This document shows, piece after piece, positions 1-64,000 of a stretch of 64,000 nt of DNA. The stretch lies in assembly GCA_017859395.1 (NCBI GenBank), contig JAFMNE010000004.1, forward strand, positions 1-64,000, given 5' to 3'. Source of the DNA: Ilumatobacteraceae bacterium. Lineage in GTDB: Bacteria; Actinomycetota; Acidimicrobiia; Acidimicrobiales; Ilumatobacteraceae. The notes beneath the pieces were generated by a model that worked only from the letters and a program-made list of their open reading frames with translations, was not told the DNA's origin and made no database searches. A program made the translations under genes and the position numbers. Numbering within the stretch: position 1 is the stretch's first letter; each line of letters begins with the position of its first letter.

Positions 1-2
1 GT

Positions 3-87
3 GTCGGAGGGGGGACTTGAACCCCCACGCCCATTAGTAGGGCACTAGCACCTCAAGCTAGCGCGTCTGCCATTCCGCCACTCCGAC
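3..87 (-). tRNA. tRNA-Leu (anticodon GAG)
   Basis: Read on the minus strand this folds as a class-II cloverleaf: acceptor GTCGGAG pairs with CTCCGAC, the anticodon stem CTAGC/GCTAG encloses loop TTGAGGT (anticodon GAG), and the T arm is GGGGG-TTCAAGT-CCCCC. The variable arm is long (about 17 nt, with a CCC/GGG stem), as expected for leucine. The 3' CCA is not encoded. It decodes CUC/CUU codons. Confidence 0.95.
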
Positions 88-112
88 GTGGACTTGAGAT
101 GTTACCGCCTTC

Positions 113-355
113 TCAGGCACGCACCATCAGGAAACTGAGGGCGAGAACCGACAGGATCCACATGAGCGCAAACACGAAAGTGATGCGGTTCAGGTTGCGC
201 TCTGCTGCGGTCGAGCCCAGCGCAGCACCACCGCCACCGCCGAACATGTCCGACAGGCCACCGCCCCGGCCCGAGTGCATGAGCACTCCGCCGATGACTC
301 CAGCCATCGCCACGATGTTGATGATCACCATGATGTACATGAGCAGGTCGCGCAC
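113..355 (-). CDS. secG: SecG, preprotein translocase subunit
   Basis: An 80-residue membrane protein with two hydrophobic segments (about residues 4-25 and 57-78) separated by a Gly-rich cytoplasmic loop containing HSGRGGGLSDMFGG, the hallmark of the SecG family. SecG associates with SecYE and assists SecA-driven export. The size is normal for actinobacterial SecG. It is last on the minus strand of the gap-pgk-tpiA series, as in many Actinobacteria, but here a lipoprotein gene separates it from tpiA. The start ATG is the only good candidate. Identification rests on the SGRGGGLS loop and the two-TM topology. Confidence 0.93.
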   Translation of the reverse strand: MRDLLMYIMVIINIVAMAGVIGGVLMHSGRGGGLSDMFGGGGGAALGSTAAERNLNRITFVFALMWILSVLALSFLMVRA

Positions 356-378
356 GGTTCTCTAGCCTACCGTCGTGC

Positions 379-2229
379 TCAGCGCTCCAGCATCGTGACA
401 TATGGGGCGCGCCGCAACAGGGGGCCCGGCACAATCCGACGATCGGCGTCCAATTCCCACAGCCCGGGCACGACCAAGGCACCAACGCCCTGGCGATACC
501 ACCCAATGGACCCACACGACAGCACAGGGTTCACACACGCTGGCCAGGTCTCCACACCGATCACCAACTGCCCATCACCATCACGATCTTCGAGTTCGGC
601 GATATCTAACAGCCGCAGGGCACTTGTTGAGCGCATGCGCCGCAGGACTGACTCGGGACCCACTTTGTCGGGTCGCCACGCCAACGCCGAGGGCAGCCGC
701 ACCAAGGGCAGCACATGACGCCGCGCGATCGTGCGTTCGAACACGTCGGACATGAAGCCGGCCTGGTCCCCCGGGTCAAACGTGCTGGTGGCGCGGTCAA
801 GCAACACATCGGCCTCCACATCGCAAAAACCCGTGACGTTGCGCCCCGAACGCGACGTATCAACCGACGGCACCTCGTCACAGGAGAACCGGCGTTCCGC
901 AGCCCCAACATCGGGAGGGTCGGCTGAGGCGAAGATCACCATGTCGTAGGCCAGTTGGGCGAGTTCGTCGGCGAATACGCATCCGCCACCGCATTCCTCC
1001 ACGCGGATACGAAATCCGCGCTCGGCCATCATCGGCACAACAGCATCCACCAGTTCGACCTGGCGCGCGTGCACCGCATCGATCAACCACACGATCTCAT
1101 GTGGCTCACCACTCGGATCTTGCCAAAATCCATCGGCGTCTTGGGTCCATCCAGCTGCCGTGAGATCGAGGGCCGCACCACCGGGGTCGTACCCGCCGGT
1201 GAACTCCTCACCCACGCACCAGTCCTCCACCAGCGTCGGCCCGCACTCCCACGCAACGATGCCCGGACGGATCGGCTCGTACACCTCGGTAATGATGCGG
1301 CCACGATCGAACGACCGCCAGAACGCATCACGGAATATGTCGTCGGCAAAGGTCTGCGATGCCGCCGGATGGGCGCCGGGTTGCAGATACAACGCTTCAA
1401 CCCGACCACCACTTTGCAACTCATAACTCAGATTCGGATCGTCAAGGCGTTCCCCGACACCAACAGCCAGATCGGGAGCAATGATGTCGACCTCGCCAGA
1501 ACGCAGTAGGTCAACTTCCAACGTCACATCGTTCAACGGCACAACGACCACCCGATCGAAGCCCAACTCGACCTCGACGCCATCACGTTCAACCGGTTCC
1601 AGAATCATCTGCAGCGCGTTCCACACCTCGGCTCGCAACACACCGGCCGATGTGGGTAACTCATCATCGAAGGCCGCGGCCAAATCGGTGCAGTCCTCGT
1701 GTACCGACGCCTGCAGAATGCGATCGAAGAGCATGCGGTAGCCCGATTCCGCCCGATCGAAGAACACTTCCACGACCCCGTCGATTCGTCCCTGGCGCAC
1801 CTCAATGACCGACCGGTACAGCTCAGCTTCGGCCGAGCCCGGCGTGGACTGCAACGCGGCCACAGTGCACGCCACATCATCTGCGCTCAGCGGCGTTCCA
1901 TCCGACCACAGCGCATCAGGGGTGAACTGGAACGACAACTGCATGACGGCCTCATCCGGCGGTGCAACCGGTGGCGGCAACGTGGCGGTCGTCGTTGGAA
2001 CGGGCGTCGACGACGGAGACAACTCCGGCGACGTTGACGACGGCCCGGATGTCACCGGGGCAACAGGTGCAGCCGATGTCGACACTGCCGAATCTGGCGA
2101 TGCGTCATCATCACCACTCGAGCACGCACCAATGAAGGTCACAGCAACAATTAGCCACCCGAATCGGCGACACCGTCGGGGTTGTGGGGCGCCAGCATCC
2201 ATTGCAACGACTGACCGTACCAGTCGCAC
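379..2229 (-). CDS. Solute-binding lipoprotein of the peptide (SBP_bac_5) family, apparently circularly permuted
   Basis: A predicted extracellular lipoprotein of 616 residues. A basic n-region (RRCRR) and hydrophobic stretch lead to a lipobox FIGAC with Cys36, followed by a Ser/Thr/Pro-rich linker (37-92). The body matches peptide/oligopeptide-binding proteins: WSDGTPLSADD at about 108-118, then the second-lobe region to about 530. The segment normally found at the N-terminus (start of lobe I, GVETWPACVNP through PGLWELDADRRIVPGPLL) instead sits at about 555-612, at the C-terminus. This looks like a circular permutation. No permease or ATPase genes are adjacent, so the partner transporter and ligand are unknown. 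The GTG at 2229 is taken as start; an ATG at 2202 would still leave a complete signal peptide. Confidence 0.8.
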   Translation of the reverse strand: MRLVRSVVAMDAGAPQPRRCRRFGWLIVAVTFIGACSSGDDDASPDSAVSTSAAPVAPVTSGPSSTSPELSPSSTPVPTTTATLPPPVAPPDEAVMQLSFQFTPDALWSDGTPLSADDVACTVAALQSTPGSAEAELYRSVIEVRQGRIDGVVEVFFDRAESGYRMLFDRILQASVHEDCTDLAAAFDDELPTSAGVLRAEVWNALQMILEPVERDGVEVELGFDRVVVVPLNDVTLEVDLLRSGEVDIIAPDLAVGVGERLDDPNLSYELQSGGRVEALYLQPGAHPAASQTFADDIFRDAFWRSFDRGRIITEVYEPIRPGIVAWECGPTLVEDWCVGEEFTGGYDPGGAALDLTAAGWTQDADGFWQDPSGEPHEIVWLIDAVHARQVELVDAVVPMMAERGFRIRVEECGGGCVFADELAQLAYDMVIFASADPPDVGAAERRFSCDEVPSVDTSRSGRNVTGFCDVEADVLLDRATSTFDPGDQAGFMSDVFERTIARRHVLPLVRLPSALAWRPDKVGPESVLRRMRSTSALRLLDIAELEDRDGDGQLVIGVETWPACVNPVLSCGSIGWYRQGVGALVVPGLWELDADRRIVPGPLLRRAPYVTMLER

Positions 2230-2244
2230 CAGGTACTGAACCGG

Positions 2245-3021
2245 TCAGGACACGGCGTGTTGCACGATGCGCGCAAACTCGTCGGCATCAAGGCTGGCGC
2301 CACCGACGAGTGCGCCATCAATGTCGTCTTGGGCCATCAACTCAGCAATGTTGCCGGACTTCACCGACCCGCCGTACTGGATCCGCACACCCGTCGCCGC
2401 GTCGGCCCCGAACGACGCCGCGACGGCAGCGCGAATCGAGGCGCACACCACTTGGGCATCGTCGGGGGTGGCGGTGCGACCAGTGCCGATCGCCCACACC
2501 GGTTCGTAGGCGATCACCAGTTCAGCAACGGCGGCCTTTGAAACTCCACGCAGGCCATTCACCACTTGCGCCAACACCACGTCCTCGGTCTCGCCGGCTT
2601 CTCGTTGCTCAAGGCTTTCACCGACACAAAGGATCGGTGTCATCTTGTGCCGCAGCACAGCCGACACTTTGGCATTCACCATCTCATCGGTTTCACCGAA
2701 GATCGACCGGCGCTCACTATGGCCACAGATCACCATCTTCACGTCCAACTTCGCGAGGAAAACCGGCGACACCTCTCCGGTGAATGCACCCGTGTCTTCG
2801 GCATGGCAGTGCTGCGCACCCAGCAGGAACGGCATCCGGTCAGCTTCGATTGAGGTCTGCACCGTGCGGATATCGGTGAAGGGCGGATGGATGCTCACAT
2901 CCACCTGCTCCATCACATCGGGTGGCAGCAGCCAGTTCAGTTTCTGAATCGTGCGCAACGACTCGAAATGGTCGTGATGCATCTTCCAATTGCCACTGAT
3001 CAGCGGTGTGTGTTCAGACAT
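2245..3021 (-). CDS. tpiA: Triosephosphate isomerase
   Basis: Interconverts dihydroxyacetone phosphate and glyceraldehyde 3-phosphate in glycolysis/gluconeogenesis; cytoplasmic TIM barrel. At 258 residues it has family length. Visible motifs are GNWKM near the N-terminus (substrate Lys), CGHSERR (electrophilic His), AYEPVWAIGTG (catalytic Glu, start of the flexible loop) and the phosphate-binding YGGSV. Its start overlaps the 3' end of pgk by 8 nt, so translation is probably coupled within gap-pgk-tpiA. Confidence 0.98.
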   Translation of the reverse strand: MSEHTPLISGNWKMHHDHFESLRTIQKLNWLLPPDVMEQVDVSIHPPFTDIRTVQTSIEADRMPFLLGAQHCHAEDTGAFTGEVSPVFLAKLDVKMVICGHSERRSIFGETDEMVNAKVSAVLRHKMTPILCVGESLEQREAGETEDVVLAQVVNGLRGVSKAAVAELVIAYEPVWAIGTGRTATPDDAQVVCASIRAAVAASFGADAATGVRIQYGGSVKSGNIAELMAQDDIDGALVGGASLDADEFARIVQHAVS

Positions 3022-4135
3022 GTGGTCCCTCCCTCAATGCGGCCAATCCCGGCAGGTCGCCGAGCTCTAACAGTTCAAGACTCGCCCCGCCACCGGTCGA
3101 GACATGGTCGACCTCATCGTCGAGCCGAAATGCCGCCAAGGCGGCAGCGGAGTCGCCACCACCGACCACGGTGAATGCCTTCGTGTCCGCCATTGCTTGG
3201 GCAACAGTGCGGGTTCCCGCAGCGAACCGTTCGTCTTCAAACATCCCCATCGGCCCGTTCCAAAAGACCATGCGTGCGTCCATGACGACATCACCGAATT
3301 CGGCGGCTGAACCAGGCCCAATATCGAAGCCCTTGGCGCCGTCGGGTAACCGCACACCAAAGGTGGCGTATACCCCGTCGGCATCAACACCGGTCGTATC
3401 GCTCGGCAACAGAATCGTGTCGGGATGCTCGTCGAGTAGTCGTTTGCAGGTGTCGACAAGGTCGGGTTCGAACAGCGAATCGCCGATGGGGTATCCCCGG
3501 GCGGCAAAGAAGGTGAAACACATCGCGCCACCGATCACCAACCGGTCAACGATGCCGAGCAGCGCCTCGACGACCCCCAACTTGTCGGACACTTTCGCGC
3601 CGCCCAGTACCGCCACGAAAGGATGCTTAGGCCGGCGCCGCATACCGAGAAGGACATCGACTTCGCGTTCGAGCAGCCGCCCCATTGCCGAGGGAACACG
3701 CGCCGGGGGGCCAACCACCGAGGCATGTGCCCGGTGAGATGCGCCAAAGGCATCGTTGACGTACGCGTCCACTCCAGCGACCAAATGATCGACGAACGCC
3801 GGGTCATTTGCTGTTTCACCCGGGTCGAACCGCAGGTTCTCCAGAAGTTCGACACCGGGCGCCAACTCGGCGAGGCGGGCACGCACTGGATCGAGCGAGT
3901 AGGCGGGATCGGGGTGCCCCGACGGCCGACCGAGATGGCTGGCGCACACCACTGATGCCCCTGCAGCCTGCAACCATTCGATCGTTGGCAACGCCGCGCG
4001 GATACGCAAGTCGTCGGTGATTCGCACACCATCGGCAGTGGTCTCAAGAGGAACGTTGAAATCGCAACGCACCAGCACACGGCGACCGTTGAGGTCGCCT
4101 AGATCCTCGAGCCGAGGAATACCGTCGTCGGCCAT
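3014..4135 (-). CDS. pgk: Phosphoglycerate kinase
   Basis: Transfers the acyl phosphate of 1,3-bisphosphoglycerate to ADP. Motifs in order: RVLVRCDFNVPL, SHLGRP, LLENLRF, a DAFGASHR block, LGGAKVSDK, WNGPMGMFE and the nucleotide-binding VVGGGDSAAAL. The ATG at 4135, two bases after the gap stop codon, gives MADDGIPR and a 373-residue protein; an upstream in-frame start at 4189 would run into gap and is unlikely. The protein is slightly shorter than the usual 390-400 residues. It overlaps tpiA by 8 nt. Confidence 0.97.
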   Translation of the reverse strand: MADDGIPRLEDLGDLNGRRVLVRCDFNVPLETTADGVRITDDLRIRAALPTIEWLQAAGASVVCASHLGRPSGHPDPAYSLDPVRARLAELAPGVELLENLRFDPGETANDPAFVDHLVAGVDAYVNDAFGASHRAHASVVGPPARVPSAMGRLLEREVDVLLGMRRRPKHPFVAVLGGAKVSDKLGVVEALLGIVDRLVIGGAMCFTFFAARGYPIGDSLFEPDLVDTCKRLLDEHPDTILLPSDTTGVDADGVYATFGVRLPDGAKGFDIGPGSAAEFGDVVMDARMVFWNGPMGMFEDERFAAGTRTVAQAMADTKAFTVVGGGDSAAALAAFRLDDEVDHVSTGGGASLELLELGDLPGLAALREGPHV

Positions 4136-4137
4136 GG

Positions 4138-5139
4138 TCAGCGCGCAACGTGACGAACGAGGTCGACCAGGCGGTTCGAATAGCCCCATTCATTGTCGTA
4201 CCAAGAGCACACCTTCACCATCTTGCCCATCGACATCGTCATCCCCGCGTCGAAGATCGACGAATGCGGATCACCCACGATGTCACTCGACACGATCGGA
4301 TCCTCGGTGTACTTCAGGATCCCCTTCAACGCGCCACGGCGCGCGGCATCGGCAAACGCGGAGTTGATGTCGGCAACCGAGGCCTTCGTCTTCAGGTTCG
4401 CCGTGAAGTCGGTGATCGACCCGGTCGGCACCGGCACCCTCAAGGCGGTGCCGTCGAGTCGACCCTTCATCGACTCCATCACCAAACTGGTTGCCCTTGC
4501 CGCACCAGTGGACGTCGGGATGATGTTGATCGCGGCGCCTCGCGCGCGACGCAGATCGGAATGCGGCCCATCGACCAACGACTGGTCACCGGTGTAGGCA
4601 TGCACCGTCGTCATCAAGCCCTCGGTTACTCCGAAGGCATCATCGAGCACTTTGACGAGCGGCACGAAACAGTTCGTAGTGCACGAAGCATTAGAGATCA
4701 CTTTGTGCTGTGACTTCTTGAAATCGCGATGGTTCACCCCGAACACCACCGTGAGGTCGGCGCCGTTCGACGGGGCCGACACGATGACACGGGGCGCACC
4801 GCCGTCGAGGTGCAGCGCGGCTTTGGCGCGGTCGGTGAAGATGCCGGTGGATTCCACCACCACATCCACGCCAAGGTCACCCCATGGCAGGTCCGACGGA
4901 TTGCGCTCGGACAGCACCTTGATCGTGTGATCGCCGACCCGAATGCCGCCTTTGACGGCACGCACATCGGCATCGAGGCGACCCATGACCGAGTCGTACT
5001 TCAACAGGTGCGCCATCTGCTCGAGCGACCCGAGATCGTTCACCGCGACAAATTCGATATCGGCACCTTGAGCAACAGCAGCGCGGAAGAAGTTGCGCCC
5101 GATACGACCGAAGCCGTTGACGCCAACACGAATGGTCAT
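4138..5139 (-). CDS. gap: Glyceraldehyde-3-phosphate dehydrogenase, type I
   Basis: NAD-dependent oxidation and phosphorylation of glyceraldehyde 3-phosphate. At 333 residues it has family length. Seen: Rossmann start [12 protein letters not shown], catalytic SNASCTTNC, the TGDQ segment, and [11 protein letters not shown] near the C-terminus. A purine-rich AAAGGA element precedes the ATG. It is followed after 2 nt by pgk. Upstream, across only 41 bp, lies rapZ. In many Actinobacteria yvcK and whiA lie between rapZ and gap, and here they do not. Confidence 0.98.
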
Positions 5140-5180
5140 GGGAGGATCCTTTCAACAGAGAACGTACGAGCCGAGACTAG

Positions 5181-6071
5181 TCAGCCGGATGCGTCCACAT
5201 CGCGGTGCGATGTCCGCGCCGCAACCCCATGGGCGGCAAGTCGCGCCGCCAACTCATTGGCAATGGCCACAGAGCGGTGACGGCCCCCAGTGCATCCAAC
5301 CGCCACCGTGAGGTAACTACGGCCCTCTCCCTGATAGCCCGGCAACATCTCGACGAGTAACGACTCGAACCGGTCGAGGAACCGCGACGTGACCGCGCGC
5401 TCGAGCACATAGTCACGTACGGCCGGGTCGTGCCCCGTAAGTGGACGGAGGTGGTCCTCCCAGTGCGGGTTCGGTAAAAACCGCACATCCATCACAATGT
5501 CGGCATCGAGCGGCAATCCGTGTTTGTACCCAAAACTCTCCACCGCCACTTGCAGGCGACGCGGATCGGCATCGGAGAACGCAGCGACCAAACGTTCTTT
5601 CAGTTGGTGCACATTCAACTCGCCGGTGTCGATCACCAGATCCGCTTCATCTTTCACACGCGACAGGGTCTCGCGTTCGGCTTCGATGGCGTCGATCACT
5701 CCCCCATCGACATGGGCAAATGGATGCCGGCGACGGGTTGCGTCATAACGTTGGATCAGCGCCGGCGTCGCCGCATCGAGAAAAAGCAAGGTGACATGGT
5801 GGCCGTCGCCACGCAAGGCAGCTACCTGTGGAAGCACATCGTTGTGGTTGCGCCCTGACACCAACGCCAAGCGGTCGATTCCTGCACCGGGTTTGGCCGC
5901 CAATTCAACGATCGTCGGCACAAGCGACGTGGGCAGATTGTCCACCACGTACCACCCGAGGTCTTCCAGCACGGCAGCCGTCGCCGACCGTCCAGCCCCC
6001 GACAGACCCGTGATCACGACGATGTCGGCCACGGTCCACACCTTAGGCGCATCCGGTCGTGCGTCAATCAC
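5181..6071 (-). CDS. rapZ: RapZ/YvcJ family nucleotide-binding protein
   Basis: A P-loop protein of 296 residues. The Walker A motif is GLSGAGRS, followed by the typical DLGWYVVDNLP and later ESFGYKHGLP and GCTGGRHRSV blocks (C-terminal ligand-binding half). In E. coli RapZ is the RNase adaptor that controls glmS sRNAs; in Gram-positives the homologue's role is less certain, so only the family is assigned. A GTG start at 6071 overlaps the upstream methyltransferase stop as GTGA. An internal GTG at 6032 would start just before the conserved P-loop. Confidence 0.93.
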   Translation of the reverse strand: MIDARPDAPKVWTVADIVVITGLSGAGRSATAAVLEDLGWYVVDNLPTSLVPTIVELAAKPGAGIDRLALVSGRNHNDVLPQVAALRGDGHHVTLLFLDAATPALIQRYDATRRRHPFAHVDGGVIDAIEAERETLSRVKDEADLVIDTGELNVHQLKERLVAAFSDADPRRLQVAVESFGYKHGLPLDADIVMDVRFLPNPHWEDHLRPLTGHDPAVRDYVLERAVTSRFLDRFESLLVEMLPGYQGEGRSYLTVAVGCTGGRHRSVAIANELAARLAAHGVAARTSHRDVDASG

Positions 6072-6808
6072 ATTCGCCGCAGGCGCAGGTGCAACAGTCG
6101 AGGAACCGACGATGCGTCGAAGTACTCGGGGGCCTGCGCGAGGAAACGTTCGGGCGGTGACGGTTCGTCCATGTGCTCAAGGACGAGACCGGCGTCGGCC
6201 AGTGCGTTGAGGTACCGCGAGAGTGGACGGTGAAGAAACCGGATGCGAACGCCCAGCTCGACCTCTTCGATGGTTTCGGCTTCGTCGAGGTAGGCACCAA
6301 TACGCCAGTACTGCTCGGGGGGATCCACCATGTGGTCATCGATCCACCCGCTATCGGGCGTCTGCAGAAGGGGATGGTTCAACAAGAAGGTGAAACGGCC
6401 CCCCGGTTGCAGAACCCGCGCCACCTCGGCGATCGCCGCATCGAGATCGTCGATGTGTTCAAACACCAGACAGGCCACGACAGCATCGAATGATGCGTCA
6501 GCAAACGGCAGGGCTGCCGCGCCTGCCTGCACATACACCGGGGCTCCGCCACGAGAGCGCGCCACGCTGATCTGATTGGTGGTGGGATCCAGTCCGACGA
6601 CATCGGCGCCCGCCCCGGCCAGCACCCGCGCGATCTGCCCGTCACCGGTCCCGACATCGAGCACACTCGATGCACCAGAGAGTTCAGCGGCGATCAGCGG
6701 AATGATCTGATCCTCGTACTCGGGGTCGGCCCCGTCGGTGAACCCATCGATCCACCACCCAGCATGGGCCTCCCACAATTCACGTGACAGATCGGCGGAC
6801 ACGCCCAC
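6068..6808 (-). CDS. Class I SAM-dependent methyltransferase (type 11 family)
   Basis: A 246-residue soluble protein with a Rossmann-type methyltransferase core: motif I VLDVGTGDGQIA (about 50-61), acidic motif II region VVGLDPT, and the post-motif ARVLQPGGRFTFLL. The substrate cannot be read from the sequence. It starts with GTG (6808; another GTG at 6802), is divergent from the LLM oxidoreductase across a very short gap, and overlaps rapZ by 4 nt, so it is probably co-transcribed with rapZ-gap-pgk-tpiA. It sits at a position usually near uvrC/rapZ in Actinobacteria, suggesting insertion into that block. Confidence 0.85.
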   Translation of the reverse strand: MGVSADLSRELWEAHAGWWIDGFTDGADPEYEDQIIPLIAAELSGASSVLDVGTGDGQIARVLAGAGADVVGLDPTTNQISVARSRGGAPVYVQAGAAALPFADASFDAVVACLVFEHIDDLDAAIAEVARVLQPGGRFTFLLNHPLLQTPDSGWIDDHMVDPPEQYWRIGAYLDEAETIEEVELGVRIRFLHRPLSRYLNALADAGLVLEHMDEPSPPERFLAQAPEYFDASSVPRLLHLRLRRM

Positions 6809-6825
6809 ACACTACGGTCGTCCAC

Positions 6826-7731
6826 GTGCAGTACTCGGTGTGGCCCAACATGAAATACCCGACCGACGAGGTGCTTGAACTCGCCCGATGGCTTGACGAT
6901 GGACGCTGGCAGGGCATGTGGTTTGCCGACCACTACATGCCGAATACCGGCAGTGCCGAGATCGACGACGGCCCCGCTCACGAGTGCTGGGCACTCCTAC
7001 CCGCGGTCGCTGCCATCACGCAGAAACTGCGTCTTGGCCCACTGGTCGCCCCCACATCGATTCATCATCCGGCGCTCCTCGCGAATCGCGCAGTGACCAT
7101 CGACCACCTGAGCCACGGCCGTTTCGTTCTCGGCCTGGGCGCTGGGTGGCAGATCAACGAACACGTCGCCTACGGCATCGACCTCGGCACTGCCCGCGAG
7201 CGGGTCGATCGGTTCTCCGAGGCGATCCAGATTGTGCGTTCATTACTCGATACGGCCCGCACCACATTTCACGGCGAGGTGTACACAATCACCGATGCGC
7301 CCTGCGAGCCGTCTCCCGTGCAAGAACATCTCCCGATCCTCGTCGGCACCGGCGGAAACCGCATGTTGAAGATCACCGCTCGCCACGCCGACGAATGGAA
7401 TACCTGGGGGCACCCCGAGGTCGCCATCGAGCGGCTCGGCGCTTTGCATGCGGCCTGCGACGCGGTGGGTCGGCCACGAACCGAGATCCGTACGTCGGTG
7501 CAGGTGGTGCTGTACCTCGGCGACGATGAACGCGCCACAGCGGTGATGAATGGGCCTCTCGCACCACGTGCAGTCACCGGGTCAGCGCAACACCTCATCG
7601 ACACACTCGGGGCCTATGCCGAGGCCGGCTTCGACGACTTCATCGTGCCCGATTGGGTGCTCGGTCGTGACGCCGCCGAACGCCGCGACGGCCTCGATCG
7701 GCTCTGGCACGAGGTGCTCTCGCACGTGTGA
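6826..7731 (+). CDS. LLM-class (luciferase-like, F420-type) oxidoreductase
   Basis: A TIM-barrel flavin/F420 enzyme of 301 residues. Seen: WFADHYM near the N-terminus, the GPLVAPTSIHHPALLANRA block, LSHGRFVLGLGAGW (typical of the bacterial luciferase superfamily) and ILVGTGGNRMLKI. Actinobacterial members of this subgroup commonly use coenzyme F420, but cofactor and substrate are inferred. The start chosen is the GTG at 6826, where similarity begins; an upstream GTG at 6784 would overlap the divergent methyltransferase. The gene ends 2 bp before the convergent uvrC. Confidence 0.85.
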   Translation: MQYSVWPNMKYPTDEVLELARWLDDGRWQGMWFADHYMPNTGSAEIDDGPAHECWALLPAVAAITQKLRLGPLVAPTSIHHPALLANRAVTIDHLSHGRFVLGLGAGWQINEHVAYGIDLGTARERVDRFSEAIQIVRSLLDTARTTFHGEVYTITDAPCEPSPVQEHLPILVGTGGNRMLKITARHADEWNTWGHPEVAIERLGALHAACDAVGRPRTEIRTSVQVVLYLGDDERATAVMNGPLAPRAVTGSAQHLIDTLGAYAEAGFDDFIVPDWVLGRDAAERRDGLDRLWHEVLSHV

Positions 7732-7733
7732 GG

Positions 7734-9599
7734 TCATCCGTGGTGGAAACGGGTGTACACCGCTTCGGCGACGGCATCGGGGAGAAACGACAAGGACTTC
7801 AACGTGTCGAGGTCGGCTGCCTTCACCGCCCGAACCCCACCAAGCGCGGCCACGAGACGCGACTTACGTGCCTCACCAAGCCCGGGAATGCCATCGAGTG
7901 AGCTGGCGGTCATCCGTTTGGAACGACGCTCTCGATGGAACGAGTTCGCGAATCGGTGCGCTTCATCGCGCACCCGTTGCAACATGAACAGCCCCTCAGA
8001 TCCGCGAGGAAGATCGATCGGATCGTCGCGTCCCGGCACGTAGACCTGTTCGAACCGTTTCGCCAATGCGGCCACGGGAATCTCATCAGCGAGGCCAAGT
8101 TCGTGCACCACACGCTCGGCAACCGACAACTGACCTTGGCCGCCATCAACCACCAACAACTGGGGTGGATACGAGAACTTTCCCGGCGTGTCACCGCGTT
8201 CGTAGGCCGGTAGATCTCGCTCATCGATGTAGGCCTGCAAACGCCGGGTCAGCACCTCGGCCATCGCGCCATAATCATCATTTCCGGGCACATGCACCTT
8301 GAATCGCCGGTACTGCCGCTTATCGGGCAAGCCGTCGGTGAGTACCACCATCGACCCCACATAATCCGTGCCCTGCAGGTGAGCCATGTCGTAACACTCG
8401 ATGCGCAACGGCGCCTCGGGCAACCCCAGCGCGTCTTGCAGTTCGGTCAGCGCTCGTGACCGCGCATTGTGGTCAGAGGCACGTTTCATCCGGTGCCGTA
8501 CGAATGCTTCTTCAGCGTTCCGGGTGACGGTGGCGAGCAACTCGCGGCGGTCACCGCGTTGCGGCACCCGAATCTCCACCCGCGTGCCACGTTGGCCGGC
8601 GAGCCATTCCGACACCGTTGCTTCCTCTGCCGGCGCATGCGGCACGAGCACCATTTTCGGGATGCCCGTGGGCGGATCATCGGCATACAACAGTTCGACG
8701 ATGCGACCGGTCAACGCCGCCTCATCGAGCGCCTCGACGAGGTCCAGCACGAATCCCTTGCGACCAACAACCCGTCCACGCCGCACGAAGAAGACCTGGA
8801 CAGAGGCCTCCAACTCATCGGCGTGCACCCCGATCACATCGATGTCGTCGTTACGTTCGGCCACCATCTGTTGGCGTTCGACTGCGGTGGTCACCGACTC
8901 GAGTCGATCACGGAGCCGCGCCGCTCGCTCGAAGTCGAGGTCGGCAGCTGCACTACGCATATCGGCGTCGAGTCGGCCGAGAACGTCGTCGGTGTCACCG
9001 TCGAGAAATCGACAAAGATCTGACACCATCGATGCGTACTGCTCGGTGGTGACTTCCCCGACGCACGGACCCGCACATTTTTCGATGTGGAACAACAGGC
9101 AGGGCCGCCCGAGGCGTTCATGTTGGCGGTACTTGCCCGGTGAACACGTCCGCACCGGAAACGAGCGCAACAGCAAGTCGAGGGTGTCACGGATGGCGTA
9201 CGCGTGCGCGTACGGGCCGAAATACCGGACCCCCGGTCGACGCCGACCACGGGTCACCATTGCCCGCGGCCACTCCTCGTCGGTCGTCACCGCCAAAAAC
9301 GGGTAGCTCTTGTCGTCGCGCAACCGCACATTGAAACGAGGCCGGTGCTGCTTGATGAGCGAGTACTCGAGCATCAAGGCCTCAACCTCATTGCGTACCG
9401 TGGTCCACTCCACACTCTCGGCGGTTTCCACCATCTGCCGGGTGCGGGGATGCAGACGCGACGGTGCTTGGAAATAGCTCGACAGTCGTTGCCGAAGGCT
9501 GGACGCTTTGCCCACATAGATCACCCGGCCGGCAGCATCGAGGAACTGATACGAGCCGGGCGAATCCGGAATCGTTCCTGCCGGTGGACGGGTGATCAT
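7734..9599 (-). CDS. uvrC: Excinuclease ABC subunit C
   Basis: Makes both incisions in nucleotide excision repair with UvrB. Domains: GIY-YIG nuclease at the N-terminus (SPGSYQFLDAAGRVIYVGKA), a Cys-rich region (KCAGPC), a UVR motif (about 200-235), the RNase H-like endonuclease region (ECYDMAHLQGTDYVGSMVV) and C-terminal (HhH)2 (DGIPGLGEARKSRL). The ATG at 9599 gives a 621-residue protein starting MITRPPAG; the extra upstream in-frame sequence runs under the divergent rhomboid-like gene and is rejected. uvrA and uvrB lie 2-7 kb away on the same strand. Confidence 0.97.
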   Translation of the reverse strand: MITRPPAGTIPDSPGSYQFLDAAGRVIYVGKASSLRQRLSSYFQAPSRLHPRTRQMVETAESVEWTTVRNEVEALMLEYSLIKQHRPRFNVRLRDDKSYPFLAVTTDEEWPRAMVTRGRRRPGVRYFGPYAHAYAIRDTLDLLLRSFPVRTCSPGKYRQHERLGRPCLLFHIEKCAGPCVGEVTTEQYASMVSDLCRFLDGDTDDVLGRLDADMRSAAADLDFERAARLRDRLESVTTAVERQQMVAERNDDIDVIGVHADELEASVQVFFVRRGRVVGRKGFVLDLVEALDEAALTGRIVELLYADDPPTGIPKMVLVPHAPAEEATVSEWLAGQRGTRVEIRVPQRGDRRELLATVTRNAEEAFVRHRMKRASDHNARSRALTELQDALGLPEAPLRIECYDMAHLQGTDYVGSMVVLTDGLPDKRQYRRFKVHVPGNDDYGAMAEVLTRRLQAYIDERDLPAYERGDTPGKFSYPPQLLVVDGGQGQLSVAERVVHELGLADEIPVAALAKRFEQVYVPGRDDPIDLPRGSEGLFMLQRVRDEAHRFANSFHRERRSKRMTASSLDGIPGLGEARKSRLVAALGGVRAVKAADLDTLKSLSFLPDAVAEAVYTRFHHG

Positions 9600-9645
9600 G
9601 GGCACGAGGCTAGAGCGCATGCCGTGGTGCCGGTACCGTGGAGCC

Positions 9646-10530
9646 GTGGCCCAACGCTTCAACTTCGGAATGCCCGAACCTCGCCGCCGTGACGGCTGGT
9701 TCACCGTCGGCAACATCGACGTCACGACCACCGCATTTCTCGTCGGTGTCGGGGTGATCTCGCTGTTTGTCTACGCGGTGAGTCCATCCGCGGTCGCCAA
9801 CCTGGTCTTCTTCCCCGAGTTCGTGCGTCAGGGCGAGGTTTGGCGTCTGGCGACGTGGCCCTTCGTGAGCCAACCGAGCATCTGGGTGTTGATTTCGATG
9901 TTCTTCTTCTGGTTCTTCGGCCACATCGTCGAAGAGATGGTGGGCCGTATTCGGTACACGCGCATGGTGGCGGCAATCGTGATCGCACCCACGTTGTTCG
10001 TGTCGATCGTCGGTGATCTCGCCACCGCACCAGAGGCAGGCCTGAACCTCTTGGGCACGGTCATGCTGGTCATCTTCGCCGTCGAGAACCCGAACGCTCC
10101 GTTCTTTTTTGGCATCCCCGCCTGGGTGATCGCATCGGTATTCGTTGGCCTCGATGTCCTCGGTTACGCCGGCAACCGCTGGTGGGGAACTCTCGTGGTG
10201 CTCCTCCTCGCCATCGGTATCGCGCTGTTCTCCATTCGCCAATGGGGGTTTGCCGATCGGCTCGATTTCATTCCTCGGTTGGGATCGGGCTCGAAACATT
10301 CTCGCCCAACGCGTTCGCGCTCAGGACGGGTAAAACGCCCCACACGCAAACCCGCCCAACGCGTGGTGCCCGGCCCATGGGAACCCCCCGCTGGGGCGCC
10401 AAGTGCGGAAACGGCGGCGATGCAGGCCGAACTCGACCGCCTCCTCGACAAGATTTCCTCGGAGGGGCTCGACGCGTTGTCGCGGTCTGAGAAAGAGCGG
10501 CTTAACGAACTGTCAAAACGACTGCGCTGA
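9646..10530 (+). CDS. Rhomboid-family membrane protein, probably catalytically inactive
   Basis: An integral membrane protein of 294 residues with about six hydrophobic segments between residues 20 and 200, an Arg-rich tail and a short C-terminal helical module (ELDRLLDKISSEGLDAL, DUF6576-like) found on many bacterial rhomboids. The L1 region GEVWRLATWPF is rhomboid-like. The serine motif GxSG expected in TM4 is absent (LLGTVMLVIFAVENP) and no catalytic His is visible in the last TM (GNRWWGTL), so it resembles derlin-like pseudoproteases. The GTG start at 9646 was chosen to avoid uvrC. The 3' end overlaps the convergent MFS gene by 29 nt. Confidence 0.8.
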   Translation: MAQRFNFGMPEPRRRDGWFTVGNIDVTTTAFLVGVGVISLFVYAVSPSAVANLVFFPEFVRQGEVWRLATWPFVSQPSIWVLISMFFFWFFGHIVEEMVGRIRYTRMVAAIVIAPTLFVSIVGDLATAPEAGLNLLGTVMLVIFAVENPNAPFFFGIPAWVIASVFVGLDVLGYAGNRWWGTLVVLLLAIGIALFSIRQWGFADRLDFIPRLGSGSKHSRPTRSRSGRVKRPTRKPAQRVVPGPWEPPAGAPSAETAAMQAELDRLLDKISSEGLDALSRSEKERLNELSKRLR

Positions 10531-11770
10531 GACGCATCTTGGTCCACCATGCGTGGACCAAGATCACACCAGCCACCACTGTGGCCAAGTCGGCGAGGAT
10601 GTGGAACTCGAAGGCCTGTTTCACGAACCCAGAACTGAATGCGGCCACGGCGCCACAGAGGCTGAGGGTGAGGTCGGCCGTGCCCTGGGCCTCCACCCTC
10701 GACTCCGCCGGAACCGATGAGGTGAGCAAGGTTGTCCCCCCGATGAGCCCGATGTTCCAGCCAAGGCCCAACAGGAATAGCCCCACGAAGACCAGGACCG
10801 GCACGTAGCCCGCGACCTGGGTGATGATCGTGGACGCGCCAAGCATGACGGCACCCCATGTGATGGCCCGCACCGGGCCCGCGCGATCGACGAAACGACC
10901 GACCAGCGGCGCAAGACCGAACATGCCCACGATGTGCAACGCGATCACCATCGCCGATAAGTCCTCGTGGCCATGATCGGCCATATGCGGCGGCGTCATC
11001 GTCATCACACCCACCATCGCCGCCTGCGAGCCCGCCATCGCCACCAACCCCAAGACAGCACCCGGTGACGACCGAATCACATTCATCGAACGTCGCGCCT
11101 GACGGACCGGCCGGACCCGCTGAGCCGATGGGTCCACACCACCGACGAGCTGGAGAGGGTCAGGGCGCAGCAACACGGTGTAGGCGACCGCGCCGGCGGC
11201 AAAGAGAACAGCAGCGAACAAATAGGGGCCGACGTACTCGTCGAGGCCCAGCCACATCCCAAAACGCTTCTCCAGCGGAGTGAACAACGGCCCGAACACT
11301 GCGCCGAGCGTGCCGATCCAGACGATCGCACCAATGGATTTTGCGCGCTCCACCTCGGTGGAGAGATCAGCCGCCACATACCGGGCCTGCAAGGTGGCTG
11401 ACTGGCCGGAACCAAACAGCAGCATCCCCACGATGAACAGCCAGAACCAGCGTGTCTGGCCACCTGCGGCCGCGACGAGGGCGCCCACCGAACCGATCGC
11501 GAGGGCCGTGGTGAGCCCGGGGCGGCGACCTCGGCGCCGCATGAGCGCAGCCAGCGGGATTGCCACCACGGCCGAGCCGAGCGTGAATGCAGCCGAGCCA
11601 AGCCCCGCCAGCCTGTCAGACCCCAGCATGTCTTTGGCCAATAGCGACACCACTGCCACCGTGCCGGCCACGGCCGCCTGGCCAGGCACAACGGCCAACC
11701 GCAACACATTCAGCGTGCGTCGCTGCAGCGCGTCACGGCCTTCAATTGTTGCCGGATCGAGTTGAGTCAC
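10502..11770 (-). CDS. MFS transporter
   Basis: A 422-residue membrane protein with about 12 hydrophobic segments, a basic cytoplasmic loop MRRRGRRPG between TM2 and TM3 (the MFS signature position), and a second-half loop [12 protein letters not shown]. The substrate is unknown; drug/proton antiport is typical but not shown. The GTG start at 11770 overlaps the uvrA stop as GTGA, implying translational coupling downstream of uvrA. A longer ORF from 11794 would extend into uvrA. The 3' end overlaps the convergent rhomboid-like gene. Confidence 0.88.
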
Positions 11771-14634
11771 GCGAGCAAGTCTCGCAGGAAGCACCCCGTG
11801 TGAGATGCCTTCACCGCCGCCACCTGCTCCGGGGTGCCTTCGGCAACCACCGTGCCGCCGCCGACCCCGCCTTCAGGCCCGAGATCGATCAACCAGTCCG
11901 CGGTCTTGATGACATCGAGATTGTGTTCGATCACCAACACCGTGTTCCCGGCATCAACCAGTCGGCCCAGCACGGTCAACAGGCGACGCACATCCTCAAA
12001 ATGCAGACCGGTGGTCGGCTCGTCGAGCAGATAGATGGTGTGACCGGTCGACCGCTTCGCCAACTCGGTGGCAAGTTTCACCCGCTGCGCCTCCCCGCCC
12101 GACAGCGTGGGCGCGCTCTGACCGAGGCGCACATAGCCGAGCCCCACATCCATCAGCGTCTGCAGGTACCGCACGATGCGCGGTTGATTCGCGAAGAACT
12201 CGACGGCCTCGGCCACCGGCATGTTCAGCACATCGGCGATATTGCGCCCCTTGAACTCGATGTCGAGCGTGTCGCGGTTGTAGCGGGCTCCTTTGCACAC
12301 CTCGCACGGCACATACACATCGGGCAGGAAGTGCATCTCGATTTTGATGGTGCCATCGCCCGAACACGCTTCGCAGCGCCCACCCTTGACATTGAACGAA
12401 AAACGGCCCGGCTGATATCCCCGAACCTTCGCCTCGTTGGTGGTGGCAAAGAGTTTGCGAATGTTGTCGAACACCCCGGTGTAGGTCGCCGGATTCGATC
12501 GGGGCGTACGCCCAATGGGCGACTGGTCCATATCGATGACCTTGTCGAGGTGTTCGATTCCCTCAATCTTCTTATGGCGTCCGGCCGCGGCCTTCGACGA
12601 ATAAATCCGCTGCATCAGCACCGGCAACAAGATGTCGCGCACGAGGGTTGACTTCCCCGAACCCGACACGCCGGTCACGGCCACGAAACACCCCAGCGGG
12701 ATATCGACATCGATACCGGTCAAGTTGTGCTCTCGGGCACCGATGATGCGCAGATGATCGCCGCTCGGTGTGCGCCGCACGTCGGGCACCGGAATGCTGC
12801 GACGGCCAGCGATGTAGTCGCCTGTCACCGAGTCCTTCGCCTTCACCAAGTCGGCGACCGGCCCGGAGTGCACCACGCGACCACCATGTTCGCCTGCGCC
12901 CGGCCCGATATCGACCACCCAGTCGCTCTCGCGGATGGTCTCCTCATCGTGTTCGACCACCAGAACGGTATTGCCCAGATCACGCAGCCGAGTGAGCGTG
13001 TCGATCAGGCGACGGTTGTCGCGCTGATGTAAACCAATCGAGGGTTCGTCCAGCACGTACAGCGTGCCCACCAGACCGGACCCGATCTGGCTGGCCAGGC
13101 GAATGCGTTGTGCTTCCCCACCGGCGAGGGTTCCGGCCGAGCGGGCAAGGCTGAGATAGTCGAGGCCGACGTCGAGTAGAAAGCCAAGACGCGCATCGAT
13201 TTCGCGAGTGATCCGTTCGGCGATCATCCGGTCGCGCTCGCTGAGTTCAAGCCCACCCAGGAACTCCGCTGCATCGGCAATGGACATCTCACACACTTCA
13301 GCAATATTTCGCCCATTGACCGTGACGGCAAGGGTGAACGGCCGCAGGCGCGCCCCGCCACATGCCGAACAAGGAACCTCGCGCATGTATCCCTCGAACT
13401 GTTCACGACTCCAGTCCGATTCCGCTGACTCGTGGCGTCGCTTGATCCAGTTGATGACGCCCTCGTACTCGGTGGTGTACGTGCGGTGTCGGCCGTAGCG
13501 ATTGCGGTACTTCACGGTGAGATTGCCGCCAACACCGTGCAGGAGCACCTTGCGATGCTTCGCAGGTAAACCCGACCACGCGACGTCGAGGTCGATGCCG
13601 TTCTCCTCAGCAACCGCATCGAGCATGCGCACGAAGTAGCGCGTGTGCGCGCTGCGCCACGGCGCGATTGCGCCGTCATTCACGCTGAGATCGCCGTCGG
13701 GAACCACCAATTCCGGATCGACCTCGAAGGTGGTGCCCAAACCATCACAGGTCTCGCACGCCCCATAGGGCGAGTTGAACGAGAAATTTCTCGGCGCCGG
13801 CTCGTCATAACTGGACCCGCAGGTCGGGCAGGCCAGATGCTGCGAGAAGGTCAGCACCTCTCCCTCTTCGCCATCGCGGGCGACAATGTCGATCTGGGCA
13901 ACGCCATCGGCCAGCTGCAACGCACTCTCCAGCGAATCCGTGAGTCGGCGCTCGATGCCCTCTTTCAGAACGAGCCGGTCGACTACCACTTCGATGTCGT
14001 GCTGTTCGTATCGGGCGAGCCGCTCCCCTGCCGCCAAGAATTCATCGATCTGCACGACGTCGCCATCGATCCGTGCGCGCACATACCCCTGTCCCGACAA
14101 ATCTTCGAGAAGCGTGTCGTATTCGCCCTTTCGGCCGCGAACCACAGGTGCCAGCACCTGAAATCGGGTGCCCTCGGGCAACTCAAGTACCCGGTCGACA
14201 ATCTGTTGCGGGGTCTGCCGCTGCAGGCGCGTGCCATCAGATGGGCAGTGCTGCACACCGATACGGGCGTACAGCAAGCGCAGATAGTCGTACACCTCGG
14301 TGATCGTGCCCACGGTGGATCGTGGGTTTCGGCTCGCCGATTTCTGATCGATTGAGATGGCCGGCGACAGTCCCTCGATCGAATCGACATCGGGTTTATC
14401 CATCTGCCCGAGGAACTGACGCGCGTACGACGACAGCGACTCGACATAGCGTCGCTGCCCTTCGGCATAGATCGTGTCAAATGCCAGGGAGGACTTTCCC
14501 GAACCCGATAGCCCGGTGAACACGATGAGCTTGTCGCGGGGCAACTCCACGTGGATGTCGCGCAAATTGTGCTCGCGTGCTCCGCGCACGCTGATCACCG
14601 GCGTGTCAGCAGTGCGACGTTTCGAGGGGGGCAC
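11767..14634 (-). CDS. uvrA: Excinuclease ABC subunit A
   Basis: Damage-recognition ATPase that loads UvrB. At 955 residues it is full length, with two ABC ATPase halves: Walker [15 protein letters not shown] (N) and [11 protein letters not shown] (C), signature motifs [12 protein letters not shown] and [12 protein letters not shown], and Walker [12 protein letters not shown] and [11 protein letters not shown]. Zn-binding CxxC pairs are visible ([24 protein letters not shown]). It starts with ATG 26 bp after uvrB and its stop overlaps the MFS start. Confidence 0.98.
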
Positions 14635-14660
14635 GGCGGGTGAGGCTACAGCCGGCAGAC

Positions 14661-16709
14661 TCAGCCGGCGTCACGGAGTTCGCGACGTAGGTCGGCGATC
14701 TCGTCGCGCAACCGTGCGGCGTACTCAAACTTCAATTCTTCGGCCGCCTCAGCCATCTCCGCTTCCAACGTTTGGATCAGACGAGCGATCTCCTGCTGCG
14801 GCAACGAGGCCAGTTCGCGTTGCACCTTCTCCCGTTCGCGTTGGCGCCGCCGATCACGACCCGGCGTGGGCGCACTGGCCGCTTCGGGACGCAGCATCGA
14901 CAAGATGTCGCCCACCGCTTTGCGCACCGTCTGCGGGTCGATGCCGTGTTCAGCGTTATAAGCGATCTGAAGTCCGCGGCGACGCTGGGTCTCATCGATG
15001 GCGCGACGCATCGAGTCGGTGACGGTGTCGGCGTACATCACCACTTGGCCATTCACATTTCGTGCGGCTCGGCCGATCATCTGAATGAGCGACGTCTCGC
15101 TGCGCAGGAACCCCTCTTTGTCGGCGTCCAAAATGCACACAAGCGACACCTCGGGCAGGTCCAGGCCCTCACGCAACAGGTTGATACCCACCAGCACATC
15201 GAACTCGCCAAGGCGCAGGGCGCGCAGAATTTCGATTCGCTGAATGGTGTCGATGTTCGAGTGCAGATACCGAACCCGCAGGCCCTGCTCCAGCAGGTAG
15301 TCGGTGAGATCCTCTGCCATCTTCTTCGTGAGCGTGGTGACCAGCACCCGATCGCCACGCTCAATCCGGTCACCCACCATCTCGACGAGGTCATCGATCT
15401 GGCCCTTGGTGGGTTTCACGATCACCTCGGGGTCAACGAGGCCGGTCGGGCGCACGATCTGTTCAACGATGCGATCCGACACACGCAACTCGTATTTGCT
15501 CGGCGTGGCGGAGAGGAATACGCACTGATTGACTCTCTCCAGGACTTCATCGAACTGAAGCGGGCGGTTGTCTCGTGCGCTCGGCAGGCGGAAACCGTGT
15601 TCGACCAGCACATCTTTACGGCTGCGGTCGCCGGCATACTGACCATGCAACTGCGGCACGGCCACATGGCTCTCATCGACGACGAGGAGATAGTCGTCCG
15701 GGAAGTAGTCGAGCAAGGTGAACGGCGGTTCACCGGGTTGCCGGCCATCGATATGCATCGAGTAGTTCTCAATGCCGTTGCAGTATCCGACTTCGGCCAT
15801 CATCTCGAGGTCGTATTGGGTGCGCATCCGCAACCGCTGTGCCTCCAGCAGCTTTCCCTCGGTCTCGAACGCTGCCAGTTGAGTCTGCAACTCGGCTTCG
15901 ATGCCCCCGATGGCCCGCGCCATACGTTCCACACCGGCCACATAGTGTGTGGCCGGGAACACGTAAGCGCGCCGCAACTCCTCGAGTTGTTCGCCGGTGA
16001 GCGGATCGATTCGGGTGAGTCGCTCGACCGTGTCACCGAACATCTCGATGCGCAACACGCTCTCGTCATATGCCGGGTGGACCTCAACAGTGTCGCCCCG
16101 GACCCGGAACTTCCCGCGCCCGAGAGTCATGTCGTTGCGGTCGTACTGCATGTCAACCAACCGACGCAGAATCGACCGCATGTCGTAGTCGACATCAACA
16201 CTGAGATCAAGGAGTTGCCCGCGGTATTCGTCAGGAGATCCCATGCCGTAGATGCACGACACCGACGCCACCACGATCGTGTCACGCCGGGTCAACAACG
16301 CCGCGGTGGCTGAATGCCGCAGCCGATCGATCTCATCGTTGATCGACGAGTCCTTCTCGATGTAGGTGTCACTCGACGGTATGTAGGCCTCAGGCTGGTA
16401 GTAGTCGTAATACGACACGAAGTACTCCACCCGGTTGTGGGGGAAGAACTCACGCATCTCCTGCGCCAACTGAGCAGCAAGGCTCTTGTTCGGAGCGAGA
16501 ACGAGCGTCGGGCGCTGCACCGCTTCGATCGTCCACGCGATGGTGGCCGACTTACCCGACCCGGTAATGCCCAACAGCGTCTGGAAACGGTCGCCGGCAG
16601 TCACGCCCTCGGCCAATGATGCGATCGCAGCCGGTTGATCGCCGGCCGGTTCGAACTCGGAAACGACCTGGAAGCGCTCCTCGGCGGTGGCGGGATGAAT
16701 GGTGGTCAT
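14661..16709 (-). CDS. uvrB: Excinuclease ABC subunit B
   Basis: Damage-verifying helicase-like component of UvrABC. At 682 residues it has normal size. Walker [11 protein letters not shown], beta-hairpin region [25 protein letters not shown]-like [11 protein letters not shown], helicase motif [11 protein letters not shown], and the C-terminal UVR domain ([24 protein letters not shown]) that binds UvrC are all present. Upstream gene order (coaE, rpsA, polA) resembles the mycobacterial region. Confidence 0.98.
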
Positions 16710-16718
16710 CGGCCCAGA

Positions 16719-17297
16719 TCAGACCTGCCGATTGGCGTCGACCACCGGCACGTCGGGTGCCGGTGTGGTGGCGCGGTATCGATCGCCTTGCCCCTCGAGC
16801 AATACATCGAAGGCCCCGCCGACGAGATTCCAATACCGACGTTCGATGCCGGCACGACCCCGGTCACGCCCCTCGAGGTACCGGTCGAGTGCGACCTGAC
16901 ACGGCACGTAGGTGACTATCGTGTCGATCGCCAGTGCGTCCGGAGCATCCTCCAACAGCCGCACAGCATCAGTGACATCGACTCGGTCGTAGTTCCGTTC
17001 ACGAGCATCAAGGCCGGGTAGCTCGTCGGCGTGAACGATGGTGATGATGCCGTTCATACATGCATTCGCGACCTCGGTGATGCCGAGAGCCACCAGTGTG
17101 TCCACACGATCGACCTCGTTGCCCACCAACGTGCCCGGCTGCACCTCCATGCCGTAATTCCATCGGCGCTCCCACCCATCGCATTCCGCAGCGATGAAAT
17201 CAACTCCGCGCCGGGGCGTTCGACCCAGCGTGCCTCCGAGCGATGCCGGGCTCACCAGCGAGCCGTAGCCGAACACCCATACCGAATCGATGGACAT
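16719..17297 (-). CDS. Gamma-glutamylcyclotransferase-like (GGCT/BtrG-fold) protein
   Basis: A 192-residue protein opening with WVFGYGSLVSPASL, the substrate-binding YGSL signature of the GGCT-like fold, and with LDARERNYDRV, where the Glu matches the usual catalytic acid position. Family members release 5-oxoproline from gamma-glutamyl compounds, but the exact substrate here is not known. Nine bases separate it from uvrB and 21 from coaE, so it is probably in the same transcript. An uncharacterised gene occupies a similar place between coaE and uvrB in mycobacteria. Confidence 0.75.
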   Translation of the reverse strand: MSIDSVWVFGYGSLVSPASLGGTLGRTPRRGVDFIAAECDGWERRWNYGMEVQPGTLVGNEVDRVDTLVALGITEVANACMNGIITIVHADELPGLDARERNYDRVDVTDAVRLLEDAPDALAIDTIVTYVPCQVALDRYLEGRDRGRAGIERRYWNLVGGAFDVLLEGQGDRYRATTPAPDVPVVDANRQV

Positions 17298-17318
17298 GGC
17301 TGCGACGCTACCCGCGCG

Positions 17319-17930
17319 TCACGCGCCGCGCAGCCCGCAGAGGTCATCGAAAAGGTGCTCCACCTGCGCCGACAGAAAGTCGATATCGCCCGAGTTATCG
17401 AGCACATGGGTGGCGATGGCACGCCGCTGCTCACGCGAGGCTTGATTGGCAATACGGCGCCGCGCGTCGTCGGCATCCATGCCGCGGTGCAGCACCAGCC
17501 GCTCGATAGCGGTCTCGGGGTCGACATCGACCACGATCGTGGCCGCCAGATCGTCGCGCGGGTTTTCTGCCAGCAGCGGAAAATCCAGTACCACGATGGC
17601 GTCGCTGTTGCTCTGGGCCTCGATCCGTGCACGAATCTCCGCCTGCAAGGCCGGGTGCACAATGCCGTTCAGGTCACGCAATGCCGCAGCCGACTCGTCG
17701 TCGTCACCGAAGACGATCGCCGCCACTGCCGCGCGGTCGAGGGCACCATCGTCACCGATCACGTGCGCGCCGAAGCGCTCCGCCATGGCGGCGAGCACCG
17801 GAGACCCGGGTTCTTGAAGTTCCTTCGCGATCGCGTCGGCATCGACAATGACCGCACCACGCTCGGCGAGCATCGTCGACACCGTCGACTTGCCCGACCC
17901 GATGCCGCCGGTCAACCCGACGAGCAGCAT
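17319..17930 (-). CDS. coaE: Dephospho-CoA kinase
   Basis: Last step of coenzyme A synthesis: phosphorylates the 3'-OH of dephospho-CoA. Length 203 residues. P-loop GLTGGIGSGKST, VDADAIAKEL, the HP motif GIVHPAL, VLDFPLLAE and the lid region with R-rich AxxR segments are present. It starts 2 nt after the rpsA stop; actinobacterial coaE often follows rpsA. Actinobacterial CoaE often carries a C-terminal UPF0157 domain, which is absent here. Confidence 0.96.
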   Translation of the reverse strand: MLLVGLTGGIGSGKSTVSTMLAERGAVIVDADAIAKELQEPGSPVLAAMAERFGAHVIGDDGALDRAAVAAIVFGDDDESAAALRDLNGIVHPALQAEIRARIEAQSNSDAIVVLDFPLLAENPRDDLAATIVVDVDPETAIERLVLHRGMDADDARRRIANQASREQRRAIATHVLDNSGDIDFLSAQVEHLFDDLCGLRGA

Positions 17931-17932
17931 GC

Positions 17933-19252
17933 TCAGGCCTGATCGTCGGCCGCAGGTGCGACCTCAGGTGTGTTCTCGTACTCGGCCCAGGCTGCCTCGA
18001 CCTCTTCGTCGGAGTGGGTCCAGTTGCCTTCGGAGTCCACATCGAAGTGCTCGCGATACTCCGCCGCCAGTTCGCCACCTTCGGCGGCCTGCTTGATCGA
18101 CAACGAGATACGTCGGCGCTGCAGATCGAGATCGATGATCTTGACCCACAGTTCTTCGCCAGGGGTGACGATGTCGGCGGGGTTCTCCACGTGGTGTGCC
18201 GACATCTCTGAAATGTGCACTAGACCCTCGATGCCGTCGCCAACTTGGACGAAAGCACCGAACTGCACCAGCTTCGTGACCCGTCCGTAGACCAGCTGAC
18301 CCACAGCGTGGCCTTCGGCGAACTCCGCCCACGGATCCTGCTGGGTGGCCTTGAGGCTGAGGCTGATGCGCTCGCGACTGAAGTCAACGTCGAGAACCTG
18401 AACCTTCACCGGGTCGCCCACGGCAACCACTGAATTGGGATGGTCGACATGCTTCCAGGACAGCTCGCTGACGTGGATGAGTCCGTCCATTCCGCCGAGA
18501 TCGACGAATGCACCGAACGACACCACCGACGACACCGTGCCCTCGCGCACCTCGCCAATCTTGAGGTTAGTGAGGAAGTTGTCGCGGGTCTCTTTCTGGT
18601 TCTCTTCGAGATAGGCGCGGCGCGACAACACCACGTTGTTGCGGTTCTTGTCGAGTTCGATGATCTTGGCCTGCACAACCGTGCCGATGTACGGCTGAAG
18701 ATCACGCACACGGCGCAGCTCAACCAGCGATGCCGGCAGGAAGCCTCGGAGGCCGATGTCGACGATGAGTCCACCCTTGACGACCTCGATCACCGGACCC
18801 TCGACAATTTCCTCGGCTTCTTTCTTGGCCTCGATATCGCCCCATGCGCGCTCGTACTGGGCGCGCTTCTTCGACAGGAGCAGACGACCTTCTTTGTCTT
18901 CCTTGGTGAGAACCAGGGCCTCAACCCGCTCGTCGAGCGACACGACCTCATTGGGGTCGACATCGTTACGGATGCTCAGTTCACGGCTCGGGATGACCCC
19001 TTCGCTCTTGTAACCAATATCGACCAGGACCTCGTCCTTATCGATCTTGACGACGGTGCCGTGGACGAGTTGGCCGTCCTCTACGTCGGGGATATCGCTG
19101 ACTGTCTCGGCGAAACTGATGTCGTTCTCGATGACGGGCCGGGGGGTGTAGTTGCCCTCGTCGTCGAAGGTGCCCATCTCAGGGGCGACGGGGGTGGTCG
19201 TGGTGTCGGACAAGGTGAAGGTCTGCTTTCGGACGGATGGTCGTGTGAACAT
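17933..19252 (-). CDS. rpsA: 30S ribosomal protein S1
   Basis: An mRNA-binding ribosomal protein of 439 residues with four S1 (OB-fold) repeats at about 59-128, 146-210, 231-300 and 317-387, as is typical for Actinobacteria. The third and fourth repeats contain VVSFGAFVDLGGMDGLIHVSEL- and VQFGAFVQVGDGIEGLVHISEM-type sequences. The tail is acidic. The annotated ATG at 19252 has no clear Shine-Dalgarno; a TTG at 19213 (SDTTTTP) is a credible alternative. Only 53 bp separate it from the upstream methyltransferase. Confidence 0.97.
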   Translation of the reverse strand: MFTRPSVRKQTFTLSDTTTTPVAPEMGTFDDEGNYTPRPVIENDISFAETVSDIPDVEDGQLVHGTVVKIDKDEVLVDIGYKSEGVIPSRELSIRNDVDPNEVVSLDERVEALVLTKEDKEGRLLLSKKRAQYERAWGDIEAKKEAEEIVEGPVIEVVKGGLIVDIGLRGFLPASLVELRRVRDLQPYIGTVVQAKIIELDKNRNNVVLSRRAYLEENQKETRDNFLTNLKIGEVREGTVSSVVSFGAFVDLGGMDGLIHVSELSWKHVDHPNSVVAVGDPVKVQVLDVDFSRERISLSLKATQQDPWAEFAEGHAVGQLVYGRVTKLVQFGAFVQVGDGIEGLVHISEMSAHHVENPADIVTPGEELWVKIIDLDLQRRRISLSIKQAAEGGELAAEYREHFDVDSEGNWTHSDEEVEAAWAEYENTPEVAPAADDQA

Positions 19253-19305
19253 TGGCGTTGCCGGTTGACAACGCCGTCGGCGAGGCTATCAGCGGCCCGC
19301 ACGCC

Positions 19306-20121
19306 TCACATCCGGCGGGCGACGAGAAGCCATTCGGGATGCTCCATCGTCGGAGGGCGCGTGCCGTAATCACCCGGTTCCACACCCGACACCGACACGA
19401 CCTCCAACCCTTCGAGCGCACAGAGCAATCGCAACTCGCGCGGCGTGTAGCACGACGTCCACAGGTCTGCTGGGCGTGCAACCCCGTGCGGGTCACGCAC
19501 CGTGGTCCGTTCATGGCAGACACCACTATCGGCATCGAAGATCGCATCGGGAAAATCACCGCGTGCCACCGCGTCGACGACGAACAGGCTCGAGAACGCT
19601 GACAGGGCCAGTCGACCGCCGTCCGCAAGGGCCGACACCATGCCCGACAACACCAGACGATCGCCATCGACTCCGCCCCGGGCATCGGCGGCGGTCATCA
19701 ACCCAAAGCCGCCCTGACAGAGCGCCACGACGGCATCAAAACCACCTATGAGGTGGGACAGCGCAGCGAGATCACGGGCATCGGCACGCTCCACGCTGGC
19801 TCCGTCGAGGTGCTCCTGCGCAATCGCTGCCGCTGCCAAATCGACAAATGTCTGGCTGATATCGATGCCGTGCACGATCACACCCCGTCGGGCGAACTCG
19901 AGCAGATGGCGACCCGGCCCGCACCCAACATCGAGGACCCGCGAACCGGCTTCGAGATGCAGGACGTCCACGAGGTGGTCAACCTCGGCAACAGTGCCCT
20001 TCGTGAACGAATACCTCAGGTACGCAGCACCCATATGGTCGGCCAGGGGCTCAAACCAGTGGTCGAACGCAGCGTTGTTCGCAGCAGCCAGCTCGCCGGT
20101 CAGCCCTTCGCTGCTGCCCAC
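19306..20121 (-). CDS. Class I SAM-dependent methyltransferase
   Basis: A 271-residue protein with motif I VLDVGCGPGRHLLEFARRG at about 62-80, an acidic HGIDIS strand-2 end, FDAVVALCQGGFG (motif IV region) and ALADGGRLALSAFS. The substrate is unknown. The GTG start lies inside the 3' end of polA (22-nt overlap), so it is likely translated from the polA message. No special domains beyond the Rossmann core. Confidence 0.82.
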   Translation of the reverse strand: MGSSEGLTGELAAANNAAFDHWFEPLADHMGAAYLRYSFTKGTVAEVDHLVDVLHLEAGSRVLDVGCGPGRHLLEFARRGVIVHGIDISQTFVDLAAAAIAQEHLDGASVERADARDLAALSHLIGGFDAVVALCQGGFGLMTAADARGGVDGDRLVLSGMVSALADGGRLALSAFSSLFVVDAVARGDFPDAIFDADSGVCHERTTVRDPHGVARPADLWTSCYTPRELRLLCALEGLEVVSVSGVEPGDYGTRPPTMEHPEWLLVARRM

Positions 20122-22769
20122 GACGCCCCCCAGGCCACGTTCACCTCGAGCGGGACGTCGAGATCCACCGCCGAACGCATGGTGTCGATCACCAAGGTGT
20201 CCACCGTGTCACGTTCAGATGCCGGCACATCGACGATGACCTCGTCATGCACCTGCAGGACGATCCGTGAGGCCAAACCGTCGTCGCGCAGGCGGCGGTC
20301 GATGAGCACCAAAGCAATCTTGAAGATGTCCGCCGCCAATCCTTGGATGCCCGCGTTCATCGCCTGCCGCTCACCGGCTTGGCGTACCCGCCAGTTGCCA
20401 TCGAGCAATTCGGGGATCCGCCGGCGGCGACCGAACAACGTCTCGGTGTACCCGCGTTCACGAGCCTCGGCCACCGTGCGATCCATGTACTCGCGCACTG
20501 CTGGAAACGCTTCGAAATACGCGTCGAGGATCACCGCGGCCTCATCGGTGGGGATCCCGAGGCGCTGACCCAACCCGTAGGCCTCCATGCCATAGGCCAA
20601 CCCGTACGACACCATCTTGGCCTTCGACCGCTGATCGATCGATACATCGTCGGCAGCCACGCCGAACACCCGCGATGCCGTGGCGGCGTGAATATCCACA
20701 CCGGTGTTGAACGCTTCGAGCAAACCCGGATCACCAGCGAGATGTGCGATGCAGCGCAATTCGATCTGGTTGTAGTCGGCAACCATCAACGTGTTGCCCG
20801 ACGACGGAACAAAGGCGGTACGGAACACCCGCCCCTCCGCCGACCGAACCGGAATGTTGTGCAGGTTCGGGTGATCCGAACTGAGCCGACCAGTGCGCGC
20901 CACCGTCTGATTGAAGGTGGCGTGAATACGACCATCGTCGGCGACCTCGGTCAGGAGACCCTCGCCGTATGTGCCACGTAGTTTTTCGACTTCGCGGTAT
21001 CTCAACAACGGGCCGATGAACTCAGGCCAGTCGTCGTGCAATTTCTCCAGGGTGGCGGCATCGGTGGAGTACCCGGTCTTTGTCTTGCGAACTCCTTTGG
21101 GCGACAGTCCGCGCTCGTCGTAGAGAAGAGCGCGCAACTGCACCGGCGAATTCACGTTCAGGTCGGCACGGCCCGACACGTCACGAAGTTCCGCCGCGAG
21201 GTCCGCCACCTGCGCCGCGAGCCGCGCCCCAATCTCGGACAGCACCTCGATATCGACCGCGATACCGAGATGTTCCATTCGGGCGAGCACCGCGATGAGC
21301 GGCACCTCCACCTCATCGTGCAACCACGTTGCCCCGGCGTCGGCGACCGCCTCACGCAGCGGAACATGCAGATGCAGCGCAGCGAACGCAGTTCGAGCCG
21401 CGATGTCGCCATGCGATACCGCCGACGCGTCAAGATCGAGTTGACCCTCCGGCGCAGCGCCAGTGCGCGCAAGTCGAACCGACCCGAAGCGCTCCATGAG
21501 TTCATCGACCCCGAATCGAGCGTCGGCAGGGTCCACGAGGTACGCCGCGACGACAGGGTCGAACAGCACGCCGCCGTGCTCCACTCCAAGATCGGCCAGC
21601 CCGCGCAACAACTCTTTGGCGCGCAACGCACAGACCTCGGCCTCGCCGAGAGCAGCACGTACCGCGTCGTCGCCACACATGGCGACATCCGCCCACCATG
21701 CGACAACGTCGCTATCGCCATCACCGGCCACCACGGCCAGCCCCATGAGTGGTGAGCGCCCGGGCTCGCCACTCCACGCAGGAGCGACACCACACATGCC
21801 GCCGCGCAGCGCGCCGACAACATCGTCGACCGATCCGACAACCGAGGTGATCTGCACATCATCGGATACCGCGTTGTCAATCTCTGGCGACGCGGACACA
21901 TCGAGCACGCTGAGCAGACGGTCGCCCATGGTTGTGAACTCAAGATCAGCGCACAGGGCGCGCAGGGTCGCGATATCGGGCCGCACCACAATGGTGTCGG
22001 CCGATACATCGCCGATCGGGGCGTCATCGCGTAAGCGCATCAGTTCGAGATTGCGACGCGCACGCTCGGCGTGCTCGTGCAAATTCGCACGCAGTTTCGG
22101 TGTTTGCTCATCGGCGGCAGCGAGGGCGCCATCGAGGCCCCCATGGGCCATGATGAGCTTCGCGGCCGTCTTCTCCCCTACCCCTGGCACACCGGGCAGG
22201 TTGTCGCTGGTGTCCCCGCGCAGAGCCGCGTAATCGGGATACAACCGCGGTGGCACCCCTGTGCGCTCGGCGATACCTGCCTCGTCGTACAGCGCGTAGT
22301 CACTGACACCGCGGCGGTTGTACAGCACCTTGATGTGTGGGTCCTCGACCAGTTGGTAACTGTCGCGGTCGCCGGTGACCACGATGACATCGTCACCTGC
22401 GGCAGCGAGACGTCGCGCTGCCGTGGCAATCAGGTCATCAGCCTCCCAACCCGCAGCGTCCACCTGCGTCACGCCAAGGGCATCGAGAAGTGACCGCACG
22501 AGTGGCATCTGGCTACGCAAGTTGTCCGGCGTGGCCGCCCGCTGAGCTTTGTAGGTGGGTTCGGCCTCGTGCCGAAATGTTGGCTCGGAACGGTCGAATG
22601 CCACCAGCACTCCATCGGGCCGCTGGTCGCGCAACACATTGTGGAGCATGGAGGCAAAGCCAAACACGGCGTTCGTCACCTGACCGCTTGAGGTCACCAT
22701 GTCCTCGGGCAGCGCGAAGAATGCGCGGTACGTCAGGGAGTTCCCGTCGATCAGCAGGTGCAGCGCCAT
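20100..22769 (-). CDS. polA: DNA polymerase I
   Basis: Repair and Okazaki-fragment polymerase of 889 residues. N-terminal 5' nuclease domain (LLIDGNSLTYRAFFALP; DDLIATAARR; TGDRDSYQLV; GVPGVGEKTAAKLI), a central degenerate 3'-5' exonuclease-like region without the DxE motif, and a family-A polymerase domain with DYNQIELRCIAHLAGD, the KMVSYGLAYGM O-helix region and LQVHDEVIVDVP. Lack of proofreading residues is common in actinobacterial PolA. It starts 3 bp after the ANTAR regulator. Confidence 0.97.
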   Translation of the reverse strand: MALHLLIDGNSLTYRAFFALPEDMVTSSGQVTNAVFGFASMLHNVLRDQRPDGVLVAFDRSEPTFRHEAEPTYKAQRAATPDNLRSQMPLVRSLLDALGVTQVDAAGWEADDLIATAARRLAAAGDDVIVVTGDRDSYQLVEDPHIKVLYNRRGVSDYALYDEAGIAERTGVPPRLYPDYAALRGDTSDNLPGVPGVGEKTAAKLIMAHGGLDGALAAADEQTPKLRANLHEHAERARRNLELMRLRDDAPIGDVSADTIVVRPDIATLRALCADLEFTTMGDRLLSVLDVSASPEIDNAVSDDVQITSVVGSVDDVVGALRGGMCGVAPAWSGEPGRSPLMGLAVVAGDGDSDVVAWWADVAMCGDDAVRAALGEAEVCALRAKELLRGLADLGVEHGGVLFDPVVAAYLVDPADARFGVDELMERFGSVRLARTGAAPEGQLDLDASAVSHGDIAARTAFAALHLHVPLREAVADAGATWLHDEVEVPLIAVLARMEHLGIAVDIEVLSEIGARLAAQVADLAAELRDVSGRADLNVNSPVQLRALLYDERGLSPKGVRKTKTGYSTDAATLEKLHDDWPEFIGPLLRYREVEKLRGTYGEGLLTEVADDGRIHATFNQTVARTGRLSSDHPNLHNIPVRSAEGRVFRTAFVPSSGNTLMVADYNQIELRCIAHLAGDPGLLEAFNTGVDIHAATASRVFGVAADDVSIDQRSKAKMVSYGLAYGMEAYGLGQRLGIPTDEAAVILDAYFEAFPAVREYMDRTVAEARERGYTETLFGRRRRIPELLDGNWRVRQAGERQAMNAGIQGLAADIFKIALVLIDRRLRDDGLASRIVLQVHDEVIVDVPASERDTVDTLVIDTMRSAVDLDVPLEVNVAWGASWAAAKG

Positions 22770-22772
22770 CGA

Positions 22773-23351
22773 TCAGTCTGGAATCAGGGTGCCGGCCAGC
22801 ACCTCGTCGGCGACATCGCGCATGCGGGTACGACGGGTCATCGCGGTGCGCTGAATGAAGGCAAAGGCGTCACCTTCAGACAGTCCGAAACGATCGATCA
22901 GCACCCCTTTGGCACGATCGACGATCTTGCGCGACTCAAGTTGTTCGCCAAGGGCATCGATCTCACCGGTGAGATCGCGCAGTTCACGGAATCGGCCGAT
23001 CGCCACCTCGATGGCGGGCACGAGATCACTGCGCTGGAACGGCTTGACCAGAAATGCCAACGCTCCCGCGTCGCGTGCCTGTTCGACCACTTCGCGCTGG
23101 CTGAACGCGGTGAGCATGAGCACACCGCACAACTTCTCGGCGGTGAGTACCGCGGCCACCTCAAGGCCGTCCAGTCCGGGCATCTTCACATCGAGGATTG
23201 CGAGGTCGGGCGTGAGGTCGCGCACGAGTTGCACCGCCTCATCGCCGCGACCGGTTTCACCGACGACCTCATACCCCTCTTCGACCAGCGTCTCGCGCAG
23301 ATCCATTCGGATGATCGCCTCGTCTTCGGCGATCACGACCCGGATCGACAT
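22773..23351 (-). CDS. ANTAR-domain response regulator (PdtaR-like antiterminator)
   Basis: A 192-residue regulator: receiver domain (1-120) with acidic pocket AEDEA, phospho-acceptor Asp in LAILDVKMPG and Lys in FLVKPF, then an ANTAR RNA-binding domain (about 135-190) with ESRKIVDRAKGVLIDRFGLS. ANTAR proteins bind paired hexaloop RNA hairpins to prevent termination. In mycobacteria the orthologue PdtaR lies near polA, and the same neighbourhood is seen here. A strong AAGGAGG ribosome site precedes the ATG. No cognate kinase is adjacent. Confidence 0.92.
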   Translation of the reverse strand: MSIRVVIAEDEAIIRMDLRETLVEEGYEVVGETGRGDEAVQLVRDLTPDLAILDVKMPGLDGLEVAAVLTAEKLCGVLMLTAFSQREVVEQARDAGALAFLVKPFQRSDLVPAIEVAIGRFRELRDLTGEIDALGEQLESRKIVDRAKGVLIDRFGLSEGDAFAFIQRTAMTRRTRMRDVADEVLAGTLIPD

Positions 23352-23417
23352 GGGGTTCCTCCTTCGTGCCCGGGCCGCACCGTAGCCGCCGCGCGGCGTT
23401 GCACCACAGGCGCTCGG

Positions 23418-23738
23418 TCAGCCACGGGCCAACTCGTCAAGCCAGCGATCGGAGCGCGCCTCCAGCTCGCTGATCTCGTAGCGGATCTGATCGCGGTGGC
23501 GACTCAATGCGTCAGCGTGCTTGCGCGCCTCGGCCGCCTCTTGTGCGGCGAGGGGTGTTTCGGACACCAACGCACGCAGTTCATGGTCATCGGCGGCATT
23601 GGCCACGACGCCCAGTTGTTCGTCGACTTGGGCCAATTCAACACGCAGACGCTCGAGACGTTCTGCTGCTTGCGTCAGGCGACGCTCCACCAACCACCGG
23701 GCCACGGAGCCAATACTACGGCGGCCCCGGCGCGGCAT
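23418..23738 (-). CDS. Small coiled-coil protein of unknown function
   Basis: 106 residues, no recognised enzymatic motif. After a basic N-terminus (PRRGRR) nearly the whole chain is predicted helical with heptad character (QAAERLERLRVELAQVDEQL; HADALSRHRDQIRYEISELE). High GC at third positions and fit between the flanking genes support coding. It may be a conserved actinobacterial helical protein, but I do not recognise a named family. It lies between the ANTAR regulator and a tRNA gene on the same strand. Confidence 0.6.
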   Translation of the reverse strand: MPRRGRRSIGSVARWLVERRLTQAAERLERLRVELAQVDEQLGVVANAADDHELRALVSETPLAAQEAAEARKHADALSRHRDQIRYEISELEARSDRWLDELARG

Positions 23739-23802
23739 CAGGTTCTGCGCTGGACCCGGCTGCGGTTGCGTCGCAGTGGACGAACTCGATCAACCGGAAA
23801 TG

Positions 23803-23878
23803 TGGTGCCCCGAGTCGGATTCGAACCGACACTGGACGGTGTTTGAGACCGCTGCCTCTGCCGTTGGGCTACCGGGGC
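23803..23878 (-). tRNA. tRNA with CAA (leucine) anticodon but class-I fold
   Basis: On the minus strand a 76-nt cloverleaf is seen: acceptor GCCCCGG with TCGGGGC (one G-U), D arm with GCC/GGC, anticodon stem GCGGT/ACCGT with loop CTCAAAC (anticodon CAA), a 5-nt variable loop CCAGT, T arm GTCGG-TTCGAAT-CCGAC, discriminator A and encoded CCA. CAA should decode UUG (Leu), yet leucine tRNAs normally have a long class-II variable arm like the one at 3-87. The identity (leucine or not) therefore needs testing. Confidence 0.8.
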
Positions 23879-23885
23879 CACATCA

Positions 23886-23902
23886 CATCACCTTGGGTGA
23901 TG
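23886..23902. promoter_or_regulatory. Perfect 7-bp palindrome upstream of the fab operon
   Basis: CATCACC-TTG-GGTGATG forms a perfect inverted repeat with 3-base spacer in the 107-bp region between the tRNA (minus) and fabD (plus). It could be an operator for the fatty-acid genes or lie in the tRNA promoter. It has no T tract, so it is unlikely to be a terminator. Confidence 0.35.
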
Positions 23903-23985
23903 CCCGGTGAGGTTAGCGGTGACGACCCGCGCCCTCCCACCGCTCGTGGAATCGCACCCCTCACCCCCGGCAGGGGTCTACTGTC

Positions 23986-25161
23986 GTGGCAATGCTCGCT
24001 TTCACATTCCCCGGACAGGGCTCGCAGCGTCCCGGTATGGGGCGTCCCTGGGCCGACCACGACAGTTGGGACCTCGTGATCGAGGCCAGCGACGTGGTCG
24101 GGCGCGATGTGGGTCACCTTCTGCTCGATGCTGACGCCGACGAACTACGCGACACCCGCAACGCGCAACTGACCACGTTTGTCTCGAGCCTGATGGTTCT
24201 CGATGCTGTTCAACGACTCGGCATTGACGCCGATGTGTACGCCGGCCACAGCTTGGGCGAATACACCGCGCTGGCCGCCTCGGGCGCTCTCGGATTCGAC
24301 GATGGTGCCCGCCTCGTGGCCGAGCGCGCGTCGGCAATGCACGATGCCGGCCAGGAGCGCCCCGGCACCATGGCGGCCGTGCTGGGCCTCGACGATGATC
24401 AGGTGGAAGTCGCCTGCAACCTCGCCGATGCCGACGTGTGGGTGGCGAACTTCAACGCGCCCGGCCAAGTCGTGATTGCCGGCTCCCCCGACGGTGTGGC
24501 TGCAGCCGGTGAACAAGCCAAAACACTCGGGGCGAAGAAGGTGATGCCCCTGCAGGTGTCGGGAGCATTCCACACACCGTTCATGGCGCCGGCGCGCGAC
24601 CGGTTGCGGGCCGCAATCGCCATTGCGGCGATCCGCAACTCGGACACGCCGGTGGTGTCCAATGTGGATAGTCAGCCCCACACCAGCGGCGAGGAATGGA
24701 CAAGCTTGTTGTCCGCACAGCTCACCAGTCCCGTGCGCTGGAAGCACGGCCTGCAGGCAATGGCTGCAATGGGCGTCACCGCCATTGCCGAACTCGGCCC
24801 CGGAGGGGTTCTGACCGGTATGGCCAAGCGCAGTCTCGACGGCGTCCGCACGGTGTCGGTTGCCACCCCGGACGAACTCAGTCGGCTTATGGAGTGGGTA
24901 GCCGGTGGTGATGCCTCGCCGCCCGCCCACGAAGGCGAGCATCTGTTTGCACATGAGCGCCTCGTGGTGAGTCCTGCCGCGGGCGTGTTCACCAGCGCCG
25001 GCCTCGACAGCGGCACGGCCATCACCGTCGGCAGCGTCCTGGGCCATGTCGCCGATACCGAGGTGAGGTCGCCCTTCGCCGGGGTCCTGCAGAACTACAT
25101 CGCCGTCGACACCGAACGTGTGGCGGCTCGCCAGCCCATTGCATGGCTGCGCACCGACTGA
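23986..25161 (+). CDS. fabD: Malonyl-CoA:ACP transacylase with C-terminal biotinyl/lipoyl-like domain
   Basis: Loads malonyl groups onto ACP for FAS-II. Residues 1-310 are a standard FabD: FPGQGSQ, catalytic Ser in AGHSLGEYTAL and His in SGAFHTPFM. The protein continues to 391 residues. From about 326 a barrel-sandwich-like repeat appears (VVSPAAGVF ... VRSPFAGVL ... ARQPIAWLR), resembling biotinyl/lipoyl carrier domains but lacking the modifiable Lys hairpin. The GTG start at 23986 is followed by an ATG at 23992 that would also fit. First gene of fabD-fabH-fabG-acpP-fabF. Confidence 0.93.
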   Translation: MAMLAFTFPGQGSQRPGMGRPWADHDSWDLVIEASDVVGRDVGHLLLDADADELRDTRNAQLTTFVSSLMVLDAVQRLGIDADVYAGHSLGEYTALAASGALGFDDGARLVAERASAMHDAGQERPGTMAAVLGLDDDQVEVACNLADADVWVANFNAPGQVVIAGSPDGVAAAGEQAKTLGAKKVMPLQVSGAFHTPFMAPARDRLRAAIAIAAIRNSDTPVVSNVDSQPHTSGEEWTSLLSAQLTSPVRWKHGLQAMAAMGVTAIAELGPGGVLTGMAKRSLDGVRTVSVATPDELSRLMEWVAGGDASPPAHEGEHLFAHERLVVSPAAGVFTSAGLDSGTAITVGSVLGHVADTEVRSPFAGVLQNYIAVDTERVAARQPIAWLRTD

Positions 25162-25182
25162 TCGACATACAGGGGGAACGAC

Positions 25183-26136
25183 ATGCCAGCGACACGACCG
25201 GGCAGTATCGGCGGGGTGATCTCCGGGTGGGGCGCCACTTTGGGTGAGCGAGTGGTCACCAACCACGATCTCGCCCAAACCCTCGATACGAGTGATGAAT
25301 GGATCGTCACCCGCACCGGCATCTCCGAGCGCCGCATCGGCGGAACCACCGCTGGCCTCGCCTGCCGCGCCGCCAGCGACGCGCTATCCCTCGCGGGCCT
25401 CACGCCCGACCGCATCGACGCTCTCATCTTGTCCACCACGACGCCCGATCGACAGTGGGGCACCGCACAGATCGTGCAACGCGAACTCGGCTTGCAGTGC
25501 GGCTCATTCGAGGTGAACGCTGCCTGCTCTGGTTTTGTCTACTCGCTGGTGAACGCACATGGGCTGCTCGCCATGGGTGCCGATCGCGTGTTGGTGATCG
25601 GCGCCGACACGTTGTCGCGCATCACCGATTGGAATGACCGCGCGACCGCACCACTGTTCGCCGACGCAGCAGGAGCGGTCGTTCTCGAATCCACCGACGG
25701 GCCGGGGCAACTGCTCGGCTGGGATCTCGACTCCGACGGCAGCGCCAGCGAATTGCTCTGGGCCGACGTGGGCGGCACGGTGAACATGGAAGGCAAGGAG
25801 GTCTTCCGCCGTGCGGTGCGCATCATGATGGATTCAGCCGAGAAGTCAATGCGCCACGCGGGTATCACCGCCGATGATCTGGCGCTGATTGTTCCCCATC
25901 AGGCAAATATCCGCATCATCACCGCCGCCTGCGAGCGCCTGGGCGTCGACATGGAACGCGCCGCGGTGACCATCGACCACACCGGCAACACCTCGTCGGC
26001 ATCCATTCCCGTCGCCCTGACCGAGGCTCTGGAGGCCGGCCGGGTTACTGCTGGCGACAACATCTTGCTGGTCGGCTTCGGTGGCGGCATGACCGCCGCG
26101 AGTGCTGTTCTGCGCTGGGGAGGGACTCCGTCATGA
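25183..26136 (+). CDS. fabH: Beta-ketoacyl-ACP synthase III
   Basis: Initiates FAS-II by condensing acyl-CoA with malonyl-ACP. 317 residues with the Cys-His-Asn triad visible: Cys in VNAACSGFVYSL, His in LIVPHQANIRI, Asn in DHTGNTSSASIP; the C-terminal GFGGGMTAAS loop is present. A GGGGGAA ribosome site precedes the ATG. The end overlaps fabG by 4 nt (ATGA). Confidence 0.97.
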   Translation: MPATRPGSIGGVISGWGATLGERVVTNHDLAQTLDTSDEWIVTRTGISERRIGGTTAGLACRAASDALSLAGLTPDRIDALILSTTTPDRQWGTAQIVQRELGLQCGSFEVNAACSGFVYSLVNAHGLLAMGADRVLVIGADTLSRITDWNDRATAPLFADAAGAVVLESTDGPGQLLGWDLDSDGSASELLWADVGGTVNMEGKEVFRRAVRIMMDSAEKSMRHAGITADDLALIVPHQANIRIITAACERLGVDMERAAVTIDHTGNTSSASIPVALTEALEAGRVTAGDNILLVGFGGGMTAASAVLRWGGTPS

Positions 26137-26840
26137 GCCGCAATGTTCTTGTGACCGGCGGCAGTCGTGGTATCGGTCTCGCCATCGCCCGCCGCCTCGC
26201 CGCCGCAGGCGACAACGTCGCCGTGACCTACAACTCATCACCCCCGCCAGACGGGCTCAAGGGCGTAGCGTGCGATGTGACCTCCTCAGACGATGTCGAG
26301 CGGGCTTTCACCGAGGTCGAGGAGCACTTCGGTGGGCCTGTTGAGGTCCTCATCTCCAATGCAGGCATTACCCGCGACGGGCTACTCATGCGCATGGGCG
26401 ACGACGACTTCGGGGCAGTGATCGATGCCAACCTGACCGCGGCGTACCGGGTGACCCGACGGGCGACCCAAAAAATGCTGCGGGCACGCTGGGGTCGCGT
26501 GATCCTCGTCTCGTCGGTCGTCGGCTTGCTCGGCGCTGCTGGACAGGCCAACTATGCGGCGTCCAAGGCCGGCCTCGTCGGCTTCGCCCGGTCGGTGGCC
26601 CGAGAACTGGGCTCACGGGCGATCACCGTCAACGTTGTCGCTCCCGGACCGGTCGCCACCGATATGACAGCTGCACTGAGCCAGGAGCGCCTCGATGCCA
26701 TCACCGAGGCCGTACCCCTCGGGCGCATGGCCGACCCCGACGAAGTCGCCGCGGTGGTGCAGTTCCTCGCATCTGATGATGCTGCGTACATCACCGGCGC
26801 AGTGATTCCCGTCGACGGTGGCCTCGGCATGGGGCACTGA
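26133..26840 (+). CDS. fabG: 3-oxoacyl-ACP reductase
   Basis: NADPH-dependent reductase of the SDR family, 235 residues. TGGSRGIG nucleotide loop, SNAGITRD (NAG motif), Ser in SSVVGLLG, the YAASKAGLVGF catalytic Tyr-Lys, and the C-terminal VDGGLGMGH. Position within the fab operon and 4-nt overlap with fabH support a FabG role rather than another SDR. The substrate-specific loop is short, as in MabA/FabG1. Confidence 0.94.
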   Translation: MSRNVLVTGGSRGIGLAIARRLAAAGDNVAVTYNSSPPPDGLKGVACDVTSSDDVERAFTEVEEHFGGPVEVLISNAGITRDGLLMRMGDDDFGAVIDANLTAAYRVTRRATQKMLRARWGRVILVSSVVGLLGAAGQANYAASKAGLVGFARSVARELGSRAITVNVVAPGPVATDMTAALSQERLDAITEAVPLGRMADPDEVAAVVQFLASDDAAYITGAVIPVDGGLGMGH

Positions 26841-26923
26841 CACTCCACTGTCGACCGATTCGGATTATCTACACTCTCAAGAGTTGCTGCGATCGACGCG
26901 GTGACCACGATCAAGGAGTCAAC

Positions 26924-27160
26924 GTGGATCAAGAACTGTTCGCCCGTTTCCGTAAGTGCGCCGTCGAGGTGCTGTCGGTGTCTGACGACAAGGTCACCCC
27001 CGACGCCAAGTTCGGCGACGATCTCGATGCCGACAGCCTCGACCTCGTCGAGCTGGTGATGGCCCTCGAAGAAGAGTTCGACATCGAGGTGCCCGAGGAA
27101 GAACTCGAGGGCATCGAAACCGTCGGCCAGGCATTCGAACTGGTCACCAACAAGCTCTGA
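26924..27160 (+). CDS. acpP: Acyl carrier protein
   Basis: A 78-residue acidic helical protein; the phosphopantetheine attachment Ser lies in DLDADSLDLVELVM. Carries acyl intermediates in FAS-II. The GTG start at 26924 is preceded by AAGGAG at good spacing. The 83-bp gap after fabG may hold an extra promoter. Its TGA overlaps the fabF ATG by one base (TGATG). Confidence 0.97.
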   Translation: MDQELFARFRKCAVEVLSVSDDKVTPDAKFGDDLDADSLDLVELVMALEEEFDIEVPEEELEGIETVGQAFELVTNKL

Positions 27161-28344
27161 TGCGCGGCTCGGGCCGTCGCGTCGCCATCACCGGCCTTGG
27201 TGTGGTGGCTCCCTGCGGTGTGGGGCGCGACGCATTCTGGAACGGGCTGTTCGGCCCCGGCATTGTTGGTGCTGAACGACACATCACCATCGAGGACTGG
27301 GATCCGTCCCCGTGGTACGACAGCCCCAAGGACGCACGGCGCGCAGACCGCAGTGAGCAATATGCGATCGCCGCGGCAGCTGAGGCCCTGGAGCAATCGG
27401 GGCGGCCCGCGGCCGACGATGCTCGCATCGGCACGATTTTCGGAACCGGTGTCGGCGGTATTCACACCTTGGAGGAGCAGATCGCTGTCCGCCTCGACCG
27501 TGGTGAACGTCGCGTATCGCCGTTCTTGGTACCGATGATGATGGCGAACGCTTCAGGTGCCGCTGTGTCGATGCGACACGGCCTGCGCGGCCCGAACGAA
27601 ACCATCTGCACCGCGTGCGCGGCCGGCACCCACGCCATCGGGTATGCCGCACGGCTGATCGCGTGGGACATGGCCGACGCCGTCGTGACCGGGGGCACCG
27701 AGTATGCGGGGACACCTACCTCGCTGGCCTCGTTCGGCAATATGACCGCGCTGTCGGGTGAAGGCACCAGCCGCCCATTTGATGCTGCCCGTGACGGCTT
27801 CGTCATGGGTGAAGGTGCCGGTGTACTGGTCCTCGAGGAATGGGAATCGGCCGTGGCGCGTGGCGCCACCATCCTCGGCGAAATTCTCGGCGCCGGATCG
27901 AACGCCGACGCCCACCACATCACCGCTCCGTCGCCCGGCGGAATCGGTGCCATCGGCTGTATGCGCCTCGCCCTCGACGATGCTGGGCTGTCGCCGTCGG
28001 ATATCACCCAGATCAACGCTCATGGCACCTCCACTCCGTTGAACGATGCGGCGGAAGCCGCTGCGATCAGCGACGTATTCGGAGCCGGCGCAGTGCCGGT
28101 GGTATCGACCAAAGGTGTGACCGGCCATGCCCTTGGTGCTGCTGGCGCGTTGGAGGCGGCAGCGGTGGTGCTCTCGATGCAGCACCGCATGATCCCACCA
28201 ACGGCGAACACCACTGAGGTCGACCCCGAATTGCCGATCGACCTCGTGACCGGGTCGGGTCGCGCATGGGAACCAGGGCCGACGATGTCGAACAATTTCG
28301 GTTTCGGCGGCCACAACGGCTCGATCATCATCGGGCCTGCCTGA
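27160..28344 (+). CDS. fabF: Beta-ketoacyl-ACP synthase II
   Basis: Chain-elongating condensing enzyme, 394 residues. Seen: RVAITGLGVVAPCG start, active-site Cys in ICTACAAGTHAIG, His in INAHGTSTPLND and TKGVTGHALGAAG, and the C-terminal NNFGFGGHNGS. Translationally coupled to acpP. It ends 18 bp before the convergent fabZ. Confidence 0.97.
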   Translation: MRGSGRRVAITGLGVVAPCGVGRDAFWNGLFGPGIVGAERHITIEDWDPSPWYDSPKDARRADRSEQYAIAAAAEALEQSGRPAADDARIGTIFGTGVGGIHTLEEQIAVRLDRGERRVSPFLVPMMMANASGAAVSMRHGLRGPNETICTACAAGTHAIGYAARLIAWDMADAVVTGGTEYAGTPTSLASFGNMTALSGEGTSRPFDAARDGFVMGEGAGVLVLEEWESAVARGATILGEILGAGSNADAHHITAPSPGGIGAIGCMRLALDDAGLSPSDITQINAHGTSTPLNDAAEAAAISDVFGAGAVPVVSTKGVTGHALGAAGALEAAAVVLSMQHRMIPPTANTTEVDPELPIDLVTGSGRAWEPGPTMSNNFGFGGHNGSIIIGPA

Positions 28345-28362
28345 CCCGCAACGCCGCGAGCG

Positions 28363-28779
28363 TCAGGCGGGGGCAATCACGAACATCAGGTCACACTCGG
28401 TAGCAACCTCGCCGTTCACCAGCGCGCGGCCACTGCCCTTGCCCGCGCGTGTCGACAAACGGCCCATCGTGCACTCGAGCACAAGTTCATCGCCGGGGAC
28501 CACCTGGCGACGGAACCGTGCCGAGTCGATACCCCCGAACAGCGGCAGGCGCCCGGTGAAGCGTTCATCTGCGAGCACCGCCAACGCACCGACCTGAGCA
28601 ATGGCCTCGCACATCAGCACGCCGGGCAGCGTGGGCCGGCCGGGAAAATGCCCCGAGAAGAACCACTCGTCGCCGGTGAGACGCCACCGCCCCCGGGCGG
28701 ATTCACCCGGCACGATCTCGTCGATGTCGTCGACGAAAAGGAATGGCGGGCGATGGGGAAGGAGATCCTCGGGACGCAC
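28363..28779 (-). CDS. fabZ: 3-hydroxyacyl-ACP dehydratase (FabZ type)
   Basis: Hot-dog-fold dehydratase of 138 residues. The conserved LPHRPPFLFVDDI and the active-site helix GHFPGRPTLPGVLMCEA (His and Glu) are typical of FabZ. It completes the FAS-II cycle with the adjacent fabD-H-G-acpP-F. It is on the opposite strand, starting (GTG) 9 bp after trpA, so it is probably read as the last gene of the trp transcript while facing fabF. The enoyl reductase gene is not in the window. Confidence 0.95.
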   Translation of the reverse strand: MRPEDLLPHRPPFLFVDDIDEIVPGESARGRWRLTGDEWFFSGHFPGRPTLPGVLMCEAIAQVGALAVLADERFTGRLPLFGGIDSARFRRQVVPGDELVLECTMGRLSTRAGKGSGRALVNGEVATECDLMFVIAPA

Positions 28780-28788
28780 GACGCGATG

Positions 28789-29565
28789 CTAGGACACCGT
28801 GTCGATCGCAGCACGAACCTCGGCGACATAGTCACCCACTGCGTCGGGGCCGCTTTCCATCATGCGCCGCATCATCGATGCACCCTGAATCACCCCATCG
28901 GCCACGGCACAGGCCTGTGCTGCTTGCTCCGCATTCGACACGCCCACACCAACCAACACCGGCAACTCTGTGAGGGGTCGCAGACGGCTCGCCAGTTCGG
29001 TGGCTGTGGCTGCCAGCGATGCACGCTCTCCGGTGACGCCCAGCAGACCCACCGAGTAGACGAAACCGCGCGCGCGAGCGACCACCCGAGACAGGCGGTC
29101 GTCGTCAGCGGTGGGGGCCGCGAGCATCACGGTGGCCACACCGGCCGCATCGGCCGCATCACACCACTCCCCTGATTCCTCCAACGGAAGATCGGGCAGG
29201 ATGCAACCGGTCACCCCAACAGCAGCAAGCCGTTGAGCGAACCGGGTCGGACCATCGTGATGCACCAGGTTGTAGTAGGTCATCACTGCGAGAGGAACGT
29301 CAACGTCGAGATGCGGGACTTCTTCGATGACCGACTGCGGTGTTGCACCCGCATCTAGCGCGGCCTGCGAGGCCCGCTGAATAACCGGGCCGTCCATCAC
29401 CGGGTCGGAGAATGGCACGCCGATCTCGATGGCGTCGGCACCGTTGGCGGCACAGGCCCGAATGGCCTCTTGCCATCCGGGATACCCACCGGTGATGTAC
29501 GGCACAAGCAGATGTCGGCCGGCCGCTCGACGCTCGGCGAGCGACGAGGCAAGATCGAACGTCAT
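28789..29565 (-). CDS. trpA: Tryptophan synthase alpha subunit
   Basis: Cleaves indole-3-glycerol phosphate to indole, which is channelled to TrpB. 258-residue TIM barrel with LVPYITGGYPG, catalytic Glu in IEIGVPFSDPVMDGP and Asp/phosphate-loop VGVGVSNAEQ. Its ATG overlaps the trpB stop by one base. Followed 9 bp later by fabZ. Confidence 0.98.
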   Translation of the reverse strand: MTFDLASSLAERRAAGRHLLVPYITGGYPGWQEAIRACAANGADAIEIGVPFSDPVMDGPVIQRASQAALDAGATPQSVIEEVPHLDVDVPLAVMTYYNLVHHDGPTRFAQRLAAVGVTGCILPDLPLEESGEWCDAADAAGVATVMLAAPTADDDRLSRVVARARGFVYSVGLLGVTGERASLAATATELASRLRPLTELPVLVGVGVSNAEQAAQACAVADGVIQGASMMRRMMESGPDAVGDYVAEVRAAIDTVS

Positions 29566-30752
29566 CAGAGGCGATCCGCCATGACATCCATCATCTGGCC
29601 GACGTCTTTATCACCTCGGCCGGACATATTGATCAGGACCGTGGCGCCCTGCATCGATGGTGCCTCGCGTACCAGCCACGCAATCGCGTGGGCGGGTTCG
29701 AGCGCCGGGATGATGCCCTCAGTGCGGCTCAGCAGCGCAAATGCATCGATGACTTCGGCATCGGTGACGTTCGGGTATTCGGCTCGTCCGATGGAGGCCA
29801 GATGGGAATGCTCTGGGCCGACACCGGGATAGTCGAGGCCGGCGGAAATCGAGTGCGCTTCTTCGACCTGGCCATACTCGTCTTGCATCAGGTAGCTGCG
29901 CATGCCGTGCACCACTCCGGGCACACCTCGAGCGACCGCCGCGCCACCGGCTGGCTCGACCCCGACCAGACGGCTCCGCGTGTCGACAAAACCGGAGAAG
30001 ATGCCGATGGCATTCGACCCGCCACCCACGCAGGCTGCCACAACATCGGGAACATCACCCAAGAGGTCGATGCATTGGCTGTATGACTCATCGCCGATGA
30101 CCCGGTGGAACTGTCGCACCATGAATGGGTACGGATGCGGGCCCATCACCGAGCCCAGGCAGTAGTGGGTGTTGCCCACAGTGCCCACCCAGTCACGCAT
30201 GGCTTCGTTGACGGCGTCTTTCAGAGTACGGCTGCCGCTGTGCACCGCTTCGACTTCGGCGCCAAGAAGGCGCATACGAAACACGTTGAGTGCCTGGCGT
30301 TCCACATCGACCGCGCCCATGTACACCTTGCACTCCATGCCGAGCAGTGCTGCCGCTGTCGCGGATGCGACCCCGTGCTGACCAGCACCGGTTTCAGCGA
30401 CCAGACGGGTCTTGCCCATGCGGCGCGCCAAAAACGCCTGACCCAGCACATTGTTGATCTTGTGGGACCCGGTGTGGTTCAGATCTTCACGCTTCAACAG
30501 CACCCGCAGACCAAGTTCCGCACCGAGTCGATGACATTCGGTGATCGGTGATGGCCGACCGGCGTAGTCGCGCAGCATTGCATCAAGTTCGTTGCGCCAC
30601 ACCGGGTCGGCCCAGGCCTCATCAAACCCGCGCGCGAGTTCTTCACATGCCGGCACCAGAGTCTCAGGAACGAAACGTCCTCCGAACTCGCCGAACCGAC
30701 CCGTTGGGTCGGGTGCCGACATGTTGCTGACGGTCTCGGGGGTGATCGTCAT
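29565..30752 (-). CDS. trpB: Tryptophan synthase beta subunit
   Basis: PLP enzyme that joins indole and serine. 395 residues; PLP Lys in [26 protein letters not shown]-terminal block, [10 protein letters not shown] and GGGSNAIG phosphate-binding loops. The ATG at 30752 overlaps the trpF stop by 4 nt; a later ATG (MSAPDPTG) is possible. Confidence 0.98.
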
Positions 30753-31417
30753 TCGTCCTCCCAGTCATAGGGCAGTTCATCAGCCCCGAGGTAGGGCCGC
30801 GGAGATGCTGCTCGTGCGTTCTGAATGAATCTTCTCACCTTCGACGCGTCCTTGCGACCCGGAGCCTCTTCAACTCCGCTCGACACGTCGACACCCCACG
30901 GCTCGACCGTTGAGACCGCATCGCCAACGTTGTCCGGCGTGAGCCCACCGGCGAGGATCAGGCGCACGCCGGAGGGGACATCGGCGGTGACATGCCAGTC
31001 AAACACCTTGCCGCTTCCCGGCGACGGCGCGTCGACGAGCACCAAATCGGTATGGAATCGGTTTGCGGCGACCAAATGGGGCGAATCAGCCCCGAACGCC
31101 TTAATGACATATCGCACACCATGCGCCGGGCCATTGGCCACAACCTCTGCCACCTGCTCAGGGGTTTCCGAACCGTGTAGTTGCACGGCGCGCACCCCGG
31201 CTTGATCGGCGATATCGAGCAGGCGACCGGGCAATTCGTCACGGAAGACCCCCACGGTCAGGGTTTCGGCCGGCAGGCGACGCGTGATGTCATAGACGCG
31301 ACGCGGCGCAACCTGCCGAGGTGAGGGCGCGAAAATAAACCCGACCGCGTCGGCTCCCATCGCGACGGCGAGCAAGGCATCGTCTTCGCTCGTGATACCG
31401 CAGATCTTGACGAACAC
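30749..31417 (-). CDS. trpF: Phosphoribosylanthranilate isomerase
   Basis: Amadori isomerisation step of Trp synthesis; TIM barrel of 222 residues. Catalytic Cys in [17 protein letters not shown], the VQLHGSE motif and the phosphate loop [10 protein letters not shown]. Many Actinobacteria lack trpF and use the dual-function PriA instead, so a dedicated TrpF is worth noting. Separated by 48 bp from trpC. Confidence 0.96.
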
Positions 31418-31465
31418 GGTCCGAAACTACCCGGCCACACCCGTGCCCCGTCGGCATCGTCGATG

Positions 31466-32251
31466 TCAGGCGTGCACCAACGCGGCAACCGCTGCCGCCG
31501 GGTCTCCAGAGGTCACCAACGACTCCCCGACCAGGACCGCGTGATACCCCGCGGTGCGCAACGCTGCAGCGTCGTCCGGCCCCCGGATACCCGACTCGGC
31601 AACCCGCACAACGTCGGGTGGCATTGCCGCTCCCATCCGCAGCGCGCGGGCATGATCCACCTCAAAGGTCACCAAGTCGCGTTGGTTCACACCGATGAGC
31701 GTCGCACCGACACCGAGCGCGATGTCGAGTTCGGCTTCATCGTGCACTTCGACCAGCACATCGAGGCCGATCGAGGTGGCTGCACCATGCAATTGCGCGA
31801 GCTCATCCGCCGCTAAAGCCGCCGCGATCAACAGCACACAGTCGGCGCCCATCAACGCAGCATCGGCGATATCGGCCAGGCACACCGTGAAGTCCTTGCG
31901 GAGCACTGGTAGCGGGACCGCCCCGCGGGCCGCGCGGAGATCGTCGGCGGAGCCGCCAAAGAAATTCTCATCGGTCAACACCGACAGGCATGCGGCGCCA
32001 CCAGTGGCGTACTGGGTGGCGAGCACCGCCGGGTCGAGCCCAGCGAACAAATCGCCTTTCGACGGTGATCGCCGCTTGACCTCAGAGATCACAGCCAAAC
32101 GGTTCCCGACGACGGCATCGGTGAGCGCCCGCGCAAAGCCACGCGGCGCAGCGACCGCGTGGGCCTCGGCCAACAGGGCGTCGACGTCACGGTGATCAGC
32201 CGCGGCCGCGGCCCGGTGCGCGTCGAGGATGCGGTCGAGGTAGGTGCCCAT
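31466..32251 (-). CDS. trpC: Indole-3-glycerol phosphate synthase
   Basis: Ring closure to indole-3-glycerol phosphate. TIM barrel; VISEVKRRSPSKG (catalytic Lys), VLRKDF, LLIAAAL, VGVNQRDL and AESGI motifs are visible. The ATG at 32251 (MGTYLDRIL) gives 261 residues and lies 4 nt beyond the glyS stop; a longer reading to 32299 would overlap glyS. Confidence 0.97.
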   Translation of the reverse strand: MGTYLDRILDAHRAAAAADHRDVDALLAEAHAVAAPRGFARALTDAVVGNRLAVISEVKRRSPSKGDLFAGLDPAVLATQYATGGAACLSVLTDENFFGGSADDLRAARGAVPLPVLRKDFTVCLADIADAALMGADCVLLIAAALAADELAQLHGAATSIGLDVLVEVHDEAELDIALGVGATLIGVNQRDLVTFEVDHARALRMGAAMPPDVVRVAESGIRGPDDAAALRTAGYHAVLVGESLVTSGDPAAAVAALVHA

Positions 32252-32255
32252 CGGA

Positions 32256-33566
32256 TCAGAATCCGAGGCGCTGCGACACCGTGGCGATGAGGTCGGCAAT
32301 CGGTACCCGCACCTGCTCCATCGTGTCGCGGTCGCGCACGGTCACCGCGTCATCCTCGAGGGAGTCGAAATCGACGGTGACGCACAACGGCGTGCCGATC
32401 TCGTCTTGGCGGCGGTACCGGCGTCCAATTGCCTGGGTCTCGTCGTAGTCGACCATGTAACGCTCGGCGAGCAACGCGCGTACCTTCTGCGCCAGCGGCA
32501 CGAGTGTGTCTTTCTTGGACAGCGGAAGCACTGCCACCTTGTACGGCGCGAGACGCGGGTGCAACCGCAGTACGGTGCGTTCCTCGTCGTTCACCGTCTC
32601 GGTGTCGTATGCCGCGAGAAGGAACGCTGCCATCGTGCGCGTCGCGCCAGCTGCGGGTTCGATGACATGCGGCACGTAGCGTTCGTTCGCTGCCTGATCG
32701 AAGAAGTCGAGGCGTTCGCCGGAATGCTGCGAGTGCTGGGTGAGGTCGTAATCGGTGCGCTGAGCGATGCCCTCAAGCTCATCCCACCCCCATGGGAACA
32801 AGAACTCCACATCGGCGGTGCCGGTCGAATAGTGCGACAATTCATCGTCGTCGTGGGCCCTCAGCCGCAACATGTCGGCAGGAATGCCGAGATCGCGATA
32901 CCACTCCAACCGATGCTGGCACCAGTACTCGTACCAGCCGGGGCCGTCCGCCGGGGGAACGAAGAACTCGAGTTCCATCTGTTCGAACTCGCGCGTTCGA
33001 AAGATCCAGTTCTGCGGGGTGATCTCATTACGAAACGACTTGCCGACCTGAGCAATTCCGAATGGCGGCTTTTTCCGGCTGGTCTGCAGAACATTCGCAA
33101 AGTTGGTGAACATACCCTGGGCCGTCTCGGGGCGCAGATACGCATCAGCACCTGCATCCGCAACCGGCCCAGCCTGAGTTTTGAACATCAAATTGAACTG
33201 ACGGGCCTCGGTGAACGACCCCCGAGTGCCGCAGGAGGGGCACACATCAGGGTCGTCCAGCTTGTCCTGCCGGTGACGCGTCTTGCACTGGGTGCAGTCG
33301 ACGAGTGGATCCGTGAAGTTCGCGAGATGGCCCGACGCTTCCCAGACCTGTGGCGGGCCGAGAATTGCTGCATCGATCAGCACAACATCATCGCGTTGCT
33401 GCACCATCGCGCGCACCCAGGCGTCTTTCACGTTGCGCAACAGCAATGAGCCGAGTGGACCGAAGTCATACGTCGAACGGAAACCGCCATAGATCTCCGC
33501 GGACGGATACACGAACCCGCGGCGTTTGCAGAGGTTGACAATCTGATCGAGCTCGGTAGCCGGCAT
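32256..33566 (-). CDS. glyS: Glycyl-tRNA synthetase, single-chain (alpha2) type
   Basis: Class II synthetase of 436 residues. Seen: CKRRGFVYPSAEIYGG, a zinc-binding insertion with two CxxC pairs (CTQC, CPSC), motif 2 FGIAQVGKSFRNEI followed by REFEQMELEFF, and motif 3-like AAGATRTMAAFL. Length and zinc insertion match the eukaryote/archaeal-like bacterial type, not the GlyQ/GlyS tetramer. Leads the trpC-F-B-A strand. Confidence 0.97.
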   Translation of the reverse strand: MPATELDQIVNLCKRRGFVYPSAEIYGGFRSTYDFGPLGSLLLRNVKDAWVRAMVQQRDDVVLIDAAILGPPQVWEASGHLANFTDPLVDCTQCKTRHRQDKLDDPDVCPSCGTRGSFTEARQFNLMFKTQAGPVADAGADAYLRPETAQGMFTNFANVLQTSRKKPPFGIAQVGKSFRNEITPQNWIFRTREFEQMELEFFVPPADGPGWYEYWCQHRLEWYRDLGIPADMLRLRAHDDDELSHYSTGTADVEFLFPWGWDELEGIAQRTDYDLTQHSQHSGERLDFFDQAANERYVPHVIEPAAGATRTMAAFLLAAYDTETVNDEERTVLRLHPRLAPYKVAVLPLSKKDTLVPLAQKVRALLAERYMVDYDETQAIGRRYRRQDEIGTPLCVTVDFDSLEDDAVTVRDRDTMEQVRVPIADLIATVSQRLGF

Positions 33567-33625
33567 GGTCCACAGGTTACGAGCACAAGTTCAGGAGCGA
33601 CCCGATCGCCACCGCACCCTCATAC

Positions 33626-34357
33626 CTATCCCCTGCCCTCGAAAGCCGAGCTCGCCTTGAGGCGCCGCTCAATGTGGTGTTCCATCGCTCGGGTGGCAAG
33701 AGCTGCGACCTCATGTGTTGCTGAGGTTGCGTCAGCATCGAGGGCGGCACGAAGCCGACCGCCGAGAATGTCGCGCATAATCGCCAAGGCATCAGCCGAC
33801 ACGGCCACCCCGCTTCGGCAGTTCCGGCACAGCGTGCCGCCTTCATCGAGATCGAAGGCCACCAACTGCACCTCATCGGTCGTCGCGCCACAGCGCACGC
33901 ACCCGTCGAGCACCGGCTCGAGACCCGCAGCCGACAGCAGTTTCCAGTAAAACGCCGGAATGTTGAGTACCGCTGGGCGCTCGGCGATGGTGCGCAGCAC
34001 ACCGACCAACATGGCAAACAGACGGGGGTCGGGTTCGCGTTCGAGACTCAGCTGGTCAGCAGCCTCCACCGCTGCCATGCCTTGGGCCGCACGGTCAAGA
34101 TCGCCAAGCAGCGCCGCCAGCGGGTCGACCGACTCCGCCTGGGACACGATGTCGAGGTTGCGACCACGGCGCAACAGAACCTGCACGTGGCTCATCGGCT
34201 CCAGCCGCGCACCGAATTTCGAGCGTGTGCGACGCACCCCTTTTGCAACCGCACGGACTTTGCCGTGGCGTTCGGTGAGCAACACCACGATTCGATCCGA
34301 TTCCGCTAGTCGGTAGGTGCGCAGCACCACCGCCTCATCGCGATACAGCTCGCTCAC
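33626..34357 (-). CDS. recO: DNA repair protein RecO
   Basis: Mediator that loads RecA with RecF/RecR. 243 residues: N-terminal OB fold (DEAVVLRTYRLAESDRIVVLLT, VAKGVRRTRSKFGARLEP), helical middle, and a zinc site with CVRCG and CRNC. Overlaps the NgBR-like gene by 4 nt (ATGA), so the two are probably co-translated. In mycobacteria recO is adjacent to the decaprenyl diphosphate synthase gene. Confidence 0.96.
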   Translation of the reverse strand: MSELYRDEAVVLRTYRLAESDRIVVLLTERHGKVRAVAKGVRRTRSKFGARLEPMSHVQVLLRRGRNLDIVSQAESVDPLAALLGDLDRAAQGMAAVEAADQLSLEREPDPRLFAMLVGVLRTIAERPAVLNIPAFYWKLLSAAGLEPVLDGCVRCGATTDEVQLVAFDLDEGGTLCRNCRSGVAVSADALAIMRDILGGRLRAALDADATSATHEVAALATRAMEHHIERRLKASSAFEGRG

Positions 34358-34899
34358 GCGTCGAGACCGCCGAAGCGACGCCGACGGCCGGCGAACTCGG
34401 CGAGGGCCACCTCGATGTCGTCAGCAGACAACTCTTGCCACCCGGTTGACCGAAAGACCAACTCGCTGTAGGCCAGTTCCCACACCAATGACGGGGGGAG
34501 GCGATCGTCGGACCCGAGGATGAGCACCAGGTCAGGCTCGCAGTCGGCAGGCTCGTAGAGGCTGGCCGCGATCGACGCTTCGTTGACCGGCCCCTCGCCG
34601 ATCCGTCGCATCGCCGCAGCGAAACTCTCCCGGCCATCGCTGATCGGGTCGACGATCACCGTCGATAGCGACCCTGATGCAACCCGGCGGGTGTCCCTGG
34701 TCGCCTCGCCGGTGCGGGGCCGCAGGGTGAGCCACACGATCCCGTTGCGTTCACACACGGCGAGAAGGTCGTCGACACGTTCCTGCCAAGCGTCAACATC
34801 GAGATCGACCCACTCCCCGACCGTGCCGGCGACCACGAGCACATGGCGAATATCAGGATGCACCCACGGAGTTGCGATCGAGCCAGAGATATCGCTCAC
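34354..34899 (-). CDS. NgBR/Nus1-like non-catalytic cis-prenyltransferase subunit (candidate)
   Basis: 181 residues with clear similarity to cis-prenyltransferases at both ends, but the catalytic centre is gone. IRHVLVVAGTVGEWV aligns with the HVxxxMDGNGRWA motif, placing Ala24 where the Mg-binding Asp should be. Near the C-terminus DLVLILGSDDR, W140 and AYSELVF (Glu146, equivalent to E. coli UppS Glu213) are kept, and the chain ends RRRRFGGLDA with an RxG motif (Arg175-Gly177). This pattern matches eukaryotic NgBR/Nus1 subunits (DLVLKFG, LTEIV, RLGK). The GTG at 34899 is preferred; an in-frame start at 34983 adds a low-complexity basic leader. Divergent from uppS, coupled to recO. Confidence 0.8.
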   Translation of the reverse strand: MSDISGSIATPWVHPDIRHVLVVAGTVGEWVDLDVDAWQERVDDLLAVCERNGIVWLTLRPRTGEATRDTRRVASGSLSTVIVDPISDGRESFAAAMRRIGEGPVNEASIAASLYEPADCEPDLVLILGSDDRLPPSLVWELAYSELVFRSTGWQELSADDIEVALAEFAGRRRRFGGLDA

Positions 34900-35006
34900 C
34901 CCTCCATCGTGCCACGGCCAGCGGGACCCATGGGGTCTACTGCGCTCTCGCCCTAACACTCCGCGATGCGCCACCGCCGTCATGCGCTGTCGCTAACGTC
35001 GGCGGC

Positions 35007-35675
35007 GTGGCAAGCAGCGGCAAGCTCCATGTGGCATGCATCATGGACGGCAACGGTCGATGGGCAAACCGGCGCGGCCTGGAGCGCACCGAGGGCCACT
35101 CCGCTGGAGAGGAGAACTTGGCCAGGGTGGTGCGGGCCGCGGTGGCACGCGACATCGGCTGGCTGACCGTGTTCGGATTCTCGACAGAGAACTGGATCCG
35201 GCCCCGTGCAGAGGTACGCCACATTCTTGGCCTCCACGAGAAGTTGTTCGGCCGGGTGGCTGAATTGAATGAAAACAATGTCCGGATCCGCTGGATCGGG
35301 CGGCCCTTCGATGCACCCGAAGCTCGCACCCCACGATATGTGCAGCGCGCAATTCGCCGCGCAATTGCCGACACCGCCGAGAACACCGGCATGGTGCTCA
35401 CCGTCGCCTTCGACTACGGGGGGCGCGCAGAGTTGATGGATGCCGTGCGTGCTGCGCGGGCCGACGACGGACAAGTGACACCCGAGGGCATTCAGCGGCA
35501 TCTCTACGATCCCGACCTGCCGCCGGTGGACGTGCTCGTGCGCACCAGCGGCGAGCGGCGGGTGTCGAACTTCATGCTGTGGCAAAGCGCTGGTGCGGCC
35601 ATCCACTTTGCCGATGCCCCGTGGCCCGACTACTCACCAGCCGACCTCGATGCGGCCATCGCACTGGTGCGATGA
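35007..35675 (+). CDS. uppS: Isoprenyl (undecaprenyl/decaprenyl) diphosphate synthase, catalytic subunit
   Basis: Condenses isopentenyl diphosphate in cis to make the polyprenyl carrier for cell-wall synthesis. MDGNGRWA (Asp14), GFSTENW, FDYGGRAELMDAV and RTSGERR (Arg179, Arg185) are all present, so the substrate-binding core looks active. Two features are missing: the Glu of the AYAEL motif is Ala198 (SAGAAIHF), and the protein stops at DLDAAIALVR without the C-terminal RRFGG. In homodimeric UppS both are needed. Both are present in the divergent partner at 34354-34899. GTG start at 35007; 222 residues; ATGA overlap with dinG. Confidence 0.93.
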   Translation: MASSGKLHVACIMDGNGRWANRRGLERTEGHSAGEENLARVVRAAVARDIGWLTVFGFSTENWIRPRAEVRHILGLHEKLFGRVAELNENNVRIRWIGRPFDAPEARTPRYVQRAIRRAIADTAENTGMVLTVAFDYGGRAELMDAVRAARADDGQVTPEGIQRHLYDPDLPPVDVLVRTSGERRVSNFMLWQSAGAAIHFADAPWPDYSPADLDAAIALVR

Positions 35676-37588
35676 CCGACCGCGACTCAGTTCTGTCCGC
35701 CCTCGACGCGGTGACCGCGTCGATCGATGGCGCAGAGCACCGCGCTGGCCAGCGCGAAATGGCCGAACTTGTTGCCACCGCTATTGCCCGTCGTCGACAC
35801 CTGGTGGTGCAAGCCGGCACCGGCACCGGCAAGACACTCGCCTACGTCGTGCCGGCGGTTATGAGCGGTGTGACGACCGTTGTCGCCACCGCGACAAAGG
35901 CGCTGCAGGATCAGTTGGCCACCAAAGACCTTCCCCTTGTCGCTGCCACCTTGGACAGCATTCGTCCTGAACCGATGCGGTGGGCGGTATTGAAGGGGAG
36001 GTCGAACTATCTGTGTCGTCAGCGCCTCGACGAGCACACCGCTGGCGATCAAGCCACCATCGACGGTGTCGATACCAGCGCCGACCAGATCGGGCGCATA
36101 TCGGCGTGGGCAGATACCACCGACAGCGGCGATCTTGCCGATCTCGACTGGAACGTGGATGCTGCGGTCCGCGATGCCGTCACGGTTGGGCCCGACGAGT
36201 GCCCGGGGGCGCATCGTTGCCCACGTGGAGACGACTGCTTTGCCGAACGCGCGCGCGACCGGGCGGCGGGCGCCGAGGTCATCGTCGTCAACACCCATCT
36301 ATATGGCCTCGACATTGCAGCCGACGGCCAGATACTTCCCGACCATGAGCTCGTGGTGTTCGATGAGGCCCACGTGGTCGAAGACATCATGAGCGACACC
36401 GTCGGCATCCAGTTGGCCCCGGGGAGGTTCGTCGCGGTCGCAGCAGCGGTGCGCGCTGTCATTGCCGACAACGCCCTCGATCGTGGCCTGCTCAGCGTGG
36501 TAGCCGACCTGTCCGCGGTGCTCGATAGCACCCCCTCCGAACGTCTGAGCACGCCACTACCCGATCACATCAGCGAGGTCCTCGCCACTGCCCGTGGCAC
36601 CTTGACCCGCGCCGGGGAGGCCATCGACCAGATCCGCTCTGACGACGTCGGCGTGCAACAAAAGCGTCTACGCGCTCAGGTGATGCTGCTGCGCAGTATC
36701 GACATGATCGATATTGCATTAACCGCGGGCGAGAATCGCGTGGCGTTCATCGCTGGTGCTCCCGGTGCCCGTCGCCTCGAGATCGCTCCCCTTGATGTCG
36801 GCCCGACACTGCGCACCGGGGTGTGGGAACGCCGAACCGCCGTTCTCACGTCAGCGACCGTGCCCGCCAATCTGACTACGCGGATCGGCCTCACCGCCAC
36901 GGTACTGGGCGACAATGACACCAGCACCCGTGTCGACGCCGCCGATGTTGGCAGTCCATTCGACTATGGCGAGCAGGCCTTGCTGTATTGCGCCATGCAT
37001 CTGCCGCCTCCGAATGCCGACAATTTCCGTTCAGCCAGCCATGACGAAATGGCCGACTTGATCACCGCAGCCGGCGGACGAACGCTCGCACTGTTCACCT
37101 CATGGGCGGCGATGGACGCAGCAGCCGATGCACTGCGTGACCGCATCGAGGTCCCCCTACTGACCCAACGAGACCTGCCCAAGGCGGCCCTCCTGCGCCG
37201 CTTTGCAGACGATGAGGGCACCACCTTGCTCGCCACTGCCGGCCTGTTCCAGGGAGTGGACGTCCCCGGTCGTACATTGTCTCTGGTCATCATCGATCGG
37301 ATCCCCTTCCCCCGCCCAGATGACCCATTGCTGGGTGCGCGCCGCGACCTACTTGGGCCAAGTGCATTCCGTGAGATCGATCTTCCTCGGGCCGCCACAA
37401 TGTTGGCCCAGGCCACCGGACGCCTCATCCGCTCCGCGGATGACCGGGGGGTCGTGGCTGTGCTCGACCGCCGTCTCGGCGCCGCCAAATATCGCTGGGA
37501 CATCATCTCGGCGCTGCCTCCTATGCGCCGCACTCGCGACCGCGACGAGGTGCTGGCCACGTTGGCCAACATCTCATCAAGTGCCTAA
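35672..37588 (+). CDS. DinG-family ATP-dependent DNA helicase
   Basis: XPD/DinG-like superfamily 2 helicase of 638 residues. Walker A QAGTGTGKTLAY, motif Ia TATKALQDQL, DEAH box VFDEAHVV, C-terminal motifs ATAGLFQGVDVPG and AQATGRLIRS. Four Cys (NYLCRQR; ECPGAHRCPRGDDC) sit where the iron-sulfur cluster of DinG/XPD lies. The ATG at 35672 overlaps the uppS stop. Likely role is resolving R-loops or unusual DNA structures. Confidence 0.92.
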   Translation: MTDRDSVLSALDAVTASIDGAEHRAGQREMAELVATAIARRRHLVVQAGTGTGKTLAYVVPAVMSGVTTVVATATKALQDQLATKDLPLVAATLDSIRPEPMRWAVLKGRSNYLCRQRLDEHTAGDQATIDGVDTSADQIGRISAWADTTDSGDLADLDWNVDAAVRDAVTVGPDECPGAHRCPRGDDCFAERARDRAAGAEVIVVNTHLYGLDIAADGQILPDHELVVFDEAHVVEDIMSDTVGIQLAPGRFVAVAAAVRAVIADNALDRGLLSVVADLSAVLDSTPSERLSTPLPDHISEVLATARGTLTRAGEAIDQIRSDDVGVQQKRLRAQVMLLRSIDMIDIALTAGENRVAFIAGAPGARRLEIAPLDVGPTLRTGVWERRTAVLTSATVPANLTTRIGLTATVLGDNDTSTRVDAADVGSPFDYGEQALLYCAMHLPPPNADNFRSASHDEMADLITAAGGRTLALFTSWAAMDAAADALRDRIEVPLLTQRDLPKAALLRRFADDEGTTLLATAGLFQGVDVPGRTLSLVIIDRIPFPRPDDPLLGARRDLLGPSAFREIDLPRAATMLAQATGRLIRSADDRGVVAVLDRRLGAAKYRWDIISALPPMRRTRDRDEVLATLANISSSA

Positions 37589-37642
37589 CCGGACTTCATA
37601 GTCGGCATCTGGGTCGCACAGGGGGCGCGCTACGGTCACGGC

Positions 37643-38404
37643 ATGGATGACGAGGTAGTCCACGTCAATGTCAACGAACGAGGGATCGCCACGATCACGC
37701 TCGATTCCCCGCACAACCGCAACGCGTTATCGCGCGCCCTGCTCAGCCAACTACACGCAGCATTGGACACCGCCGAGACCGCTGATGCGCGTGCCATTGT
37801 CCTCGACCACGACGGGCCGGCCTTCTGCGCTGGTGCAGATCTGAAAGAACGCTCGTCCGGTCCGGCCGATTCCGGCCCGATGGTTGACGCTCTCACGCGG
37901 TTGATGGATACACCTCGACCAACCATCGCTGTCGTCCGTGGCGCAGTTCGCGCAGGCGGCATCGGCCTCATGGCATCGTGCGACCTCGTCGTCATGCATT
38001 CCTCGGTCACCATCGCGCTGACCGAGGTGCGCATCGGCGTCGCCGCCGCAATCATCTCGGTACCGATCCTGCGACGGGTCGCCCCGGGACGAATTGCGAC
38101 GGCCATGCTCACCGGCGAGGTCTTCGACGCGGCCACCGCACGTGATATCGGTTTGGTCACCCACGTGACCGACGACGTCGACGCCAGTGTGGCGTCGCTG
38201 TGCGAGGGCGTTCTCGCCGGAGCGCCGGCAGCCATTGCGGCGACGAAATCAATGTTGGCGCGCGTGCCGACATTGGATCGCGACACGGCATTTGCTGAGA
38301 TGCGCACCCTCAGCGAGTCGCTGTTTTCTGGACCCGATGCCACCGAAGGCATGGCGTCATTCGTGGAACGTCGACGACCGTCGTGGGACACCCGGCGCGA
38401 CTGA
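37643..38404 (+). CDS. Enoyl-CoA hydratase/isomerase family protein
   Basis: Crotonase fold, 253 residues. The first oxyanion-hole segment FCAGADLKE and second VRGAVRAGGIGLMASCDLV are seen; a Glu in ALTEVRIGV may be catalytic. The usual GxxxE of the hydratase first Glu is not obvious, so it may be an isomerase or a methylglutaconyl-CoA-type hydratase. The C-terminal RRRPSW is characteristic of crotonases. 54 bp after dinG; convergent with the response regulator. Confidence 0.88.
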   Translation: MDDEVVHVNVNERGIATITLDSPHNRNALSRALLSQLHAALDTAETADARAIVLDHDGPAFCAGADLKERSSGPADSGPMVDALTRLMDTPRPTIAVVRGAVRAGGIGLMASCDLVVMHSSVTIALTEVRIGVAAAIISVPILRRVAPGRIATAMLTGEVFDAATARDIGLVTHVTDDVDASVASLCEGVLAGAPAAIAATKSMLARVPTLDRDTAFAEMRTLSESLFSGPDATEGMASFVERRRPSWDTRRD

Positions 38405-38422
38405 GCGCGTCCCCGCGCGCGG

Positions 38423-39112
38423 TTAACGATCGAGCAACCGGTAGCCGAGACCCCGAGCGGTCACGATGAGCTGTGGGTCATCGGGCACTGCTTCGACCTT
38501 CACCCGCAGCCGTCGCACATGAGCGTCGACGAGACGTGAATCACCGAGATAGTCGTAGCCCCACACCCGTTCGAGAAGCTGGTCCCGGCTGAGGACAGCG
38601 CCGGGATGATCGGCGAACTCGCACAGCAGTCGATACTCAGTTTTCGTCAGCGACAGTTCTACGCCATCTTTCAACACCAGCTGCTGATCGCGTCGCACCT
38701 CGAGCGGGCCGATTTTCTGCACTCCATCTGTTGCATCAGCGACACCTGATAGTTGCACCCGACGCAGCAATGCCGACATCCGCGCGGCCAACTCTCTTGG
38801 GACGACAGGCTTCGTCACATAGTCGTCGGCACCGGCTTCGAGCCCGGCCACCAAATCGGCGGTTGCGGTCTGGGCGGTGACGATGATGATCGGCACCGAC
38901 GATGTGGACCGCATCGCCCGGCACACCTCAAGCCCCGACACCCCCGGAAGGCCGAGGTCGACCAAGACGATGTCAGGTTGACGTGCGCCAAAGGCCACCA
39001 GCCCGGCTGCGCCATCGGCGGCCTCCACCACGTCATATCCCTCGTCCTCCAACGCGAGGCGCAAGGCGAGGCGAATTGCATCGTCATCTTCGATGAACAG
39101 CACGGTGTGCAT
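38423..39112 (-). CDS. OmpR/PhoB-family response regulator
   Basis: Receiver plus winged-helix DNA-binding domain, 229 residues. Acidic pair EDDD, phospho-Asp in VLVDLGLPG, Thr/Ser VTAQ, Lys in VTKPV; C-terminal trans_reg_C domain with LSLTKTEYRLLCEFADHPG and VDAHVRRLRVKV. The ATG at 39112 (MHTVLFIEDDD) is preferred over an upstream frame extension. Its probable partner kinase is the divergent gene at 39394, as in an MtrA/MtrB-like pair, but the two are head to head. Confidence 0.94.
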   Translation of the reverse strand: MHTVLFIEDDDAIRLALRLALEDEGYDVVEAADGAAGLVAFGARQPDIVLVDLGLPGVSGLEVCRAMRSTSSVPIIIVTAQTATADLVAGLEAGADDYVTKPVVPRELAARMSALLRRVQLSGVADATDGVQKIGPLEVRRDQQLVLKDGVELSLTKTEYRLLCEFADHPGAVLSRDQLLERVWGYDYLGDSRLVDAHVRRLRVKVEAVPDDPQLIVTARGLGYRLLDR

Positions 39113-39393
39113 CGCCACGATTCTGCCATCCGGCCACCGCCCCGTTGGCAGCAGCACGACACAACGCTGATGAACTGTTACACAAAACGCACATAGTGGG
39201 CACGGCCACGTCACATACCCCGGTCACGATGACACCTGTTCACGCTGCCCCGGTGAGGTGCCTTCCTCCCCCTGGCGCCTCACCGGCAGCGGTGGACAAC
39301 ATGACCTCAGAACCCACCACACGCACGGGTTATCCGATGGTCAGCCCCCACGCCGTCCGATCCCGGGCGGCGTGATGCGCTACAACATCTGCC
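39113..39393. promoter_or_regulatory. Divergent promoter region of the two-component system
   Basis: 281 bp with no convincing gene, between the start codons of the response regulator (minus) and histidine kinase (plus). Both promoters must lie here. It contains the long inverted repeat at 39244-39290. On the regulator side two GCGTT(TT)GTGT-like elements occur about 20 bp apart (around 39170-39200, read on the minus strand), possible binding sites for the regulator. Confidence 0.5.
39244..39290. repeat. Long imperfect inverted repeat (hairpin)
   Basis: Left arm 39250-39262 (CCGGTGAGGTGCC) pairs with right arm 39274-39286 (GGCGCCTCACCGG) with one G-U, around an 11-nt loop; outside a 2-nt bulge GCTG/CAGC adds four pairs. 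No T tract follows on either strand. It could be an operator or a 5'-UTR element of the kinase mRNA. Confidence 0.6.
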
Positions 39394-40764
39394 ATGGGTC
39401 CGCTGCGATCACCACGCCTCACGACCCGCGTGGCGTTGTTTTTCGGCCTGATTGCTCTTCTCGCTGGACTCGGCCTGACCACGGCGACATATTCGATTGC
39501 CCGAGACTCCTTGCTCGATCAGCGCGAATCGGCTGCACGTTCCGATGCCTTCGACCGGGCTCTCGCCCTTCGCGACGCGTTTGAGCAGTCCAACGTGTCG
39601 GAAACATTCTTGAACCTCGACATCGAACCAGGTGGCTTCGCAGTGCTCACCCGCCCCGAAATTGCCTATCTCGTGCAGTATCCAGTTGAGACCTTTCCCG
39701 ACGCCCTCCGTGCATCGGTTGAGCGAGGACAGTCGGGGCGTCAACAATTCGAATACGACGGCGAGTTGTACCTCGGCATTGGCATTCACATCGCCCAGTA
39801 CGACACCGACTATCTCGAAGCGTTCCCGCTGGAGGAAACGGAGCGCACCCTGCGCGTGATCGTGATCTCACTGTTGATCGGATCAGCGCTTGCGGCCCTC
39901 TTCGCCACCTTCTTCGGATTCACGACGAGCCGCGGCCTGCTGCGACCACTGACCCGTGTGGCCGATGCTGCCGGCGAGATCGCCGAAGGTGCACTCGACG
40001 CACGTCTGGAACCCGCCGACGATCCAGAGCTCGATCGATTGGTGCAATCGTTCAACGACATGGCGGACGCGGTGCAGACACGGATCGAACGCGAGGCCCG
40101 ATTCTCATCCGATGTCAGCCACGAACTGCGCACCCCGATCACCGCAATGACCGCAGCTGCAGAAGTGTTGGATGCCCGCCGAGCAGACCTGCCAGAACGC
40201 ACCCGTCAGGCCCTTGATGTCTTGGTAGAACAGGTACGGCGATTCGATTCGATGGTGGTCGACCTCCTCGAACTCTCGCGCCTGGAGGCTGCCGTCGAGA
40301 CCGACGACCTCGACGAGTTCGATCTGGTCGATTGGCTCGGTCGCGCAGTGCAGCGTGCCCAAGGGGACCACGCCGTCACCGTCCACAGCGACCTTGGACC
40401 GCGTGTGCCGGTGCGTGTCGATCGGGTGCGTCTGGAACGTATTGTCGGCAACTTGTTGCACAACGCGCAGGTGCACGCCGGCGGCGCCATCGCTGTGCAT
40501 ATCACCGCCGGAGCAACCCGAGCGCACGTCGGCATCGTCATCGACGATGCCGGGCCCGGTGTGGCCCCACATGAACGCGAACGGATCTTCGAGCGCTTTG
40601 CGCGGGGCAGCGCGGCACGTCATCGCATCGGCACTGGGCTTGGCCTTGCACTCGTTGCCGAGCACACCGCGGCGATTGGGGGCAAGGTCTCGGCCACCGA
40701 TCGCCCCGGTGGTGGCGCGCGCTTCATCGTCGAACTGCCGATCCGCACCGGGAGATCACAATGA
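39394..40764 (+). CDS. HAMP-domain sensor histidine kinase
   Basis: 456 residues. TM1 about 12-33, an extracytoplasmic sensor of about 118 residues, TM2 about 152-174, HAMP (SRGLLRPLTRVADAAGEI), H-box FSSDVSHELRTPIT with the phosphorylated His, N-box IVGNLLHNAQVHA, G1 IDDAGPGV and G2 GTGLGLALV. Probable partner of the divergent response regulator. Overlaps the GerMN lipoprotein by 4 nt. Kinase plus lipoprotein recalls mtrB-lpqB of mycobacteria. Confidence 0.94.
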   Translation: MGPLRSPRLTTRVALFFGLIALLAGLGLTTATYSIARDSLLDQRESAARSDAFDRALALRDAFEQSNVSETFLNLDIEPGGFAVLTRPEIAYLVQYPVETFPDALRASVERGQSGRQQFEYDGELYLGIGIHIAQYDTDYLEAFPLEETERTLRVIVISLLIGSALAALFATFFGFTTSRGLLRPLTRVADAAGEIAEGALDARLEPADDPELDRLVQSFNDMADAVQTRIEREARFSSDVSHELRTPITAMTAAAEVLDARRADLPERTRQALDVLVEQVRRFDSMVVDLLELSRLEAAVETDDLDEFDLVDWLGRAVQRAQGDHAVTVHSDLGPRVPVRVDRVRLERIVGNLLHNAQVHAGGAIAVHITAGATRAHVGIVIDDAGPGVAPHERERIFERFARGSAARHRIGTGLGLALVAEHTAAIGGKVSATDRPGGGARFIVELPIRTGRSQ

Positions 40765-41627
40765 GCCCACGCCTACGACACCGGCGTGTGGCTGCAGTCG
40801 CAGTGATCGCAATTGTCGTGGCCGGCGCATGTGGTCTGCCTGTTGACGAACGTGTGCAGCCTTTCGATGATGTGCCGTTCGACCTGACGGCCACGTCCAC
40901 GACGACCACGACCACGCTGCCACCGCCTGAACCTGCTGCCACCACAACGGTGCCCCCTGCGGAGCTGATCACAACGACCACGCTGGTGCGCACCGAAGCC
41001 ACGGACATCTTCTTCGTTCTGCGTGGCTCCGGCGAACTGCAACGGGTGACAGTGTCGCTGCCGGCGCCGGTGTCACGGCAGTTGCTGATCAACCAACTCG
41101 AATCGGTGCCCGATGGCACCGGCGACACCCTGCGCACCTCGGTGGCATCAGGCCTGCTTCGCGACTTCACCGTCGACCGTGGCGTGGCGAGCGTGGAGTT
41201 ATCGTCGGCGGCGTTGAACCGCCTCTCCAGCCTTCAACAACGTCGAGCCATCGCGCAGGTAGTGCTGACTCTGAGCTTGTTCACCACGCCCGAGGGCGGT
41301 ATCGGACAGGTGATCCTGAACGCTGACGGTGAGCCACTGTCGGTGTTCGTGCCATCGCAGGGCGCCTCGAGCGAACCCGGGGAAGCGCTTGCCTACAGCG
41401 ACTTCGCAGTTCTCATCTCGGGCACACCTCCGACAACGACCACTTCACCGCCACCGGTGACCTCACCCACGGTGCCTGACTCCACCGCAGCACCGACCAC
41501 CACCGCCGACATCAGCACCACGACCGAGACGAGTACCCCGCGCCCGCCCGACAGCACCACCACCGCGACCTCGCCGACGGCAACAACATCGACAACGCCG
41601 CCGCCCGGCACGGCAGATACCGAGTGA
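40761..41627 (+). CDS. GerMN-domain lipoprotein
   Basis: 288 residues. Signal peptide with lipobox VAGAC (Cys about 24), a Thr/Pro-rich spacer, then a GerMN-like domain (about 78-205: FFVLRGSGELQRVTVSLP ... LLRDFTVDRGVASVELS ... AIAQVVLTLSLF), and a long C-terminal tail of Thr/Pro/Ser repeats likely spanning or attached to the wall. GerMN domains occur in LpqB, which modulates MtrB. Immediately downstream of, and overlapping, the kinase, so a role in signal input is inferred. Confidence 0.85.
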   Translation: MSPRLRHRRVAAVAVIAIVVAGACGLPVDERVQPFDDVPFDLTATSTTTTTTLPPPEPAATTTVPPAELITTTTLVRTEATDIFFVLRGSGELQRVTVSLPAPVSRQLLINQLESVPDGTGDTLRTSVASGLLRDFTVDRGVASVELSSAALNRLSSLQQRRAIAQVVLTLSLFTTPEGGIGQVILNADGEPLSVFVPSQGASSEPGEALAYSDFAVLISGTPPTTTTSPPPVTSPTVPDSTAAPTTTADISTTTETSTPRPPDSTTTATSPTATTSTTPPPGTADTE

Positions 41628-41672
41628 ATCCCTCACGCTGCTGGTAACGACCGCCGGTGATTCCGGCCCCGA

Positions 41673-42566
41673 TCAGTAACCGAGTCGTTCGACTCGATCG
41701 GGACGTCGCTGCCAATCGCGGTCGACCTTCACCCGTAGTTCGAGGTGTGCCCCCGGGGCCATCTGTTGACGCACCGCGGTGCCCACCTTCTTGAGCACCG
41801 CACCACCTCTCCCGATCACCATGGGCTTTTGCGACTCGCGTTCGACGATGATCTCGCACCGAACACGCGGCCACTCCCATTCGGTCACTCGCGTCGCAAT
41901 CGAGTACGGAATTTCATCGCCGAAGATTGCCAGCAGTTGTTCACGAACCAACTCGGCAACCCACTGGTCCGGGGCGATGTCGTGTACCGCATCGGAGGGG
42001 AATAACCGCGGGCCCTCAGGCAACATCGCCTCCAGTACCGCCACGAATTCGGCAACACCATCGCCGGTGCGCGCCGACACCGGCACATAGGCCACCGCAT
42101 CGAGTTCGGATACGGCCTGCAACTGGGCAAGGGTGCGCGCCGCATCGACTCGATCGATTTTGTTCACCGCGACCACGAGGCGACTGGAGTCGAGTCGTGC
42201 CGCCACCCACCGATCACCTCCGCCGAAGGGCGCGGTGGCATCGATGACCAAGCAGTGAACATCAACGTCGTCCGATGACGACAATGCGGTCGCATTCACC
42301 CGTTCACCAAGGGCAGTGACCGGCTTATGCAGGCCCGGCGTATCGACGAAGACGATCTGGTTCTTCGCGGTGTCGCGCACCCCCATCACCCGATGCCGCG
42401 TCGTCTGCGGCTTGTCCGACACGATGCTGACCTTGCGCTCGCAGGCCGCGTTCACCAGCGACGACTTGCCGACATTCGGGCGGCCGAGCATGGCGACCAG
42501 CCCACAGCGAACGCCATCGTGACCAGAGCCGTTGTCCTCGTCGCTGGGGTTTGCGGTGTCCACCAC
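41673..42566 (-). CDS. era: GTPase Era
   Basis: Ribosome-assembly GTPase that binds the 3' end of 16S rRNA. 297 residues: G1 GRPNVGKSS, G2 region TTRHRV, G3 DTPGLH, G4 NKIDR, G5-like PVSARTGDG; C-terminal KH domain with VIGRGGAVLKKVG. In many genomes era follows phoH-ybeY-CNNM; here that trio is 10 kb away. Confidence 0.97.
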   Translation of the reverse strand: MVDTANPSDEDNGSGHDGVRCGLVAMLGRPNVGKSSLVNAACERKVSIVSDKPQTTRHRVMGVRDTAKNQIVFVDTPGLHKPVTALGERVNATALSSSDDVDVHCLVIDATAPFGGGDRWVAARLDSSRLVVAVNKIDRVDAARTLAQLQAVSELDAVAYVPVSARTGDGVAEFVAVLEAMLPEGPRLFPSDAVHDIAPDQWVAELVREQLLAIFGDEIPYSIATRVTEWEWPRVRCEIIVERESQKPMVIGRGGAVLKKVGTAVRQQMAPGAHLELRVKVDRDWQRRPDRVERLGY

Positions 42567-42634
42567 CCGAGTCTGCCACCATGAACGGCTGCTCCGATGG
42601 CCGATGGCACCGCGCGATCTGAAATGCTGCGCTC

Positions 42635-43093
42635 ATGAGCAAGCGCATCATCAACGGAGCAGACGAGTTGAAGTCACTGGTGGGTGAACACCTGGGGTAC
42701 AGCCCCTGGGTCGACATCACCCAGGAGCAGGTGAACATGTTCGCCGAGGCCACCGGAGACCATCAATGGATCCACGTCGACGTCGAACGCGCCACCGCCG
42801 GCCCGTTCGGCGCGCCGATCGCGCATGGCTATCTCACCCTGTCGCTCGGGCCGATGCTCTACCCGCAGGTCGTCGAAATCCGTGGCTTCACGATGGGCGT
42901 CAACTACGGCACGAACAAGGTGCGATTCATGTCGCCCGTCCCGGTGGGTTCGCGTCTGCGTCTCGGCGTCAAGATTCTTGACGTGGCCGATATCGCCGGC
43001 GGCGTGCAGAACACACTCGAATTCACCTTCGAGGTGGAAGGGGCCGCAAAGCCCAGCTGTGTCGCCGAAGTGGTGTTCCGTAGCTACGAGTGA
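42635..43093 (+). CDS. MaoC-family (R)-specific hydratase-like protein
   Basis: 152-residue hot-dog protein. FAEATGDHQWIHVDVERA carries the catalytic Asp/His of the MaoC/PhaJ hydratase motif, followed by GPFGAPIAHGYLTLSL. It probably hydrates an enoyl-CoA thioester. Divergent from era and convergent with the acyl-CoA dehydrogenase, which could act in the same fatty-acid route, although the strands differ. Confidence 0.88.
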   Translation: MSKRIINGADELKSLVGEHLGYSPWVDITQEQVNMFAEATGDHQWIHVDVERATAGPFGAPIAHGYLTLSLGPMLYPQVVEIRGFTMGVNYGTNKVRFMSPVPVGSRLRLGVKILDVADIAGGVQNTLEFTFEVEGAAKPSCVAEVVFRSYE

Positions 43094-43109
43094 GGCAGCC
43101 GCGACCCGC

Positions 43110-44330
43110 TCACAGCGGGAGATCGCCGGTGGCGCGACGCGTTGAGCCGTCGTCGTTGTAGGCGGCGATGGTGCGCTGCGCGATCCGCATCTGATGAATC
43201 TCGTCGGCTCCGTCGGCGAAGCGTGCCCAACGCGCCTGCTGCAGCATGTGCGCCAGCGGGGTATCGGTCGAATACCCCAGCGCCCCATGTACCTGAATCG
43301 CGCGGTCGATGATTCTCCAGAGGCTGTTTGCCACAAAGTGTTTCGCCATCGATACCACCGCGGTGAAATCCATGCCCTGTTCGATCTGGTAGGCGGCGTG
43401 CAGCACCATCAGCTTGCACTGATACAGCTCGACGGCTGAGTCCGAAATCAGCCACTGGATGCCCTGCTTCTCGGCGAGCAGGGACCCGTGGGAGTACCGC
43501 TCCATGGCGCGTGCCACCATCATGTCGAGAGCGGTCTCGGCCTGGCCGATCCAGCGCATGCAATGTGCCAGTCGGGCCGGCCCCAATCGATACTGACCGA
43601 GGAGATGGCCCTGACCCCGGCCGCCCAGCATGTTGGCGGCCGGCACCCGAAGGTCCTCCAGAACGATCTCGCAATGGTTGTGGCCACCCGACATCGTGGT
43701 GATGTCGCGCACATTCGACCACCCCTGAGAGGGCAGGTCGACGATGAAACAACTATTCGCGGCCTGGGGAATCTCGGGGTCCTCCTCGGTGCGTGCGACC
43801 AGAAGCGCGAACTGTGCCCCACGGGCGCCCGAGATGAACCACTTATGCCCATTGATCACCCATTCGTCACCATCGGGATACGCAAAGGTGCGAATCAACG
43901 TCGGATCCGAACCGGCCACTTCGGGTTCGGTCATGGCGAAGCATGATCTGGCCGAGCCCTCGCACAGCGGTCGCAGATACTTCTCCTTCTGCTCATCTGT
44001 CCCCCAGTGCAGCAACGTGTGCTGATTGCCCTCATCGGGCGCTTGAGCATTAATCACAAATGGCCCGATGGGCACTTTGGCTGCTTCGGCTGACACCGCC
44101 GCCATCGCAGTTGGGCCAAGGCCCATACCGCCCCACTCAGCGGGCATATGCGGCAACCACAGGCCACGCTCCTCGCGGGCCTCGGCGCGCAGTCGCACAA
44201 TGCAGTCCACCACCAGACGGCGCTCACTCTGATCGACGCTGTCCCACTCAGGACGCACACGTTCATCCATGAACGCCCGGACACGCTCGCGTACATCGTC
44301 CACTTCGGGTGGAAAGGTGAAATCGATCAT
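43110..44330 (-). CDS. Acyl-CoA dehydrogenase family protein
   Basis: FAD enzyme of 406 residues. CFAMTEPEVAGSDPT (FAD/substrate binding), WVINGHKWFISGA, a KQGIQWLISDSAVELY helix region and the C-terminal VHGALGYSTDTPLAHMLQQARWARFADGADEIHQ with the FAD-binding terminus are visible. The acyl substrate is not clear. Divergent from menG; the start ATG at 44330 leaves 61 bp. Confidence 0.93.
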   Translation of the reverse strand: MIDFTFPPEVDDVRERVRAFMDERVRPEWDSVDQSERRLVVDCIVRLRAEAREERGLWLPHMPAEWGGMGLGPTAMAAVSAEAAKVPIGPFVINAQAPDEGNQHTLLHWGTDEQKEKYLRPLCEGSARSCFAMTEPEVAGSDPTLIRTFAYPDGDEWVINGHKWFISGARGAQFALLVARTEEDPEIPQAANSCFIVDLPSQGWSNVRDITTMSGGHNHCEIVLEDLRVPAANMLGGRGQGHLLGQYRLGPARLAHCMRWIGQAETALDMMVARAMERYSHGSLLAEKQGIQWLISDSAVELYQCKLMVLHAAYQIEQGMDFTAVVSMAKHFVANSLWRIIDRAIQVHGALGYSTDTPLAHMLQQARWARFADGADEIHQMRIAQRTIAAYNDDGSTRRATGDLPL

Positions 44331-44391
44331 TCGCCGAGTCTGTCGGGTGGCCGATGCGCGCCGCGAGCCGGGTTCACCTAGCCTCTGGCGC

Positions 44392-45105
44392 GTGCCAGCC
44401 GAGCAGCAGCCATGGGATCGCGATCAACTCCCCCAGGGGGACGAGAAAAAGCAGGCGGTCCGCGCCATGTTTGACGCGATCGCGCCCCGCTACGACCTGG
44501 TAAACCGCATCATGACGTTCCGCCTCGACACGCGCTGGCGACGCCGAGCTGTCCGCGAACTTGCCTTAGCTACAGGCTCTACTGTGCTGGACCTAGCCAG
44601 CGGCACCGGCGATTTGTGCATCGACCTGGCTCGTGGCGGACTCACGCCGGTGTCTGTTGACCTCAGTTTCGGAATGTTGAGCGCAGACCGCTCGGGCGCA
44701 CCGCGAGTGCAGGCCGACATCTTGAGGCTGCCGGTGGGCGACGGAACGGTCGACGGGGTGACCTGCGGTTTTGCACTCCGCAACCTGGTGGACCTGCCCG
44801 AATTCTTCACCGAACTTGCCCGGGTGGTGCGCCCCGGAGGACGTATTGCCCTCCTCGATGTCGGGGTGCCCTCCAACCGGTTCATCGCGTGGGGCAACAG
44901 CATTTATTTCGGGCGCATCGTGCCGCGTATCGGCGGCCTGCTCTCCGACCCTGGGGCCTACCGCTACCTGCCACGCAGCGTGAGCTACCTGCCCGAGCGT
45001 GGCGAACTCACGGCCATGTTGCGCGACGCCCGATTTGGCGATGCCACCCACCACCAGTTGAGCGGTGGACTCACCCAGCTACTCGTCGGAACACGCGACC
45101 GGTGA
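44392..45105 (+). CDS. menG: Demethylmenaquinone methyltransferase
   Basis: UbiE/MenG family, final methylation of demethylmenaquinone. 237 residues from the GTG at 44392 (VPAEQQPWD). FDAIAPRYDLVNRIMTFRLDTRWRR is the family signature, followed by VLDLASGTGDL (SAM), VTCGFALRNLVD and GGRIALLDVGVP. The stop overlaps the menF GTG as GTGA. Begins the menaquinone gene group. Confidence 0.94.
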   Translation: MPAEQQPWDRDQLPQGDEKKQAVRAMFDAIAPRYDLVNRIMTFRLDTRWRRRAVRELALATGSTVLDLASGTGDLCIDLARGGLTPVSVDLSFGMLSADRSGAPRVQADILRLPVGDGTVDGVTCGFALRNLVDLPEFFTELARVVRPGGRIALLDVGVPSNRFIAWGNSIYFGRIVPRIGGLLSDPGAYRYLPRSVSYLPERGELTAMLRDARFGDATHHQLSGGLTQLLVGTRDR

Positions 45106-46319
45106 CCACCTCAGCTGCTCGACTGATCTCGACGACGTTCGATCTCGCCGATCACCCGCTCGGCGCCGCATCACTTGTGGACATCGCTGCTGGCGACGGA
45201 CTCCTCTTCGCCACGCCAGATCATGGGCTGGCCGCCTGGGGTGCAACGGCCACCACCACGGTGATCGCGGCACACGACACACTCGCCGGCACCGACGGTG
45301 TCGCGATCGGCGCAATCGGCTTCCGGCCCGCTGATGATCAGCTGACGATTCCTGAGGTGACGGTGCGCAGCGATTCCGAAGGGCATCGCTCGCTCATCGT
45401 CGTGCGGGCCCACAATGACCCGCGTGGATTACCAACCACCATCGATGAGGCCATCGATGGTCGAGGTATTGCCAACGCTCCGAACCCAGCGACGAACGGC
45501 TACCGCATTCGTGCCATGGTCGACACCGAGAAGTACCTCGCCGCGGTGACGGCAGCGCGCGATGCGGTGCGCGCCGGTGATATCGACAAGGCCGTGATTG
45601 CGCGGCCGGTGGAGATCTCCACCGATGAGCCCATCGACGTCCACGCGGTTCTACGTCGACTCGAGACCACATTCGCCAACACGTACCGCTTCTCAGCGAA
45701 TGGCTTCATCGGTGCCTCGCCTGAATTGCTAGTCGAAGTTCGTGGTGACATCGTCCGGTCGCGTCCTCTGGCAGGAACGACTCGCACCACTGGTGACGAC
45801 GCGCGAGATGCGGCTCTGGCCGCCGAGTTGCTCGCGAGCGAAAAAAATCGAGTGGAGCACCGTGCGGCCATGGAAATGGTGCGCGACACCTTGTTGCCAC
45901 ACTGCTCCTATCTCGACTGGACCCCCGAACCCGACATCGTGAAGGTGGCCAACGTGCAACATCTCGCGTCGTTCGCCGAGGGTCGCTTGTCATCGACTGA
46001 CACCCGGGTGGGCGACCTCCTACTCGAACTGCAACCGACGCCCGCCGTGGGGGGCCATCCACGCGATGCAGCACTCGAACTCATCGAAGCCGTCGAGGGG
46101 TTCACTCGAGGCCTGTACGGCGGTGCCGTCGGATGGATCGACGCGGCGGGCGACGGTGTCTGGGCGGTGTCATTACGGTGTGCAGAACTCTCCGACGACC
46201 GCCGTCGCGCCCGCGTGGTGGCCGGTGGCGGCATCGTGGCCGACAGCGAACCGCGGGCCGAACTGGCCGAGACCCAAGCCAAAATGCAGGCCATGCTCGC
46301 CGCTCTCGTACGACCTTGA
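45102..46319 (+). CDS. menF: Isochorismate synthase
   Basis: Chorismate-utilising enzyme of 405 residues that makes isochorismate for menaquinone. Motifs: AVIARPVEIS (usually KxVLAR), GASPELLVEV, RPLAGTTR, SEKNRVEHRAAMEMV, PTPAVGGHPRDAAL and GLYGGAVGWIDAAGDG. Context (menG, menD) supports menaquinone rather than siderophore synthesis. The GTG start at 45102 is coupled to menG; the ORF's longer upstream extension lies inside menG. Ends 4 bp before convergent menD. Confidence 0.93.
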   Translation: MTTSAARLISTTFDLADHPLGAASLVDIAAGDGLLFATPDHGLAAWGATATTTVIAAHDTLAGTDGVAIGAIGFRPADDQLTIPEVTVRSDSEGHRSLIVVRAHNDPRGLPTTIDEAIDGRGIANAPNPATNGYRIRAMVDTEKYLAAVTAARDAVRAGDIDKAVIARPVEISTDEPIDVHAVLRRLETTFANTYRFSANGFIGASPELLVEVRGDIVRSRPLAGTTRTTGDDARDAALAAELLASEKNRVEHRAAMEMVRDTLLPHCSYLDWTPEPDIVKVANVQHLASFAEGRLSSTDTRVGDLLLELQPTPAVGGHPRDAALELIEAVEGFTRGLYGGAVGWIDAAGDGVWAVSLRCAELSDDRRRARVVAGGGIVADSEPRAELAETQAKMQAMLAALVRP

Positions 46320-46323
46320 GGTT

Positions 46324-47976
46324 TCACGCGAGGCGTTCGGCAACCGTGTCGACAATGCGTCGATGCACGTCAACGTTGCGTCGACGACTTGAACGCACCC
46401 GCGCCACCCAGGGTCCGCGACGCCCCAGTTGAGCCTTGAGGCCGGCACGGTCGGCGATGTCGACGGTGGGAATGTGATGGGCCGCTGCCAGGGCCAGCAC
46501 GTCGGTTCCGTGCGGCGTGCCGAAGATCTGTTCGAACGCTCGGTCATCCAACTGCGACGCCTGCGGCAGGAACGAAAAGATGCCACCGCCGTCGTTGTCG
46601 ACCACCACGATGCGCACGTCGGTGTTGCGCTGGGTCAGGGCGACGAGGGCATTGGCGTCGTGCACGAATGCCACATCGCCAATGAGCACCACCACCGGGT
46701 CGCCATCGAGAGCAAGACCAACAGCGGTGGACATCACGCCGTCGATTCCATTCGCCCCACGATTCGACCATGCCCTCGCGGCCGCACCACCGAACCATTC
46801 AAGGTCACGTACGGGCATCGACGATGACACGACAAGGCGACTGTCAGAACCAAGGTGGTCGGCCACCATTCGCGCCACGGTCGGTTCTGTGAGCTCAGGG
46901 CCGTTCAACAACCGGGAGATCGCATCTGCCGCGGTGGCCTCAGTCTGGACCCAGTCTGCACACCATTGCGGGTCGGCCGTTGGACGTTGCGCAGCGGCAG
47001 CGACCACCGCGGCGAGGCTGGCATGAGCGACGACATTGTGGTCAGGGTCGATGCGACCGGGCCCACCGACTTGCACCACTGGTGCTCCGCTGTTGCGGAT
47101 CCAGGTCGCGACCACACGCGAGGCATGGGGACGACCGATACGGATCACCGATGCAGGAGCGAGACGACTGGCGACCGCACTGACCCGCAGCACGGTGTCG
47201 GCATGGCGGACCACTCGCTCATCACCGTGGAGACCTGCGAGCGGGTCGGCTAGCACCGGCCACCCCAACGACTCTGCGAGGGCCATGATGTCCGCCGGAT
47301 CGCATCCGTGGCGGCCCCCGACCAGCACCACACCAGGCCCACCGGGCAACTCGGGCACTGGATCGCTCACCATCGTGGCCGCAACGATGTCGCCCACCTC
47401 ATCCACAACGTCGTCGCCGTCGGGCACCGGCAACTCATCGGGGCGGCCAAGCAACGGTTCCCGGAACGGCAGATTGAGGTGCACCGGCCCAGTGCGCGCC
47501 ACCTTCCAAGCAGATCGTGCAAGTCGGCGCCACCCGGTTGGGTCGGCATCGGAGGGAACAGGAGCGTCATGGAACCACCGCACCGATCCCCCATAAAGGC
47601 CGATTTGGTCGATGGTCTGGGGTGCGCCGACACCGCGCAGTTCAGGGGGCCGGTCCGCTGTGCAGACCAGCATCGGCACATCACTCAGTCCGGCCTCGAC
47701 CACCGCGGGCAGGAAATTCGCAGCGGCGGTGCCGCTGGTGCAGACCAATATGGCGGGAGTGCCATCGACCCCTGCGCCAAGGGCCATGAACGCCGCTGCG
47801 CGTTCGTCGTGGACGATCTCGACGGACACACGTCGGTCAGCGACGAGCGCCACCGCGAGTGGTGTGCTGCGTGATCCTGGTGCCACGATCGCGTGGCGCA
47901 GTCCTGCGCTCACCCATTCGTCAACCAAGGTGGCGCAGAAGGTGGCGGCAGCACTCGCAATGTTGTCGGCGCTCAC
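46324..47976 (-). CDS. menD: SEPHCHC synthase (MenD)
   Basis: ThDP-dependent 2-succinyl-5-enolpyruvyl-6-hydroxy-3-cyclohexene-1-carboxylate synthase, 550 residues. VAPGSRSTPLAVAL, VHDERAAAFMALG (ThDP Glu), CTSGTAAANFLPAVVEA, TADRPPELRGVGAPQTIDQ and the ThDP/Mg motif GDVAFVHDANAL followed by VDNDGGGIFSFLP. The GTG at 47976 (SADNIASAAATF) is chosen as start. Confidence 0.95.
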   Translation of the reverse strand: MSADNIASAAATFCATLVDEWVSAGLRHAIVAPGSRSTPLAVALVADRRVSVEIVHDERAAAFMALGAGVDGTPAILVCTSGTAAANFLPAVVEAGLSDVPMLVCTADRPPELRGVGAPQTIDQIGLYGGSVRWFHDAPVPSDADPTGWRRLARSAWKVARTGPVHLNLPFREPLLGRPDELPVPDGDDVVDEVGDIVAATMVSDPVPELPGGPGVVLVGGRHGCDPADIMALAESLGWPVLADPLAGLHGDERVVRHADTVLRVSAVASRLAPASVIRIGRPHASRVVATWIRNSGAPVVQVGGPGRIDPDHNVVAHASLAAVVAAAAQRPTADPQWCADWVQTEATAADAISRLLNGPELTEPTVARMVADHLGSDSRLVVSSSMPVRDLEWFGGAAARAWSNRGANGIDGVMSTAVGLALDGDPVVVLIGDVAFVHDANALVALTQRNTDVRIVVVDNDGGGIFSFLPQASQLDDRAFEQIFGTPHGTDVLALAAAHHIPTVDIADRAGLKAQLGRRGPWVARVRSSRRRNVDVHRRIVDTVAERLA

Positions 47977-48084
47977 CGGGCGAACGATACGAGAGCGATG
48001 CCACGACCGCACCACGGGCCCCAATCCACACTCACCACCGCTCGAGCGTCATCGGCATGGGGCCACGTGCCCTAGATTCGGCAT

Positions 48085-48753
48085 ATGAGCGATGCGCCGG
48101 CCCTGCAGGTGGAGATCTATTCCGATGTGATCTGCCCGTGGTGCTACATCGGTAAACGCCGATTCGAGGCGGCTCTCGCCGAGGTGGCCGCCGAGGGCAT
48201 CGAGGTCACGACGACCTATCGGGCCTTCCAGTTGGATCCGGGAGCTGACCCAGATCGTTCTGAACCGGCCGTGGCGGGGTATGCCCGAAAGTTCGGCGGT
48301 CCCGAACGCGCCGAGGCGATCATCGACCACGTGTCCAACGTGGCTGCTGGCGATGGCCTCGAATTCAATATGGGGATTGCGCAGCGGGCGAATACGTTGC
48401 GCGCCCACCGCATGATTCGCCGTGCGGATGACCCCACGGTGCCGTATACCCAACATGACATGGTGGAGGCGTTGCTGTCGGCGTACTTCTGTGAGGGCCG
48501 CGACGTGGGTGATGTGGACACCTTGGCCTCTATCGCCGGCGCACTCGGCGACGACGAGGAGGTGGTTCGCGAGTTCTTGAATAGCGAGGCCCTCGCCGGC
48601 GATGTGGACACCGAGATCGCATCTGCGGGACAGCGTGGTGTGACGGCCGTGCCCACGTACATCATCAACGGCGAATGGTCGATTCCCGGCGCGCAGGACG
48701 CCGAGACCTTCTCCCGGGTCCTGCGACGACTTGCGGAACGCACAGGTGCCTGA
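48085..48753 (+). CDS. DsbA-family (FrnE-like) oxidoreductase
   Basis: 222-residue thioredoxin-fold protein with an N-terminal CPWC active site (YSDVICPWCYIGKRR) and a helical insertion; cis-Pro region VTAVPTYIINGEWSIPGAQ. No signal peptide, so cytoplasmic. The FrnE/2-hydroxychromene isomerase-like subgroup is known for thiol-disulfide exchange and isomerase members. Overlaps menH by 8 nt. Confidence 0.9.
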   Translation: MSDAPALQVEIYSDVICPWCYIGKRRFEAALAEVAAEGIEVTTTYRAFQLDPGADPDRSEPAVAGYARKFGGPERAEAIIDHVSNVAAGDGLEFNMGIAQRANTLRAHRMIRRADDPTVPYTQHDMVEALLSAYFCEGRDVGDVDTLASIAGALGDDEEVVREFLNSEALAGDVDTEIASAGQRGVTAVPTYIINGEWSIPGAQDAETFSRVLRRLAERTGA

Positions 48754-49516
48754 CGTCACGCTGCTCGGCCTGCATGGTTTCACTCAGACGGGCCGTCATT
48801 GGCATGAGATCCTGGCGGCAGCACATGACCGCCTCTTGGCACGCGGCATCTCTGCGGTGTGGCGATGCCCCGATCTCCCGGGTCATGGCGCCGCAGCCGA
48901 ACAGTCGTGTGCCCTCGATGACGCCGTTGACACTCTCTACGACCTTGTCACCCCCGACATTCCGACGGTGTGGGCCGGGTACTCGATGGGTGGCCGACAT
49001 CTCCTCCATGTCGTCGCACAACAGCCCGAACTCGTGGACGCCATGGTGCTCATCTCCACAACTGCCGGCATCGACGACGCCGAGGCCCGGGCCGAGCGCC
49101 GTCGCCTCGATGAGCAACGGGCGCAGGAGGTGGAGGCGCTCGGGGTCGATGAATTTCTGTCCCGCTGGACCTCAATGGACATGTTCTCGACGATGGCAGC
49201 CACACCAGATGACATGGCCGAACGGCAGCGCAACACCGTCACCGGGCTCGCGGCGAGCCTCCGCAATGCGGGTACCGGTGCCCAACAGCCACTGTGGTCG
49301 CACCTCGCCGGTCTCGATATCGACACGATCGTGCTGAGCGGTGATCTCGATACCAAATTCACCGCCATCGCAGAACGCCTGACCAACACACTCCCCCAGG
49401 CCGAACATCGACGAGTGGCGAACTGCGGTCATGCCCTGCTCGCCGAAGCACCTCGCGACATTGCCGACGCGCTCGTGGATATCACATGCCGGCGCCTCGG
49501 GTACCCGACGACCTAG
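48746..49516 (+). CDS. menH: SHCHC synthase-like alpha/beta hydrolase (MenH)
   Basis: 256 residues; LLGLHGFTQTGRHWH (oxyanion), nucleophile Ser in AGYSMGGRHLLHVV, and His in ANCGHALLAEAP match MenH, which removes pyruvate from SEPHCHC. The surrounding men genes support this over a generic esterase. GTG at 48746 chosen; coupled to the FrnE-like gene. The 3' end overlaps convergent menA by 4 bp. Confidence 0.88.
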   Translation: MPDVTLLGLHGFTQTGRHWHEILAAAHDRLLARGISAVWRCPDLPGHGAAAEQSCALDDAVDTLYDLVTPDIPTVWAGYSMGGRHLLHVVAQQPELVDAMVLISTTAGIDDAEARAERRRLDEQRAQEVEALGVDEFLSRWTSMDMFSTMAATPDDMAERQRNTVTGLAASLRNAGTGAQQPLWSHLAGLDIDTIVLSGDLDTKFTAIAERLTNTLPQAEHRRVANCGHALLAEAPRDIADALVDITCRRLGYPTT

Positions 49517-50418
49517 GTCGGCAGCACTAGCCCAACCGTCAGCAACACCCCGTACACCGCCTGCAGCCTCCCGGTATCGCCCAGAACTGCAATGAGGTCG
49601 CGACCGGTTGCGCCGCTGCGCACCACCCGCCACGGCCGCAACCCTGCGGTCATCGCAACAAGGGCAATGAGCGCGCCGGGACGGTCACGCGCCACGAGCA
49701 CCACCGCGATCACAGCTGCTGCGATCAACCCTTCGTAGAGCCGTCGCGTCCCATCATCGCCAAGTCGGACCGCCAGGGTGTTCTTGCCTGCGGCTGTATC
49801 GGTGGGGATATCGCGCAGGTTGTTGACGACCAGAAGTGCACATGCCAGGGCACCCACCCCGCATCCCGCCACCACCGAACGAACATCAATCGTTTCGACC
49901 GCAGCAAACGTGGTGCCGGCGGTGGCCACCAGCCCGAAAAACACGAACACGAATACTTCGCCGAGGCCGATGTAGCCATATGGACGCGGCCCACCCGTGT
50001 ACCCCCAGGCCGCAGCGATCGCGGCTACGCCAATCACAAGCAGCCACAACGACGTCGCGATCGCCAGCACGGCGCCAGCGAGAGCAGCAACACCCAGCGC
50101 CGCGACCGCCGCGCGACGTACCGCTACGGGGCTCGCCGCACCGGAGCCGACGAGGCGTAGTGGGCCGACACGATCGTCGTCGGTGCCGCGAACACCATCG
50201 CTGTAGTCGTTCGCGTAGTTCACGCCAACCTGCAATGCCAGGCTCACCACCGCCGCCAACGCCACTCGCCACCACACCACTCCATCGCGGGCGGGGTCCT
50301 GGTCGACAAGAGCAACCGCGCACGCCGCCCCGACAGCCACCGGGACGACAGCAGCCGGCAGGGTCCGCGGACGAGCACCGATGATCCACAGCCGAGCGCC
50401 TGACAAGGGTGAACTCAT
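49513..50418 (-). CDS. menA: 1,4-dihydroxy-2-naphthoate polyprenyltransferase
   Basis: Integral membrane UbiA-family enzyme of 301 residues with about eight or nine TM segments. First Asp-rich motif NYANDYSDGVRGTDDDRVGP, second LLVVNNLRDIPTDTAAGKNT (Mg/prenyl diphosphate binding). Attaches the polyprenyl tail, the product of a trans-prenyl synthase not in the window. The ATG at 50418 was chosen; a longer frame upstream to 50748 runs through the divergent menE. Confidence 0.95.
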   Translation of the reverse strand: MSSPLSGARLWIIGARPRTLPAAVVPVAVGAACAVALVDQDPARDGVVWWRVALAAVVSLALQVGVNYANDYSDGVRGTDDDRVGPLRLVGSGAASPVAVRRAAVAALGVAALAGAVLAIATSLWLLVIGVAAIAAAWGYTGGPRPYGYIGLGEVFVFVFFGLVATAGTTFAAVETIDVRSVVAGCGVGALACALLVVNNLRDIPTDTAAGKNTLAVRLGDDGTRRLYEGLIAAAVIAVVLVARDRPGALIALVAMTAGLRPWRVVRSGATGRDLIAVLGDTGRLQAVYGVLLTVGLVLPT

Positions 50419-50472
50419 GGCCGCATCATTGACGACTGCGCAAATGAGCACAACTCCAGCCACGATGGAGGG

Positions 50473-51582
50473 GTGCGTGAACTTGTCGCGATCGACCTTC
50501 CGGGCGGACCGGACTTCGTCGATGCCCTCCAACGGGTGTGGGACGCCGGCGACGCTGCCTTCGTCATCGATCGTCGCCTCCCCGCCGCTGCGCGGACAGC
50601 ACAACTCTCCGAGATCGCCCCGATGGCCGTGATCGACCAACACGGCCGCAGTCGCCTGCCCAACGGGCGCGGAGTCGGTGACGGCGATGCACTTGTCGTG
50701 GCAACGAGCGGAAGCACCGGTACGCCACGCGGGGTGGTGCTCACCCATGACGCCGTCGCGGCCTCAGCAGATGCAACGTCGGCCCGTCTCGGCATCACCA
50801 CCGACGACCATTGGTTCGCCTGCCTACCGCTTGCCCATGTGGGTGGCCTATCCGTGGTGACACGGGCGCTGCGGGCCGGCACCGGCCTCACCGTGGTCGA
50901 CACGGTCGACACCGGTGTGATCGCTCACAGCACCGCCACGCGGATCTCGCTGGTGGCCACGGTGCTCGGCAGAGTCGACACCTCTCATTTCCGCACCGTG
51001 CTCATCGGCGGGGCGCGTGCACCCGAGCAGCGAGCATCCAATGTCGTCACCACCTACGGCATGACAGAGACCGGCAGCGGCGTGGTGTACGACGGTGTGC
51101 CTCTTGTCGGCGTCGAGGTCCGCGTCGTCGACGGTGAAATTCACCTGCGGTGCCCCATGCTCCTGCGGTGCTATCGCGACGGCTCTGACCCGCGTACGGC
51201 GGACGGCTGGTTCCCCACGGGCGATATCGGTGCGGTCGATGCCGACGGCCGGCTCCGGGTAGAGGGACGCGCCGGTGATGTGATCGTGACCGGGGGCGAG
51301 AAGGTGTGGCCCGAGCCGGTCGAAGCCGTACTCGTGGAACACCCTGCAATTCACGATGTCGTCGTCGTGGGGCTACCCGATGATGAGTGGGGGAACGTCG
51401 TGACCGCACTGGTCGTCAGCGACGCTGTGCCACCCCTCGAGGAGGTCCGTGACCTGGTGAAGTCGCGCCTGCCTGCATGGTGTGCCCCGCACCGCCTGAT
51501 CGCTATCGACAACGTGCCGCGCACAGCGTTGGGTAAACCTCGCCGTGCAGACGCTGTGGCACTCGCCTCACAGCACGGCTGA
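50473..51582 (+). CDS. menE: o-Succinylbenzoate-CoA ligase-like AMP-binding enzyme
   Basis: Compact ANL-superfamily ligase of 369 residues. P-loop VVATSGSTGTPRGVVLTH, substrate region LPLAHVGGLSVVTRAL, YGMTETGSG, FPTGDIGAVDADGRLRVEGRAGD and C-terminal Lys in RTALGKPRR. The short N-terminus and location beside menA favour MenE. The GTG start follows a GGAGGG site. Divergent from menA by 54 bp. Confidence 0.9.
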   Translation: MRELVAIDLPGGPDFVDALQRVWDAGDAAFVIDRRLPAAARTAQLSEIAPMAVIDQHGRSRLPNGRGVGDGDALVVATSGSTGTPRGVVLTHDAVAASADATSARLGITTDDHWFACLPLAHVGGLSVVTRALRAGTGLTVVDTVDTGVIAHSTATRISLVATVLGRVDTSHFRTVLIGGARAPEQRASNVVTTYGMTETGSGVVYDGVPLVGVEVRVVDGEIHLRCPMLLRCYRDGSDPRTADGWFPTGDIGAVDADGRLRVEGRAGDVIVTGGEKVWPEPVEAVLVEHPAIHDVVVVGLPDDEWGNVVTALVVSDAVPPLEEVRDLVKSRLPAWCAPHRLIAIDNVPRTALGKPRRADAVALASQHG

Positions 51583-51590
51583 TCGCCTCG

Positions 51591-52340
51591 TCAGAACGAG
51601 GCACCCCGCACTCCCGCGCCCCCATCGATCACATAAGTCTCTCCGGTGATCCACGCCGCGAGGTCCGACGCGAGGAAGGTCGCGAGATTCGCGATGTCGG
51701 AGGGATCGCCGAGACGACCGAGTGGAAGTTCGGCCGCGAGTCGTTCGCCGAAGTTGTCCACGAGCACTTGCGCGAAGTCGGTCGTCACCAGGCCCGGCGC
51801 AATTCCGACGACTCGTGTCGGCCCGATCTCACCGGCAAGCTGTCGAGTGAGATGGATGAGGGCGGCTTTGGTCAGGTTGTACACACCGAGCGCGCTCTCG
51901 GTGCGCAGACCACCGACCGAGGCGACGTTGATGATGACACCGGGTTGCTCGGCGAAGGCGAAACGATGCGCGGCCGCGGACCACAGCAATGGGCCCCGCA
52001 GATTCACTTCGAAGGTCTTGTCCCATCGGGGCACATCCACCCCGAGGGTTGGCCCGTAGTACGGGTTGGTCGCCGCATTATTCACCAGGATGTCGAGCCG
52101 GCCGAAACGTTCAAGGGTTGCAGCGATAGTGGCGTCGCCACTGTCGGCATCACCGACGTGGGCCGCAATGACATCCACCTCGCCGTCAATCTCTGCTGCG
52201 GTCGCTTCGAGGTCGACCTGTTTACGTGACGTGAGCATCACCTTGGCACCCGACGACGCCATAGTGGATGCGATTGCAGCCCCGATGCCTCGCGAGGCTC
52301 CGGTCACCAGTGCCACTTTGCCGCTGAGGTCAATCTGCAT
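51591..52340 (-). CDS. SDR-family oxidoreductase
   Basis: Short-chain dehydrogenase of 249 residues. TGASRGIGAAIA cofactor loop, NNAATNPYYG, Ser in NVASVGGL, YNLTKAALIHL and C-terminal VIDGGAGVRGASF. The ATG at 52340 is used. The NPYYG and C-terminal features suggest an SDR close to glucose/3-oxoacyl reductases; substrate unknown. Starts 10 bp beyond the CNNM gene, likely in the phoH-ybeY transcript. Confidence 0.88.
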   Translation of the reverse strand: MQIDLSGKVALVTGASRGIGAAIASTMASSGAKVMLTSRKQVDLEATAAEIDGEVDVIAAHVGDADSGDATIAATLERFGRLDILVNNAATNPYYGPTLGVDVPRWDKTFEVNLRGPLLWSAAAHRFAFAEQPGVIINVASVGGLRTESALGVYNLTKAALIHLTRQLAGEIGPTRVVGIAPGLVTTDFAQVLVDNFGERLAAELPLGRLGDPSDIANLATFLASDLAAWITGETYVIDGGAGVRGASF

Positions 52341-52350
52341 CTCGGTGAAC

Positions 52351-53640
52351 CTAGTCGGCGATGGATTCGTGCTGCCGGTCGGCACCGGGCTCGACCTCGC
52401 ACGAGACCCGCACCGACCGCACACGGCGGCCTTCCACCTCGACGGCGGTCAGCCGACACGGGCCAACCTCGACTTCGTCTCCGACGACGGGCACGCGGCC
52501 AAGGGTCGAAAAGATCAGACCACCCACCGAGTCGACATCTTCGGCTGTGATCGCTACGCCCAGGGCATCCGCGAGATCATCAATGTTCACACCACCGGCC
52601 ACGAGCAGGTCGCCATCGGCGAGTCGTTCGATTTCTACGAGATCGTCGTCATACTCATCGACAATCTCGCCAACGAGCTCTTCCAGACAGTCCTCCAGCG
52701 TGACCAGGCCAGCCACCTCGCCGTATTCATCGGCCACGACAGCGAGATGGAATTTGCCGGCCTGCATATCGCGCATCAGGCGGGCCACCGGCTTGTTCTC
52801 TGGGACGAACGCCACCTGTCGTGCCAGGTCGCTGGCGGCGGCATCACCGCGCCCGCCGCGCTCTGCACCCATCAGGTCCTTGGCATACGCGAGACCCATG
52901 ATGTCGCTCTCGTCGGCGCCGAGGACGGGAAGCCGCGAGAAGCCATGCTCAATGGCGAGGTCGAGCGCCGCGGCAACGGTCGCATCATTGGGCACCACGA
53001 CCATGTCGGGGCGCGGCACCATGATCTCGCGCACGACGGTGTCGCCGAACTCGATGATCGATTCAATCAACTCTCGTTCTTCATGTTCGATCACGTCACC
53101 TTCGGCGGCGGCTTCGACAATGCCGAGGAATTCCTGCTCGCTGACGAATGGTCCCTGTTCGAGTCCGCGACCTCGCACAATCACGTTCGTGAGACCAATG
53201 AGCGCACGCGACACGAGTCGCAATGGGCCGAACGCAACAAGCGCACGAATCGGGCGAGCCGACACCAACGCTGCGCGGTCGGGATGCAGCACGGCATAGG
53301 TCTTGGGTACTGCCTCGGCCAACACGAAGAACACCACCACGTTCAAGGTGACACCGATCACCACACCGACACCACCGAAGAGACGCCCGGCGACAATGCC
53401 GGTGAGGGTGGCTTGCACGGTCTGGCAGATGTTCACGCTGAGCAGCAACGGATTGATCCAGCGTTCGGGCTGCTCGACGAGCATCTGCAGGCTGGCCCCG
53501 GCTCGTGGGTTTTCCTCAGCGATGGCGGCAGCACGCGGCTTGGTCATCTTCGACAAGCCCATCTCGGCCACAGCCAAAAAGATCAAGATGCCGAGAATCA
53601 CCACGATCGTGATGATCATCGCGGTATCAGCGCCGGTCAT
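52351..53640 (-). CDS. CNNM/CorC-type membrane protein with CBS domains
   Basis: 429 residues. DUF21/CNNM membrane domain (1-190, four hydrophobic segments, start signal TAMIITIVVILGILIFLAVAEMGLS), a pair of CBS domains (about 205-330: MVPRPDMVVVPNDATV ... FHLAVVADEYGEVAGLVTLEDCLEELVGEI) and a CorC_HlyC C-terminal domain. Family members are linked to Mg efflux. Overlaps the ybeY stop by 4 nt, as in the conserved phoH-ybeY-CNNM array. Confidence 0.93.
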   Translation of the reverse strand: MTGADTAMIITIVVILGILIFLAVAEMGLSKMTKPRAAAIAEENPRAGASLQMLVEQPERWINPLLLSVNICQTVQATLTGIVAGRLFGGVGVVIGVTLNVVVFFVLAEAVPKTYAVLHPDRAALVSARPIRALVAFGPLRLVSRALIGLTNVIVRGRGLEQGPFVSEQEFLGIVEAAAEGDVIEHEERELIESIIEFGDTVVREIMVPRPDMVVVPNDATVAAALDLAIEHGFSRLPVLGADESDIMGLAYAKDLMGAERGGRGDAAASDLARQVAFVPENKPVARLMRDMQAGKFHLAVVADEYGEVAGLVTLEDCLEELVGEIVDEYDDDLVEIERLADGDLLVAGGVNIDDLADALGVAITAEDVDSVGGLIFSTLGRVPVVGDEVEVGPCRLTAVEVEGRRVRSVRVSCEVEPGADRQHESIAD

Positions 53641-54135
53641 GTGTGCTCCTGTCGGAACGAGGCCGGTACCGGCCCGTTCCAGTGGTGGGTTTCCAGCAGG
53701 CGACGCTCTAGCGCCCGCATCCGTTCGGTGTCGTCATCGTCGGCATGGTCATACCCGATGAGATGCAATATGCCGTGGACGACGAGGAGCGCGATCTCAT
53801 CGTCGAGGGTTCCCGCATGTTCGGGAGCCTGATCGCGTGCCACTTCCGGGCACACGACGACATCACCCATCATCGACGGCACATCACCGGTGGGGTCTGC
53901 ATCTCCATCGATTGGGAAGGCCAACACATCGGTGGCCGCACGCACGCCGAGGAATTCGCCTTTCAGACGAGCGATGGTGTCGGCATCAACGAAGGTCAGC
54001 GACATCTCTCCCGTGACACCAAGATCGTCGATGACGGCCGCAGCGAGCCGCGCCCATCTATCGACATCGACGTCGACGGCGCTCTGGTCGTCGTGGACAA
54101 CGACCGGCGACGCGACGTCGGCGGGACTCGACGGG

Positions 54136-54143
<8 letters not shown>
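53637..54143 (-). CDS. ybeY: Endoribonuclease YbeY
   Basis: Metal-dependent rRNA-processing nuclease, 168 residues. The zinc motif HGILHLIGYDH is complete and preceded by DVLAFPID and GDVVVCPEVA. The GTG at 54143 (VADPSS) overlaps the phoH stop by 8 nt; the longer frame to 54353 lies inside phoH. Codon use is like its neighbours. Confidence 0.95.
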
Positions 54144-55164
<1,021 letters not shown>

Positions 55165-55305
55165 ACCGTAGCCGCTGAATCGGGCCGGTTGCGCATTCGG
55201 CCGTGCGCGTCACGATGCGACCACAACACCCGTTGCGATGTGCGGAATCATGGGGCGGCACCATCATGGTTGTGAGATGATCGCCGACGTGCCCCGCCTT
55301 CGCCG

Positions 55306-58065
55306 ATGCCTGCCAGAGCGGCATCGCGACGAGAACCCACGCCCGCCCAGCCCCGCGGACCCCGTCTCGTACGCCTCATGATGTGGTGGTGCAGACGCCG
55401 AGGTGGCGCCATCACGGCAGCCGCAACCCTTTTCATCACCGGGTGTGCTGCACTCACCGTGCTACCCACATCCACTAAGGCCGCAACCGCGTCCGAGGGT
55501 GCGCAGGTGCTGGCCGGCGGCCCACGGGTGAGCGTCGCGCCCGGTGGCATCACCCGCCACATGATTCTCGCCGATGACGCGGCGGCCCTCGCACAGGTTC
55601 GCGCCGTGCTTGATTTGGCTGGCCGAACACCACAACAGGTGTGGGACAACGGCCTGCTGGGCGTCAGTGTGGACATCTCGGAGTCGACCGCGGCCACTGT
55701 TGCCGCCATCGACGGCGTGCAGATGGTTGGAGCTCCACAACCCATCGCTCCCGCGGCATCGCAAGAAGACCCGCCGTGGGGTCTCGACCGTCTTGATCAG
55801 GCCGAGCTGCCGCTCGATGCCCGTTACACCTACGACAGCGATGGCACCGGCGTCATCGTCTATGTGATCGATTCCGGACTGCGCGCCGACCACGATGATG
55901 TCACCGGCAAGGTGCCCTACGGCGCTTATTACGACTACGCCGCCGGCCGCCTCGTGGGCCCGACCGATAGCGGGTGGGCCGACTGCACGGGCCACGGCAC
56001 CCATGTGGCATCCATCGCCGCAGGGATCACATCGGGCGTCGCCAAAGGCGCCACCATCGTGCCCATCAAAGTCCTCGGATCCGCCACTAACCCGTGTGAT
56101 GCTGGCGGCGAGTCCGATGCCGTCGTGGCCGCTATCGACTGGATTCTCGACTCCCATCCCGCCAAAACACCGGGCGTGGCCATCATGAGTTTCGGTGTGG
56201 TTCCTCTACCTGGCGACACCGAGGGCATCGACCCGATTCTGGACGCCGCGGTCGCCGCGCTGGTCGAGGGTGGTATCACCACCGCCGTCGCCGCCGGCAA
56301 TATCAATGCCACGTCACCGGTGACCGACGCATGCCTGTTGAGCCCCGCGCGCGTTGCCTCGGTGATCACGGTCGGTGCGTCCGATGCCAATGACCGCGTG
56401 CCTGAATTCTCCGCTGGAGGCGACTGTGTCGACATCATCGCGCCCGGGGTCTCAATTCGTGCTGCGGGCATCGGCGGGCGAACCGACCGCACCGCGGTTC
56501 GTACCGGCACGTCAATGGCCGCCCCTCATGTTGCGGGCGTTGCTGCGCGAATTCTCAGCGACACGCCCCAGCTCACCCCGCAGCAGGTGACCGACACCAT
56601 CACGGCGGCCGGCCTGACCGGTGTGCTGGACCGTGACGCCGATCAACCCGACCTGTTGGCCCACATCGGTGCCGATGCGGTGGCGGTCATGATGACCATC
56701 GATGGTTACGGCACAGTCGACGGCCTCGGCACTGCTCCGTGCACCACCATGTGCACGTCTCTTGTCGCCATCGGCACCGAGGTCACCGTGACGGCGAGCA
56801 CCAGCGAATGGGCAACCTTTGCTGGTTGGACGGGAGCGTGTGCCGACTCGACTTCTGCATCGTGCACCTTCGTGGTCGACGCGGCCCTCGATGTGGGTGC
56901 GATCTTCACCGCCGACGATCTGGTGCCGGTCATGCCGACCCGTATTGCCGATACCCGTTCAGGCCTTGGTGGGGTGCCCGCCGTCCCAGTGGGGCGAGCT
57001 GACGGCACAGGTGAGGCATTGCGGGTCACGGTGGCTGGCCGCGGCGGAGTCCCGTCGTCCGCGGTGGCAGCCGTGGCGGTGAACATCACCGCCACCGGCA
57101 CCATCGGCACCGGGTTCGTGACCGCATATCCGTGCGACGCCGTGACCGTGCCGAACGTATCGCAGCTGAATTTCACCACCGGGCGCACCGTGGCGAACTC
57201 CGCGATCCTGAAAGTCGACGACAACGGACGGATCTGCCTGTACGTGTTCGGTTCGGCCCATCTGATCGTGGATGTGAGCGGGTGGATGCCAGATGGCGGT
57301 GGCTATCGGCCAGTCACACCGCTCCGCATCGTGGATACCCGCGGGTCCATCGGTGCGATTGGCACCACCACATCCATTGGCACCACCGTGATGATCGATC
57401 CAGTCGTGGCCGGGCTGCCGACCACCGGTGTGGGCACCGTGGCCATCAATGTGACCGCGGTCGATGCCGTTCCCCCACCCGAGGGTGGTTACATGTCGGC
57501 CTATCCGTGCACCACCCCCGACGCGGCCCCGCCCAATGTGTCGACGCTGAACTTCACGTCGACGATGACCGTTCCCAACTCGGCCCTTGTGCCCACTAGC
57601 GATGACAACATCTGTGTCTTCGTCTACGGGCAGGCGGACGTGCTGATCGACGTGGTGGGGTGGTTCTCCACCGAGGGTGATCTGGTGACAACCGCTCCAC
57701 GCCGGGTGGTCGACACCCGTGGGGGTGTCGGCGCGCCGCCTGCTCCCGTGGGCGCCACCGATGGCACGGCGCCGGCGCTCATAATCGACATGGTCACAGC
57801 GGCGGGACTTCCTGACGGTGCTGCGGTGGCGGTTGTGAATGTGACCGCAGCGAACACCACGACATCTGCTGTTGGCGGCTACGTGTCGCTGTACCCCTGC
57901 GCAACCGCCGCGGCCACACCGCCGAACGTGTCGACGCTGAACTTCTCCTCGGGAGACATCGTTGCCAACAGTGCACTTGTCCGCCTCGATAGCGGCCGCA
58001 TGTGCGTGTATTCCTACGGCACGACCGATGTGATCATCGACCTCGCCGGCTGGTTCACCGACTAG
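55306..58065 (+). CDS. Secreted subtilisin-like (S8) serine protease with C-terminal repeats
   Basis: 919 residues. An N-terminal hydrophobic segment (about 35-55) contains ITGC, so Sec export, possibly as a lipoprotein. The catalytic domain has the full triad: Asp189 (VIDSGL), His230 (GHGTHVAS), Ser403 (GTSMAAPHV), with oxyanion Asn332. Next comes an InlB/TF-like repeat (about 466-535, FAGWTGAC). Residues 541-919 hold three ~125-residue repeats, each with DTRxG, NVTA, YPC, PNVSxLNF, a NSA strand and a DVxGWF end. Probable role: extracellular protein degradation. An ATG at 55378 would be a tighter signal-peptide start. Confidence 0.92.
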   Translation: MPARAASRREPTPAQPRGPRLVRLMMWWCRRRGGAITAAATLFITGCAALTVLPTSTKAATASEGAQVLAGGPRVSVAPGGITRHMILADDAAALAQVRAVLDLAGRTPQQVWDNGLLGVSVDISESTAATVAAIDGVQMVGAPQPIAPAASQEDPPWGLDRLDQAELPLDARYTYDSDGTGVIVYVIDSGLRADHDDVTGKVPYGAYYDYAAGRLVGPTDSGWADCTGHGTHVASIAAGITSGVAKGATIVPIKVLGSATNPCDAGGESDAVVAAIDWILDSHPAKTPGVAIMSFGVVPLPGDTEGIDPILDAAVAALVEGGITTAVAAGNINATSPVTDACLLSPARVASVITVGASDANDRVPEFSAGGDCVDIIAPGVSIRAAGIGGRTDRTAVRTGTSMAAPHVAGVAARILSDTPQLTPQQVTDTITAAGLTGVLDRDADQPDLLAHIGADAVAVMMTIDGYGTVDGLGTAPCTTMCTSLVAIGTEVTVTASTSEWATFAGWTGACADSTSASCTFVVDAALDVGAIFTADDLVPVMPTRIADTRSGLGGVPAVPVGRADGTGEALRVTVAGRGGVPSSAVAAVAVNITATGTIGTGFVTAYPCDAVTVPNVSQLNFTTGRTVANSAILKVDDNGRICLYVFGSAHLIVDVSGWMPDGGGYRPVTPLRIVDTRGSIGAIGTTTSIGTTVMIDPVVAGLPTTGVGTVAINVTAVDAVPPPEGGYMSAYPCTTPDAAPPNVSTLNFTSTMTVPNSALVPTSDDNICVFVYGQADVLIDVVGWFSTEGDLVTTAPRRVVDTRGGVGAPPAPVGATDGTAPALIIDMVTAAGLPDGAAVAVVNVTAANTTTSAVGGYVSLYPCATAAATPPNVSTLNFSSGDIVANSALVRLDSGRMCVYSYGTTDVIIDLAGWFTD

Positions 58066-58124
58066 CAACCCGTCAACGCCACCATGGGCACATCACGTGC
58101 TGTGGCATCTCATGTCGATGCCTG

Positions 58125-58673
58125 TCACCATGCCGCATCCACACCGGGATCGAGGTGCACCCCCGAGGTGTTCAGAAACATCGCCACCATCGTGTATTGC
58201 CCCACGGTGAACACGATGTCGATCAGGCCGCGATCATCGAACGCAGCAGCGAGTTCGGCCCAGGTTGCATCGCTGATGCGCTGGTCGTCATGCAATTCAT
58301 CAGCGGCGCGCAGGAGCGACCGCTCAATCGGATTCCAACGGGAATCGTCCACGGGTCCGCGCACGGCCATGACTTCGTCGGCACTCATGTCGCAGTCGAG
58401 CGCGATCTGGGCGTGCTGGCTGAACTCGTACAGCGACGCACATCGATGACCGGTGCGCAAAATCAGCAGTTCGCGGTGTCGGGGGCTGAGACTGTTCTTC
58501 GACATGACATGGCCCGCCAAGGGCATCCACCGGCGCAGCAGGTCGGGATGCTGGGCGAGTGTGCCGAAAATGTTCAGCGGGGTGCCATCGGGGCCACGCA
58601 GGCCCACCCGTTCGATGTACGCAGCGAGGTCATCGTCGGGATCGGTCACGGGCGAGATACGCGGGCTATTCAT
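58125..58673 (-). CDS. Carboxymuconolactone decarboxylase family protein
   Basis: AhpD-like all-helical protein of 182 residues. MSKNSLSPRHRELLILRTGHRCASLYEFSQHAQIAL is the CMD core of the subgroup that has YEF..H in place of the CxxC redox motif. Function unknown, possibly a gamma-carboxymuconolactone decarboxylase-like hydrolase. The ATG at 58673 is chosen. Divergent from the SRPBCC/sulfatase operon across 146 bp. Confidence 0.85.
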   Translation of the reverse strand: MNSPRISPVTDPDDDLAAYIERVGLRGPDGTPLNIFGTLAQHPDLLRRWMPLAGHVMSKNSLSPRHRELLILRTGHRCASLYEFSQHAQIALDCDMSADEVMAVRGPVDDSRWNPIERSLLRAADELHDDQRISDATWAELAAAFDDRGLIDIVFTVGQYTMVAMFLNTSGVHLDPGVDAAW

Positions 58674-58819
58674 GGGACCACCGTAGGTGTCGCGGTGCCG
58701 ACAGCGGCCGTTGGACGACACCCACGCGGTGCCCACCATATTGTGAGAATTTGTCTTGCACTATCTCATGGCACGTCATACGGTGCATCTATGTCGACGC
58801 ACCTCCGACAGGGACGCCC
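58674..58819. promoter_or_regulatory. Divergent intergenic region of the sulfatase operon
   Basis: 146 bp containing a sigma-A-like promoter at 58756-58784 on the plus strand (TTGCAC, 17 bp, TACGGT). An inverted repeat TGAGA (58744-58748) / TCTCA (58764-58768) flanks its -35 box and could be the site of the TetR protein encoded downstream. Promoter and operator are predictions. Confidence 0.4.
58756..58784 (+). promoter_or_regulatory. Predicted promoter of the SRPBCC-sulfatase operon
   Basis: TTGCAC and TACGGT separated by 17 bp match the actinobacterial TTGAC-17-TANNNT pattern; transcription would start near 58790, about 30 bp before the 58820 ATG. Confidence 0.4.
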
Positions 58820-59263
58820 ATGACCAGCATTCGGCGTACCGCAACCATTCATGCACCACGCGACGAGGTATGGGCCGTTCTCGGCGAGTTTGACCGAATT
58901 GCCACATGGGTGCCCCTCATCCAGCACTCCTGCGCGCTGCCACCAGCGCGCACCGGCACAGGTGCCGCGCGCCGTGTCCAGGTCGCCCAGCAGACCCTCG
59001 TTGAGCGCGTGATCGACTGGGAGCCACCTCAGCGTCTCTCCTACACGATCGAAGGGCTGCCCCCGATCGCCGGTGTTCCCGTCACCACGTGGCGCCTCAC
59101 TCCCATGGGTGATGCCACGAATGTCGAGATCGTCACCGAGGTGGCAAACGGGCGGAATCCGGCGCGTTCCCTCGTTGCAAAACAAGTTCTCAAGCGCCTC
59201 GGCCTTGCCGCCGACATGATGCTGGTCGGGTTGGGCACCGCGACCGGATCGGATACGCCATGA
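58820..59263 (+). CDS. SRPBCC-family (polyketide cyclase/START-like) protein
   Basis: 147 residues with a helix-grip fold pattern: TATIHAPRDEVWAVLGEFDRIATWVP, VIDWEPPQRLSYTIEGLPP, and a C-terminal long helix. Such proteins bind hydrophobic ligands or act as cyclases; the ligand is unknown. The ATG at 58820 is used. Its stop overlaps the sulfatase-DJ-1 ATG (ATGA), so it is first in a coupled operon. Confidence 0.85.
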   Translation: MTSIRRTATIHAPRDEVWAVLGEFDRIATWVPLIQHSCALPPARTGTGAARRVQVAQQTLVERVIDWEPPQRLSYTIEGLPPIAGVPVTTWRLTPMGDATNVEIVTEVANGRNPARSLVAKQVLKRLGLAADMMLVGLGTATGSDTP

Positions 59264-61947
59264 CCGCGCCTGGCGTCCCCCGCCCCGATGTCGTGATCAT
59301 CATGACCGACGAGGAGCGCGCCGCACCTCCATACGAAAGCGATGAACTGCGCCAATGGCGCGCCACCCTCGATGGGCGCGCATGGTTCGACAGCCATGCC
59401 GTGACATTTGATCGTCACTACACGGGGTCACTTGCCTGTGTGCCGAGTCGCCCCACGTTGTTCACCGGCCACTACCCCGATGTGCATGGCGTCACCCAGA
59501 CCGACGGGCTCGGAAAGATGGCGGACGACTCGCGGATGCGGTGGATGCGGCCACATGAAGTGCCAACGCTCGGCAACTGGTTCCGCGCCGCTGGTTACGA
59601 CACCCACTACGACGGCAAGTGGCACATCTCGCACGCCGATCTGCTCGAGGATGGCGAACCGGTGCCCACCAACACCGCCGACGGCGAAGTACTCACCGGC
59701 AACGTGGCCCGCTACCTCGAGGCCGACCCGCTCGCCGACTTCGGATTCTCGGGTTGGGTCGGTCCCGAACCCCATGGCGGACGATTCGAGAACTCAGGTC
59801 TGGTCCGCGACCCCCTCATCGCTGATCGTGTGGTGACCTGGCTGGAGGATCGTTACGCGCGCCGCCGCGCCGGCGATGCTGGGGCGCAGCGGCCGTTCTT
59901 GTTGGTGGCCAGCTTCGTCAACCCTCACGACATTGTGTTGTTCCCGTTGTGGCTCAACCGGGGAATGCCCGAAGCGATCGCGACGCTGTCGGTGCCCGAT
60001 GTGCCGATGTCACCGTCGGATTTTGAAGATCTCCGCTCCAAGCCGGCGCTGCAGGTGGCCTATCGCGCGGCATATCCCACCTGCTACGGCCCAGCAGCGG
60101 CGGTGGCTCCGGTGTATCGCGACAACCATCAGATGTATCGAAACCTCTACTACCGGCTCCATGCCGCCGTCGACGGACCGATCGACCGTGTGCGCCGCGC
60201 GGTGTGCGACGGTGCCATGGCCGCTGGATCCGACGCGGTGCTCGTGCGCACCGCCGACCACGGTGAACTCCTCGGCGCTCACGGGGGCCTGCATCAGAAA
60301 TGGTTCCAGTTGTACGACGAGTCGACGCGCGTGCCGTTCTCCATCGCTCGTGTCGGTCAACAGCCCACCGCGGCGCGCCGTGTCAGCGAACCCACCTCGC
60401 ACGTGGACCTCGTCCCCACCCTGTTGGGCGCTGCCGGCATCGACGAGACGACGATCTCGCAGCAACTACGCGAGGACTTCAGCGAGGTACACGACCTCGT
60501 TGGTACCGACCTCATGCCCATCGTCGACGGCGCGACGGCGTCGGCGTCACGCCCCGTGTACCTCATGACCCGCGACAACATGCCCGAGGGCGACACCGGT
60601 GCCAGTGGTGTGTCACGTGCCCAGGGTCGTATCACCGACGCGCCTGGCCCGCTACGCATCAACGTGCCCGCTCATGTAGCCACAAACGTCGAAGGGGTAG
60701 TGGCGCGGCCCGGTGGCGACGGTGATGCCAGCGAACATCTCTGGAAACTCGTGCGCACCTTTGATGACCCCACCACATGGACCGAGCCGGGCGTCCGCCA
60801 GCTCGCCAGTGATGGCATCGGCGGCCCGGTGTGGCGCACCGACGTTCTCGACGACCAGTGGGAGCTTTATGACCTCGACGCCGATCCCGTTGAGATGCAG
60901 AACCGTGCCAGCGACTCCCGCGTGGCAGATGTGCTCGCCGCGATGCAGGCGATTCTCGACACCGAACGCCAACGCTGCGTTCCCAGCCGGCACACACCGT
61001 GGCCGTACGCAACAAGCCAACTCACCACGGTCACATCGGTTCGGTTGCTGCCGCCATTCGAACTCATTCGCACCCAGGTAGCACGACGAGTTCGCAGCCG
61101 CATCACCCAACGCGTGGCGGAACGGCGCAACCCTGTGCGGGCCTCGGTCCCGCCACCGGCGCGTCTGGCTCGACGGATCTTGCAACGACTGGGACTGCAC
61201 CCCGAGCACGACCTCACAACTCCTGAGGGTCTGTCTGGTCGTCGCGCGCTCGTGATCGCGACAAACCATGCACATCTCGACATCGGCCGCCCGACCGGGG
61301 TGTTCGCCAGCGAGTTGACGGTGCCGTACTACGCGTTCGCTGATGCCGGGATGGATGTTGACGTCGCGAGCCCCCTCGGCGGAGAGATTCCGGTTGATCC
61401 TTTGTCGCTGAAGCCGGCGGTGCGCACCGCGGCCGATGATCGCTTCATCGCCGATGCACACCTTCGTGAACAACTGCGGTCGTCGCAGCCCATCACAGCC
61501 GTCGATATGACGTGCTACGACATCGTGTACCTCGCCGGCGGATGGGGAGCGGCGTTCGATCTCGGTGTCTCGGAGGCCCTTGGCGACCAGATGAGCGTGG
61601 CGATCGCTAACGGCGCGGCTATTGGCGGCATCTGCCACGGCCCGCTCGGTCTGCTGCGGGCACGCACCCCCGATGGCTCCCCCGCTGTTCGCGGCCGTCA
61701 TATCACTGCAGTCACCGACAAGCAGATCCGCGAGCTGGGCATTGGGTCGACGCCACAACACCCCGAGCGTGATCTTCGCGCGGCTGGCGCCGTGTTCGAA
61801 TCGGCCACCGCACGTCGCGATGTGCTCGCCAACCATTGGGTGGTGGACGGACGCTTCGTCACGGGCCAGAACCAGAACGCAGGGCCAATGGTGGCACGGG
61901 AGTTGATGACCCTTGCCGCGCAGCCAGAGAGGACTGCACCGGCATGA
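59260..61947 (+). CDS. Sulfatase fused to a DJ-1/PfpI (glutamine-amidotransferase-like) domain
   Basis: 895 residues. N-terminal type-I sulfatase (about 9-600): metal pair MTDEER, formylglycine signature CVPSRPTLFTG with Cys60, DGKWHI, TADHGELLGAHGG and LYDLDADPVEMQN. It needs a formylglycine-generating enzyme, not seen in the window. After an Arg-rich linker (600-655) comes a DJ-1/PfpI domain (about 660-885) with RPTGVFASELTVPYYAF (Glu), VDPLSL, nucleophile Cys792 in GGICHGPLGLL and VTGQNQNAG. I know of no common protein with this pairing. No signal peptide. 4-nt overlaps on both sides. Confidence 0.9.
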   Translation: MTAPGVPRPDVVIIMTDEERAAPPYESDELRQWRATLDGRAWFDSHAVTFDRHYTGSLACVPSRPTLFTGHYPDVHGVTQTDGLGKMADDSRMRWMRPHEVPTLGNWFRAAGYDTHYDGKWHISHADLLEDGEPVPTNTADGEVLTGNVARYLEADPLADFGFSGWVGPEPHGGRFENSGLVRDPLIADRVVTWLEDRYARRRAGDAGAQRPFLLVASFVNPHDIVLFPLWLNRGMPEAIATLSVPDVPMSPSDFEDLRSKPALQVAYRAAYPTCYGPAAAVAPVYRDNHQMYRNLYYRLHAAVDGPIDRVRRAVCDGAMAAGSDAVLVRTADHGELLGAHGGLHQKWFQLYDESTRVPFSIARVGQQPTAARRVSEPTSHVDLVPTLLGAAGIDETTISQQLREDFSEVHDLVGTDLMPIVDGATASASRPVYLMTRDNMPEGDTGASGVSRAQGRITDAPGPLRINVPAHVATNVEGVVARPGGDGDASEHLWKLVRTFDDPTTWTEPGVRQLASDGIGGPVWRTDVLDDQWELYDLDADPVEMQNRASDSRVADVLAAMQAILDTERQRCVPSRHTPWPYATSQLTTVTSVRLLPPFELIRTQVARRVRSRITQRVAERRNPVRASVPPPARLARRILQRLGLHPEHDLTTPEGLSGRRALVIATNHAHLDIGRPTGVFASELTVPYYAFADAGMDVDVASPLGGEIPVDPLSLKPAVRTAADDRFIADAHLREQLRSSQPITAVDMTCYDIVYLAGGWGAAFDLGVSEALGDQMSVAIANGAAIGGICHGPLGLLRARTPDGSPAVRGRHITAVTDKQIRELGIGSTPQHPERDLRAAGAVFESATARRDVLANHWVVDGRFVTGQNQNAGPMVARELMTLAAQPERTAPA

Positions 61948-62771
61948 CACCTGGATACGGCGCGATCGATCGTGACTATGCGCGTCAGCTCGCAACCACT
62001 CATGCTCAAGATGACGGACCGATTTGGATGGTCAACTTGATGCGATATCGAGAACGCGCGCGCTACGACGACGGAAGCGATGCCGGACGCAGCGGCCGTG
62101 AGGCCGACGATGCGTACGCCCCGTTCGAGATTCTTTCCGACATCGGTGCCGAGATCACTTTCGTCGCCGACGTCGAGGTGCAGGCCCTCGGTGCCGGTCC
62201 CGCATGGGACCGCATCGCCGTTGTCCGCTACCCCACGCGGCGCTCATTCATCGAGATGCAGTCGCGTCCAGATTTCACGCAGCGTCATACCCATAAAGAG
62301 GCCGGCATGGCGTCCACAATCGTGATGGGGTGCACACCGTTCAGCGTGCCTGACATGCCCGACGGCATCGCGGCCACCGACTGGGAATCGGTACCGCATC
62401 CACCATCACACGACGATGGCCCGATGATGGTCGTCCATGTGCTGTCGTTCCACGACCCCGACGGAGCCCACTCCACACCAGACCATATGTCGGCCTACCA
62501 GCAGGTCGCAGCAGAGTCTGCAGCCGCTCACGGCATCCGCATCGCTGGCTGGTACGCGGTCGAGGGCACCATCGTTGGCGATGGGCGCATGTGGCACCAG
62601 GTGCGCTTCAACGAGTTTCCGTCACGACGCGCCTTTCTTGCGGTGGTCAATGACCCGCGCCGACGTGAGGCCCAGTCCGTTCACCGCGAGGCGGCCATTG
62701 CCGACACCTACACCCTCATGACTCGCGCCACCCTTGATGTGCGATCGCCAGAGGAGCATGTCCTGCCATGA
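61944..62771 (+). CDS. Tandem DUF1330-like (dimeric alpha/beta barrel) protein
   Basis: 275 residues with two copies of a ferredoxin-like barrel domain: residues about 18-133 (IWMVNLMRYRE ... FPTRRSFIEMQ-type block ... MASTIVMGCTPF) and about 160-262 (MMVVHVLSFHD ... WHQVRFNEFPSRRAFLAVVND). The domain resembles DUF1330 / antibiotic-biosynthesis monooxygenase-like folds. Function unknown; duplication within one chain may make an intramolecular dimer. Coupled by ATGA overlaps to the sulfatase-DJ-1 and TetR genes. Confidence 0.75.
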   Translation: MTPGYGAIDRDYARQLATTHAQDDGPIWMVNLMRYRERARYDDGSDAGRSGREADDAYAPFEILSDIGAEITFVADVEVQALGAGPAWDRIAVVRYPTRRSFIEMQSRPDFTQRHTHKEAGMASTIVMGCTPFSVPDMPDGIAATDWESVPHPPSHDDGPMMVVHVLSFHDPDGAHSTPDHMSAYQQVAAESAAAHGIRIAGWYAVEGTIVGDGRMWHQVRFNEFPSRRAFLAVVNDPRRREAQSVHREAAIADTYTLMTRATLDVRSPEEHVLP

Positions 62772-63418
62772 CGACGCCCGCTCACGACCACCCGTCAAAC
62801 ACCGATGGTCGACGTGCGCGGCGCGCCAGAGGCCAAGCCGCGGTCATCGATGCCATGTTCGACCTCATCATCGAGGGCCACTCACCTCCACGAATCGAAG
62901 AGGTCGCTGCGCGCTCGGGCCTGTCACAGGCCTCGATTTATCGCTACTTCGGCAGCCTCGACGAACTTCAACGCCACACCCTGGAGCATTTCGCGGAGCG
63001 GTACGCAGATCTGCTGAGTCCACCACCGGCGGCTGAGTCCACCGCCGGCCGGATCACCGCGCACATCACGCATCGCCTGCACCTGTTGTCGATGGTGGGC
63101 GCAGTGATGTGGCTTGGCCGAGTGCGCGCATTCGAGCAACCACGAATCGCAGCTGGCATACGCGACCTCCGGCGCCGACTCCGCGACCATACGGTTGCCC
63201 ATTTCGCCGCCGATCTGATCGAGGCCGACGACCCCGATGTCGTGATCGATGCCATCGAGTCGACCACATCGCTCGAGAGTTGGACCACCTTGCGCACAGT
63301 GCACGATCGCGATGTCGGCACAGTACGGGCCGTGTGGACCCTGACTCTGTGTCGCCTTCTCGACGTTGACAACCATGCTGACGACTCAATGGTGAGGGGC
63401 ACCAATGCGCCGACCTGA
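62768..63418 (+). CDS. TetR/AcrR-family transcriptional regulator
   Basis: 216 residues. N-terminal HTH (IEEVAARSGLSQASIYRYFGSLDEL) typical of TetR; C-terminal ligand-binding helices differ from known members. Likely autoregulates the sulfatase operon in which it is embedded; an inverted repeat at 58744-58768 is a candidate site. Overlaps the next sulfatase by 14 nt. Confidence 0.93.
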   Translation: MTTPAHDHPSNTDGRRARRARGQAAVIDAMFDLIIEGHSPPRIEEVAARSGLSQASIYRYFGSLDELQRHTLEHFAERYADLLSPPPAAESTAGRITAHITHRLHLLSMVGAVMWLGRVRAFEQPRIAAGIRDLRRRLRDHTVAHFAADLIEADDPDVVIDAIESTTSLESWTTLRTVHDRDVGTVRAVWTLTLCRLLDVDNHADDSMVRGTNAPT

Positions 63419-64000
63419 GCACTTTGAGGGCGACCGCGCGCGCACCGTCGCTGATGCAACTCCCCACTGGGATGACCCGCCCACACCACCGGCGGGGTCG
63501 CCTAACGTCGTGGTGATCCTCCTCGACGACACCGGCTTCGCCCAGTTGGGATGTTTCGGATCCGATATCGACACTCCCAACATCGACGCGCTCGCCGCCA
63601 CCGGACTGCGATTCACCGACTTTCACGTCACGCCGCTGTGCTCCCCCACCCGTGCTGCGCTGCTCACAGGGCGCGCCAATCACGCGGTCGGGATGCGCTT
63701 CGTCTCCAACATTCGTACGGGCTTCCCCAACCAACTCGGCCATATCTCGAACCATGCAACGACGATGGCCGAAGTATTGGGTGCGGCCGGCTACGCCACC
63801 TTCTGCACCGGAAAGTGGCACCTCGCACCGATGGAACAGTGCTCCGCCGCAGGTCCATTCGACCAGTGGCCGCTCGCACGCGGTTTCGACCGCTTCTACG
63901 GATTCCTCGACGGAGAGACAGACCAGTTCCACCCCGATCTCGTGGCCGACAACCACATGGTGGCTCCACCTGGTGGGCCCGACGACGGCTACCACCTCTC
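63405..64000 (+). CDS. Arylsulfatase (partial, cut by window end)
   Basis: The first 198 residues of a type-I sulfatase. VVVILLDDTGFAQLGCFGS gives the metal-binding Asp pair, CSPTRAALLTGRANH is the formylglycine signature (CxPTR), and CTGKWHLAPMEQ the lysine motif. The N-terminus (FEGDRARTVADATPHWD) is of the large actinobacterial AtsA-like kind; the rest lies beyond the window. Second sulfatase of the operon. Confidence 0.93.
   Translation, partial: MRRPEHFEGDRARTVADATPHWDDPPTPPAGSPNVVVILLDDTGFAQLGCFGSDIDTPNIDALAATGLRFTDFHVTPLCSPTRAALLTGRANHAVGMRFVSNIRTGFPNQLGHISNHATTMAEVLGAAGYATFCTGKWHLAPMEQCSAAGPFDQWPLARGFDRFYGFLDGETDQFHPDLVADNHMVAPPGGPDDGYHL

Follow-up and report, generated by a model that had tools for sequence, protein, structure and literature searches.

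A circularly permuted family-5 binding lipoprotein of Ilumatobacteraceae, paired with an importer in most carriers and orphaned in one genus

Documented cases of natural circular permutation among ABC binding proteins are rare. One of them, Tp0684 (TpMglB-2) of Treponema pallidum, is a tethered ABC-importer binding lipoprotein in which N-lobe strands that normally lie at the N-terminus are found at the C-terminus; it has been retained with its transporter genes and was proposed to represent a 'Type Ic / Cluster Bc' (PMC4990184). TpMglB-2, which belongs to a different fold cluster from the protein described here, was the one other naturally permuted binding-protein family that we found in the open-licence literature, where we found no report of a permutation in family 5 or in OppA. 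Two family-5-related cases are relevant to a binding protein that has no adjoining transporter. MppA delivers ligand to OppBCDF. LpqW is a family-5-fold lipoprotein of mycobacteria with a role in the synthesis of envelope glycolipids, and it is not known to be part of an importer.

Here we describe a gene at positions 379..2229 (minus strand) of a 64,000-nucleotide stretch of Ilumatobacteraceae DNA, referred to as the window. Its 616-aa product (GTG start) is very probably an OppA/DppA-class lipid-anchored binding protein whose N-terminus was moved once, and which is paired with an importer in most carriers and orphaned in the window's genus. The permutation, its spread, the single branch on which it falls, its operon context and the losses were established by computation.

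The protein begins with a signal peptide and lipobox (2122..2229; TFIGAC) ending in the lipidation cysteine, Cys36, which is invariant across 43 aligned permuted homologues. The first-pass annotation had the core starting directly after the lipobox, which proved incorrect: a low-complexity Ser/Thr/Pro/Ala linker of ~57 residues (residues 37-93; 1951..2121), mostly of pLDDT < 60 in the AF2 model, lies between Cys36 and the core. No normal N-terminal lobe was found within residues 37-92, as the only match to a profile of that segment is at the C-terminus. The core (residues 94-545; 595..1950) corresponds to the canonical protein from after the first hairpin to the C-terminus. It is followed by the sequence DRDGDG (residues 548-553; 571..588), which joins the old C-terminus to the old N-terminus and carries an EF-hand-like D-x-[DN]-G-[DN] motif present in 63 of 65 distinct junction sequences. 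The relocated N-terminal segment, assigned by segment homology, comes last (residues 554-612, QLVIGVETWPACVNP...VPGPLLRRAPYVT; 394..570); in canonical relatives it precedes the core. All of these features are on the minus strand.

The Pfam model PF00496 matched residues 100-434, from model position 21 onward only, with a score of 50.6 bits against a gathering cutoff of 32.4, which places the protein in SBP_bac_5; a transporter-paired homologue (L012) scored 181 bits. This model misses most of the N-terminal segment, and membership of the core is unaffected by the changed order. The window protein therefore resembles OppA/DppA/NikA/EppA-type proteins in its core sequence, its fold matches and the Opp/Dpp-type operon found in other genera, but differs from them in its permuted segment order, with the N-terminal segment after the core, and in its new DxDGDG junction. 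It also differs from TpMglB-2, which has a sugar-binding Type I / cluster B fold, three moved strands and weak similarity in the moved part. The window protein gave only SBP_bac_5 and family-5 fold matches (cluster C), the homology of its moved part is clear, and it has canonical relatives at the same locus.

The circular permutation suggested by the first-pass annotation was borne out by segment homology, a rotation scan, conserved order, phylogeny and structure prediction. The region that normally comes first had been placed at residues ~555-612, after the usual end of the protein, and both Smith-Waterman alignment and the segment profile located it there (554-612). Aligned with the N-terminal 150 residues of the mature forms of three canonical proteins, this segment gave Smith-Waterman scores of 91-121 (shuffle mean ~25; shuffle z 15.6-22.8), and the pairwise comparisons as a whole gave z 15.6-28.2; the last 150 residues of these proteins gave 22-26, that is, no signal. 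A profile of residues 552-612 matched before the core in the canonical proteins of L132, L164, L165 and L049 (E 1e-13 to 1e-18) and after the core in 112 permuted ORFs, a count in which loci from different tools overlap and which does not equal 112 independent genomes. Around 12 further canonical genes across the order, several of them classified, have model positions ~540-601 directly upstream of ~80-516. Among the ORFs matched by the segment profile, none with two copies of the segment, the expected form of a rearrangement intermediate, was seen.

In the rotation scan (step 4, nine comparisons, with canonical-canonical pairs as controls), the best alignment was obtained in 9 of 9 comparisons with the cut at mature residue ~493-517, which is the junction. 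The rotated order scored 7-17% above the native order (for example 392 to 458, 706 to 814 and 795 to 891), and the controls gained nothing. Rotation thus restores collinearity with canonical homologues, as expected of a natural circularly permuted ABC binding protein. Against solved structures, a rotated-junction profile in canonical order aligned across the join to residues 69-192 of EppA (6wm6) and 121-229 of Mtb OppA, whereas the alignment of the native-order profile stopped at position ~473 of 565. Pfam could not tell the rotated from the native sequence, as the start of PF00496 lies near the new N-terminus.

AF2 modelling of the window protein gave a pLDDT of 87.4 and a pTM of 0.84, with the C-terminal blocks mostly at 79-94, and modelling of a transporter-paired homologue (L091) gave 89.4 and 0.87; the input alignment consisted of permuted homologues only. 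The permuted chain is thus predicted to fold as one confident unit. In the model, the last strand (mature residues 575-578) and the first core strand (61-67) probably correspond to a pair that is joined by a short loop in the canonical protein. The best fold matches of the models were the family-5 proteins EppA (6wm6), LpqW (2grv), Mtb OppA (8j5u) and NikZ (4oeu); Foldseek is order-dependent and its output was without aligned ranges, so these matches support the fold class and not the permutation itself.

These data also bear on whether the C-terminal segment might be an added, independent domain, the N-terminal segment having simply been lost. The authors of the TpMglB-2 study considered a similar possibility for their protein, for which sequence identity was poor (PMC4990184). 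For the window protein this explanation is highly improbable. The moved segment is strongly homologous to canonical N-termini (z 16-28) and to nothing else that was found, just 2-5 residues separate its end from the stop codon in the 115 ORFs counted, and AF2 places it with high confidence. Since every relative found for the C-terminal piece is an N-terminal segment from this family, the homologues do not bear out a second independent domain.

The same permuted order was found in at least 77 of 222 sampled Ilumatobacteraceae genomes, in 11 genera, counting matches of nearly full length that extended to model position 602-603. Outside the family, it was found in one genome each of two other families (f26 and f46), and no permuted match was obtained at E <= 1e-40 in the other families sampled across the phylum. 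In the scan of genome contigs, a single-protein query gave no match and an alignment query did. Nearly all carriers are metagenome-assembled genomes, which might point to an assembly or frameshift artefact; however, the same order and frame recur throughout these genomes and genera with conserved flanks, and dN/dS is far below 1, leaving an artefact a negligible probability.

In trees built from the core only, a single branch separates permuted from canonical proteins (support 100/99 and 100/100), with one change on the tree. Because of its generality, the canonical order is probably the ancestral state. A single event would then have transferred the N-terminal ~60 residues to a position after the C-terminus, in an ancestor shared by Ilumatobacteraceae and a small number of relatives within Acidimicrobiales. 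The chain would have been opened in a loop that connects early strands in the canonical protein and closed through the short DxDGDG loop between the former termini. It should therefore still adopt the two-lobed fold typical of these proteins, with the membrane anchor presumably entering at another site. We infer that the native fold is retained in vivo, together with ligand binding and docking. Permutation by duplication is a described mechanism (PMC3320104). In one genome, two canonical SBP genes of a related group lie head to tail (G443:C14, L201:1861-5601); such a pair could seed a permutation, and permutation by duplication would therefore fit the rearrangement described here.

In the window, the SBP gene is separated by 15 nt from its upstream neighbour tpiA (2245..3021, minus strand), which has the same orientation, and by 23 nt from its downstream neighbour secG (113..355, minus strand). 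A tRNA-Leu (gag) gene lies downstream of secG (window 1-87, minus strand). Genera other than the window's carry the permuted gene in the arrangement rapZ-gap-pgk-tpiA-[SBP-permB-permC-abcD-abcF]-secG. Its partner genes there match models for Opp/Dpp/Nik-type permeases and ATPases, with scores under the equivalog cutoffs. At L051, L052, L166-L169 and L205, this site is taken by canonical SBPs that have the same set of partners. Adjoining permease and ATPase genes, which would assign an SBP to an Opp/Dpp-type importer, are thus present in other genera and absent beside the window gene. The best explanation is that the permuted protein serves the adjoining Opp/Dpp-type importer in most carriers.

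All four transporter genes (two permease, two ATPase) are absent from the window's genus, where tpiA, the SBP gene and secG are closely spaced. The first-pass annotation had noted both that the gene lacks transport partners and that it interrupts a usual tpiA-secG neighbourhood. Each observation holds for this genus but not as an original state: in relatives the gene belongs to an SBP-permease-permease-ATPase-ATPase operon at this position, and it does not interrupt an ancestral tpiA-secG pair. Both are derived states of the window's genus, in which the loss of these four transporter genes left an orphan binding protein behind.

Several related loci were also observed. In other families (L049, L050, L132 and L206) the SBP operon follows secG (tpiA-secG-SBP) rather than lying between tpiA and secG. 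One genome of the window's genus (G013:C193, L041) has the orphan plus a second, transporter-paired permuted copy elsewhere, reflecting acquisition or bin contamination. A gene of another genome (G026:C29, L048:8822-11200) encodes an Hsp70-like fragment (PF00012, 21.9 bits) and an apparent transmembrane segment followed by a permuted SBP domain; this fusion gene is without transporter genes, and its product is possibly a membrane sensor. A protein kinase domain and an SBP_bac_5 domain are combined in one 1171-aa protein at G143:C46 (L177:7442-10957).

A motif in the moved segment, C-[AN]-N-[SA]-[ST]-W, occurs both in the closer canonical relatives and, with few exceptions, in the paired permuted proteins; it was lost in 9 of 9 distinct orphans. 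This pattern of retention and loss suggests that binding was retained through the permutation and was altered following loss of the transporter. The amino-acid divergence of the orphans is 2.1 times that of tpiA, compared with 0.66-1.17 in the paired groups. In close orphan pairs dN/dS is ~0.06, dS being saturated in distant pairs, and the fast-diverging orphan is thus under purifying selection. Three draft genomes of the window's genus (G005, G014 and G015) no longer have the SBP gene and retain a short remnant of its 3' end before secG. Up to the stop codon, the remnant reads LVRRAPFVTELH/LVRRARFVTELH in G014 and G015, compared with LVRQAPFVTELR in intact copies, and the shorter remnant of G005 reads GPFVTKLR. 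The orphan is thus maintained in the genomes that keep it but is dispensable, given its loss from these three.

The orphan may now serve as a reserve binding protein of a different Opp/Dpp-type importer of the cell, or be a binding protein of the envelope that works independently of transport, the latter being slightly favoured. Delivery of ligand to another Opp/Dpp importer of the cell, by analogy with MppA, is plausible but falls somewhat short of an even chance. The window genome has a complete canonical importer (C47, L179) and most members of the genus have at least one other family-5 system; however, G003 and G006 carry the orphan but lack the C47-type permease (76-78% identity) and have another permease instead (39-40%), and a search among the genomes that keep the orphan found no partner importer common to all. 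A transport-independent role in the envelope, in the manner of LpqW, comes close to an even chance. It would be consistent with the loss of the cognate transporter, with the length of the stem leading to the orphans (1.5-1.6 changes per site), and with change at 77 of 139 near-invariant positions. LpqW shares the family-5 fold and lipid anchor and is among the top fold matches, but this similarity is that of the whole family; LpqW has the canonical order, and a shared function is not supported.

Order-dependent profiles such as those of Pfam and NCBIfam show only the core of these proteins and conceal such permutations. That permutation in binding proteins was selected by tethering seems rather unlikely. 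Were it so, the family-5 protein and TpMglB-2 would have independently moved N-lobe strands from the tethered to the free end, altering where the anchor enters the fold and leaving the binding site and the importer unchanged. The permuted proteins have canonical relatives, partly at the same chromosomal position, they fall on a strongly supported single branch, and both paired and orphan descendants exist. The effect of the permutation on folding, anchoring and transport is therefore testable by comparison.
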